From contig NW_024087259.1 in NCBI RefSeq assembly GCF_009730915.1, forward strand, positions 62,001 to 126,000: a DNA stretch of 64,000 bases, given 5' to 3'. Position numbers and translations under genes: made by a program. Origin of the DNA: Dioscorea cayenensis subsp. rotundata (taxonomy: Eukaryota; Streptophyta; Magnoliopsida; Dioscoreales; Dioscoreaceae). Of the stretch, positions 1 to 64,000 are shown piece after piece; position 1 is the first letter of the stretch; each line of letters opens with the position of its first letter. The notes under the pieces were generated by a model, which made no database searches, was not told the origin of the DNA, and saw only the letters and a list, made by a program, of their open reading frames with translations.

Positions 1-712
1 CAAGTTCATTTCCAAAGAAGGCATTAAAGAGGCACCCATCATTAAGGTTAGTTTTATTACATGTACTATGGGCAAAACAAATAAGTTAGTATAGTTTAGT
101 GACTAAAATAAATATTTTTTATTTTGAAAAGATAAAATGACTTCTTTAAAAATTTTGAAAGATAAAAATACTCTTTCACAGGGTGGTTGTTACTCCTTTT
201 TTCCTCCCAACTCAAAGTTTGAATGTACTAATTTTACCATTGAATTGCCTAATTATTTTTTAAAAAATATTTATATACCTGTCGTTAATTTTTTATTATA
301 TTATATGGCAAATGATTTTACAAAAATAATGCTAATGTGAGCGATAATAGCACTGATGTATTTAATAGAGTTTTAAGAATTATCTACATGTTCATGTAAT
401 CAAAACAAAATCTTTTTCAGAGAAAAAAAAAATTTGTTGGGTAGAAGACGAACTCTGACAGAGACCTAGACCTCAGAGTCTTCACAGGTGACAGGTCCAT
501 CCCACCAACAACACTTTACTCGGCCCTACAGCATAAAGGTTTGCAAATGGTCAAAGTTTTTTATATTTGTTTATTTGAAAAGTTGCTTTCCAGGTACAAA
601 ATGCATCTAAATTTTGTTGGTTGGTGATATGAAGATGAGCTCTTTCCATTATAATTATATCCAGTGTATCCATTTTTTGAAATAGAGAAGAAGAAGAAGA
701 AGAAAAGATTAG
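1..712. other. Left-edge intergenic DNA
   Basis: AT-rich sequence upstream of the reductase gene. Bases 1-46 read as an open stretch ending in AAG before a GTTAGT that could be a splice donor, so an exon of a neighbouring gene may end here. Nothing around it lets me identify a product. The rest, including a more GC-balanced patch at about 440-545, shows no convincing coding potential. A GAAGAAGAAG purine run lies just before the first ATG at 713. Confidence 0.4.
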
Positions 713-2748
713 ATGGAGATGGATGAGAGGAAGGAGGAAGAGAAGAAGATGAAAATTTTAATAATAGGTGGATGTGGTTATATTGGGAGGAAGCTGGTTA
801 AGGCCAGCTTAGCTCTCAATTACCAAACTTACATCCTTTATCGCCCTCAAAATGCTTCCTCTAGGGAGAAGTCTCAACTGCTCATGGAATTCAAAATCAT
901 GGGAGCTCTCCTTCTTCAAGTATGTTTTTCCTTTCTATTTATTTATTTTCTTGTTTATCTTCTTTATTCAAAAGATTTCCTTTTATTTTTTCTCTTTTTG
1001 TGTTTTAATGTATATTCATAATTAAGTCTGGAATTTCCATAGTCTAAAATTTGGGTCAAGTTTGTCTTGGCCACAAAATAAAAGATTTGCTCAGATCTTT
1101 TCATGTGACCCACATTAACTGCCTTTGTTAAATGGATGATCACATTGTTATTATTATTATTTTTTCTGGAAGGAATTGTGACAAATCACCTATATCATTC
1201 AAACCCTTGACCCTTGAGTAAAGAGGGGAATGAAGCACAGACTATTTTAGTGCTGCAGATTGTAGTCATATGAAATGTTTTATTAATTGGAGGGTTAGAA
1301 AGTACATATTTTTATTTTATGAACTAAAATAGATAATAATTCTAGCGTTAATTAGAGATATTTGATGGTTTTAAATTATACAAAGTTATAAACATATATA
1401 TTATATCTTCCATCTATTTAGAAGGTAAATTGAAAACTATAGACCTGTAGTTTGTCTATAGTTTTACACACACACACATCAAGGTTATTCAAGATTAAGA
1501 TTACAAATTGACTTCCCAACTTCCTGAAAACAATGAAGTATCTCAAACATATGTATATATATATCAATAGTTGAATATAAACAAATAATTAAGAAAATAT
1601 GTTTGATAAATATAATTTGTACAAGTAATTTTTTTTTATTGAAAAGTGTTTGTTTCAAGGGATTTGGAGTTACATGTAACTCCAAATCCCCTACCTTTTT
1701 AAAATCCGGTGTTTGTTTTAATGTATTTCATTTTTTATGTGTTTTTGAAATCCCATCATTGAGGGATTTTGGTTTACGGCCAAAATGACCGTAAAACCAA
1801 ATCCCGGGAGTTCAAAACCAGTATATATGCATATGTATATATACATACATATATATACATATATAAAAATCTATACATATACACATACACATATACATAT
1901 ATACACATACACATATATGTATACACATACTATACATACATACATTTATATATACATACATGTATGTATATACATTCCCTAGATATACCTATATATAGTA
2001 TGTTTACATTTATAAATACACATACATATACATACATATATTTATATATACATACATGTATGTATATACATTCCCTAGATATACCTATATATAGTATGTT
2101 TACATTTATAAATACACATATATAGGTATATATATAAGTATATATGTATATAGACACAAATATACACATATACTTATACTTATACATGTATATATACTCA
2201 TATACATATATACATACACTTATACACATGTTTTCCAATTCCAGATTTACAAATCCTTCCAAACAAACATAAAATCTTATAATACAATAATTCCAGTTAC
2301 ATCCAACCAAACACAAGATTTGACTGCACTGTATTTTGAAAGTGAAGTATTTCCAGTTACATTGTAACTAGAAATCCATTGCATTTAGAATTACATCCAA
2401 CCAAACACTACCTATATGGATGGACCGGGATTGGTTTGAAGTATTTGAAGCAGTGTTATTCCCCGGCTTCTACTTTCACAAACAATATTTATTTTGTCCT
2501 CTTTTCACTTTCTAGACAAAAATGTTCTTAATTTTCTTATTAATTGGTTCATTATTATTATTTATTTTGGTTTAGGGTTCTTTTGATAATCATGAAAGCT
2601 TGGTTTCTGCACTGAGGCAAGTGGATGTAGTGGTTTGTTCTGTTGCTAGTGATCAGATCCTTCAGCAGCTTAAGCTCATTCAAGCCATTAAAGAAGCTGG
2701 CAACATTAAGGTTATTTCACTTTCATTTTTAAGTTTTTGTTTTTGGAT

Positions 2749-2779
<31 letters not shown>

Positions 2780-4079
2780 CAATGTCAAAACAAATCTTTT
2801 TCCAAAACAAAATCAAGTTGCTAATAAATTTAATCATATATTTTTATGGATTTCTAATCTAACAATTCCAAATGAACTTCAAACTATGGATTTAGACAAA
2901 ATATTTCTGATTGACTAACAAATATACATCTTAAAGTCTAAATGGTAACAACTTACATGAATGCATTGTATGCATGCAGAGGTACATCCCTTCTGAGTTT
3001 GGCATGGACGCAGACCGAATGCCTCATGCAATTCCCCCGGGTAACCAAATTTTCATCGACAAATGTGTGATAAGACGAACCTTAGAAGAAGCGAAAATTC
3101 CCTTCACTTATGTTTCCGCTAATTGTTTTGCCGGAATATTCCTTGCCGGCCTTGCTCAGCTCGGCACCTTTATGCCTCCTACCAACCACATAACCATCTA
3201 TGGCAATGGCGATAAGAAATGTATGAATATTTTTGTGCTCTTTTATACGTTCTAGTTCCATACTTGAAATACCATATTTGTCATCATTATTATAGAGGGT
3301 ATATGTATTTGTGCAAAATCATATTATTTATATTACATTGTTGCTCTATATAGTTTTATCATTTCTTCTTGCATTCAATTGGCCTATGCTTATTCTTATG
3401 ATTCAAATATAGATATGAAGTTTAAATGATATTTTAATTGTTTTATCAAACTCTCTGTTACTTAATAATATGATATATATACATAATATGCTCTGCAATA
3501 TGCACTGCTTTGTTTTGTGTTTTTGCTTTAAAAAAAAGAACTATTATCATGTATACTCAAAATGCAGGTATTTGGGTGGCCGAAGAAGATGTTGCAATGT
3601 ACACAATGATGGCGGCCAATGATCACCGGGCAGAGAACAAGGTGCTTTATGTTCGTCCTCCGGCCAACATCTTGACACAAATGGAAGTCGTCAATATTTG
3701 GGAAAAACTTCTTGGCAAAGTCCTCGACAAGACCTTCATTCTCTCGCCGCAGGATTGGCTTTCTAAAATGGACAGTGAGTCTATATCTATTATTTGCATT
3801 CGACTAAACTCAGTACTATGTTCGCGCCTAACTCTTAACCAAGTTAGTTTTCTTATCTGAAGGAAAAGGAAAACTCTAGACTAAGTTTATATTGTAATTC
3901 TTTGTGCAGAATACCCACTATTTGAGCAAATTGCTGTAGCTCATTTCTACCAAATCTACTACTGTGGAGATTTAGACTTTGAACCAGAGAAACCATATAG
4001 TCTCGAAACAAATGACCTCTATCCAGAGTACAAGTATGTTTCTGCCGAAGAGTATCTGCGACGTTTCATCTTTATCTAG
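713..4079 (+). CDS. Pinoresinol/lariciresinol reductase-like NADPH oxidoreductase (five exons)
   Basis: Exons by splice site and frame: 713-919, 2576-2710, 2980-3220, 3568-3774, 3910-4079; 319 codons plus TAG. An in-frame ATG at 749 gives 307 residues and starts right at the Rossmann strand, so the true start may be there; the upstream 12 residues are only charged Met/Glu/Lys. What is seen: the dinucleotide-binding motif GGCGYIG (residues 19-25), RYIPSEFGMD opening exon 3, and a Lys at about residue 142 in QIFIDK, the place of the family's catalytic lysine. Family knowledge: the PCBER/isoflavone/pinoresinol-lariciresinol reductase group (NmrA-like atypical SDR) performs NADPH-dependent reductions in lignan and phenylpropanoid metabolism in the cytosol. 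MDADRMPHAIPPG resembles the PLR/PrR branch more than the isoflavone reductases. Whether it reduces pinoresinol, lariciresinol or both cannot be read from sequence. Intron 1 is long (1.66 kb) and full of repeats. Confidence 0.88.
1659..1690. repeat. 32-bp perfect palindrome in reductase intron 1
   Basis: Arms GGGATTTGGAGTTACA and its exact reverse complement meet with no spacer. About 80 bp further on (1761-1806), GGGATTTTGGTTTACGG and CCGTAAAACCAAATCCC form a second, nearly perfect inverted pair with similar outer bases. Both sit just inside a GTGTTTG sequence (about 1647) that is roughly mirrored by CCAAACACT near 2410, so they may be the subterminal part of a foldback or MITE-like element filling this intron. 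I could not define a target duplication. Confidence 0.7.
1929..2120. repeat. Two-copy 96-bp tandem repeat in a TA/CA-rich tract
   Basis: TTCCCTAGATATACC and its flanks occur at about 1975 and again at about 2071, 96 bp apart, with near-identical surroundings including ATACATACATGTATGTATA before and ATAGTATGTTTACATTTATA after. The copies lie in a longer degenerate (TACA)n/(TATA)n tract from about 1820 to 2230, inside intron 1 of the reductase gene. Confidence 0.8.
2751..2780. repeat. (TA)n microsatellite in reductase intron 2
   Basis: An uninterrupted run of about 14 TA units just downstream of the exon 2 donor. No coding role; likely length-polymorphic. Confidence 0.9.
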
Positions 4080-4502
4080 AAAACTCAATCATCTTTACTT
4101 TGTTTGATATCTAATGCTTCCTCTTTTGTTGTTTTGTTCATGACATTTGAAATAATGGATTCAATTCTCTCTTTGTTTGTGTTGTTCATGATATTTGAAA
4201 GCAATGAATGTGTTTCTCTTTGTTTTTGCTGTTATGAAAGATTCTTTGCTATTTGTGGCATTAAAAATATCATCTCATTGAAACTTAATGATTCACAAGT
4301 TCAAATCATTAGGGAAACTTCAAGAACCAGAAACTTCTTGATTTTTCCATCTTATGCAATATGCAGGCGGAAATTGATAAGAGGAAAAAAAAATACATGA
4401 ATATCACTGAAAACACAAATCAGTGTTTCTATATTTAATATTGATACAACAGAAAAAATGAAACCTGAAGTACAGGCTGGTAATTCGCTTGGATTAAAGT
4501 TT
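4080..4502. other. Convergent 3' regions of the reductase and membrane-protein genes
   Basis: The reductase stop (4077-4079) and the stop of the minus-strand membrane-protein gene (4503-4505) face each other across about 420 bp of AT-rich DNA, which must hold both 3' UTRs and polyadenylation sites. It contains imperfect repeats of a TTGTTCATGA(C/T)ATTTGAAA motif (about 4134-4150 and 4181-4200). No other gene is visible. Confidence 0.7.
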
Positions 4503-5673
4503 TTATGAAGGAGAAGTGATTCGATTGCGGATTCGGTTTGATCGTCTCAAAGGAGTTATGCTTGCACTGGCACTGATGATCTCTTCCTCCTGTTTCATCA
4601 CAGTAAACAGGATTAATACAGAAATGAATCAGATCATGAATTTTTAATCTCATAAATTGAATGCATTGGAAATTCAATTGTGAAGGGAATGAAACTTCTT
4701 AAAAAGCTAGTACTGACCTCTTTCCTCAATGGCTTCTTTGGGGTAGTAACACTAATACTCTCTGCAGCTGAAGCTAAGGACTTCACTGAAGAAGAAGATC
4801 GATAACTTTTATCAACAGTAATTGAAGTCTTTTTCGCCACTGTCCTCGCTTGTTCATTCTCCTTTGAATCCAATTTATCGACAGAAAACTCCCCAAGCAA
4901 TTCGACCAATGGTGGCCGGGATTCATAAAACTCGTTGTGCTCATTCTCAAGATTAACATCTGAAAAATTATGCTTTTCAATCTGAAGATTTGCATTGGGA
5001 TCAATAATACTCTTTGCTTCAATATGAACAGAGACTACTGCTGAATCTGATTTCGGTCTTCTAAAATACATTAAGAGCCCAATTAGTATCACTGAGATAG
5101 TTGTTGACAAGAGAAGCAGTAGATTTCCATCATATAAAACCATCTTATTTTCTTCAACTTTTTCTTCAGGATTTCCATCAGTTAATGGCATCCATGGAAC
5201 CAATTGATTCTGCAAATCTTGTCTAAACTCACTCAAAACATCCTTCTTTTCCAACATTTCAGTGTCTACAATTTCTTCATGTATTTCACTACACTCTTCC
5301 ACCAAAGATTCATCATCATTTGGAACATCATTCTCCACCAATAACAGTGTCTCTTCTTCCTCTTTCCCTGCTATAATTTCTTGAAAATCATGCACTTCCT
5401 TCACTTCATGAATCAACATACTACTGTTAATGTTTTCTACAATCCATTCCATGTCTACTCTTTTTGGAAACACATCCAGATTACTGACATTACTAAAAGT
5501 CTCTTCTTGAAACCTCATTTGATTTCCGTTGTATGGAAGATGACTAGAATTCATGCAAGATATATAACAAGTAGACATCATGAGTACTCCTAGTATTAGA
5601 AATGACTTCCATAACATACCGAAAACCCCGGGTTTCTCTTCAAACACCTCCTCCTCTTCCTTCTCTTCACCAT

Positions 5674-5722
<49 letters not shown>

Positions 5723-6235
5723 TTTGACAAATTCTTGTGATTCCTCTTTCTTCAATTCACCTTCAATGCGCCGAAGAATCTCATGCCGCCTATTTGGGTT
5801 GTACCGGAGGAACAAAGGCCTCGGAGAAGTGTAATTTGTCACAGGATCATAAGGAACTGAAGATGTTTGAGGGGTACTTCTGAAGATGTTTTCATCACAA
5901 TTCAGTGAGAAATCATCATCCATCTCTGCCAAGATCTTCTTTTTATAACCTGAGGAGACAATGCTGTCCATTAAATTCTTTTCCAAGGCCTTCTTTGCCT
6001 TTGGATCTTCATTTTCATCAGCTTCTTGAAAATTTCTTCTGTGATGAACTGAGAAACAAGAGCAAATAAGTAAATAAGGATTCAAGAAGAGAAATCTATC
6101 AAAAATGGAAGCCAAAAAGTTTTTTTTTTTTTTTTCCTTCTCTTTTTTTTCCTCCATTTTCTTACCAGAAGGATTGGTATTGAAGACTGATTTGCGAGAA
6201 TTTGAAGATTTCTTTGAGGATTTGGAGAAATCCAT
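4503..6235 (-). CDS. Plant-specific membrane protein of unknown function with a poly-Asp tract
   Basis: Three exons on the minus strand: 6235-6166, 6048-4718 and 4589-4503, giving 495 residues. Reading straight through both introns also stays open for a while, but splicing at G|GTAAG and GAG|GTCAGT joins NTNPS to VHHRRNFQEA and ends in TPLRRSNRIRNRITSPS, a C-terminal pattern I associate with a family of uncharacterised plant membrane proteins. What is seen: a Ser/Lys-rich N-terminus, an SPRPLFLRYNPNRRHEILRR block (about residues 98-117), fifteen consecutive Asp (133-147), hydrophobic helices at about 165-188 and 332-352, and an acidic segment between them. The region between the helices may face a lumen or the outside, with both basic ends cytosolic; this is inference. 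No enzymatic motif is visible, so no function is assigned. Confidence is high that the gene is real. Confidence 0.82.
5678..5722 (-). repeat. In-frame (GAT)15 trinucleotide repeat
   Basis: Fifteen uninterrupted ATC units on the plus strand encode fifteen Asp codons in the membrane-protein gene. All codons are identical (GAT), as expected for slippage-driven expansion and not for selection on a mixed Asp tract. Confidence 0.92.
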
Positions 6236-6589
6236 GAGAGGGAAAAACTGATCTTTTTGGTCTTCTTCTTCTTCTTCTTCTTGTTCTTGTATTCGTTGGG
6301 GGAAATTTTGACCGTTGGAGGGTGTGGGAGTGCGGATCTTATAAGAAAGTTTTGAATCTCACTTGTGACCGTTGGAGATATTGAATGTTTTGCATAAATA
6401 CCACCATAAGTCTTGATATTATGTTCACGCCCCTCAAATGTTTGGAATTGCATTCTTCTGCAAATTAACTCATTTTTATGATATATTTACTGATAATATT
6501 ATTATAAAAAACTGTGTATACAGTATAAATTAAAAAAAAAAATTGGAGTGACCATAAAAAAAGTATGGAAAAATACCAAAGAGTCACTA

Positions 6590-6652
6590 CGGCAATAGTC
6601 TAGCAGTTAAAACACTTAACTCTCATACTGGATGTTAAAGGTTTGATTCCTT
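6590..6652 (+). repeat. tRNA-like Pol III promoter (SINE head)
   Basis: TAGTCTAGCAGTTA resembles a tRNA A box and GGTTTGATTCC (6640-6650) fits the B-box consensus GGTTCRANTCC, at tRNA-like spacing. The whole does not fold as a tRNA. Plant SINEs commonly begin this way; the end of this copy cannot be defined. Confidence 0.45.
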
Positions 6653-7246
6653 TCCAATATATGATTGAGGATCAAATAATAAAAAAAAATATGTATATTT
6701 GGGTAGTTTATCCACTTTATTAACCAAAAAGACTTCATTTAACCCCTCACATGTTTTCTTCTTTCATAATTTGTTCATATTTGTTTATGGTAGATTAAGA
6801 TTTTTAATTTTAAACGTAACATTGAGTCCACTTAATTTTTTTTATCTTTTAATATTTAATAAATGTATTTTATTTTTTTTTGCGTGTACATTTTAATATT
6901 TTAACGTTTCATAATTATTAGGTATTTACATTTCTGGAAAAAAATTATTTACTTTTTATATGCTTATTTTAGCATTTTGAGTTATACTATATATATATAT
7001 ATATATATAAAGATATTTATGTAACTATACACCTAAAAATTGATACTTGAGTATACAAACGCATCAAAGTATTCAAGCTCCAGCAAAAGTTCCTTTTTAT
7101 GAAGTAATTTAACAATTAAGCACAAGACCCCATTCTTAATCAACAAATGGTTGTATTATACTTTAAAAAATATGAATTATTATGTATGTATATATATATA
7201 TATATTAAAATTTATAGAAGGAAACACTAATAATTAGCAAAGCCAC

Positions 7247-7320
7247 ACAGGTCAGGCGATTAGCGACACTAGCCCCAAATCCCTCGAGAGGGGAAAAGTG
7301 ATGAAAGTTTGAATCCCATG
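7247..7320 (+). repeat. tRNA-like Pol III promoter (SINE head)
   Basis: AGGTCAGGCGATTAGCGACAC (A-box-like) is followed about 50 bp later by AGTTTGAATCCC (B-box-like, 7305-7316), with the phrase CCCTCGAGAGGGG between. It is degenerate and not a functional tRNA. Confidence 0.4.
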
Positions 7321-7637
7321 TAAAGGAATTAACTTCGTTAGAGTTTAGATTATATGTGACCCCAACAACTGAAGGAAAGCATGTAAAATATTAATTTAAT
7401 ATACATCTCTTTACTAACTCAAGAGTATGTACTTTTCATCAAATATATATATACACATGGATAGATTTGGATTTCTACATGGATATACATATGTAAAAAA
7501 AAAATATATTTTTATATGGTTATAAATCTATTTTAAAAATATAATTGATTTATTTATTATTATAATTATTTTTTTACATAAAAATTTCTTTTTATGTCAA
7601 TGAAATCTACATGTATGGATGGGACCATCTCCAAAAG

Positions 7638-7645
7638 GATAAACC
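7638..7645. repeat. Left 8-bp target-site duplication of hAT element
   Basis: GATAAACC here is repeated exactly at 8733-8740 on the other side of the inverted-repeat element. An 8-bp duplication is the hallmark length for hAT-superfamily insertion. Confidence 0.9.
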
Positions 7646-8732
7646 TAGAGGTGCAAACTGGGCCGTGCCGGCCCGAGCCCGCTGCGACCCGGCGACGAGT
7701 TGGGTGCGTGCTCGGCCTGCACGGCCAGCTACGATGCTGAGCCACACTTTGGTGGCCCGCGGGCGGCACGGCCCGCGGCCCGCCTGGGCTGGGCTGGCCC
7801 AAGCACGCGGGCCAGCCCAGCATGGCCCGCCACTAGCCGTTGCGGGCCGGGCCGGCACGGCCCGCCATTTTTTTATTATTTTTTTGTATTTGTTTCCCCA
7901 ACTAATTTAAATATTGGAAAATGACGTTTTAGTAGCTGCTTTAACAACTATAAAAGCGATTTAGTTTTTAAAGGGCTATTTTAGACTTTAAAAATATAAT
8001 TACTTTTTTTACCCTTTTTAACAACAATAAAGCGGCTAGTTTACAAGGGTATTTTTGGGAATTAGAAAAAAATTTAAATAACCTATAAATACCCTCAAAC
8101 ACTTACATATTTCTCACACCAAATTACTCATTCTTGTTCTAATCTCTCAAGCATTGAAGACTCCAAGCTCTCTTAGTTCTCAATCTCTTCAAGTTCAAGA
8201 TTTGAAGTTTATCAAATCCGGCTCAAGTGTTTCATCAATCTGACAATTCCCCCACCTTTTCATCAGTTCATCAATTCGGACTTTTCAAGAAAACCACGAA
8301 TTAAATTAAAATTTCATCAGTTTATCTTTTTTGTATTAATGTAAATTAAAATTTTTTACATATTTTTTAATTATTTTTTCTATAGTCTTTATGTGTTGTA
8401 TATTTTTTACAATCAAGAAACTTATATTTTATGATATTTAGATTTTTTTAATCCATATTTTTTTAGTATTTTTTTAAAGTATTTTTTTACAATTTTTTTA
8501 CAATATTTTTTTAAAGAATTTAAATAATTTAATATTAAAAAGCGGGTCGGTAGGCCCGTCAGACGGCCCATGACCCAGGGGTTTGGCAGGGCCGTGCTCA
8601 GGCTGAGCCGACCCCCTTGTACGGTGGGCCGTGCCGGCCCGTCACGATTGCAAGCGGGCAGGCGGCCCCGAGCACGTCATGATGCTCGGGCCGCACCATG
8701 CCCGGGCCGGGCCGGCTCATCTTGCACCTCTA
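7646..8732. mobile_element. Non-autonomous hAT transposon with promoter remnant
   Basis: The element is 1087 bp with terminal inverted repeats TAGAGGTGCAA / TTGCACCTCTA, flanked by the exact 8-bp duplication GATAAACC. Inside each end is 190-230 bp of very GC-rich sequence (GGGCCGTGCCGGCCCG-type blocks, in opposite orientation at the two ends) enclosing an AT-rich middle. The middle keeps a TATA box (8084-8091) and a leader-like stretch (8092-8300) but no transposase coding sequence. It therefore looks like an internally deleted derivative of an autonomous hAT that kept the ends and promoter. Predicted ORFs in the GC-rich ends are compositional artefacts. The intact duplication suggests a relatively recent insertion. 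Confidence 0.93.
8084..8091 (+). promoter_or_regulatory. TATA box inside the hAT element
   Basis: TATAAATA followed by a C/T-rich leader-like sequence. It probably belonged to the lost transposase gene. It points the same way as the pectinesterase 1.45 kb downstream, so read-through transcription is conceivable. Confidence 0.5.
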
Positions 8733-8740
8733 GATAAACC

Positions 8741-9537
8741 CCTCCTTCGATGGTGGTGCTTTTACAATTATTTGAAATATAATAAGATTTTCATTAAACA
8801 GCTCATCCTTCATATATAGTTGGCTCTTATATTTAGAATAAACCAATATCATTTAACAAATTAATTGGTCTATAACCATGTGGATAAGCATTTGCATTTA
8901 TAAAGCTCCTCTTATAATAAGATGAAATTTTACCTAAAATTTATAATTTAGATTTTTTACCAAAACAAATTATTTTCTAATCTTTTTCCTACAGCATTTG
9001 TTTCCAAGTATGTGAAAAACACAATTTTAACACCATAAATAAAATAATTACAAAACTCTTTTAAATAAAATAAAATTAACATCAAATTGATTCTCTTTTC
9101 TTCGAGACCTATTGAACAGATCAAGGGAGATAAAATATCAATTACTATGTTATAGTAGTGTTAATATGCACTTATTTTTTAATTTAAAAAATTATGATTT
9201 ATCTATTTTTATTAAAATAAATAAATAAATAAATAAAACCGATTACATAACACAATCACAACAAAATCAAGAGAATGTAAGAAGAGAACAGCACCCAAAA
9301 CAAACCATACAGCTCACTATCTAAACAAAACAGAGAAGAAGGTCCCATAAAGTTCACAAGTCAAAGCAAACAAACACATACAATCCATTCAATTGAGGTC
9401 ATGCGTAAACATGGCCCTCATACTTAGTTTTCACTATGAAATCCTTGTGAGCCAAACCAAAGCTTTAAATGCCCCCCTCTTCCCCTGTTTCCCACCATAA
9501 ACAGGGAACCCAAAACCAAAATCAATGCATTTTCACC
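8741..9537. other. Upstream region of the pectinesterase gene
   Basis: About 800 bp between the hAT element and the pectinesterase ATG. It is AT-rich, with an AAAT tetranucleotide run at about 9218-9238. The last 250 bp are C/A-rich and probably include the leader; I cannot place a TATA box with confidence. Confidence 0.6.
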
Positions 9538-11902
9538 ATGTATTCTTCTTCTTTTTCTTCTTCTTCTTCTTCTATTCTTCAATTCATATTGACCCTTTTC
9601 ATTCTTCTTCTTCTTCTAAACTCCATTGAAGTACAATGCCGCAAGAAGAAACTCCGGCACGGCAAAACAAACCGCTTTTCGGTGAACAAAACAATAGCAC
9701 AAGTGAGAGAAGTGGAGTTCAAGAGATGGGTGAATTCTATCAGAGGACTCCGGCACACGACTTTTAATCGAGGCCGTGACATGTTATTGCCTTCCTTCTC
9801 AATTACCGTCGACAAGAACCCGTGCAAAGGAGACTTCAAAACCATTCAAGCAGCCATTGATTCACTCCCTCTCATCAATATAGCTAGAGTTGTAATCAGA
9901 GTCCATGCTGGAACTTATAGGTGAGTTTCATTCCTCGTCTTCTATTTGATTCCTCTGTTTTCCCCTGTTTCCCCTGCTTTTATTAAATTGTGATGAACTT
10001 CTTAAGTACAAAACTAACATATCAGATACATATACATATGTTGAATGAACCTACATAATATATATATATATATATAAATATTTATGTCTTAACAGAGAGA
10101 AGGTGAATATATCACCATTGAGGGCTTTCATAACAATACAAGGGGCAGGAGCTGATAAGACAGTGATTCAATGGGGAGACACTGCCCAAACTCTTGGTGC
10201 AAATGGGAAGCCAATGGGGACCTTCAATTCTGCCACTTTTGCTATCAATGCACCTTACTTCATAGCAAAGAACATCACTTTCAAGGTAAAGAAAAAAAAT
10301 TAAAAATTAAAAATTAACTTAAACTTGAAGTCAATTTGTATGTTTAGAGATATATTATCTTTATCACCAAGGCATTATGCTTCAATATTTACATTCGATG
10401 ACGCTTCTATTATATAAATCAGGATTTTCAATATTTACCAAACATTATACTTGTAGAACACAAACTCAATTCCAAAACCCGGCGAAAAGGGATTACAAGC
10501 AGTGGCACTGAGGATCTCAGGAGATAGAGCAGCTTTTGTAGGATGTAAGTTCTTAGGAGCACAAGACACACTGTATGATCATGTTGGCAAACATTACTAC
10601 AAAGATTGCTACATTGAAGGCTCTGTTGATTTCATCTTTGGCAATGCACTCTCTCTTTTTGAGGTCACCTTCTTTTCATTAATTCATTCAATGCTGGTCA
10701 TGCAATGAATGCATGGGAATTGAACTTTGTTAATTTATTTTTTATTTATTTTGGGAACAGGGGTGTCATGTGCATGCAATTGCAGAAAAATATGGTGCAT
10801 TGACAGCACAAAACAGAATGAGTTTTTTGGAGAACACAGGGTTCTCATTTTTGAGATGCAGAGTGACTGGTTCAGGTGTCCTTTATTTGGGCAGGGCTTG
10901 GGGATATTTCTCAAGAGTTGTCTTTGCTTATACTTATATGGACAACATTATAATCCCAAGAGGATGGAATAATTGGGGTGATCCTCAAAGGCAAATGTTA
11001 GTACCTTTTGCTCCTTCCTTCTTTATTTTTATTTTAATCTCTTTTTATCTGTGTTTTAAATCCTTTTTTAGCTCACTAGATTGGAGATCATTTTTAATCA
11101 CAAAGTTATTCATTTGAGTACTTTGAGTCAGTTATCTTGAATAATTTATTTTATATTTTACTCTTTATGTCTCATTATAAATGTTCATTTTGATTGTTGC
11201 ATGAAAAATAAAAAATAATTAGAATAAAAATTTTTATGAATATTTATCTTTTATCCCTCTCTCATCATTTAAAGTGGTCCTGCTAGAGGACAATGTAATT
11301 AAATAATTTGAAAAAAAATTAAATTTAAAAAACTAGTCTTTAAATTAGTTGTGTAGACAGATAAATTGGGACAAATAAAATTTTTAGCAATAAACACTTA
11401 TAATAAAAGAGAAGATAAATATAAATAAATTGTGTATGCCATTAATGTAAATATATATCCATGCAGTATCCATGTTAGACATCAAGTTTAGTTTACTTCA
11501 ATTAGTATTTGACAATTATCATTGATAGAAAAACTAAGGTACTAGATGAAAAGGTACATTTGTTTCTAGTTTAGAAAATAAAATAAACAAAAATACTAAT
11601 TGGCATCAAATGGTAGTTATAAGCTTTTAATATGTCAATTAAACAATTGGAATCATTATTAAGCATCTCTGACTAAAAACTCCAACATTAAATAACAAAC
11701 TCTACATAATAAAGGTATTGAGATCTTGGGCCACTCCTTCAAGCTAAGTACAACCCTATCCATTTCAATTTTAATAAATAAATAAATAAAATTTGTGGCA
11801 ATGTGGTGTCCACAAGTTTCATAGTTTTTGTTTAAGAAGAGATGACCAAGTACACCAATTTATGTCTATGTTTCGATACTTGGCCAAGCTTTTTTTTTAA
11901 TT

Positions 11903-11939
<37 letters not shown>

Positions 11940-12407
11940 GAAAAAATCTTGTTCTTCCAACTATTAAGTCTTTCTTTTATCCTTATGTGTTTTATTTGAT
12001 CATTTCTTTTCTTGAAAATGTATCACTGCTGGTGATGTCTTTCTAGTTTGTCTGGATCAGAGTTGATACTTTGTCTTTTTTATTCTTTTTTTCTGTTCTC
12101 GGTTGGCTATTTGAATAAAATGTAATTTATCCACTTTTTTTTAAAAAAAAAATTTTGTTCTTGAACTTGTGTGTTTTTTTTCTTGTGTTAGTAATATATG
12201 CACTATATTTTAAAGGAATAATTAATGTGACATATATTATATTTATATTGATTAAACAGGGCAGTGTTCTATGGACAATATAAATGCACAGGGGCAGGAG
12301 CAAATCATGGTGGGAGAGTTTCATGGTCTAGGGAGCTCACTGATGAGGAAGCAAAGCCCTTCATTTCCCTTAACTTCATTGATGGTTTAGATTGGATCAA
12401 ACTATAG
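9538..12407 (+). CDS. Pectinesterase (pectin methylesterase), no inhibitor pro-domain
   Basis: Five exons: 9538-9920, 10096-10285, 10457-10663, 10761-10996, 12260-12407; 387 residues. The ATG at 9538 (ACCATGT context) starts a clean signal peptide: Ser-rich start, then [15 protein letters not shown] and VQC. An earlier in-frame ATG at 9469 would add 23 polar residues in front of it and is less likely. What is seen: family-8 esterase motifs in order, QAVALR with Gln205, GAQDTLYD with Gln227/Asp228, GSVDFIFG with Asp249, and LGRAWG with Arg305/Trp307, i.e. all catalytic residues. Family knowledge: it demethylates cell-wall homogalacturonan after secretion. There is no PMEI pro-region, so this is the short (group 1/type II) class, and the RAWG variant matches the PME31/PME53-like subgroup. 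Intron 4 is 1.26 kb, the others short. Confidence 0.93.
11905..11934. repeat. (AAT)n microsatellite in pectinesterase intron 4
   Basis: About nine consecutive AAT/ATA units; intronic and of no evident function. Confidence 0.85.
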
Positions 12408-14504
12408 TTTCTTACTTTGTTTTTTAAATTAAACTCCTAATTATAATTTTTACATTTTACTTCTTTTTTTTAGTTGTGCACTAGCTCTTTGGTTTGACTT
12501 TTAATAATGATAATGTTTAGGATTATTAGTGGATTGAGATCAAATAAGATTGATATGGACATTAATATTAAAGTACTTTGTGTTTTCATTTTTTTTTTCT
12601 CTCTCAAAATTATTGTCAAAAAAACTTTTATTTTATTACAAGTGACACTTGGATTATGTAAGTGGGAAAATAGAATATTGAAGATTTTTTTACTTTGCTT
12701 TTAAAGTGAATATTGAAAAAGAAGTTTAACATTTTATATTTCATCACATGATTACTTCAAAAAATAAAAATAAAAAAATCAAATCAAATTGAGATACAAT
12801 CGGAATAAATCTTTACTGTCTTTTTTTTTTTTACTTACGTGGGATTTTTTTAACCAAAGCTTTTTCTTTAGTGGTCATTCAGAGATTTTTTTACATGCTA
12901 GTCAATTTGATTTTGAAATTATATATATACAATTTATATATTTATATATTTATTTTTAGAGAAAAAAATTATAAATATTTCGATAAATTAAAGATTCATG
13001 TGTGTGTGTGTGTGTGAGTATTATGACTTGTTTCATTTTGTGCGTAATATATATTTTGAAATTATTAATTTTTTTTTTCAAAAAAACCGCTCAAAAGTTC
13101 AAACAAAATCAATTCATAAATTAGGCAAAAAAAAAAAGTAAAAATCTTGGAAATATACACATATTTCCAAAATTTATGTGTGTATATATATATATATACA
13201 CATAAAAATTAAGTTTAAAGGTTGAATGCTCACACGCCAAAGCAAAATAAATTGATGAAATACTAATTATTTGCTAAATAAAATATTTAATAAATAATTA
13301 TTAATACAAGATCCGATAACCCGTTTTAGTTTGTTACGATCTTCCAGGAATCCACCACGTGTTCATACCGAATGAGATCAGATCTCACATCAGTCACCTC
13401 ATACTATAATGACCAAACTAGCCCCAACCATTTTCTTGATTAAATTGACTAAAATAACATTGCTTCCCGCCATATAATAATAATGTTTTAAGTTGGATTT
13501 TCACATTAAAAAACACCTTAAAAAAACTAAAATAATAAATTTAAGAATATTTCACTTAGATACTTACTTTCTCACTCAAAAGAAATATATATATATATAT
13601 ATATATATATCATGGTTTATTTAAGAAACAAAATACTTATGTCCTTCAAAATTAAATACATTTTAATGAATAAAAAATTTTATCCATTATAAATATTTTA
13701 TAAAAGCTAAAATCTCCCAGACAGTCTTTTATTACAACTATTCTCACTAGTTGTCACTTAAAAAAAATATTAAAGGTATTTTATTATATAATAAATATTC
13801 TCATTATAAACCTATGCTAAAAAACCAAAATCCAAAAATACCCTTCCTAACAACCTTCTCCCTACTGACCCAACTTACTATTAAAAATAATTCTTAAGTT
13901 AAAAACAACTTAATAAATAAATAAATAAATTCTCTAAAAATGCATGAGAAAATTATATATAAATCCTAAAAAACCTTTTCTTTGCTAGATAACAAAACAA
14001 CCTCTGGGAATGAAAGAAAATTAAAAAGTTAAGGGTAAGTTAATAGATCACAAAATATTTCCATTATATTTTGTTTTTTTAAAAAAAGACAGTAATAACA
14101 ATTTTTATATCAATAATTAAATATTTTCCAGTTAAAAATCCTAATATGGGTCCTAAACAAAAATAAAAAACAATTTAACAGAATGTTTATTAACAGAAAA
14201 ATAAAAAATAATAATAATTTTTTCACTAAATGACAAGAAAAATAAATATATATGTATATATATATAAATTTTTTCACTGAAAAACAAGAAAAAAACAGAA
14301 ATTTAACGACCTCTCAACCGATAATGACGAGAATACCCCTGACACTCCCATTTAAAAGCATTTCGTTCGTTAGATCTTGCAAGAAGGTTTTTTCATTAAA
14401 GACCTCTGAAAAGTTTAAATTCCATTCCGGTCCCTCCTCTACGCCGAAGGCTCTCTCTCTCGTTTGAAGCTCGATCTCGGAGTTCGGAGTGGGGCTTGTA
14501 GATC
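12408..14504. other. Intergenic region between pectinesterase and hexokinase
   Basis: Very AT-rich, with a short (TG)n at about 13002-13016 and (TA)n runs at about 13183-13198 and 13588-13610. The last 200 bp before 14505 become C/T-richer and hold the hexokinase promoter and leader. No ORF of coding character seen. Confidence 0.65.
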
Positions 14505-18902
<4,398 letters not shown>

Positions 18903-20060
18903 AGGAGACTGCTTCAACCTTCACTTTAAATTTTTAATGGCATTCAAATTCCTCCCTTCAACTAATGAATGCTTGCTTTTTTAAAGTGTTCAGGTATGAA
19001 GCTCTTTCTGAACAGCAATGAGAAGCAACTTGCCTACTAAAATTGTATAAATGCAAGTGGAAATAGAGATGATGATGATGGTGCTACCATAAACCATCCT
19101 ATTCATTGTTTCTCCACTGCTGGCAAGAAGTTTCTCATTGTTTTAGGCCTTTACACAAGTCATTGATTTTCTCTCCCTCTTTTTTTTTTTTTTTCCTTCT
19201 TTTTTGTGCTTTCTTTTCCATTTTTGACATCCAATTGCTCCATATTTTACTTCTCATATATTTGTATTTGTTTAGAGGATTACAGAATAAATGGGAGGAA
19301 ATCATAGAGTTGTTCAACTTTGCATGATTGATGTTTGGTTCTGTGATTATTTCTTGTATTTTGTACCTTACAGACATTGGTCATTTTAACTGAAATTTGT
19401 ATTATTCTTCAATGGGGATGACATTGGATACGCTTGAGGTGTCCCAAATTGTTGTAAATTACGCAACTCTAACTGGAATTACTAGAAACTTTTAAATACG
19501 AATATTTTTAAATTTCATTTAATTATTATAATTTCTTAAAAAGTAATACCACTAAATTAATTTGACTATTTACTACACCCAATATAACTCGAACAAAGAA
19601 TATGTGCGTGCGAGCTTGAATTAGTGTTAATCAAGAGAATCTTCATAGTAATTCAAATAAAATTAAAGCAGAATTTTTATTTGTTAACTGACATTCAAAT
19701 TCTAAAACAGTTATCTCATGTTACTCCACTGCTTTCCAGCTTCAACCAAGTACCACAAACTCGACATTTAAATGTAACTTGACTACATATCGAATTTGCA
19801 GTTTAAATGATAGAGTTAACAAAATATATACCTTTTAAAACCATCCATGGGGTAAAAATCCAGCACAGTTAGAGAAACCTAACCATAACACATATGGCCC
19901 CACAGTAACAGTTTATATGATCCAATAACGCAGCATCCTCATTTTTAAGCCTGGGTACAGTTAGTTTATCATTCATCCTTGAGCAGAATAACCCTTTTAT
20001 TAAACATAATCATATATAACAGGATGGATTAAAAAGAATAACACCCCAGATCAACACTAA
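18903..20060. other. Intergenic region downstream of hexokinase
   Basis: Hexokinase 3' UTR at the left, then AT-rich sequence with no coding signal up to the MITE at 20061. Confidence 0.65.
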
Positions 20061-20633
20061 AGGACCGTTTGGTTCGCGGTAATGATATATTACCACGTAA
20101 CGAGATTACCATGGTAATAAGATTGGGAATATTATATGCCCAGGAATGTTGTGAGTAATTCATGATAACTACGTTTTTGGTTGGAAACTCACGTTATTCA
20201 TAATAATAAAACTTGGTAATATTTTTAAATTTCCCAAAAATACCCTCGTAGTCTACTATTTTATGCAAGTTTAAATTTAAAAATAAAATAAAATTTTGAA
20301 TAAAAATTAAATTTTCGAAGCTAAACATATTCTAAAAAAATAATGTTATTTAAATTTAATCTTTTTATCCAACAAATAAAAGTATGAAAAATTATTATAT
20401 TTAAATAAAGAGCATATTTGTCCAAAATATTTCAGATTACCACCAACTTTGGTAATCCAACATAATCACTTTATTTTTGGTGGTAATGGGATTACTACGC
20501 TTTTAGTAATCTTCGAGCAATAATCACGATTACATCGATATTACCAGCATCAATAATCCAAACATGGTAATGTGAAAAGATTACCACGTAACAGACGGTA
20601 ATGTTTGCACATTACCACCAACCAAACGGCCCC
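20061..20633. mobile_element. Harbinger/Tourist-type MITE
   Basis: A 573-bp non-coding element. Left end AGGACCGTTTGGTTCGCGGT, right end (reverse complement) GGGGCCGTTTGGTTGGTGGT, flanked by TAA on both sides (20058-20060 and 20634-20636). The 3-bp TAA duplication and the GGCCGTTTGGTT terminus are typical of PIF/Harbinger MITEs. Internal GGTAAT/ATTACC blocks recur in both orientations, so the element can fold on itself. It lies about 420 bp beyond the EF-2 stop codon. Confidence 0.85.
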
Positions 20634-20862
20634 TAAGGGTAAATACACCATGGAATGCAGCAGATCAACAAAATAACTTAAAATTGACTATATTTTGATT
20701 ACTGAGATTTAGAATAGTAACTGCAGCACAGAAAACCAAAAAAAAAAAAGATAAAACAAAACAAACTTTAAGAAAATCACATCCATACGTTACAAAGTAA
20801 AGTCAAACAAAAATGCAAAGCATCTCTGCAGCACATCCATAAGTGTTTCTTCTGATCTGACA

Positions 20863-21052
20863 CTGCTACAGAATTAAAATTGTCCAAACATAAACATGCA
20901 ATATAACATGACACTAACTCTTCCGAGTGAGGCATGCCCACATAAACTCAGAATAATAATAACATTAAGAGGTGGGTGGAAAAATGGAGATGACAGATAA
21001 CTACCACAGATGTCCGGGACTTGATATGATCGGGATTAAAGAGAAGACTTAC
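20863..21052 (-). other. Probable 3'-UTR intron of EF-2
   Basis: On the minus strand the stop codon is followed immediately by G|GTAAGT, a near-consensus donor (21052-21047). About 190 bp downstream, TTTTAATTCTGTAGCAG is a good polypyrimidine/acceptor (ending at 20863). Splicing here would leave the coding sequence untouched, and a junction this close to the stop would not be expected to trigger nonsense-mediated decay. Inferred from splice motifs only. Confidence 0.5.
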
Positions 21053-21053
21053 C

Positions 21054-24003
21054 TCACAGCTTGTCCTCGAACTCAGACAGAGGTGTCATTTGCTCCTTGA
21101 GACCCTTCCTCTTGCGAATTTCCGCCACAAGTTGTCCAGCCTGCGAACCAGCCTCCAATGGATCGGAAGACATCATGTCCCAGTGATCAAAGACGCACTG
21201 TGGGAAAGCCTGGCCAGATGTGGCAGCCCTCAGTGTGCTGGAGAAACCAAAGGACTCGATGACAGGGAGGTAGGCTTTGATGTTGTACAATGGGGTTCCG
21301 GGCCTCTGCATCTCTTCAAATACGTGGCCTCGCTTCTGGTTCAGAACACCATAGATGCCTCCAAGTGCTTGCTCAGGTGCCTGGATTTCGACAAGGTATA
21401 CAGGTTCAAGAAGTCGAGGCTTGGCAGTCAGCTGGGAAGCATAAATGACTCTTCTTGCGGTTGGAATAACCTGGCCACCACCCCTGTGGATAGCATCAGC
21501 GTGCAAGACAACATCGCACACCTCAAAGCATATGCCCCTCATGTTTTCCTCAGCAAGTGCACCTTCCTTGGAAGCCCATTGGAAGCCAGCCACCACAGAA
21601 TCCTTGATTTCATTGAGGTACTGAACTCCCTTACACATATCAACAACCATGTTTGGGCCAGTCGTCTCAGGACCGAAGCACCAGATCTTCTTGGCAAGAT
21701 CCTTGTCCCAACCAAACTCTTCAGAGAGAATCTTCGACCTAACTTTAGGATCATCCCTTGGGCCTATGCGGCCGTCATCAATTGCCTCAGCAAGCCCCTC
21801 TTCCAACGGCCTTGCTTCCATGTAGAGCCTGTTATGCTTGTTGGGGGACTTGCTCATGACTGTCCTACATGACTTTTCGAGCACAGTTTCACGGAAAGAA
21901 ACAACAGGGTCAGACACAATAATCTCAGCTCCACCCATAAAATCCTCCTGCAAGTCTTTCAAGCAGATCTCAAGATGGAGCTCTCCAGCACCTGCAACAA
22001 TATGCTCGCCAGACTCTTCCATTGTGCAAACAACCATAGGATCAGACTTGGCTAAGCGCTTCAAACCTTCAACAAGCTTGGGAAGGTCAGAAGCAACCTT
22101 GCACTGCACTGCAACACGCACAACAGGAGACACAGAGAACTTCATCGCTCTGATTGGGTGAGCATCAACCTCCTTTTCATTTGTCAATGTTGCATTTTTG
22201 GTGATATATTGATCTAAACCAACCATTGCAACAGTATTCCCACAGGGCACATCCTCCACAGACTCTTGCTTCTTACCCATCCAGATGACAGTTCTCTGGA
22301 CGCTCTTCACATACAGATCTTTCTTCTGCCCAGGTATGTAGTTAGGTCCCATGATTCTTACCTTCAGACCAGTGGAAACCTTGCCAGCAAAAACACGACC
22401 AAAGGCAAAGAACCTACCCTTATCTGATGCTGGAATCATCTTAGAAACATAGAGCATGAGAGGACCATCAGGGTCACAGTTTCTGATAGCATTGGCATAC
22501 ATGTCATCAAGAGGGCCCTCATACAAGTTCTCCACACGGTACCTTTGTGCCTTGGATGGAGATGGAAGGTGAAAGATCATCATTTCAAGAAGAGCATTGC
22601 TCGCAGGTAGCCAAGTTTGCATCACCCTCTTCATCAAAGCCTTGCCAATCAATTCTTTCTCATCAGCTTTCATGGTGACACCAAGTTTCTGCAGCATGGG
22701 CCACAACTTGTCCTTCTGATCGTTCATGCAAGTGTTGATGATCTGCTTGATTGGTTCATAACAGAACTGAACAAAGCCACGCTTGCAAGTTGAAGAACCA
22801 GTGCTCTTAGTAGTCCACTTCTTGGTTGCCGGGTCAAAGTAATTTTCACCCCATAATCTCTCCATCATCTTGTTCTCATCAACTCCAAATTTAGAAGCAT
22901 ACATTTTGGCAAAGTTCGTAAGTGTGAAGGCCCAACCGTGTAATCCAGCAGAAAAGGCAACAGTTCCTTTCTCTGGGTAAACTTGAACATCACCAAGGAG
23001 AGGATCTTCATATGTAGCCATAATGACATTAGCATTCTCAATGACACGTGAGAAAGTCTGATAGGCTTCTTCACCTTCCACCTGAAGCTCTAAGAAGCAA
23101 CGGTCCATCTTATTGACAGTCAGCACAGGCCTAATTCTTTCTCCCAGTGCCTGCCTCAGAACAGTTTCAGTTTGCACACATACACCCTCCACACAATCAA
23201 CGACAACAAGGGCACCATCAGTAATACGGAGAGCTGCAGTGACCTCAGAAGAAAAATCAACATGTCCAGGGGAATCAATAAGGTTAATGAGATACTCATT
23301 TCCATTTCTCTCCCCCTTGTAATTCTTTAAAGACTCTTCAGTCATCTCGTAGTAAAGAGAAATCCCAGTAGACTTGATTGTGATACCACGTTCTGCCTCA
23401 TCCTGACGGGTATCTGTCATCCGAACATCACCAGCAACTTCCTGTGCAATAATACCAGCAGCTGCCACAAGAGAGTCTGTAAGAGTAGATTTGCCTGCCA
23501 AAAACCAAAAAATTGCATTAGGTACAGTTAGTTTCCAGCATACAGTGTATCTTAAAGCTAATTTTATCAGAAATAGGAGTTACTCTAAAGATACAGCATG
23601 TAATAGGATACAATGGCACAATAGCAGAACCAACTTCTAGAAATGCAGTAGTATACAGAATTGAATTAACTAACTTTGGAGCAACTTGGTGCATAGATAT
23701 CATTATATGTTGAGCTCATATGGCATATAATTCAGTAAACACAGGAAAAAAAAAACTGAGCAGCAACAATGAGGATGATGTGTCAACCAGAGCTCATATT
23801 ATCATCAGAAAAATACACTAACTCAAGTCAAAGATGTCAATTGCTAAGCAGCATACACAATAAAGAATGATATTATAGCAGAGAAGAATAAAAAAATCAA
23901 AACAGGGCATACCATGATCAACATGGGCAATGACAGACATGTTACGGATGTTATGTTTAAGATCCATAATCCTCCGGAGTTCTTCAACTGTGAACTTCAC
24001 CAT
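21054..24003 (-). CDS. Eukaryotic translation elongation factor 2
   Basis: Two coding exons on the minus strand, 24003-23913 and 23494-21054, together 843 residues, the standard plant EF-2 length. The intron splits the codon for Gly31 inside the P-loop (HVDHG|KST), giving [13 protein letters not shown]. What is seen: G1 as above; switch [15 protein letters not shown], with the Thr phosphorylated in animals by eEF2 kinase; G3 DSPGHVD; G4 NKMD; and near the end [18 protein letters not shown], which contains the conserved His converted to diphthamide. Family knowledge: the GTPase that drives ribosomal translocation in the cytosol. A 5'-UTR intron and a probable 3'-UTR intron flank the CDS. The gene is intact and presumably strongly expressed. 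Confidence 0.98.
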
Positions 24004-24008
24004 CTTGG

Positions 24009-25350
24009 CTGCTTTGAAATATCAATCTAACAGCACAGAAAATAAACAACTTAGGCCTGCACAAACAAATCAAACAGCAACGTATCATTACACAATCCAT
24101 TGTAAGATATATACAATAAATGAAAAATGCACAGCAACGATTGAAGCATCTACTAAACAAAGTATGCTAAGCAGTAAGAATCAAACTTTCATTTGTTTCA
24201 AAATTAGGGTGCATTTCTGCAAAATAAGTAATTTGTATTTTAATAGCAAGATAAAATTACATCAGCAACAAATAAATGGATCAGTTTAAAAAAAAAATTG
24301 ACCTATACAATCCATGGCATTCTATACAAGATGTGAATCAAATTTTATATAATCTGCGAATTTTTTATTAAGGCCAACCAAAGAAGCACTCATATGAAAC
24401 AAAGCAGCATTAAAGTAGGGAACCAAGCACAGCCAAATAAACAAAAAAAAAAAGGAAAGACAGGAAAACGAAAGGACAACTACTACTATCAACAAGGAAT
24501 CAGGTTACACCTTTCACAAGAACATTAATCACTATCTTGTGAAGGCAAAAACTTTTTTCACCAAAATCTACCATCCATCACAAGCTTGTAGACACAAAGG
24601 CAGGGGCGATCATCTACTTATGTTGTGCTATAAAACCAGTGGAGATTGCATAGACACTCTTTAGGAATAAAACTTACGCTTGAAGAAATTCACACACAGT
24701 TCCTGCCAATTTCATAATAATTTGCATTTCCATTCTCAACCTAACACATACAATGAATTAAAACTCGCAATTGAAGTCATATCAAACAGCAACAATAAAA
24801 TCCAACAATTTCCACAGATGCGTCCAAATACTAAAAAAAAATGTAACACCCCGCATAAGATATATAATCATAAACTCAAAGGAACTCAAAATCCTTCAAT
24901 ATAAAAACTTTTTAGACAGATTTTCGCCCCCAAAAGTTAGCATAAAAGTAGAAAACCAAAATGACATCCACCAACGAAAACCAAAAACCAAAGGATTATC
25001 TACTACAACAAATCAAACACTCAAAAAATTACACAAGAAATGCCCACCCAAAAGGTAAATAACACTTGCAAATTCAGATCCACAGATCAACCCGATTTAC
25101 CGATCTTAAACTATTGTTATCCAAATAAGATCCACAACTCGAATAGCAAACTCAAATCGATCTGCAACTCGAGAATAAACCCAAAAATTCACAGATAATA
25201 TCAACATCAATCTACAACTCTCAGGCATGGCAATCAAAGAAAACAAGCAGATATCAAAGCTGATGATTATAATCCACAATAAACTACAAGAATATCAATG
25301 AATTAAATGAAATCAGAAGAAGAAACAGCATATATGGGATCGAGATTGAC
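24009..25350 (-). other. Probable 5'-UTR intron of EF-2
   Basis: On the minus strand the leader reads GCTAGGGTTTTGGGTGCATT and ends in CTTGGAG|GTCAATC (donor at 25350). An acceptor CAAAGCAG lies five bases before the ATG. The 1.34 kb between has no coding signal. Leader introns are common in highly expressed plant translation-factor genes and often raise expression. Confidence 0.65.
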
Positions 25351-25422
25351 CTCCAAGCGCACAAAAATGGAGCCGCCAATGCACCCAAAACCCTAGCTTG
25401 CCTTTGTTTGCTATTTGGGGTG

Positions 25423-25430
25423 TATTTATA
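25423..25430 (-). promoter_or_regulatory. TATA box of EF-2
   Basis: Minus-strand TATAAATA about 30 bp before the presumed start of the leader (CTAGGGTTTTGGG) and about 230 bp from the edge of the MULE at 25662. The whole remaining native upstream promoter is therefore short. Confidence 0.7.
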
Positions 25431-26011
25431 GACCACCCAAAGCCTCCACTACAAACTATTCGTTCTCCCTGCGGAATCGTTAACTAACCTGATCCAATGA
25501 AATCCTTGATTGCCAACCGTCCGATAAGATTTTAGATATCCTATCGATGTTGAACACGTGTTAACTCATTTTTCCTAAATATCACTGCACTTCCCATTCG
25601 CATTTATTACTATTTATATTTAAAAGTATATAACCAAAGCTTAAAAATTAAAAAAAAAAATGGAAATTGTCAAAAAAACCCTTTAAGTTTGTAAAAATTG
25701 CAAAAACACGTTAGTTTTGCGATCACAAAATCACTCGCTTTTAAAAGCTACATATTTTTTCAAGCCTTGAAGCACTGTAGCGGATGTGAGCGGAGTGAGT
25801 TTCAAATTTTTGGGCGAAAATGCCCTTGCGTGGGGAGTCGTGGGCTGCTGATCATCTCGGCGATTTGAGAGGAAGTGGCGGTTTTCCGTAGGGGTAATCC
25901 AGAGGCAATTTATTGGGCAGTTTACTTGCTTTTTCTCGACTCGCGTCTTGACTCTTCCGTTTCGAAGGTGTCTCAAAGTTGTCTCTCGTGAGCCTCTGTA
26001 ATTAGCATTTC

Positions 26012-26616
26012 ATGACTTTTTCCTTTCCAGCAGTATCTCGAAGGAGAAGTCCCCATGTACTACTTGGCATTTCATCGGGTTTAAAATCTAAAGTATTGAG
26101 TATGGTTTTTGTTAAGCGATTACATTCAAAGAAAGATTTTTTTCGGTTTTGTTTTTGTGCTCTGTTTTTGTTGGAAGATATTGAAGTCTGCGAGGGGATT
26201 TCTCAGTGGGGTTTTGTTAGTCTGCGAGGAGATTTCTCATTTGGGGTTTTGTTTTGTTTTGCGTTTTCGTATGTATCTGCTATCGAAATAGTTTTTCGAT
26301 TATTATGATTTATGTAATATTTATAATGTACATTTCACTTTCGTTTGATATAGGTTTGCGGTTTCTGAAAGGAGGGTGGCGTTTTAGAAATGAGATATTA
26401 CTGAGTTTAAAATTTGTTGTCTCTGTTTAAAGTATTCTCGTCTCTGTTTAAAAAAATGGGTCTACTGTTTAACATTTTATATCACTTTGTTTAATAAGCG
26501 AGAGTTCTGGTTTAAAACCTTATATTTCAGCTTAAACTTTTGTCAATCTTGCGTGTTGAATGTGTTGTTATTATCGCGAGCTTGTGATTATGGCGGTCAG
26601 ACCTAGTTAATGGGCG
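26012..26616 (+). other. Leader-like region of the left Ulp1-type gene
   Basis: T/G-rich sequence with two copies of a phrase, (A/T)GTCTGCGAGGGGATTTCTCA (about 26186) and AGTCTGCGAGGAGATTTCTCA (about 26219), ending in a GTTTAA block (26400-26530). The right arm holds a recognisable counterpart around 38180-38260. It probably represents promoter, 5' UTR and first intron of the element's gene; not protein-coding as it stands. Confidence 0.4.
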
Positions 26617-28590
26617 ATGCTATTTGTGCCGGTTGTGGAGACCTTAGCTGAATTGAAAGATAACATGACCCCTAGACACTGGGAGATTATTCGAAAGACA
26701 CCGTTTGCAGCGTTCACTGAGATGGAAGCTATATACCAAGAGAGGGCCCTTCTTGATTCTCTTTTGCAAAGATACGATGGTCGCACTGATAAATTCGAGG
26801 ATCGGGGAAAGCTCTGTGAGTTTCGAGACCTCGAGATGTGGCCCTCGTTCTTGAGTCCGCGTTGCGATGGCGGCGCGAGTGGTCTTCGGAAGAAGAAAAC
26901 CGGTCGGCGTTCGAAAGGGCGGTATCTATCAAAGACCTACGAGAGGCAGAGACTCCGTCGAGAGCGCTCAGTGCGACTTGTTCGACGAGAGGGAGAAGAA
27001 TATAATTTTGTCAAACTCGATGGTGTACCTCATGGGGACGATCCTCTTCCCAAATACATCATGCTCGGTTCGAGGCTGGATCGTTGATTACGTCGATGAT
27101 CTACCCGGCCCGTGGGGCGTCTGGCGTGGGCGCGTCGCGGCCTTGCAGTGGCTTATGGAGGATATTCCACGGCGGTTTGCCCGAGTCTGAGATAGATCTG
27201 TCGGGGAAGAAAACCCGACCACGAGATGCGTTAAAGGGTTGCTCGGTCGGCTTAGCGTGCGGTTTCTGGTGGCCGGAGCAGGGGAAGAAAGTCCGTTTCG
27301 GCGAGATCCCAGGATCTTTGTGCTACGGTGAAAGTACTTCAGGAAAGCGGCGGCGGTGAAACCGACTTGTCGTCGCTCGATGTAAAGAGGTAATAAATCG
27401 TGAGACGATGTTTAACATAAGTCTTTAATGTTTAAACATTTTTATTTAGCGTTTAACTTTAGTATTCTACGGTTTAACTATTATTAAATGCTGCTTTTAA
27501 ATATTTTGTTCTCCGTTTAATTATATTCTATAACGTTTAAATATATAAACACTCTGTTTTAAATATAGTTTTTATAGTTTAAAATGAATGATTTATTTGA
27601 AATTGTTTGGTTTACATATGTTAGTTTCTTGAAAATTTTGGATTCGTGAATCTTTGAAGAAGAAATATTTGTTGAGAGCGACAGAAGCGGATGGATGCTA
27701 TTCTTTCGGGAACCGCTTGCTCGAAGAAGAGATGAGAAGGCGGCCTCTGTCGTGCAGCGTTGGGCCCTGGTTCTCCTACTTCCAGACCCACGCGGCGCAC
27801 GCGTTCCTCGGCCAGGAGGCCCTCCCCTACCGCGCGGTTTGACAACCCCCTACCCGCGACAGCGGTCCCCGATTGTGGCGTGACCCCCAGACCGTGGCGG
27901 CTCCTCCGGCCCAGTGGCGGCCCACGGTGACATTAGGCGAAGATGTCGCATGACTCTTATCTGGCGTGCGGATATTGATGGCCAAGGTTTCCTCGGCATC
28001 GCTCGTGTTGAGGCAGCTGGAAGGGCGTTCGCGGCCAGTGCGCCGTCCCTCGAACCATGTAAGGATGTTATGCGGTTGATGTTGTCGTGCAGTCGTCCCG
28101 CGTCGAAGCCGAGACACAATCCAGCAACAAGAACGACCATGTAAGGATGTATGCTGCGGTTGATCTTTGTCGCCATCGTCCCGCGTCGAAGGAAGATGAT
28201 CTTTGAAGACCCCGAAGCCAGAAGCGGCGAGAGAGATGATCGAGCCCGATAAAAAAATGGGACGGGAGCTGGCTCGGGAAAACTTTTATTCGAAGAAGAA
28301 GAAATGGGTTGGCACTGAGTCGTCTTATACATCTGACGAGGAGTTGATGAGGATCTTCCTCGACTTATCTATAGGGCCGGAGTAAGTTTAAAGTTTTTTA
28401 TGATATTGTTTAAAGGTTTTTGTTATAGTGTTTTAACTGATTTTTCTAATAGTGTTTAATGCCTTTATGTTATCATTTTACTTTTATGCTTAACGTTTAA
28501 TTATATATAATATCATGTAACGATTGATAATATCGTTTAAATATTCTGATATGAGTGCTTATTATATACATTATCGTTTAACCTCGATGA
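26400..28590 (+). repeat. GTTTAA-rich intron-like blocks, left Ulp1-type gene
   Basis: Three AT-rich blocks (about 26400-26540, 27405-27580, 28385-28590) consist of loosely spaced repeats of (T)GTTTAA(A) every 15-25 bp. The second and third begin right after plausible donors (GAG|GTAATA, GGA|GTAAGT). The motif is on the sense strand of the gene. The counterpart blocks in the right arm carry the motif on the minus strand, often as GCTTAA. Confidence 0.6.
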
Positions 28591-29255
28591 CTATCGTGTG
28601 GAGGAATGACTACTGTGAGCACCGCGCGACAAATTATACCTGATGCTTGAGGGAAGGAGATTGTCGTGTGATGATGTGATGGGCGCTTTTCGTGTCATGT
28701 ACTGAAAAGTCGTGACGAAAACCGTATCCTTACAAAGCGCCTCCGTCACCCGAGACCGCTTGCGCTTTTTATGTCAGCGAGGGCGACCTTTGCGTGAAAC
28801 AATTATGGCTATGGTCGGGGGATGTTGTCGCTTGACCTGCGTAAGTTCAAATTGTCGTCCTCCCAGAGTAATCATGAATGGCCCACTTCCATGTAGGTAA
28901 GTCACGGACGATGATAAAGCAAGAATCGTCGTTATTCTTACATGTCAGGGAGCGATAAGAAACAGCGTTGGACATGGTAAGTTCTTTAATTATGTCAGAT
29001 TAATATACATTTTGGTATTTAATCGGTATTCTAATCTCGACTTGCGTATCTCGACAGCGGAATCTATTCGACAATTGTGTCGATATGGAGTTGGCGAGTC
29101 GGCTGACAACGAAAGTACCGGCTCGTCGCGACTTGGAAACCCGCGCAAAAACAAGGGCGTCGATTGCGCGATCTCGTCATGCGGTTTATCGAGCGATTAC
29201 TTTGAGGTGAGAAGTTACGGCTACAGCGAGACGAGGCGTTCCTTACCTCGAGATT
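26617..29255 (+). pseudogene. Broken DUF1985/Ulp1-protease-like gene, left MULE copy
   Basis: Recognisable fragments in order: NMTPRHWEIIRKTPFAAFTE (26665-26724, DUF1985-like start); CRCDGG-type and KKKTG residues near 26870; LFPNTSCSVRGWIVDYVDDL (about 27047-27106); after an intron with donor GAG|GTAATAAA, a proline/arginine-rich low-complexity part; KKWVGTE..YTSDEELMRIF (about 28300-28355); MLEGRRLSCDDVMGAFRVMY (about 28643-28702); HVVV..SYMSGSDKKQRWTW (about 28885-28977, His region); and LGNPRKNKGVDCAI (29128-29172), which is the Cys-containing end of a C48 cysteine protease. The fragments fall in different frames with stops between them, so the gene is non-functional as written. Family knowledge: Ulp1-type SUMO-protease-like genes are carried by some plant MULEs. 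DUF1985 is my best match by pattern, not a database result. Confidence 0.6.
28057..28200 (+). repeat. Two-copy ~80-bp direct repeat inside the left Ulp1-type gene
   Basis: CCATGTAAGGATGT...GCGGTTGAT...CGTCCCGCGTCGAAG occurs at about 28056 and again at about 28137, about 80 bp apart. The right arm shows a related double at about 36116-36240 (ACATGGTT..TTGTTGTG..GGGATTGT), so the duplication predates the split of the two copies. Confidence 0.6.
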
Positions 29256-29688
29256 AAGGTATTTTACGCATACTCAGGAGGGAGGCGTGTAGGTGTCATA
29301 GCGAGGGGTCGATCGCGAGCGGGTTAAATTTTGTTTTGAAAGAACATGTCTTGTATATCCGAATGTCGATTTTGTTTTCAAATGTAAATCGGACAAATTC
29401 AATTCATTGTTTTTCGTGTTCGAAGGCGTGACTTGTATATCTTAATGTAAATTTTGTTTGTTTTGAATTGTAAAGCAGGTTAAATTCCATTCAGTTTCAT
29501 TTAATTGTTTAATTTACGTTCTAATTATGTACATTTCACTTTCATTGTTTAAATATACTATATACCGTTTAAACATCAGTTGAAATATTTCAAATTACAG
29601 TGTATCCGTTTAAAATAAAAATGTCTCTGTTTAAATATGGAAAGTTGCCCATCAATACACAATGTTTTCTGCATCGTCGATCGACTTA
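29256..29688. other. Junction between 3' ends of left Ulp1-type and transposase genes
   Basis: AT-rich sequence between two convergent broken genes. It includes two copies of an AATGT(A/C)(G/A)ATTTTGTTT-like phrase (about 29363 and 29444) and a plus-strand GTTTAA block (29507-29640). Probably 3' UTR material of the element's genes. Confidence 0.4.
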
Positions 29689-32338
29689 TTAACAATGCCT
29701 GAGTCGGCGACAGTTTCGTTCTAGATCGTCGGTGTGACCGGATTCATGGCGGCTAGTGCGATGTAACTTCGCGGGACGTCGAGCGCTTGCTACTCGATCC
29801 TCTTTCAGTCTAGGCCGCCCGGGCTGCCTTCTCGTCGCGAGCGGTCTCAGCGAAAGCTTCCGATTTTTAGATGCGAAAGCTGTCATCGTCGATCGGGTAT
29901 GGGGAATATAGCTTCCTTATGCGCCCGGTTTCTAATTATCGACGGTGAAGTACCGCTAATAAATCGATGTGCGTTGGTGTGCATGCGTTATTCTTTGCAT
30001 GAGCGTGTTTCTGCAAGGGATACCATAAACTTGCCACCTTCGACGTGAACAAGTTCGATGGCTAGATCCAGCGAGTTCTTTCTGTTGGTCGATCGGGTTA
30101 CGTAACGATCATCGACACGACGACCAACTACGAAGATTTGGGTTGTCCTCGACAATGATCTCTACCTTGGAATGTATGTTTGGGCGTAAGTAGGTCTCCC
30201 GTTTGTTACGCTTGCTCCGCCGGGATTTACATAACTTGTCGCGTCGACTTGAACACAGCGAAATAAGGTTAAACAAAGACAGCGATGGTTAAATAATTTG
30301 TAAACATGTTTAAACATTATTGTAAATACTTAAGCGAAAGGATTAATATTTAAAGTCAGACAAGTGTAATTAAACAAATATTGGGAATGTTTAAAGGGTA
30401 ACACTAAATGTTAAGTGTAAACCAACATTTTGCGAGACCTTATGGAGTCGACCCGTTTTCATCAGCGGTAAATGACGAGCTTCCTTGATCAAGCATTGAG
30501 CGACTCAGCGACGTTTGAATACATCTACGCTGACGATCACCTCCGAGCCGGATAATTCGACCCGATGTGCCGTATCAGGTTTATTAGTCGACCCGGTGAT
30601 GAGCTTGCGGGTGATGTGGCACTGCGATTCATTCAGCGGTATCGTCGAAATCTTTAGCCGTGGATGCCCAGCGCAATGCGGAAGCGTATAGACCCGACAC
30701 TCCTCCTCGATGCCTTCCCAAGTCGGCGTTGGCTTTCATAAAATTGGCCTCGAATGTCGAAGATAGTATGCGTGTGGCGAAGAAGGAAGACTCTACGCAA
30801 TTCGCTCGCTGAGGCCCTTGGACTCGTCCAGACCGAAGGTAATTATCTCATGATAATCTCCATCCTCAGTGTAAGGCATCGCCCTAACTTAGATATGAGA
30901 CCAAGTCGATTGGTATCGGTCTCGTTGTCGACTATACTGAAGGCGGCGTGGAAAAAACCATTGTTTCCATCTTTCCTGTGGCACTGGTGGTGTGCCCGAT
31001 ATTTTCCAAGGAGGTGGGTACCGTCGAGCATCAGTTGACACTGCAAGCCCTCTTGAATCCCATGATACTGTTGAAAGAAAGAATGCGTTTAAAAGCGATC
31101 ACCATCTCTTTCCCGCGATTACTGCTGCAAGGTTGTCTCGAGCACCTTATCCACATACCAAAGCAAGCGATCATGAGTGGAGATGTCAGCTGCCCAGTCG
31201 AGGACCACCGAGGCGTGCTCTTTTTTCCCAACCAAACTGCTTGTATGGTATGTGGACACCATGTTCCCATGACGTGTCGCTACGAATGTCGATGGCCTTG
31301 TCTGAGGGGCGGTCGCTGAGCCACAGATCACTCGTGCGCTAACCCCAGTTTTTGGTCGCTTTTCGGATGTGACGCCCTGAACCTATGCCACCACACTTAA
31401 GTGTGTGAGGTTGATTGTCTTGATTCTAAAAAGTATTTTTTTGTTATACTCTTTTTTGATCGTGAAGGCGCGAGCAACTGACCATCGGTAGCATTCCGCG
31501 ATCGCTCGATGTTTTTCGTTCTTTATGAATTTGAAGTCAAAAATTCCTTTTGATTGCATGATTTTGATACATCACTGAAATGTTCGACACCGTCAAAAGC
31601 GTTGATCGATATCGATGACAACCCTTGAGATGATCGGCGAGGAAGGAAGACATCCCAGCAGCGTCGAGGGTCGCGATGGAGATGATTGGGAGCACTCTGC
31701 AAATCTGAATTCACGCCCTGACACTTGATCGAATAGAAAGATCAATATATTAAGCGGAGAATATAATGTTTAAGTGATAATGACAATATTTAAGCGTTAA
31801 ATTAAATACTTAGCGATTAACTAATAACGTAAGCGACTAGTACAAGATGTTAACCCGATAGCGGACATATTTAAACAATAATGACCCCAGAACCAGTTGG
31901 AATAATTAAAAGAAAAGTAACTTCTGAGCGGGTAAACCTCGTTTTCATTTAGGATCGGCGATGACACATTTTTACGTCTCGACGACGAGATCAACTTCTG
32001 ACACATTTTGAAGATGGAGTGGGACGTGACACGTCCATTGAAGTCGACATCGTTTTCTATTGGGCGAACCGTTTTATATCCATTTGGTGTGATGAACTTA
32101 ACACTGATAAGAGAAACTTGAGGACCCCAGTGGCTCGCGTATCTCATTAACACCAACTCCCAGAAAGTAGAGGCAGTGAACATTGGCACTCTTCCTCCCG
32201 ATTTGAATCTAGCGATACCACGAGACTCTCCATAATATATCGTGAGAAAGCCAGATACGTGCAGACCAAATGAAATGAGAGAAGCGAAAATTCTTTATTT
32301 CGCCCGTCGTCGAAAACTCTCATAATACTTGAAATCAT
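29689..32338 (-). pseudogene. Broken MuDR-type (MULE) transposase, left copy
   Basis: Reads outward from the centre on the minus strand. Fragments in order: IARFKSGGRVPMFTASTFWE / YASHWGPQVSLISVKFITPN (32215-32075, N-terminal part inside the loop); an intron-like GTTTAA block (31850-31735); KNEKHRAIAECYRW-like sequence and RAFTIKKEYNKK..ESRQS (about 31560-31410, MuDR DNA-binding domain); LMLDGTHLLGKYR (31031-30993) and KDGNNGFFHAAFSIVDNETD (30975-30916), the core of the MULE DDE domain; a second intron-like block (30430-30240); and KNRKLSLRPLATRRQPGRPR (29871-29812) with a following His/Cys-rich knuckle remnant. Frames shift between fragments, so it cannot make a transposase. Identification as MULE is firm from the DDE core. 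Confidence 0.75.
31591..32300 (-). other. Unpaired loop of the MULE palindrome
   Basis: The only part of the 13-kb element with no inverted partner that I can find. On the minus strand it encodes the transposase N-terminus (frame 31821-32189, best-preserved frame in the element) plus a GTTTAA intron-like block. It therefore belongs to the left transposase copy, and the right copy appears to lack its N-terminal part. Confidence 0.6.
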
Positions 32339-34270
32339 GCGATCAAAGGAATTTTTGACTTCAAATTCATAAAACGAAAAACATGCCAGTATTTGTGGAA
32401 TCTTGACTGGAGTGGTTGTCGTTGGGCATTACATGCGTCAAAAGAGTATAACAAAAATACTTTCGAGAATCAAGACAATCGACAATCAGCTTGCGGTGGT
32501 GGCGTAGGTTAAGCGTCACGTCAAAGCGTCGAAAAATGGGTTAGCGCCTGCAGTGATTGGAAGCTCGAGGGCCGAAATCCCTTATGCAAGGCCGTCGACG
32601 TTCGAGAAGGGCATGTTGCGGGAACATGGTGTCCAGCATACCATACTAGCGAGCTTGGTTGGGAGAAAGAGCATGCCGGGTGATCCTCGGCGGCGATGGC
32701 ATCTCTGACTACGTTGTTTGCTTTGAGTATGTGGATAAAAGTCACTGAGAAAAATCCGGCGGCGTTGTGATGCGTGGAAAGAGGCGGTGATCGTTTTTAA
32801 GCGTGCATTCTTTTTCTTTTACGTTAGCGTGTATTGTCAGGATTGAGAGAGACTTGCGAGCGCTACTTTATTTCTCGATGGTACATGCGCCTCCTTGGAA
32901 AATATTGGGGTACACTCTTGGGTGCGAGGGAAAGATGGAAACAATAGTTTTTCGCGTCGCCTTGGGGTATAGTCGAGCGAGCGAGACCCGATGCCAATTG
33001 GACTTGGTTCGTATCTAAGTTAGGCGATGCCTTATACGAGGATGGAGATTGTCGTGAGATAATTACTGCCGTTAGTCGGACGGTCGAGGGAGCCTTGTGA
33101 GTATGATTGCGAAATCTTTCATGCTTCGCCACATGCGTACTATCTTCGACATTTGGAGCCGATTTTATGAAAAGCGATGTCGAGACTTGGGAAGGCGTTG
33201 AGGGAAGAAGTCTTGATGCATATGCTTCCGCGTTGCGTGGGCATCCACGGCTAAGATTTCGATGATACAGAGTGAATGAGCTGCGAGGCCGCATCGCACC
33301 GAAGCTCATCACTTTGGTTGATTAATACGTCGGATATGGCACGTTGGTGTGGATGCTCTGACGGGAGGGTGATCGTTGGGGTGAGATGTATTCAAGCGTC
33401 GGCGGGTCGTTCGATGCTTGGATCGAGGAAGCTCGTCGTTTCTGGGTGGCCGAAAATGGTCGACTCCGTAAGATGCTGCAGATGTTGGTTTACACTTAAC
33501 ATTTAGTGTAAGCGCTTACTAAACATTCTCGATCTTTGTTTAATTACACTTATCGACTTTAAATATTAATCCTTTCGTTTAAATATTTCTGATAATGTTT
33601 CGAAACATGTTCTGAATTATTTAACACGTATTTGTCTTTGTTTAACCTTATTTGCGAGTTGAGTTGATCGCATGTTATGTAGCCGGGCGTGAGCAAGCGA
33701 GACAAATGGAGACCTACTTATGCCCGGACATCACGATCGGTAGAGATCGTTTGTTGAGGGCGGCGAAATCTTCGTGTTGGTCGTTGTGTCGATGATCGTT
33801 CTGAAGTGATCGACCGGTCGCGGCGAGCTTCGGTGAATCTCACCATCGAACTTGTTCGTAGCCGAAGTGGAAAGTTTATGGTATCCCTTACTGAAGACAC
33901 GCTTGCGCGTGACAATGCGAGGCAGACGCAGCGGCGTGCATCGATTTATTGGCGGGTGCCACGCGTCGACAATTACTGGCGGCGTGCAAAGAGCTATATT
34001 CCCCATGCGAAGCGATGGCGAGGCCTTGCCCGGAAATCGTGAGCTTCGTTCTGCGACCGCGTGTTCGAGAAGGCGAGCTGGGCGGCCTGAGGCGAAAAGA
34101 GGATCAGTCGCCAGCGTTTTGATGTCCGATGAGTTACGTGCGGCCCGGTGTGCCATGGATCCAGTCGCGATTGGCCGATCTTGTAATAACGCGTCAGCCG
34201 CAGGCATTGTAAATAAGCCGGCGATGACATGGAAAGCATTGTGTATTGATGGGCGACTTTTCCATATTTA
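32300..34270 (+). pseudogene. Broken MuDR-type transposase, right copy
   Basis: Reads outward on the plus strand and mirrors the left copy. Fragments: EFLTSNS-like and VKRV.QKYF.ESRQS (32350-32490, DNA-binding domain); remnants of the GTHLLGKYRGTLLGA DDE start around 32880-32925; DANWTWFVSKLGDALYEDGD-like sequence (about 32985-33048); SPHAYYLRHLE (about 33125-33155); LGKALREE (about 33188-33211); WLINTSDMARW (about 33310-33345); then a GTTTAA block (33495-33660) and a SWIM-like region (33830-34060). Several frameshifts and stops. No N-terminal segment precedes 32300 on this strand. Non-functional as written. Confidence 0.68.
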
Positions 34271-34800
34271 AACTCTTACTCTTTCATGCAATTGAATGTA
34301 TTTAAGCGAGAGACGTTGTTATTTTTAAGCGGATCTAGCTGTAATTTTGAAACATTTATTGATGTGTAAATGATATATGGTATATTTAATGATAGAAGCG
34401 GAAATATACTGCGATTCTGACGTAAATTAAACAATGAAATGGCCCAGATGAGCAGCAGTGCCATATTTAAAAGCTGTTCTCATGACATATGGCATGACGT
34501 CCCCTCCTTAAGTATCACGGGTAGTAACATATGTCGAAATATTTACAAAAGAGAAACATTGTTTCTAAAAGAAACAGTGTGTGTGATGATCGACGACTTT
34601 TTCGTATTTAAACTCTTACTCTTCTGATGAATGCGTTTATTTAACAAGAAGCGGTGTTATTTTAAGCGGATACTGACTTGTAATTTGAAATATTTCAAGC
34701 GATGTTTTAAGCGAGTATATAGTATGTTTTAAACAATGAAAGTGAAATGTACATAATTAGAGCGATAAATTAAAACAATTAAATGAGCGAGATAGAATTT
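34255..34800. repeat. Local duplication specific to the right MULE arm
   Basis: CATATTTAAACTCTTACTCTT at about 34262 recurs as CGTATTTAAACTCTTACTCTT at about 34603, and the following 170 bp (GTTGTTATTTTTAAGCGGAT / GTGTTATTTTAAGCGGATA and so on) match as well. In addition, CTCCTTAAGTATCACGGGTA occurs exactly at 34504-34523 and 35004-35023. Confidence 0.65.
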
Positions 34801-35007
34801 AACACCTTTACAATTCAAAACAAACAAAATTTACGTTAAGATATACAAGTCAGTACTCTTGATCTCGAAAACGATGAATTGAATTTGTCGATTTACGTTT
34901 GAAAACAAAAGGTGACATTCGGATATACTGAGACATGTTCTTAAAACAAAATTTAACCAGCTTGTGGCGACCCCCTTTGTCGTGGACACAGTACCCTACT
35001 CCACTCC

Positions 35008-37870
35008 TTAAGTATCACGGGTAAAATACCTTAGTCCCAGGTGAGGCAGATGCATACTGCTGGTAGCGTAACTTCTCGCCTCAAAGTAATTGCTCGATAA
35101 ACCGCATGGCGTAGATTGCCTTGATCGGCTTCCTTGTTTTAGCGTGGGGTTTCCAAGTGGGTACGCGGCGGGTACTATAGTCGCCCGACTGGCGAACTCC
35201 ATGTCGGCACAATTGTCAGAATGGAGATTCCGTTAGTCGAGATATGCTGAGTCGAGATTAGAATCTCGATTAAATACCAAGCAGATATCGGGATCGGACA
35301 TAATTAAGAACTTACCATGTCCAGCAGATTCTTATCGTTCCCGGACGCGAAGAATAATGCATGTATTCTTGTTTATCATTGTCCGGGACGACGATATAAG
35401 TGGCCGATTCGCTGATTATCGGGAGGATAACATTTGAACCATGCGGGGTTGCGCTGACATCCCCGACCATAGCCGCGCTAATTGTTTCGTAATGGTCGTC
35501 ACCTTTGTCGTATAAAGCTGATGGGCAGGCGCTTCTTGCGCTTAAGGATATGGCTCTTTGCTCGGTGACTTTTGTAGTATGCATCCGAGCAGTCCATCAT
35601 CGTCATGGTGACAATCTCCTTCTCCGCAGCGTGTGTATAATTTATCGCTGTGGTGCTTTCGCGGTCGTGTTCCTCCATGCGGCGATCTTTGAGGTTAGCG
35701 ATACGAGATATAATAAGACCATATTGTAAATATTTAAATGATATTATCAATTGTTTACATGATATTATATATAATTAAGCGTTAAGCGGACAAAGTAAAT
35801 GATAACATAAAAGGCATTAACAGCGCTATTAGAAAATGCGTTAAACACTATAACAAAACCTTTTAAACAATATCATAAAAACTTTAAACTTACCGTCCGT
35901 ACGAGCGAGTTGAGGAAGATCCTCATCGACTCACCTGCGTGTTGTTAAAGGCGACTCGGGCGACCCATTTCTTCTTCTTGGAATAAAGAGTCCGGAAAAT
36001 ACAGTCCCATTTTTATTGGCCTTGATCATCTCTCGTTGACTCGGTCGGGGTACTTGACGTCATCTTCCTTGATCACGGGGGACGATGGCGGCGACATCAT
36101 GCGAGAACACGTCCTTACATGGTTGTTCTTGTTGTGGGATTGTGCATCAGCCGACGTCTTGAGGGGCCAGCGACAACATCAGCAGCATAAACAAAATCAC
36201 TTACATGGTTTCTTGTTGTGGTGGGATTGTCTGCTGAGATGCAATGCTTGTCGGCCGCGCGCGGATGTGTGACAAACTTGGGAGCCAAACCTTCCAGATG
36301 ATGTCGTCATGTCAAATTGACGCCTCGTTCGTCGGTGCCCGGTTATGATTCTTTAGAGGATGGCGCGGTTGGTTGTGAAACGTCCTTGCAGTGCCTCGGC
36401 CACGCTGACAAGCGAAACTCGGACATCAATATGTCGGCATACTGCGTAAGAGTTGCGGTGACACTTCCGCAATGTCGGCGGTGGATATTGCGGTCGGAGA
36501 GGGCTGCCATGGTCGAGGCTGCCGCAATCGGGGCCTGTCGTTGTCGTGGTAGGGGGTTGTTACAATCTGTAGGGGAGGGCTTCTGCGGCGTCGAGGAATC
36601 AGATGCGGCGTGGTGAAATTTTGGAAGTAGGAAGCAGGCGTCAGCCAGCAGCGATGAAAGCTGCCTCTCGTTTCTTCTTTGACCCAGTGGTTCGGGAGGG
36701 CAGCATCCATCAGTGGGTTTGCCCCAACAAATATTTTCTTCTTGACGTTAGCGAACATTCGAGAAACTAACATATGTAAAACGAACAATTTAGGTAGAAA
36801 TCGTTCATTTTAAACACTATAAAACTATATTTAAGCAGGTGTTTATATATTTAAGCGTTATAGAATATAAATTAAGCGGAGAACAAAATATTTTAAACCC
36901 GGTATGAATAATAGTTAAGCGGTAAAATACTAAAGTTAAGCGCTAAATAAAATGTTTTAAACATTAAGACTTATGTTAAACATTGTCGTGATTTATTACC
37001 TCTACATCGACGATGACAAAGTGGTTTCTACCATTTGTAGACTATAGTATCTTCCTTGTAGCGACGGCGTCGCGGGATCTTCTTGAAGCGGACTGCTTCC
37101 CGTTCAGGTCATTTCGTAAACCCGCGTTAAGCCGCGGCCAGAGCAACCCCTTAATGTACCACGTGTTGAGTGCTTCTTCTCGCGCATCTATCGTGCGCTC
37201 GGCGCTGTGGAATATCCTCCAGCCCAAAGCCCCGTTTGCGTCGCTGCGCCCAGTGCATATCGCCCGTGGTGGTAGATGCTCGACGTAATCAGCGATCCGG
37301 TTCGGAATCGAGCGTAGCGTATTTGGGAAGAGGGCTATGCCCGCGAGGTGCAGCATCGGGGAGTTTGACAAGAAATTATCTTTTCTCTACATGGCCGAAC
37401 AAGTTGCGCTGTAGGGTGCTCTGGGTGGGCGTCTGCAGCCAACTGTCTCGTGGGTTTTGATGATACGCTCGCGCCGAGCCGGCGGCCAGGGTTTTCTTCG
37501 TACGAAGACCGCTGTGACGCAGCCGTCGCCCAGCCTATGGACCCGAGCAGGCCACATCTTGAGTGCAGCGTCTTGCGGTCACAGCTTCGTGACTTCCCGA
37601 TCGACGGGTTGTTGAATGCGAGCCGGTCGATGCCTTTGCAAAAGAAGAATCAGAAAGCTACTGCTTGGTATATAGCTTCCGGCTTAGTGAGCAGCGCAAA
37701 GCGGTGTCCGGAGTCGAACTAATCTCCCGGTCAATAGAGTACGTATTGTATCGATTGACTAAAGTGTCATTCTGGGGTGTCATCGAGAATGAGCGTCGCC
37801 CGTTAACTCAACTAGGTGCGACGCCCGTAATCACCGACTGCGGCGATGACGACACATTCGACATGCGGTA
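35008..37870 (-). pseudogene. Broken DUF1985/Ulp1-protease-like gene, right MULE copy
   Basis: Minus-strand counterpart of the left Ulp1-type remnant. Fragments in order: LFPNT.RSIPNRIADYVEHL (about 37334-37275); intron donor GAG|GTAATAAATC (37000); a long low-complexity exon; donor GTAAGTTTAAAG (35894); DNDKQEYMHYSSRPGTIRIC (about 35375-35316, the C48 His/Asp region); donor CATG|GTAAGTTC (35317); and YPLGNPTLKQGS / CGLSSNYFEARSY (35160-35060), where the sequence equivalent to GVDCAI has lost its Cys reading frame. Many stops and shifts. Shared splice-site positions with the left copy show that both derive from one gene. Confidence 0.58.
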
Positions 37871-38726
37871 TTCACAAAAGTTTAAGCGGCGCCAAATTTA
37901 AGGTTTTAAGCAGTAGCCATCACCGGTTGATTAAGCGAGAACCGCCGAATGTTAAGCAGGCCGGTTTATTAAGCGAGCGAGAATAGCTAGCAGCGGCTTG
38001 ACAAAACTTAAGCGTCAAACGTCTCGACTTTCCCAGCGATCGTACTCGTTTGTAAAAGCTGCCGGTATGCTCGAATGAAAGAGAGTATGCATTATAAATA
38101 TTACGCGGAGTACAGCATGCGATCGGAAAAAGCTTTTTCGATGGTGTATCTGGGGCAATGCTGAAAACAAAAACAAAACCCTAGCGCAAATCTCGTGGGA
38201 CTAACAAAACCCGAGTAGAAATCCCCTGCGAGCACTTGATGTCTTCCGACAAAAGCGAGGAGCTGGCAAAAGCAAGCCCAGAAAAATGCTCTCTTGTGGC
38301 GAGCAGGTTAGCAGTAAAAGCATACTCGTGCATGGAGATTGCAAGCGATGGTACGACATGCGATCTAGCTGCGGTGGACCTCTCCTTTGAGATAGTCTGG
38401 AGTGGGAAAAGAAAAAGGCTCGCGAATCTGGTGTGGCGGTGAGACAACTCAGACACGCCCGAGGAGTGGAAGAGTGAGCGAGCGAGAGCGAGTGGCGGCT
38501 CGATGAGTCGTCTCGTTACTCTGACAGCGCCCCTCTCAGAAATGTCGTCGGATAATCTGAGCGCGATCACGCGTTTTGTCCGCAAAATTTTGACTCAGCT
38601 CGGTTCATCAATTCAGGGGTTTGGGGTTTTGAAAAAGCATAGAGTTTAAAAGGAGAGTTTTTAGGGATTATATAGCAGGTGTTTTTAGCGATTTTACTGG
38701 CTTAAAGGGTTTTTTTGACAATTTTC

Positions 38727-39457
38727 ACTTATTATATTATTATATACTCATATTATGAATTAGCAAAAGATGCTATACGTAAATCAAATATTTCTGCTGA
38801 AAGGGAAAAATAAAAATAAAAATTTAAAGTTAATCTTTCTCGTAGCATTTTAAATTAACTTCAACCAAAAATGTAAATAAGGTATTAAAGTTATTTCATG
38901 GGGATATAAATAAATATAATTATAGAAATTCTTATTATTAAAACTGATTTTTTTATATAAATGTGAACTAGTTACATTGAGAGGAAATTAAATGTTCAAC
39001 ATTTATTTATTTAAGAGAAAAATGAGTACTTAAAAATTATGATAAAACTTTTTTTTTTTGCTAAAATTAATACAATATTTATAATTCAATATTTAATGGC
39101 AATAAATTAGTAATGACAAATGAATGAACACCAACTTTCTTGTTATTGGAGTGATTTATTATTTTTTCTATTTATTTGACAATTTTTCATATACCATTAA
39201 AAAAAAAGATATTATTAGCTTGAGAAAATTAAAAAGAATCAAACCCGGCAAGTGACAAAAACAATATTAACATCTTCACTTTTTTTTTTTTTGGTTAAAA
39301 AAACAAGGGAGTACAAATGAATTTCAACACTTAAAAAGGGCCCATACGTAAAAAACTTCCAAGGGGTTAAACAAGGGACTAAATTGCAAGTTTACACATT
39401 TGTTTGCTAGTGAAAAACAGAAATATTACCGATGTGCCACTGGCTGTCTTTCAGCTG
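38727..39457. other. Upstream region of the dehydrogenase-like gene
   Basis: About 730 bp of AT-rich host-like DNA between the right MULE end and the start codon. It must contain the promoter unless transcription starts inside the MULE. No clear TATA box. Nothing else seen. Confidence 0.55.
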
Positions 39458-40471
39458 ATGCTTTCTCGCTTTCATCGCATCCTTCGTCCTCTTCGGCGAT
39501 CCCAGCTCGTCTTCCCGCTCGACCGCCGCCTCTCCATGGCGCCGACATCGCCGGAGACTCGACCCATATCGCCGGAGACCACTCGCATCGGCTGGATCGG
39601 CACCGGAGTCATGGGCCGCGCCATGGCTGGGCATCTCATCTCCGCCGGCTACTCCCTCACCGTCTTCAATCGAACTCCATCGAAGGCCAAGACCCTCATA
39701 GATCTCGGAGCCCGATACGCTGAATCTCCTCTTGCCGTCGCCCAGGCCTCCGACGTCCTCTTCCTCATCGTCGGTTACCCCTCCGACGTCCGCCTTGTCG
39801 GGTTCCAAGCCCTCCCTGGCCTCTCGCCTGGATCCGTCCTCGTTGATATGACCACCAGTGACCCGTCCCTTGCCGCAGAGCTCTCCTCGGCTGCCATCGC
39901 CGCCTCCTGCCAGTCTATAGACGCACCTGTGTCTGGCGGTGACCGTGGTGCTCGGTCTGCATCCCTCTCCATATTCGCTGGCGGCGATGCGTCCACCGTC
40001 GAGCGTCTTAAGCCCCTTTTTGGATGTATGGGGACGGTGAGGTACATGGGGGCCGCGGGGGCGGGGCAGAGAGCGAAGCTGGGGAACCAGATAGCAATAG
40101 CGTCGACGATGGTGGGGCTGGTGGAGGGGATGGTGTACGCGCACAAGGTGGGGCTTGATGTGGAGAGGTGGATGGAGGCGATATCCACCGGCGCCGCAGG
40201 GTCGAAGTCGCTGGAACTCTATGGGAAGAGGATCCTGGACAGGGATTTTGAGGCTGGGTTCTATGTGCATCACTTCGTGAAGGATTTGGGGATTTGTTTG
40301 AAGGAATGCGAGACCTTGGGACTGTCGTTGCCGGGGCTGGCACTGGCTCAGCAGCTCTATGTTTCGCTTGTGGCTCATGGGGAAGGAGGGCTAGGGACAC
40401 AAGCGCTGGCATTGGCGATTGAAAGGCTTAACAATACCTGCTTGAAGGGAGGCTCCTCTGGGTCTGGTTGA
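39458..40471 (+). CDS. 3-hydroxyisobutyrate dehydrogenase-like protein, probably mitochondrial
   Basis: A single uninterrupted frame; with the ATG at 39458 it has 337 residues. An earlier in-frame ATG (39404) would add 18 residues with no targeting character, whereas MLSRFHRILRPLRRSQLVFP is a good Arg-rich, acid-poor mitochondrial presequence; Met27 could start a shorter form. What is seen: Rossmann GWIGTGVMGRAMAGHL (about 45-60), DAPVSGGDRGA substrate-binding signature, and GQRAKLGNQ with the catalytic Lys. Family knowledge: beta-hydroxyacid dehydrogenases (HIBADH, glyoxylate/succinic-semialdehyde reductases) oxidise or reduce small hydroxyacids with NAD(P); this sequence resembles the plant HIBADH-like 1 group, whose substrate is not firmly known. 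The gene is GC-rich, producing long shadow frames on the other strand. Confidence 0.88.
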   Translation: MLSRFHRILRPLRRSQLVFPLDRRLSMAPTSPETRPISPETTRIGWIGTGVMGRAMAGHLISAGYSLTVFNRTPSKAKTLIDLGARYAESPLAVAQASDVLFLIVGYPSDVRLVGFQALPGLSPGSVLVDMTTSDPSLAAELSSAAIAASCQSIDAPVSGGDRGARSASLSIFAGGDASTVERLKPLFGCMGTVRYMGAAGAGQRAKLGNQIAIASTMVGLVEGMVYAHKVGLDVERWMEAISTGAAGSKSLELYGKRILDRDFEAGFYVHHFVKDLGICLKECETLGLSLPGLALAQQLYVSLVAHGEGGLGTQALALAIERLNNTCLKGGSSGSG

Positions 40472-40489
40472 ACTATTGGTAAAAATCTC

Positions 40490-40860
40490 ACCTTTGTTCT
40501 TCCATTCAGAATCGATGACATGCTTGGATTCTGTCTCTATGTTGAATGTTAAAACTTTGAACTTTGCTTTAAATTACTGGTTGAGATGCTACTCAGAGAA
40601 TGTTGTGTTGCAGTTTCATTATGCCAGTGCTCTTCATTCCAATTGATGGTATGCTTGGATCACAGTAGTTATTCTTTGAATTACTTGTTGAGGTACTAAT
40701 CTGAGGGAGATGTTTTATAGTTTAGCATATACCTGAATTCTTTCTTTCCAATGTGTTATATGCTTGGATCATGGTCTGTGTCAAACATTTGAAATATACT
40801 CCGGGTTAATGATTGAGATTCTGCTCTACGAAAGATGTTCTAAGATTTATCATACCAATA
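40490..40860 (+). repeat. Degenerate three-copy tandem repeat after the dehydrogenase gene
   Basis: ATGCTTGGAT occurs at 40520, 40651 and 40760. Each copy is preceded by a CATTC/TTTCC-rich phrase and followed by TTGAA..TTACT..TTGAGAT..CT..GA(A/G)A(A/G)ATGTT. Units are about 110-130 bp. They lie just past the stop codon, so part may be transcribed as 3' UTR. Confidence 0.65.
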
Positions 40861-43350
40861 TGGCAATGAAATTTGCAAAACTGGATGTTTGTTTTATTTT
40901 ACCATTCCCTCTTTTGTTCTTGTTGTTCTTTTCACATGTGGTTTCCTCCTAAACTGGTTATGAGATTGAAATAGGTTCAGGATGCTTTGGCAAACCTATG
41001 AAAAGGGTGACTTGAGTTCTGATCAGATGTTGTGCTATTAATCGATGATTCTTCTATTTCTATTTGCCTGAAATAACTCCATGTTTTATTAAACTATTCT
41101 GTGTAACCTAATGGACCAATGGTACATTGAATTTGTGCTTTTTAGTAGGGTTTGGTCTAACTGATCCTGCAATCCCCCAACCTCTTTTTCCATATTACCC
41201 AGAGGAATACTATATAAATGTTATAGAGTTAAAGAGGACAGAAAATGCATCTTCTGTTACAAAATTGTGGTCATTGGCCCATATGCATCAAGGTGATTAA
41301 GCATGTGAAATGATATTGGAGGAGTTTGAGCATCAGATGATCTTATTATATGAATCACATCTTCATATATGACTGAAAAGCAGCAAGGAGAGCTTAAATA
41401 TTCATATTTTAGCAGCCTGGGATGAATGCATTTGTTCCTAAGCTCTTTCAATTACCAAGGATATGCTGATAGCTCAAAGTTTGTGACTAGTTCTCAATAC
41501 TTTATTATTGTGGTAAGAGCTCAGCAAACTTTTATTAATTGCATCATAGAATAATTTGATATAGTAGAAAGGTTGACCATTTTTTATGCCACTTTAGTCA
41601 AAGCTTTTCCATAACTTAACACACTGAAATGACTTTGTCCTTTGTAGATGAAGTCGGATTTAGATTGGAGTTCATTTACATGCTTACGAAGCTAGTTTTT
41701 TCCTTTCTAGTTTCTAGAAACAAATAATTTTAGGACTATATGTGAAAGGGAAATTGAGATATGCTCATGATTCTTTTTCTTTCACTACTAATAATCCATT
41801 TTCATATTTTTTTTTCAAAGGAATACATGTGATAAGCTTATTGGTTCCTGATCGCATATGGTAATCGCGCATTCAGTGGTTTAGCCATCATCATCATCAT
41901 CACATGTAATTTGAACCTGTCTTCAATACAGAATTCTGCCCTAATTGTTTCACTTTTTCTGGTCATCTAGTTCTATGATAAACCTATGATAGTAACAATG
42001 TTCCATTGTATAAATTAGGTAATGTCAACCTGTTTTCACTAGAAAATTTTGCCCTAGTTGTTCCACTTTCCAGGACATCTAGTTGTTCAAAAAACCTTCT
42101 TATAAACAAAAGATCCATTGCATGAAATGCACTGAGAAACAAATCAGGTGACTACAACCCACTTGCACTAGATTAGAGTTCCGTCTTGTTTTATGATGAA
42201 CTTGTATAATTAACAAAGTTCAATTGTATTGTGTAAGAAATGTTATATGATTTATATATATATATATAGCCCTTTTAAAGGTTTTGTAGGTGTCTTTTTC
42301 CCATAACTACGTCACTGAATAACTTTTATATTTTGTCTATGTGATATTTTGTGTCTTCCTCCACCAATAATTTTGCATGTTTGTGACAACATGGACAAAT
42401 CATATCGGAAATGTCGACATGCGTGAAATTAAACTCTTCAATGCATTTATTATCTCACACGCTGCCGAGATGGACTAAAACACGAACACCCTATGCAAGG
42501 AATTTTGTAGTCATTGATTTTTTTTTTTTTTAAATAGTTTCCCGAACATTCTTTGTTTTATGGTGTGCTTTGCCGTGCCTTCTGATTTAATCCTCTTGCC
42601 TCTCTCCAACACTCATGAATTTTGCTTGCATTTTTTCCCCCACGTGTTAGATGAATTAATCAAGAGCCCTTAGATGCTTCCATGTTTGATGCTGATGAAA
42701 CAAATAGCCCATGAATTCATTCTCATCAAAAATTTAAGTTGGTAATAAGAAAGTATTTGAACATATATATGTTTATATTAATATGATTAAATTTATGGAT
42801 GTGACAAAAGAGTATTTACCTCTAATAAAATTCTCATTTTTGTACCGGCCAATAAAAATATTTCTAACTTTTCTCTCTTTCATAAATACCTTATATGTGA
42901 GTTAAAGCTGACTCAAAGAAGAATTGTGTGTGTGTTTTTATACTTTTTAATGAGCTAAGAAGGTCTATTTGACAAATCTACAATATGGAGTAATACTTAT
43001 TGGAACATCTCTGATAAAATCCTTCATAATTTCAATAAATTCTGTGAATTTAATTCCTTTTTCTTTTTTCTTTTCCCTTTTTTTCAATTTACAAAACAAA
43101 CACAGGAAAAAAAAAATATTATAAAAGGAATTATGAAACTTTCAAATAATCCTACAAAAACCAAAACTAAATCACGGTTAGCTAAAACATCATCAGAGCC
43201 ATCTGTTGTTCCTCGAGATATGCACTACTAAAATCTATTTTACTCATATCCCTAGGCAGTAACGGACGGCTGTGATCATGTTCAATCTGCGGCCATTTGC
43301 CACTGATTCGTTCTCATTCGATCATCGTTGAGGGCTTGGACTACTTCATC
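40861..43350. other. Intergenic region with a second degenerate tandem repeat
   Basis: AT-rich DNA. At about 41910-42240, a unit of about 113 bp repeats two to three times: TGCCCTAATTGTTTCACTTT at 41937 and TGCCCTAGTTGTTCCACTTT at 42050, each followed by GG.CATCTAGTT. A CAT/ATC run sits at about 41888-41901. The last 100 bp before 43351 hold the leader of the methyltransferase gene. No other coding signal. Confidence 0.6.
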
Positions 43351-44721
43351 ATGTTCTCCTTCAACCTCGCTAAAACCCCGTTGTTTTCTAGGGTTTCAAG
43401 GCCTCCAAGCTTCCATTCTCGAAGCCCTTCCTCTCCAATCCTCCATTGGAGAACAATTGGGCTGTGCATTGATGGCCTCTCCCCGAAACCTAGAGATTTT
43501 TCAACTGATTCGCCGCGGAGGGTCGCCAGAAACTCTGGAAAGTCGCTGCCTTGGATGGCAACGAATAGAGAAAGGGAATCGAGAAGAGAAGAGAAGAGTT
43601 CTTCGTGGGAAGCATCAGCGGAGAGGTACTTCTCTAGAAATGGTGGAAAGAAGTTGGAAGAAAAGCTGAAGAAGGTTGAGGTTGAGGTAGTAGAATCGGA
43701 GGAGGAAGAGAGTGTTGATGATTCGAGATGGGATAGAATGAGGGCCAGGTACTCTAGGTTTGAGAGGCCTGAGGCTCGCCGGTGGAACAAACAGGAGAGT
43801 TGGGACCGGAAAATGGGAAAGGAGGCTGCGGAGTCTTCGGTGCCAAAGATTGTTGGGCAGGGTGTTTATGGTGTTGGACCGGTTTTAGCAGCATTGTCAG
43901 TGAAAAGGAGGGAGCTTTATGCTCTCTATGTGCAGCAAGGATTGGATTTGAGTGGAAACAATAGGAGGAAGAAGGACAAGAGAGGAGTGGAGAATGTTTT
44001 GAAGATGGCTGAGGAGATTGGATTGAAGATTGTTGAGACCTCGAAGCATGATCTTAACATGGTGGTTGATAACAGGCCTCATCAAGGTTTGGTTTTAGAT
44101 GCATCTCCGTTGGAAATGGTTAGTATAAGAGAATTGGAACCGATGCTGGTGGAAGGTGGAAGAGTTCCTCCTCTTTGGGTGGCTTTGGATGAGGTTACAG
44201 ATCCTCAGAATTTGGGAGCCATTGTTAGGTCTGCTTATTTTTTTGGGGCTGAAGGGGTGGTTGTTTGTGCGAAGAACTCAGCACCTCTTAGCGGTGTGGT
44301 CAGCAAAGCGAGTGCTGGATCACTTGAGCTAATTGAGTTGAGGTCTTGCAAGAATATGATGCAATTTCTAACCGCATCCTCTGAAAATGGATGGAGGGTC
44401 CTTGGAGGATCGGTCTCATCTAGAGCTGCTCCATTGTGTGAAATTGAAGTTGGGGTCCCTACTATTCTTGTGTTGGGGAGTGAAGGGACTGGGTTGAGGC
44501 CACTTGTGGAGAGATCTTGCACTCAGTTGATTAGAATTCCTGGAAACATAAGGGAAGATGTATGTGCTGGAGAAAGTGAAACAGAAGATGCAGAGACGGA
44601 CAGAGCTCAATCTGGGCATGCATTGAAGTCTTTTCTCACCGTTGAGAGTTTGAATGTTAGTGTGGCAACTGGTGTGCTGCTTTACCATTTAATTGGAAGA
44701 ACTACCAATTCCATTGGTTAG
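43351..44721 (+). CDS. SpoU-family RNA 2'-O-methyltransferase, organellar (MRM1/RlmB-like)
   Basis: A single-exon frame. The ATG at 43351 gives 456 residues; an in-frame ATG at 43297 would add 18, and I prefer 43351 because MFSFNLAKTPLFSRVSRPPS is a typical organelle presequence. What is seen: a Ser/Arg-rich N-terminus, an acidic low-complexity linker (VEVVESEEEE), the substrate-binding half (GVYGVGPVLAAL onwards), then the SPOUT signature motifs DEVTDPQNLGAIVRSA, VLGSEGTGLRPLVE and SLNVSVATGVLLYH. Family knowledge: these trefoil-knot enzymes put a 2'-O-methyl on ribose from AdoMet; MRM1/RlmB members modify a guanosine in the large (or organellar) rRNA. Between the second and third motifs an extra charged segment (about 30 residues, SETEDAETDRAQ) interrupts the knot. 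Mitochondrial versus plastid targeting cannot be decided by eye. Confidence 0.9.
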   Translation: MFSFNLAKTPLFSRVSRPPSFHSRSPSSPILHWRTIGLCIDGLSPKPRDFSTDSPRRVARNSGKSLPWMATNRERESRREEKSSSWEASAERYFSRNGGKKLEEKLKKVEVEVVESEEEESVDDSRWDRMRARYSRFERPEARRWNKQESWDRKMGKEAAESSVPKIVGQGVYGVGPVLAALSVKRRELYALYVQQGLDLSGNNRRKKDKRGVENVLKMAEEIGLKIVETSKHDLNMVVDNRPHQGLVLDASPLEMVSIRELEPMLVEGGRVPPLWVALDEVTDPQNLGAIVRSAYFFGAEGVVVCAKNSAPLSGVVSKASAGSLELIELRSCKNMMQFLTASSENGWRVLGGSVSSRAAPLCEIEVGVPTILVLGSEGTGLRPLVERSCTQLIRIPGNIREDVCAGESETEDAETDRAQSGHALKSFLTVESLNVSVATGVLLYHLIGRTTNSIG

Positions 44722-47700
44722 AAGTAAACCTGGCCACAGTTTAACAGATGGTTGGAGCTCTACTTTACTTATTTGTGTTGTTCCTGTTGCAGAGTAGCTG
44801 ATTTGTAGCAATGTGAGTCAGAACGTTGATTGCTGATTTTTGTATCTTATGGCAGAGTTGTTATATGTTTGATAATTCTGGATTATCAATTGTTTATTCA
44901 AGTTATATATATTCGGTGGCGAGAAGTATGATGCATCTTGAGAGAGACATCTATCCATGGGAATGCCATTGATTTTGTATCTTTTCTGGGTATACCCTGC
45001 ATAAAAGAACTCGGTGCTAGAAGATATGCATCTCTCCGATGATTATGACAATTCAGAAATTAGCAATGCATGGTTAGAAGGAATTGCTTTACTTATTTTG
45101 AACAATTTTCTGGTAAGAAATCTAAACCTTGATATTTTATTTACTGTGTTCCTGCTCATGTTTGAAGCAGCACGGATTTATGATACATCCGCCGAATGTT
45201 ATCTGCAGAATGTTAACTGTTCTGGTTTGCTTTTGCTAACATGGGCTGTCTTGCACCTACCAAACCTGCCACTGTGTTATTTAAAGTTTATTTTCATTTG
45301 CTTTATTCGATAGAACCTTCATATATTCTGTTTTTTTGGTTTAGCATATGTTCAAATGTGCATATTTCCCAACCTAGTAGTTCATTCCAAAGTTTCTTCT
45401 TTAGATCTTACATTACCAATATGATGACCTGAAAGGACTTAAAAAATCATGACCAGTAGAATATCACTTGTATCTCTACTTTTTCACTTTACCATGCATC
45501 GGACAATATATAAGCAGTGGTAATGATTCACCATCCAAGTATATTATATGCATCTGCTGTCTATTTATCTTAGACTTGTGACTGTACTGGCTTGAATAAG
45601 CAAACATCTTCATGTTCATCGCAGTGGCCCAATGAATTAGTAGCATTACATTTTTCTCATGTTCTAAGATGCCGCCAAAATCACTGCTTCTGTGACAGCT
45701 AGAATTTAGTTTCCTATTTAAAGTCCTCTTCTTACAGATGCTTATTTACTTGATTTAAAAAAATTCACCTGGAAATTTTGCTCAGTCTTGTCTCTCTCCT
45801 CTTGTTTAACTAAGTAAAGTAATATGCCCTTCTTGTGACAAAATTTACCCCATAAACTGTATTGAGGCAGCCAACAACTTTTGACACCATTTTTTTTTTA
45901 TCCATTCTCCCATTTAAAGTAGGACTGATGAGATCTGGAGTTAATTCCTTAGGGTTAGGGCAGTGCTGAACAACTACAATAAGTCAGTGATATATTTTGG
46001 CCATTGCCACCTACAGATGTTATACCATTTTATCAGACCTGATACTCCAATTGTGAACCAGACAAAAACAAACTCTTCATGAGGTTTCTTGTGACAAATT
46101 TATTTGGTTTACAGTTTTTGCTTGTGAAATTTTCTTGGAATTTTATGACGAGCCATTAGAATGCTTTGCCTGGTGGTTCTCCTAGTTAGTCTCTTGCAAA
46201 ACCGTTGTGTTTTGTCTGTATTATAAATCAAAGCCGATATGGGAGGTCGATGAGGTCTTTTGCTTTGCCATTAGAAGCACCTAATTAGACATTCTTAAGA
46301 AAACTCAATATTGCTTTAATGTTTGATATTTTCATGCATTTTGAATCAATTCCAGCTATGAATGATCATAATTATCATTATAATGGAAGTATAAACCCTA
46401 TCTTTGAATTGGGTATGCAATAGGAACCTCTGCTTTTGCATCCCTCAGGAACAAGCAAAACCACCACAACATTCTAACCGAAGCAACACAGAGCACTGAT
46501 AGAAACCACCAGTTTATTTCTGAGACACACCATTCTATGAGCTGATCTGAGGAAGCCTCCTGGTCCCCTTTAGAGCATTATAAAGGAATGGAAGAACTGA
46601 AAATAAGCCACCTCATGGCACAAGCTGATTTATGGTGGCTGTTCACAGGGTCTTGGGTTAGACAGAAGTCATTCCTTGCTATGTGGGTGGTAAATCTTGA
46701 CTCCTACAACGTTTCTGAACAATTCTTGTGATGTGCTTTTCTACCTTAAGTCGATAATCTAAATTTTTTAACTGTAGGATTGACTGCTAATGTGTTTGTT
46801 AATGCCTGCTAGGTATTTTATTGATTAAAAAGACAGTAGGCCATATACGATCATAAAACAATGTTCAGAATGGTAGGTTGTAATATAATAGACTTTGTGG
46901 TTGATTCCAACTTGTCATGGTGGTACTGGTATTTATCAGGCAGCATGTTGCGCATCATAATTTTCCCTTCCTTACTTGATAACTACCTTTCTCTGTAAGC
47001 CAATTTATTTAGTCTTTGATACTTTAAATTCATTCATTATTGACAGTTTCAGCCTATGGGCTGAATCCAAGCCATGCATTTTGATTTCTTCACATGTCAA
47101 AAGAAAGGAGGACTTATTGGTGTGAAACAAAAAAGTACTTTGACAAGTCGGCCTTATAGGTAAGCATGTCATTAGAAATTCCTGTTTGTCATTTCTTCAT
47201 TGTCATTGCTTCGCCGTTGTAGTGCTTATAATTAATGTTTCGTCCTTTTTTTTAAGTTGGTTGTTTGTCTGTTTAGTTGAGAATTTTCAACTGTTTTATG
47301 CCGTATATCATTTTGGTTGTCCATATTGGTTTTGCCTTGTTACAGTCCTATGTTAGTATTGTTCTTTCCTTTCATCATAGTAGTAGACTCTCTAGAGCTT
47401 TTCTCTACTTGCAAATTTAGTTAGCAGGGAGAATAAAAAGTCAATGAAAGAAGAAATTGTTTTCTCAACTGTCTACAGGTCAGGATTATCATCTGTCTGT
47501 TTTCATATTATTTCAGTTTTGAATAGGATTAGTAAATGGAAGATATTTAGTGTATCTTATGTAACTTTTGTTATTTCTGGTAACAAGAGACTTTATTTCT
47601 TGTGGACCTAACTAGCATAGAATTGCTATGAGAATAAACCATGTTATTCCTAATCTTTGATGGGACCAATCATAATCTTTATTTGAATTTTGTTATTATG

Positions 47701-49472
47701 CTTTTTGCGGAAATTTGCATACCAGCAAAAGACAAATATATCTGTATCTAATATGGTAGAAAAGAAGAAGCAATTATGTTTTTTTTTTTGGAAAAACTTT
47801 GTGGTTGTATATATGTATTTTTTTTTTCTTTTCACACACTGTAGTATGTTCTTTCTTCAGGAAAAAAGTTCTCCTTCACCTCTTGAGTCCTATTTTGGCC
47901 TAATTTTATTTGTCGGATTCAGTAGATGAGTTTGATTTGGGAAGACGATCAAAATTAATCTCTGAGTCTACCTACGCTTGTTGTATTATATAACCAACAA
48001 TAATGTGGCCAGTGTGACATAAATATTTAGGTAACAACATGTGTATGGATAGGTCCACACTCTAAATAGTCTATCCCTGACTAGTGTCTTAATTAATTTC
48101 CATACCAAATAGACATATAGAAATATAGAACACACCTACCTTTTGAAGTGTCTACTCATGAAAAGTGTAGCCATTATCCAAAAAGCAACTAAGCATTCAT
48201 TAGATCCATTCTTTTCTTATGCTTAATCACCACCCAATCTTATTATCAGTCAACTTTGTTACTTTGTAGCTTAAAAATACATCAACTTTTGCTTAATCCA
48301 ACCACCTAAAGTGTTCAGTTCATTGTAAGAGAAGGTGGAATAATACTAAATGGAATCTTGTCTTGGTTTTCAAAGCGTTTGGTCCTTTAGTATGAGAGTT
48401 TGTATGAAGGGACACTTGGGGTAAAAGAGAAGGTGTGGTTGGGAGCATAGACAATGAGACAGACACTGAAGATAATTAAGATTCCAGACAAGGATGTTGC
48501 CACTGCAACCTACTCTATCTCTTTACTGTGTTTTGTTTGGCTGTTTGCAACTTTGGCCATGATGGAGACCAATAATGAGTTTTCTTCTTCTGTTTTTTTT
48601 TTTCTTGTTCTTGTTCTCACATATCTAGGTGAATTTTTAATTTCCATTCATACCCTTGAGATTGTCAGATATTTGGAAATTATGTATATGCCCCTGAGTT
48701 TAGAGTCAACTATTGTGGTTGTTGTCAGATATTTTAAGATTATTTTTTTCACCCTTTGTTTTGTGATGTGCAGAACTTTTTAAATAATTTGTACTGATCT
48801 TTGAAAGTTTTCATATTTTTTATTGAAGTTGGATTTGATTAACAGGGATATATGCTACAGAAACTTGCTTGTGGGAAATATGTGTAATATCAAGTTTTTG
48901 ATGGTTGTTTTTGGATTTAATGAGGTGAATAAAAATTGGAAAAGAAGGATCAGAACTGATTTCTTGTGTTTAGCTCAATGAAATAAGTTAAGATTGATGA
49001 GCACATGAAAGCAAAATTGTGTGTGAAATTAGCCTTTTCTTATTGTCCATTATCTCACAATCCACCTTTTCTTTTTTTGGCAGGTATACCCCCATAAGGC
49101 CTCAAATTCATCAATATATATAATATCCGCAGCTATGAGGTTTGAAAAACTGCCAGTCTGCCATTATAAATTTATAATATGAATGTATGGGGGATTGTCT
49201 TGCACATTTACAGCAATCATCATGCATAAAAAAACTCATAAAATTAAATTTACATATCTAGTAGTGGTGATTCTATTTTTGTTAGACAGCACTTTGTTTC
49301 CCAGAGAATACAACAGAGCCGGCCACAACAGGGAGAAACAAGAGGACAGTCATCACTCTCTACAAGACATGAAGAACAAACAGAGAACAATCCAAATACT
49401 CATTACTCACCTACATTACTTTTAAGATTAGCAGGCAAATTACAAATGCACAAGGTTTCTTTTTCACTGATT
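44722..49472. other. Long gene-poor intergenic region
   Basis: About 4.7 kb of AT-rich DNA after the methyltransferase stop. Short frames occur (e.g. 45014-45313, 48454-48783) but have no recognisable domains, start context or splice continuity. No TIR element, tRNA or extended repeat could be defined. It may include 3' UTR of the methyltransferase gene and an undetected non-coding transcript. Confidence 0.5.
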
Positions 49473-51340
49473 TCAACGTTCTGATGTTCTCTTCTTGCCT
49501 TTTGATTTTGACTGTATAGGTGAAAAACAAATACGCAAAAGACTCATTAGTCATAGAAAAGAAAAAAAAAAAATACAAGAATTAGATTTGATTTGTGTTG
49601 CTGATTTGTGTGTTACTTACAGCGAGTGCAGAAATGTCGGCCGTCTTCAGCACTCGGAGTCTTTTTGCTGTTGAAACAAACATGCTGCAGGTTACAGAGC
49701 AGATATGTTCGTTAGATAAATGGCATTGCGTCTTTTATTTACTGTCGTTTTATTCAGGTATACAATTGAGTGATCAATCAATTGAGTTTTAGCATTAATA
49801 CTTCAAGTTTTGATTTTTGTATTTCATGATTTATTACCCAGGTTTAACAAGAACATTGATTGGATGATGAAGAGTAGAGAGACTTACTCCCAAGGAATAT
49901 CTCCGGCAAGCATTCGATCTCCTTCATTGTCTTCATAAACTAAGGTATACTCTCCAGTGCCATCAAGCAAACCTTTGAATGCCTGTTTTTCCTGAGAACC
50001 ATCTTGAATTCCAATGGTTTGGTGATCCCTTTGAGCTGCATGAAAATGAAAGACTCAAGACTTTTGAGTTTCTTTTTCTTCATCAAATTTTGAGTGTTTT
50101 AGATATATGTTGTGAAATTACCTGCAAGTAGGCCGAGGAAGAGTTCTTCGACGGCAAGAGAAAGTTTCTCATAACTGTTGTAAGCCTTGAGATCGATTTT
50201 TCGGCCAATGGGAATACCATCCATGTTAATTTTCAGAAACAATCCTTTCTTGCAGTTCTCAAGCGTTTCTTCGGTCTTTGACGGCACATTTGGAGATGCT
50301 AGTGAAGGTTTTGAAGAACTACTTGCAATGTTCTTTCGGAAAGTGCGAATTGGCGGCCATCCGACGACAGGAACAGAACTAGTCCTGGAATTTTTTTTTT
50401 TTATTAGGAAAGAGATGTAGAAATCAGATATGCACAAGTGTAGATACCTTACAAAATTGGTTTTTTTCTTGAAATTTAATCAAATTAGTGGGAGAACTTC
50501 AGTAGAAAACAGGCTTACAGACTATCAATGTTTTGTAGTTTCCAAAACAGCAAAGCGTATTGGTTTTTCTTTTGTGAAGAAAAATAAAAGAAATGACAAA
50601 CTTTGTCCTTATTGTGCATTCATAAAATTGGAAAAAACAAAACAAAACAAAATTGGTCCTTGTGGTAGAACCAAAATACAGATTAACACATCCCTTTCCT
50701 ATTTTTTAAGAAAAAAAATGATGAAAATAAAAACATAAAATTGATCCTTGCACTACGTCCTTAAAACACACACAAACACAAATACAAATACAAATACAGT
50801 CTATACAGACATAAAAGAAGAAAAAGCAAACAATTCTCTTCAACTTTCAAGGAAAGAGAAAAAAAAAAAGCCAAGAAAAAAAATCACATGTTGCTGAGAA
50901 ACAAACAAAGTTCTCAATCCACAACCAAACACCACCACAAATCACAAAACAAACAAATCATTCATCAAATAAAGAACACACAAAAATAAAAAGGCCACAA
51001 AAAAGAAAGAAAGAGAAAACATAATACCAGTAAGGAAAGAATGAAAGATAAAAAAAAAGGGCAGGGTTTAAGAAAATAAAATAAAACAAAAAATAAAGAG
51101 AGAGAGAGAGAGAGAGAGAAGAACAAGAAACAGTTGTATGTGGAATCAATGATATAGCATAGAAACCATCAAAATAGTACCTTGTCTGAGAACCATTGTT
51201 TGTTCCAGCTGCATTTGATGTTAAAGGACACTCAGCCTTTCCCTCAATGGCCCCCTTTTGTTTTTGCTGAAGAAAAGCTGCTCAAAAACACAAGTATCAA
51301 ACTAGCTCAAGCTTAAGCTAATACACTATATTATATATAA

Positions 51341-51373
<33 letters not shown>

Positions 51374-51614
51374 TATGTGTATGTATATACATACTTAAAG
51401 TTCTCTCAGTGTTGTTGTCTTTGATTTGCAACCGGTGTTCTTGTTGAGTACCAGGAGGACAAAGACTAAGCTCTAGTTTCTTCTCTTCTGGCGCTCCAAA
51501 CTTAGTACCACCTTCTTCTCTTGTGTCTCTAACCATCCAGTGATGACCATTTGGGATTAAGTTTAGAAGTTGAGGAGATGATTTAAGTCCATTATTTCCT
51601 TGGCTTTCATCCAT
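49473..51614 (-). CDS. Aux/IAA auxin-response repressor (IAA18/IAA26 type)
   Basis: Six exons on the minus strand: 51614-51395, 51277-51181, 50384-50122, 50035-49888, 49684-49621, 49511-49473, totalling 276 residues. What is seen: domain I LELSL (residues 47-51, in [11 protein letters not shown]), the EAR-type motif that recruits TOPLESS; domain [15 protein letters not shown] (112-124), the degron bound by TIR1/AFB with auxin; domains III/IV forming a PB1 fold from about 154, with the invariant Lys in [17 protein letters not shown] and the acidic loop [16 protein letters not shown]; then [20 protein letters not shown] and a basic tail [12 protein letters not shown] that can act as a nuclear signal. 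Family knowledge: represses ARF targets until auxin triggers its degradation. GLLAAQRDH and the [10 protein letters not shown] tail resemble IAA18/IAA26; the exact orthologue is uncertain. All domains are intact, so this should be auxin-responsive. Confidence 0.94.
51345..51376. repeat. (GTAT)n microsatellite in Aux/IAA intron 1
   Basis: About seven ATGT/GTAT units starting within 20 bp of the intron 1 donor (minus strand GTATGTATATAC), so the donor itself lies at the edge of the repeat. Confidence 0.85.
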
Positions 51615-51627
51615 GTCTGTTAGAGAT

Positions 51628-52113
51628 CTGATGAATTTAGAAGGAAAATAATTAATTCAGGAGAAAAGTTTGAAACTATGAACATTGAGCTGAAAAGATG
51701 AAAACTTCACAAGGAAATGGTTGAGAAATAAGATTTGCAAACCATTTTGTTGAACTGAATAGATGAGAAAAAAAAAATTTAATAAAGTTTGAACTTGAAA
51801 ACAAGATGAAAAACCATTCTGTTTGAAACTCTAAAGATGAGAACTTTGCAAAGAAAGATAGAGATCTTTTACAAAGAAACAGTTTAAAAAATAAAATAAA
51901 ATAAAATAAGATGCAATTTATTCCATGGAATCAAAATATGAAAAACTTCACAAAAGAAACACATCAAATAATAACCAGATAGATTCAGACCATTCCATTA
52001 AACTCAAAAGATGAGAAACCTCCACCAAAAAAGAAAAAAAAAACAATTAAATAAAATAAAGCTCAAAAAAAAAAAACAAGATGCAAACCATTATACATAA
52101 ACAGCACACTCAC
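51628..52113 (-). other. Probable 5'-UTR intron of the Aux/IAA gene
   Basis: Minus-strand donor GAGAAG|GTGAGTGTGC (52114/52113) and acceptor TAAATTCATCAG|ATCTC (51628/51627), 13 bases before the ATG. The interior is A/T-rich with no coding potential. Inferred from splice motifs. Confidence 0.6.
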
Positions 52114-52504
52114 CTTCTCAGAAAGAAAGATAGAACAAAAGGTAGGACAAAGAGAAGCTCAGAAGACCAAACTGGAGGAACAGCAAGAGAGAAAGATGGA
52201 TGAAAAATAAAGAGAAGAGCAAAGGCGATGCCTTTTCTTTTCCCAGAACCAAAGCCTGCCCAAACTCCAAAAAAACAAAAACTCAGAGGCTCAGAAAATA
52301 GAGAAGCAACAGCCAAATCCTCAAAAGATTGAATCTTTAAGCCTCAGATGAGTCAGTAGGACAACTAGAAACAAAAGGCTCCACCCTTTAGCTCTCCCTA
52401 TTCAACATATAAAAGACATATTGAACACCTTTATATATACATACATATATATATCTATATATCTCTCTACAAAAACAAATAGAGAGAGTGAGAGTGAGAG
52501 TGAA

Positions 52505-52535
<31 letters not shown>

Positions 52536-52686
52536 GTGGGAAATTGGAGGATGGACTATGGAGCACGCAAGCAACGAGGAGTGACAAAGCTGGGCAGCAG
52601 AGCACGCTCACCCAGGAGCTCAAATAACACTCTTTGATTCTCTTTGCTCCTCTCTTTCTTTTTCTAAGTTTTGTTTTTATTTTCAT
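52114..52686 (-). promoter_or_regulatory. Aux/IAA transcript leader with uORFs and a (CT)n tract
   Basis: If transcription starts about 30 bp below the TATA-like site, the leader is about 560 nt. It contains an upstream ORF starting at 52686 (94 codons, running through a CT repeat as Ser-Leu) and another starting at 52316 (68 codons, ending near the leader intron). Either could lower translation of the main frame. The (GA/CT)n tract lies at about 52489-52529. Confidence 0.4.
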
Positions 52687-52700
52687 TCTTAATTTTAAGC

Positions 52701-52710
52701 CCTTTATAAG
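52701..52710 (-). promoter_or_regulatory. TATA-like box of the Aux/IAA gene
   Basis: Minus-strand CTTATAAAGG, upstream of the CT-rich leader. It is the best TATA candidate in the region; a second, weaker one is TTTATATG near 52415. No auxin-response TGTCTC element was searched exhaustively. Confidence 0.4.
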
Positions 52711-53281
52711 CCTTCAAATTCCTCATTAGTCATTACTGCCCCCCCACCTGTATTTCTTCCTTTCTCTATCTTTTTAGCTTTCTTCCATATCTACCCCTAG
52801 TACAAATACATAATTACACATATACTTTTAGTTATTTTATTCATAATAACGACAAGCATCACCGCCAAAAAAAAAAAAATGTGTCAAAAAAACATATATG
52901 TAAAGAGTAGGTCATGTGTTCAAATTTCTCTCCTGACAGGATTGTTCTCCGTAGCTGTATTATTCATATACCTGTTCATATGAGATTTTATATTATTTTT
53001 GTACTGAACATACACTGTATATCGGGCTCCAGTACTGTTTATATTTATAAAAAAGACGTTTGTCACCTATTATTCAAAAAAAAAAAACATATATGTATAA
53101 TAATGCATCAATTATAGTAACTTAAAAACCCTCCAAATATTTATTAACTCGGTTAAATTTCATATAAAATAATTAAAATTTTATTATGTGTATACTCAGA
53201 ATATCGCTTAGGAATCAAACCGAGTAAATTTTCCATTTGAAGATATATATATATATATATACTCCTATAACATCCCAAGAT

Positions 53282-53313
53282 TTGTGTGTGTGTGTGTGTG
53301 TGCGCGCGCGCGC
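53282..53313. repeat. (TG)n(CG)n alternating purine-pyrimidine tract
   Basis: About ten TG units pass directly into five CG units followed by CATAG. Strict purine-pyrimidine alternation over about 30 bp, in otherwise AT-rich DNA, is the kind of sequence able to adopt Z-DNA under supercoiling. Confidence 0.85.
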
Positions 53314-56020
53314 ATAGTCAAGTGTGGGATTCAATTTTTCTTGATATAAATATTCTCTATTGCTTTTTATTAATATTTTTATTTTTATTTATGCAAAATT
53401 ATATCAAAATCGAGAGAATAATATTGTATGGGTAATTTTCAAACAAAGTTTGAGTTCACTTCTTATTTAAATAGTGTGAAATCATAGAATCCCGGGCCAT
53501 TAGTGGCATGCAATCATATTGGAAGAGTTATAAGAATATGACAAATAAAATGAGAATATATTTCACTATCAAATCAGGCTGCAAGTAATATGTATATATG
53601 CATATATATTTAATATATTTTGACCGCCTACAATAGAATTTGTATTTCATTTTCTCTCAATCCAAATATTGATATATATAATATAATTTATAAAAAAACT
53701 ATAGATATTATTTATTTAACAGATTAGACAAATATATATTAATTAAGAGTCTTGTGCAAATAAAAATTAAACTTTTAATCGTGTGTTTTTAATTATAAAT
53801 ATCAAATTTAGGTTGCAAACCACACACCACAAGTGAGGACCTAATACTATCACTATTTTCATCAAATTTCAAACTTAGATAATAAAATTTTTATATCGAC
53901 TTCCTTCACATCGTGCCTAATGTCTAAACCAAATTCACACTATATTTTTAAAGCTCAAATTACATTAAATATATAAGATAAATTAATATCACAGATATGA
54001 TGTAATAGCCTTTAAATTAGATAGAGTTATTAGCTTTATTATTGTTTTTTTTTATTTTAAGTTGTTTTATTTAAATAATTCTTTTTTATTATATTAATTA
54101 AATGATTGAATGAGTCTCCCACAAACAATTTTAGTCATTTCTTGATGTGTCTCATTTTGATTAGTTTCATTTTAAATTTTACACATACAATCAATAATTC
54201 TTCATTTCACAAATGTTATAACTTAACCGACCAAATTAATATAACATGTATTTATGACTCCCTTTAAAAATCGGTTTATATAATCTAGAAACAAGCAAGA
54301 AAACAAATTGTGAGAAAAAAACATCTAAAAATGAGCATTGAAAATGTGTGAAAAATGAAGTGTGAAAATGAATAATGGATTGAGTGAGTATCATAGATAT
54401 TATCATCAAAATTGTGTGAATTGTGTGAATTTTGTGAATTCTAAAAAAAAAACTTTGATTCCATGGTCATGAATATGCCCTATTTATAATATATACAAGG
54501 TTTTGGCCCGTTAGGGTTAGGGTTTTGAAAGTGAAGAATAAAACACCATGAAATAGACTAGACAAGTAAGCCCACACATCTTCTTCAATGAAAGAAAAGA
54601 CCTATCTAAAAGTGGTCCATTTCTAGAAAATGAAAATTATTGGCTCGATACGTTAAGTACAAGGTAGTAGGATAAGACCGAACTTTTAAAATAATAATAA
54701 TAGTAATAATAAATAAAAAATTTAGGGGTTGTGATTCATGTGAGAATTGTGATTCAATGGCTTAATGTTGATAATATTGATAAATTGAATACAAAATTGT
54801 TTGTTTTGAACTAGGTTTGTAGGTTGAACTCTAATGTTAGTGTCATGATCTACACTTCAGATAAGAATCAAATTGAGATGCCATGCGGAATGTTGCATCT
54901 TTTTACTTATAACATAATAAGGGTTTGAAATTTGTATTTATGTATGTTTATATGCTGGAAAAAATATGTGATCAAGAAAGAAAGATACTTTGGCATTGAT
55001 GCCATACTTGTGCCTCTCAAGCCATGTGTTAATCATGTGTTTTGATTGTCGTAAATAACTAGGTTAGAACTTGATAAAAATCATATGGTAAAATATTATT
55101 TGATAAACATATGCCAGAAGATTGCTTTGTGCGAAGTGATATACAACTAATATTGATTTTGTTAAAAAGAATTGAATATGAGATATTGATGATATGGGGG
55201 AGAAAATAAAACAAAAAAAAATCATTTATGTACCATAGTAAAAGAGAAAAAAATCTCAATAAAAAGTAGAATGACACTTTAAATTATTGATATTGAGTCC
55301 TCTGCATAATTAAGGTGTTCATCTCATTGAAAAAGCAAGTTCAAACCTTTTAGTTCGTATAGGTAAACACGGGTACGTTGTAGAGCTCAACTCTACATGT
55401 ATGCTCAACCCTGGCACGTAGCTTGTTCACATTTGTAATATATATATATATATATATTATGTCAGAGATATGCATCAAGAAAGATCACTTCGATATAAAC
55501 GAAGGGATGACTACTATAAATAAATGGAACCTTCTATAAAGTAACTTTTGTTCAGGCCTTTATAAGTGAAAAGCTTTAAAATATTTATTAAGTACATAAG
55601 AAAGAACCAATGGCATCTTGCCCTGTTAGTGTTGATCCCTTACGTAGAGTGTTTATTTCATGGATAATCAAAGATTGAATCTTATAACCTATATAAAGTT
55701 AGAGCATATAGTGGTTATTCAGTTTACAACTCCACACCTATGTACATCTCTGACTTCCCTTAAATTGAGCTGCGAGCTTGTCATATATTTGTCAATATAT
55801 ATATATATATATACAAGAGAGATGATAACAAAGGAAAGTGAAACTACAATTTACTTGCTCCTATTCTCTATGACAATGAAATAATTTCATGACCAGGCCA
55901 AAATATTTATTTAACAAATAATATAACTATATCAATAAAATATTTTTTAATGCAAGTAAAATGAATAATTAACAGTGTCGACCATCTTTTCGTTTATGGC
56001 ACCTGATCCTCTGCATTGGT

Positions 56021-56058
56021 ATTTGTGTTATTGGTATTTGAATACCAATAACACAAAT
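56021..56058. repeat. Near-perfect palindrome, 18-bp arms
   Basis: ATTTGTGTTATTGGTATT and its exact reverse complement are separated by only two bases (TG). The second palindrome begins 23 bp later. Confidence 0.85.
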
Positions 56059-56080
56059 ATTTTTTATTGGTATTTGTGGT

Positions 56081-56110
56081 ATTTGAATCCACATCGATGT
56101 GGATTCAAAT
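56081..56110. repeat. 30-bp perfect palindrome
   Basis: ATTTGAATCCACATC is followed directly by its exact reverse complement, with a central ATCGAT. The spacer between it and the preceding palindrome repeats the phrase ATTGGTATTTGTG. Confidence 0.88.
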
Positions 56111-56375
56111 ATTAACTCACGTAGTGTGAGAGCAAAATATGTTGAGGTAGTAACTTCACACATGTACATTTTTTTTGACGTGGCTTATCTATGTTGCAAG
56201 ATTAATTAGAAGTGTGAATGAATAAAAAGTTGTTCAATAGGCCAAGCTTGTTCAATTTCTAATAAATTTTGTGAGTATTGCTTGAATGCCTTAATTTGCA
56301 TATAATTATTTTTTATTTTTTATTTTACAAATGCCACAAGCATAAAAGTAAATTAAAGGATGTACATAACCTCGA

Positions 56376-56575
56376 ATTGATCACTTAGTAAGGTATGAAT
56401 TGGGTTGTAAATCCGCTCTCACAACGGGATCCTATGGCATCCTGTATACATAGAAGGCCCATCGTTCATACACAATGAACCCTTACTCACCATGCGTTGG
56501 GTGAGATCTGAATACCCGACCTCTTACATGAGAGCGAATATCTTAACTATTTAACTAACCCAATGTCCGCATTTA
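56376..56575 (-). repeat. tRNA-like SINE candidate
   Basis: On the minus strand, TTGGGTTAGTTAAATAGTTAAG (A-box-like, with the GTTAG core) is followed by GTCGGGTATTCAGATCTC (B-box-like), then about 130 bp of unique sequence with more balanced GC. No target duplication defined. Confidence 0.4.
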
Positions 56576-56840
56576 AATAACTAATTAATTCACAATAGAC
56601 GATTAACAACGGTTTTTGCATATATTTTCTTTTATTGTTCCAAAACTAAATGTATTTTGAGATCCAGTTTGTATCCGTTTCCCTCTTGATGTTGGTGTGC
56701 GGTTAGAAATCGGATAGTGGGTTTTTTTTCTTTCCATGATCTCATATAACAAATGTTTGTAATAATTTGAGAATTCTTTAAATTTTTTTTTTTAAAAAAG
56801 AAACCCTTAGGAGAGGAGAAGCTTTGCATGATCTTCAGAG

Positions 56841-56878
<38 letters not shown>

Positions 56879-57919
56879 TATATATATATATATATAGTTG
56901 AAACGTTGCATGATCTTGTTGTGGTGGCACGTCCATCTCTCGTGAAGAATTCTTTGCTTACAACCCCCTAAAAATAGCATAATTTCATACACTCCCTTAA
57001 AAATTTCATTGAATATTTGAATATACACCAATATGAGATCAATATCCAACTCAGAAAAGCAGTATGACATATATACCAGCAATTTTTTTATTGATCATTA
57101 TCGAACTATTTTATGTATGATAATTATATTTATTTATCGCTCTCAGTGGTTTTTCTAAACGTACGTATAATTATAAAACTGAGAGAAATAATTAAAAATG
57201 CTTTTTTTTATTTCACAAATACAATATCCATACACTTTAATACCAAATACATTGGATTTTTTACCTGATGATATTTATTTACTGAAAATTATCATGCTAA
57301 ACCAAATTAAATATTTGTGCTAAAGTAGCAAAATGCTAAGGAAAATATCTCTGTTTTTGTTAGGGGTTATTGATGCCAATATGAAGAAATTGTAAATTTT
57401 GCAAATTAAGAAAATATGCAAGGGGGTACGTGTGTGTGTGTATATATATTAAGTGAAGCTAACATATATGAATGTATATGAATGTATATGCATAATAGAA
57501 AATTTTCAGAATTAAACTAATTTATAAAAATGTTTAAAAATATAGTAAATTAATGTCATGTTCCCCTTAAATATGGTGAATATTATGAATAGTGGCTTGT
57601 CCATTTCTTAATATATATATATATATATATATTAAATAAATATCCCGTTTTATATTAGCAAAAGAAAAAAAAATTCATTAATTAAACTATTTTGCCGTCA
57701 TGGCGTGATGTTTATGCATAAAGAAGTATTGTGGGATGTATAGTATTTTAATCTAAAATGTTGAATTATTTTTAGCACAGTAGTTCAACAGATCAAAATC
57801 ATTGATTTTCTTATTCCAACTATACATACGGGGAAAAAATAAAAAACAAAACATAACATACTTGTTTTTTTCTGTCTCTCTCGTATGGCTATTGCTCTCA
57901 CCTGCGCCGGAATATTGTC

Positions 57920-57920
<1 letters not shown>

Positions 57921-57963
<43 letters not shown>
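57921..57963. repeat. (AT)n microsatellite
   Basis: About 21 AT units without interruption in intergenic DNA. Confidence 0.92.
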
Positions 57964-57966
<3 letters not shown>

Positions 57967-58401
57967 GTACACAATAATATATATGCACAAAAAGTAAATT
58001 GTAAAATTTACACTAAAATACAAAAGGTGAAAATGCAAAAAGTAACAAAAGTTGAACTTCTACTCACGAGAAGAAGATGGTGATTTTCCATTGGATTCAA
58101 GTAATGAAGAAGCTGAATCATCGAGAAATCAAGCTACAGATCAACTTCAAGAAAAAAACTCATTGAAGACAATGAGAGACAAAGGGAAAAATCTCATACT
58201 ATTGAATGTGTAAAATAAAAATCTTTACATAATAACATTGCTCTTTTTAGTGCACATTCGAATAGCTAATTAGCATCCTAACCGCCAGCTAACCATTAAC
58301 TAACTGTGCTGAGTTAGAGATAGTTATAACTGTTTCTGCTATGTGGTTGCATACACGTCATTACTCGATAACACATCATCTCCAACCTCATGAATCTCAT
58401 C

Positions 58402-59234
58402 CAGGCTTGGAACCAGAGAGGCTAGTAGGGGCTAAAACTCCCTCGATGTCAGGGAGATTATTTTTTATGCAACATAAGATTTAATGGTTCCGATTTTTTT
58501 ATATTTAAATTAATATAAAATAAAATATTTAGACACATGAAAGCGTGCAATGTAGTTGTGCTTGAGTGGTTAATGGGCTCATATAACTATAAAGTATATG
58601 ACCTTGACCCACCATGGTTCGATGCCCGGTACATGTGTTGCTTTTACATTACATTTTTTTTTTATTAGTAATTAAAAAATATAAATTGATTATAAGACAT
58701 AACAAATATATTATAACACATGATGCATGTGTTGTTTTCGCATTCTATTTTTTATTTATAAAAAATTACTAAAATTCAAAATTTTAATAAATATTTATAA
58801 AAAAAATTAAAAATCTTAAATAAATTTTTTTAGTAATTTTAAAAAAAGTTTAAATTGATAGCCTAGCAAATATATTATAACATATATGTATGTTATAATG
58901 TACCATATATGCTAAAGTGAAGGGACAAATGTTTTTTTATAAATAATAGTTTGTTTATCTATAGTGAGAGGGATCTCATATTTTTTAAAAAAATACAAAT
59001 TTGAGATGTGTACTTATTAGTTAGATTGTTAAAAAAATCTCATATATTTACTACAAGTAATAACAAAAATTTTAATTATACTTTATATTTTTTAAATACG
59101 TGTATTCAAAATTTTGTTATATTAGCATATAATTCTTCATTTAAAATAATTATTTTATTGAATAATTTTTCTTAAATTTTTACACTTTGTCCTTAAGATT
59201 CAGCTCCTACTATTGTGTCCTGGTTCCGTCACTG
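58402..59234. mobile_element. hAT-like MITE
   Basis: An 833-bp AT-rich element with ends CAGGCTTGGAACCAGAG and (reverse complement of the right end) CAGTGACGGAACCAGGA, flanked by ATCTCATC (58394-58401) and GTCTCATC (59235-59242), an 8-bp duplication with one mismatch. CAG-type termini and the 8-bp duplication point to hAT. It has no coding capacity and contains a tRNA-like segment at about 58548-58632 that may be a nested SINE. Confidence 0.65.
58548..58632 (+). repeat. tRNA-like Pol III promoter (SINE head)
   Basis: GTGCTTGAGTGGTTAATGGG (A-box-like) and GGTTCGATGCC (58617-58627, B-box match) at a spacing slightly longer than in a tRNA. Lies inside the hAT-like MITE. Confidence 0.4.
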
Positions 59235-59242
59235 GTCTCATC

Positions 59243-59750
59243 TGTTTGGAAAAAATAAAAAATAAATATCAATTAAACTAATTAACAAGGTCACATGCAC
59301 AATATAACATTTTGGACATTTGGTACAGCAATGAGCTAATTAAACTATTAAAGCAATTCGTCTCACTCAGGGGCATTTTTGTAATTACCGGAAATGATGC
59401 ATTACTGTCACTGGGAATCCGGTTGTCGGACGAATCGTGGAAAACCAGGGTTACATCCGAATAAACGATAACAAGAAACGTGTCCAATTGTGTATCTGGT
59501 GGGACCCGCATATTGATCTTTCATTATGGGGCCCTCACTCGCAATGCTAGCATTTGTTTTCCTTTTTTTTCTTTTTTTTTTTTAAATAAACTTAATTGTA
59601 TAATAAATTAACAAAGTAAATTCCCTGCGGGCCGCGGTCCTGTGTCACGCCCGGCTCAATAAGAGTTGAGTACGGTGAGCCAAAGATCGAGAAACCCCGC
59701 CATATCGACGATAAGGATGGTTCCTCTCATACTTAAAAAAAAAATTATAA
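59243..59750. other. Intergenic segment between two TIR elements
   Basis: Unremarkable except for a GC-rich patch (CTGCGGGCCGCGGTCCTGTG at about 59624, then TCACGCCCGGCTC) that resembles the margins of repeats more than host single-copy DNA. Origin not identified. Confidence 0.4.
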
Positions 59751-60547
59751 GAGGCCGTTTGGTTCCCGGATTGGGAATGAAAAGGAGTGAGGGATTAATA
59801 GAAATGAAGAGGAGTGGAGAAGGAGTGGGAATAAAAGATGTGTTTGGTTGGTAAGGTATAAGGGGGTAGTTCATTGGGAATGAGAAAAAGTAAAAAAAAA
59901 AATATGGTAAAATGACCTTTATAACCTTTATAGGATTAAATTATATTATCAGTGACATAGATAATAGAAAATAGAAAAATAGAATATTTAATATCCTATT
60001 TTGATAATTTTTTATTATTCAGATTAATAATAAGACAGAAAATAGAATATTTAATATTTTTTTAATTAAATTTTTAAGTATTGTCATTTTATTTTATCAT
60101 AATTTAAAATTAAATTAAAATTTTCATTTGAACAATTATTTTTTATTAAGTTTAATAACAATACATATAAAAGAAAATGTTAATAGCATTTTTTTAAAAA
60201 AAATTAGGTATTATGTTATTTTTCCATATCACTAAAATTATCAACCGAATTATTATTGAAATTATACTATTTAATGAAAATTTGTGTTATTATATAAATT
60301 AAAATGTATTGGAGATCAAACATTTTGAGATTAGTTGGTTTTTTAGGATTATATAGTATGGGCAAAATAGGTATTTCAATACCAAAGAATGCTGAATTAG
60401 CCCAATTTTGGGAGGAGTGAAAAGCCCATGTGACTCCTCCCTCACTCCTTGCACAATCATTCATGACTACCATTACTGTATAACCAAACAAAGTAATGGG
60501 TTTAAAGAATTAATCATTCCCATTCCATGGATGCATCCAAACCGCCC
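59751..60547. mobile_element. Harbinger-type MITE (second family member or relative)
   Basis: A 797-bp element. Left end GAGGCCGTTTGGTTCCCGGA, right end (reverse complement) GGGCGGTTTGGATGCATCCA, flanked by TAA at 59748-59750 and 60548-60550. GGGAATGA / TCATTCCC blocks lie just inside both ends. Same TAA target and GGCCGTTTGG terminus as 20061-20633, but the interiors differ, so they are related by family and not copies of one element. Confidence 0.7.
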
Positions 60548-60550
60548 TAA

Positions 60551-62357
60551 ATGTTGTAATATAAACTATTATGTAAACTATGAAGTATGTAAAAAATTGT
60601 GGGTCATTTTAGAGTACTCTCTTTGAGTTTAAAATAAAGTGAAAAATTATAGTACATGAAAGAGACTTAGATTATTGATGAGTATTGAATTGCGTGGAGT
60701 ATTTTAGAGAGTAAATTAGGACCATCAGATTGAGTTGATCCCCACTGTTTATTAGAAGGTTGAGAATTATAAATACTTTTTAAAAGTTTGTCTTTAGATA
60801 TGTAGAAGAAGAATTGTAAGACAGGGGTGTAAAAGAAGATTTATTTTCAATAATTTTTTTTTTAAACTTTTTATTTCTTGGATTCTCATATTTCGTATTT
60901 AGGATAATAAAAAATGGTTAGCTAATGCAAAGAAGCCAAGCCAAGTAAGCAAAAGCTGACTTGATCTAAAGGGTGTGAAGTCCAAGTGCGTGGCACTTGG
61001 TCCTTCAAAAAAGATATATTATTTTTAGTTAGATATAGAAAATAAAAAAAATATTTATAATTGTGCCGACCAACCAACTGGATTTTTGATTCGGATTGTA
61101 TAATAATGATTTCAGTGTGAAAACCGCCTTGATGTTCAACAGTGAACTGTACTGGAGACTCATCTCTCAATGATCAAAGCTAGTGTTCTTATTTTAAAAT
61201 TTGTAACCGATCTTATTTTCTATTTAAAGCATAAAATAAAATTATAAAAAAAATTATGTCTTCTCAATAATAATTTTTTAAAAAATATGTATATATATTA
61301 TATGTGGCAAAAGCCACTTGGTTCAAGTGGTTAACACACAAAAATAAAGTGTTTTATGTGGAGGGCGGAATGGTGAGGGTTGGAATCTTCGGTGGAGGAA
61401 TTAATTCACAGGTAATATCTCAATCAACTCATGCCATGCGTTTATCGTTCTTTTAAAAAAAATAAAAAAAATTGTATATTATATGTGTTTTATTGTGCTG
61501 GCATGAGCAATTTCAATTTAAAAAATTTTAAAAACCTCAACTAGTAATTGGTAAAGTATACATGATATGCATTACAGCAGCCAAAAAAATAGCGAAATTG
61601 CTTTTACTGCATAAACCGAAACTAACCCTGTCAATATTTTTTCTAACAAAATAAAATACATATCATGTAAACAGAAAATGAAAATACAAGTTTTTTTTTT
61701 CAACTTTAAAAAACCAATAGTGTTTTTTTTGGGAGTTTTTCCTTAAAATAATTATAGAACGCATAAAAATTTCTAAAATAATAATAGTAATAATTAATAA
61801 TTTTAAATAAACAAGCTTATAACAATTAAAAAGCCTTTTTTATCAAATACAAAAGAAAACAAAATGTAAAGCTTTAAAAAAAATTAAAATAATGGAACTG
61901 TAGCATTATTTATATATACTAGACAAAATCCACCACTCCGTATTGTGGTTTTAATAATTTTGAAAGTTTTGAAAAAATATTATATATAAAATATAATTAA
62001 AAATAATATAATTAAATAACTCATATAATAAAAATTATTGTTATATTTTGTTTTTAAAAGTTTTTATAAATATTTATTACATAAATAATAATTAATTTAA
62101 ATAAAAATTTAAATATAATAAAACTTTAAATTTATTACGTGGAACATTTTCTTCGAGCATTCATCTATTTAAATAATATATATAGATTTACCCTGCGCGG
62201 TGTGATCAATGACACGTGGCATGCGATCATTATACTTGTTCGCTGTTAATGGCGGCAATACACGAGGGCCTGAAGTCTTAAACCCTCGCACTGCGCCCTC
62301 TTTCGCCGGAGAGAAAACCCTCACCGCTTCCCATCTCCTTCCTCGCCGAGTGCTCTG
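60551..62357. other. Intergenic region upstream of MMS19
   Basis: AT-rich DNA with a tRNA-like segment at about 61308-61395 (GGTTCAAGTGGTTAACAC, then GGTTGGAATC). The last 170 bp before 62358 turn GC-rich and hold the MMS19 promoter and leader. No other gene. Confidence 0.6.
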
Positions 62358-62928
62358 ATGGCGAACCCTAGCTTGTGGATCCCCCATGTCGAAGCCTTCA
62401 TCGATGACTCCCGCTCCCCGAATCAGAAGGTTGACTTCTTTCTTTCTCTCTCTCTCTCTCTCTCTCTCTCGTTTGGTTTGAATTAATTTTAGGGATACTT
62501 GTTGTTGAGCTTGGCGCGGTAATCTTACTATTATTTGATGATTGATATCTTCACATGTTGCAATTATCAGGTTTTCATCCCAGCAATTGGCATTGTTTTA
62601 TTTTTTTTTCTTTTCTTGATGATTTTGAGTTGGTTTCAGTGCAAGATCCCTTTGAAATTTACCAAAGAAACTCTGGAATTCGTATGTTTTAGTAGTTTCA
62701 TTTGGTTTGAATGGATTTTTGATTTTTGGGTTACCTGCTAGTTGTCATGGAACTTGACATTTTGGTTTGGCAATAAGAATTTTCATTTGCTGTTTGCTAT
62801 CTTTATATGTTGCGAGTACCAGGTCTTGAATGTGGAAGTTGGCATATATATTTTTTTTTTCTTGTTCCTTTATGCTTTTGATGGGTCATTAGTGCAAGGT
62901 GTTAGTAGGTTTATGACAATTCTGTTCA

Positions 62929-63020
<92 letters not shown>

Positions 63021-64000
63021 TGCATGCATTTTAGTGCCTCCATGTCAGTTTTGGTTTTAGATCCTCTTTTCTCAATATATTTAGCATGTTTTTTTGTCTT
63101 ATCTGTTCTTCTCATGCTCTAGCTTGAATTATTTGGGTTACAGTCAGCAAGCCTTGATGCAATTGCAGCACTTGTGAAGAAAGATCTTTTAACTCTTGAG
63201 ACATTGGTAATCTCAACAACTCTTAATTGTTATCTTTTGCACAATTAGGATTGGAGTTCACCTTTTTAATTTCAGTGGAGACTACAACTTTTCTTTGTGT
63301 GCTGGTTTTTATCTATAGGTAAGGGATATGGAACTTTATCTAACTACTCCGGACCACATTATTCGTAAAAAAGGTATGGCTCCTCATTGTTATGGATTGT
63401 TATTTTGCAATCAATGTCAGTTTACAGTCATTTACATAACTTTGGATGCATACCTCCTAAGAGGCTGGGATAAATTGTGGATAGACAAGATCCTTGGTTA
63501 TACCATATCCTGTGAGCATTCGCATTTGAAAAATGTATACCTATTTGTTTATGGGAAAAAGATTCCTGTATTCTTCTTTCTTAGTTCTTTTTCTCACGGC
63601 GTAATAGAAGAAAAGCAAACAGATAAATGATCAGTATGATAGAAAAATGACCATGTATGTTTAGTCTTCAGTGTCTGCAATATAGCACCATTTTAGTTTT
63701 GAATATAAATGAGCCAAATGCATGGAGCTGAGCATTTAACTGCACATGCACATAACTTTACAAGAAAGCCTCATATAACTGCAACAACTTTATTCTCTGA
63801 AATAGCTAAAACAATAGTAGCATATCTACCATGCAATGGCTGTTCTCTGTCTCCTCTCTGCTTCATTATTTTAATCATGCTTGTGCCCATTTGTGCATTT
63901 TTGCAGGTATCATTCTTCTGGCAGAAATACTATCACGTATTTCTGGGAAATCATTGAATGCTTCCACTATAGGAAGCTTGGTAGAGTTTTTCACATCAAG
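62358..64000 (+). CDS. MMS19: MMS19 homologue, 5' part (continues past the window)
   Basis: Four exons in the window: 62358-62429, 63144-63206, 63319-63373 and 63907 onward to the edge, with phase kept at each junction. Product start: MANPSLWIPHVEAFIDDSRS, then SASLDAIAALVKKDLLTLET, VRDMELYLTTPDHIIRKK, GIILLAEILSRISGKSLNAS, TIGSLVEFFTS. This is the conserved N-terminal HEAT-repeat opening of MMS19 (the ESFVDSSRSP / SLDAIA..VK.DLLT / YLTT.D.IIR..G pattern). Family knowledge: MMS19 is a large HEAT-repeat scaffold of the cytosolic iron-sulfur targeting complex that delivers clusters to DNA polymerases, helicases and nucleases, and is needed for genome stability. Only about 90 residues are visible, so domain integrity beyond the edge is unknown. 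Intron 1 carries an 84-bp (AT)n tract and a (CT)n run beside the donor. Confidence 0.88.
62446..62470. repeat. (CT)n microsatellite in MMS19 intron 1
   Basis: About a dozen TC units starting 17 bp after the exon 1 donor. Confidence 0.9.
62932..63015. repeat. (AT)42 microsatellite in MMS19 intron 1
   Basis: 84 uninterrupted bases of AT repeat, the longest simple repeat in the window. The predicted Tyr-Ile frames over it are artefacts. Runs of this length are unstable and can extrude cruciforms. Confidence 0.95.

Follow-up and report, generated by a model that had tools for sequence, protein, structure and literature searches.

The mirrored locus at 25661–38728 of the 64-kb window (the whole stretch of DNA analysed) consists of two truncated MULE copies of different subfamilies, which carry broken genes, meet at a direct junction and have no target-site duplication in common. 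The two copies were most probably inserted independently, in opposite orientation, and fused by a later deletion. The arrangement is visually striking, and its origin is most likely ordinary decay; a palindrome-like gene arrangement of this kind can come from two ordinary decayed insertions and has little importance beyond annotation. The parts of the locus are as follows.

25661..32297, plus strand: left arm; a MULE copy truncated on its transposase side, with the outer end, next to DUF1985, at 25661.
32291..32304, no strand: junction; left-arm homology stops and right-arm homology starts within ~10 bp.
32298..38728, minus strand: right arm; a MULE copy from another subfamily, likewise truncated on its transposase side, with the outer end at 38728.

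Mirrored arms and gene remnants

A mirror structure had been placed at 25662..38726 in the initial annotation. It is real: the arms align collinearly in inverted orientation when the window is compared with itself, and the outer coordinates were right to within 2 bp (25661 and 38728). Self-blastn of the whole 64-kb window gives seven collinear inverted blocks between the arms, from 25664/38724 inward to 31564/32332, with 74–87% identity.

Block 1, 25664–25709 / 38679–38724: 87% identity.
Block 2, 26166–26260 / 38164–38254: 79% identity.
Block 3, 26697–26771 / 37634–37708: 81% identity.
Block 4, 26993–27105 / 37271–37387: 76% identity.
Block 5, 27355–27633 / 36758–37032: 85% identity.
Block 6, 28053–29618 / 34657–36210: 76.5% identity, E printed as 0.
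Block 7, 29629–31564 / 32332–34273: 74% identity, E printed as 0.

Many short inverted pairs, in the same order as the blastn blocks, are recovered by a separate repeat search of the window, and the match between the mirrored arms far exceeds chance. Aligned over their full length, the arms are more diverged than these blocks imply, with an identity of 71% in the transposase region, 74% on the Ulp1 side and only 64% across the outermost 2.4 kb. The arms are indeed mirrored, but the centre assigned to them at 31.6–32.3 kb is no symmetric spacer; this stretch is 0.7 kb of the left-arm transposase 5' region that is absent from the right arm.

Gene remnants were placed in the arms by tblastn with proteins of better-kept copies of the family (A4 and A6).

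26560..27367, plus strand: DUF1985 remnant, left arm; tblastn with the 286-aa ORF of A4, E 4e-54 and 7e-30; 3 and 6 stops; two frames.
28497..28997, plus strand: Ulp1-like remnant, left arm; tblastn with the Ulp1-like ORF of A4, E 2e-11 and 9e-7; 6 and 9 stops.
29703..32291, minus strand: transposase remnant, left arm; tblastn with the transposase ORFs of A6; broken by stops.
32333..34171, plus strand: transposase remnant, right arm; tblastn; starts inside the DNA-binding domain; broken by stops.
35339..35743, minus strand: Ulp1-like remnant, right arm; tblastn, E 2e-24; 3 stops.
37046..37710, minus strand: DUF1985 remnant, right arm; tblastn, E 1e-9 and 1e-5; 3 stops each.

Both genes had been described as present twice in opposite orientation. 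Both are found in both arms (24 tblastn matches), but internal stops occur in 19 of the 24, and the genes survive only as broken remnants. The N-terminal PB1-like transposase exon is kept in the left arm, at 31938–32291. In three frames of the transposase strand of each arm, Pfam detects PF03108 only, below the cut-off of 25 bits: 12.8 bits (E 0.099) in the left arm; 15.9 bits (E 0.011), from profile position 22, in the right. Three frames of each arm on the strand of the DUF1985/Ulp1 gene give no Pfam match, and among 10 ORFs of the window no Pfam family passes its cut-off.

The MULE family

In the genome of the window (584 Mb, 2249 contigs), pieces matching the left arm number at least 58 and those matching the right arm at least 84, window included; among the 25 candidates scored per arm, the two sets share only the window itself. 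Ten left-arm relatives (A1–A10) were fetched with flanks. All ten align with the left arm from 25604–25661 to 32278–32291, and most continue with shared sequence beyond the end of the window arm. A genome search for the single-copy MULE, proposed in the initial annotation, finds multi-copy relatives with both ends; the element is 8.9–9.4 kb long in the eight copies with both ends placed, the far end not being recognised in A4 and A7. The element ends are GTGGAAATTGCC... and ...AGTAATTTTCCC, with variants. The proposal that almost the whole locus is one giant terminal inverted repeat is rejected, because elements with two ends of their own occur singly, and a mirrored second arm follows in none of the ten relatives fetched with flanks.

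Flanks of 9 bp match at 9/9 positions in six of the eight copies with both ends (A1, A2, A6, A8, A9 and A10), with ends chosen by eye and small shifts permitted. TAA repeats surround A1 and A10, and runs of A or T surround A2 and A8; the convincing cases are A6 and A9. No target-site duplication is seen in the remaining two of the eight, A3 and A5. The family has the ~9-bp target-site duplication of MULEs, for which 8–11 bp is accepted (PMC3903597). Blastn of each of the 10 copies against itself (A4 and A7 without recognised far end) finds no inverted pair at the element ends. The family is therefore of the non-TIR kind of MULE; the ends share only a short imperfect motif, and the long TIRs of TIR-MULEs are absent. 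Non-TIR MULEs are known (PMC2528002).

The transposase is of MuDR type, with DNA-binding, MULE and SWIM domains in the ORFs of A6 (PF03108, 4e-23; PF10551, 3e-19; PF04434 (SWIM), 2e-10; PB1 below cut-off), and homologous remnants lie in both window arms. The A6 transposase ORFs and the outer gene occupy opposite strands and converge. The outer gene encodes a DUF1985 protein: A4 scores 38.7 bits against the PF09331 cut-off of 35.1, and its 286-aa ORF spans the PF09331 match at C18:4395108-4395473. Three of the 150 listed PF09331 matches fall within left-arm relatives (C18:4395108, C19:16336421 and C19:18807456), all over the cut-off. Part of an A4 ORF matches PF02902 weakly (18.7 bits, short of the curated 20.7; E 0.0016), and the 47 PF02902 matches in the genome all fall outside the listed left- and right-arm copies. 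A Ulp1-like part is probably carried beside DUF1985. Of the earlier description as a MULE with a transposase and a Ulp1-like gene, the MuDR-type transposase stands, together with a DUF1985 gene; the Ulp1-like part is weak. Pfam finds no match in copy A1 (six whole frames) or in locus L023 (one plus-strand frame).

The junction and the origin of the pair

Relatives of the left arm are alignable to ~32279–32304 and those of the right arm to ~32298. The copies therefore adjoin each other and leave no space for host DNA. Compared with copy A6, the left arm is without ~2.3 kb of the transposase-side end, relatives with both ends continuing for ~2.3 kb, and the right arm is without ~3.0 kb. Two elements fused at their transposase 5' ends had been one of the origins suggested, and this is borne out: the arms are truncated copies abutting directly. 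In a genome search with 31900–32700, the junction is contiguous (both halves, one orientation) nowhere else among 40 scored candidates, window included.

In the history that we favour, two DUF1985-carrying (probably Ulp1-carrying) plant MULEs of two subfamilies would have inserted independently between two divergently transcribed genes, in opposite orientation and with their transposase 5' ends facing. A later deletion would have removed at least ~5.3 kb, with 2.3 kb taken from the left copy and 3.0 kb from the right, along with whatever lay between; most simply, a double-strand break in or between the copies was repaired by end joining. This would have fused the copies directly into a dead relic. 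We infer the order of events, the end joining and the independence of the insertions (rather than insertion of one copy next to or into the other).

The junction joins two non-homologous element positions ~700 bp apart with no clear filler, which would also suit an inversion or translocation breakpoint, at which breaks in two distant MULE copies were rejoined and the other two halves joined elsewhere. A model of that reciprocal junction is contiguous (both halves, one orientation) nowhere among 40 scored candidates, a weak objection that covers the best candidates only, and we regard a breakpoint as unlikely. A misjoin of two different copies in a small contig (C864, 134 kb, in an assembly of 2249 contigs) appears very unlikely: the window has no Ns, the break is outside the sequence common to both sides, and the arms would be too diverged for easy collapse.

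Relationship of the arms

Comparison of each arm with other family copies separates two fused decayed insertions from a true inverted duplication. The alignment of the transposase region contains 20 rows (the two arms, the 10 fetched copies, locus L002 and seven right-arm best hits) and 2171 columns, 1951 of which were kept for the tree. The two arms are the least alike pair in the table (71.3% identity); against the remaining 18 rows, the left arm reaches 76.9–85.8% and the right arm 73.0–82.6%. In the tree the right arm falls with its own seven best hits (support 100/100) and the left arm with L002 (92/81) and A1 (91/96). With the arms forced as sisters, the likelihood is 132.5 lnL worse (p-AU 1e-9).

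For the Ulp1 side (19 rows), rejection of a sister pairing is only marginal (p-AU 0.042). In likeness to the left arm, L015 ties here with the right arm and L016 falls below it; L016 is also the row least like the right arm, and each arm resembles the other arm more than it resembles L016. Across the outermost 2.4 kb (15 rows) arm-to-arm identity is 64.2%, the lowest value for either arm, and sisterhood is rejected, with a printed p of 3e-141 that is not credible as a number. Taking the best hits of each arm as relatives biases the sampling towards two clusters. The right arm forms a long branch (0.53 in the outer region) and has an unusual base composition.

By these comparisons the arms are separate copies from two subfamilies and not an inverted duplication of one element. 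Such a duplication, at a break or replication fork, was the other origin suggested in the initial annotation, and collinear mirrored arms of similar length would fit it; however, hardly any two of the copies compared are less similar than the arms, which in the transposase region are less alike than either is to the other 18 copies, and their sister relationship is rejected in all three regions, marginally in one. On the copies sampled an inverted duplication appears refuted, and we attach hardly any probability to it.

Flanks, neighbouring genes and possible function

25652..25660, no strand: left outer flank, nine A; perhaps one half of a target-site duplication belonging to the left copy alone.
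38729..38737, no strand: right outer flank, TTATTATAT.

The target-site duplication found in the family is absent from the composite as a unit: the left and right flanks match at 4/9 positions at best, shifts allowed, so there is no sign that the pair arrived as one insertion. The pair is a dead relic, not mobile as a unit. No empty site was found in this genome; the left flank matches elsewhere only within the first 826 of its 2461 bases (gene side), and the right flank occurs once, matching only itself.

The left neighbour is an elongation-factor-2-like (EF2-like) gene on the minus strand, with its main open frame at 21054–23579 (Pfam). A putative first exon, with the ATG at 24003, is assigned by likeness to EF2 N-termini, Pfam giving nothing for that exon. 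On the right, the plus strand carries a 3-hydroxyisobutyrate-dehydrogenase-like gene (open frame 39383–40471; first ATGs at 39458 and 39536). The two genes are divergent and both point away from the arms; read-through from them, such as has been proposed for Mu killer, is therefore not expected to enter the arms.

A working composite, that is, a mobile double element or a Mu-killer-like silencing hairpin, would be compatible with any origin. Both outer termini are the same kind of end, but both transposase-side ends are lost, no target-site duplication is common to the flanks and the junction recurs nowhere among the 40 scored candidates. Perfect complementary runs between the arms comprise eight of at least 21 nt, six of at least 24 and one of at least 30, with none of 40; against a silencing hairpin, the arms are diverged and neither neighbour gene points towards them. 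A working composite of either kind is highly improbable. On the sequence, a hairpin between the arms would be possible but poor, and a Muk-like silencing role seems unlikely. It is extremely improbable that transcription across its centre makes, or once made, the fused pair a natural hairpin silencing two MULE subfamilies at once; if it did, each hairpin arm would contribute its own subfamily's sequence to silencing.

Comparison with known elements

ULP-carrying MULEs include Arabidopsis KAONASHI/KI-MULE, with relatives in melon, rice and grapevine (PMC2528002). Like KI-MULE, the present family combines a MuDR-type transposase with a probable Ulp1-like part reversed to the transposase and has no long TIRs (PMC2528002). 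Unlike the ULP-carrying MULEs, it has a DUF1985 part and a Ulp1 match below cut-off, and its copies in the window are truncated and joined together.

Mu killer (Muk) of maize is a partial inverted duplication, both TIRs of which are from the mudrA-adjacent end (PMC3440606). The window locus resembles Muk in that each has two partial MULE copies whose transposase parts are inverted relative to each other (PMC3440606). It differs in that it keeps the opposite, DUF1985-side ends, in that its arms are two diverged copies, and in that any silencing by it would be hypothetical; an origin of its arms by inverted duplication of one element, as in Muk, is contradicted by the AU tests, one of three being marginal.

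In maize and rice, coding MULEs are often found as copies disrupted by insertions and indels (PMC3903597). The decayed or nested MULEs in the available text of that source are insertions into MULEs and not tail-to-tail fusions, unlike the window locus (PMC3903597). Duplicated TIRs, recombination and nested insertion are discussed for MULEs, with no fusion of this kind, in the available text of PMC3310237. Among the papers listed on inverted or fused MULEs, or on central deletions of inverted repeats, titles and abstract openings mention no tail-to-tail MULE fusion, which is no proof of absence.

Copies of the present family also lie close together elsewhere, in two of the ten fetched stretches (A2 and A10). 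The neighbour of A2 is an apparent 2.5-kb derivative in direct orientation; that of A10 is a rearranged piece with its own inverted junction.

Rearranged and short pieces of the MULE family

Pieces related to the MULE family are found in the fetched stretches (L) beside two relatives of the left arm, copies A10 and A2:
L036:3778-6517 (contig C20; 485-3224 in the joined, reversed stretch), rearranged piece beside A10
L020:3903-6417 (contig C8; 585-3099 in the joined, reversed stretch), apparent 2.5-kb derivative beside A2

The piece beside A10, about 1 kb from the nearly full copy, has a tight inverted junction near 2615/2620, which suggests that inverted junctions are recurrent in the family. 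The apparent derivative beside A2 contains sequence resembling both family ends; it lies 1 kb from the full-length copy, in identical orientation.

A few hundred bases are absent from both window arms at about the same place (28030-28054, adjoining a short direct repeat, in the left arm; 36259-36289 in the right arm); relative to copy A6, roughly 450 bp and 300 bp are missing, respectively. The shared position perhaps marks a deletion hot spot.

Related sequences elsewhere in the genome

DUF1985 matches are common, with at least 150 places among the profile matches listed; in at least 10 of these 150, a Peptidase_C48 match is located approximately 1.4-2.9 kb away. These matches point to DUF1985-Ulp1 genes or elements as a large set. 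Partial relatives of the EF2-like gene's start (window 23200-24025) lie on contigs C20, C5, and C278 (88%, 83%, and 83% identity, respectively, over the first 300 bases searched), perhaps duplicated genes.
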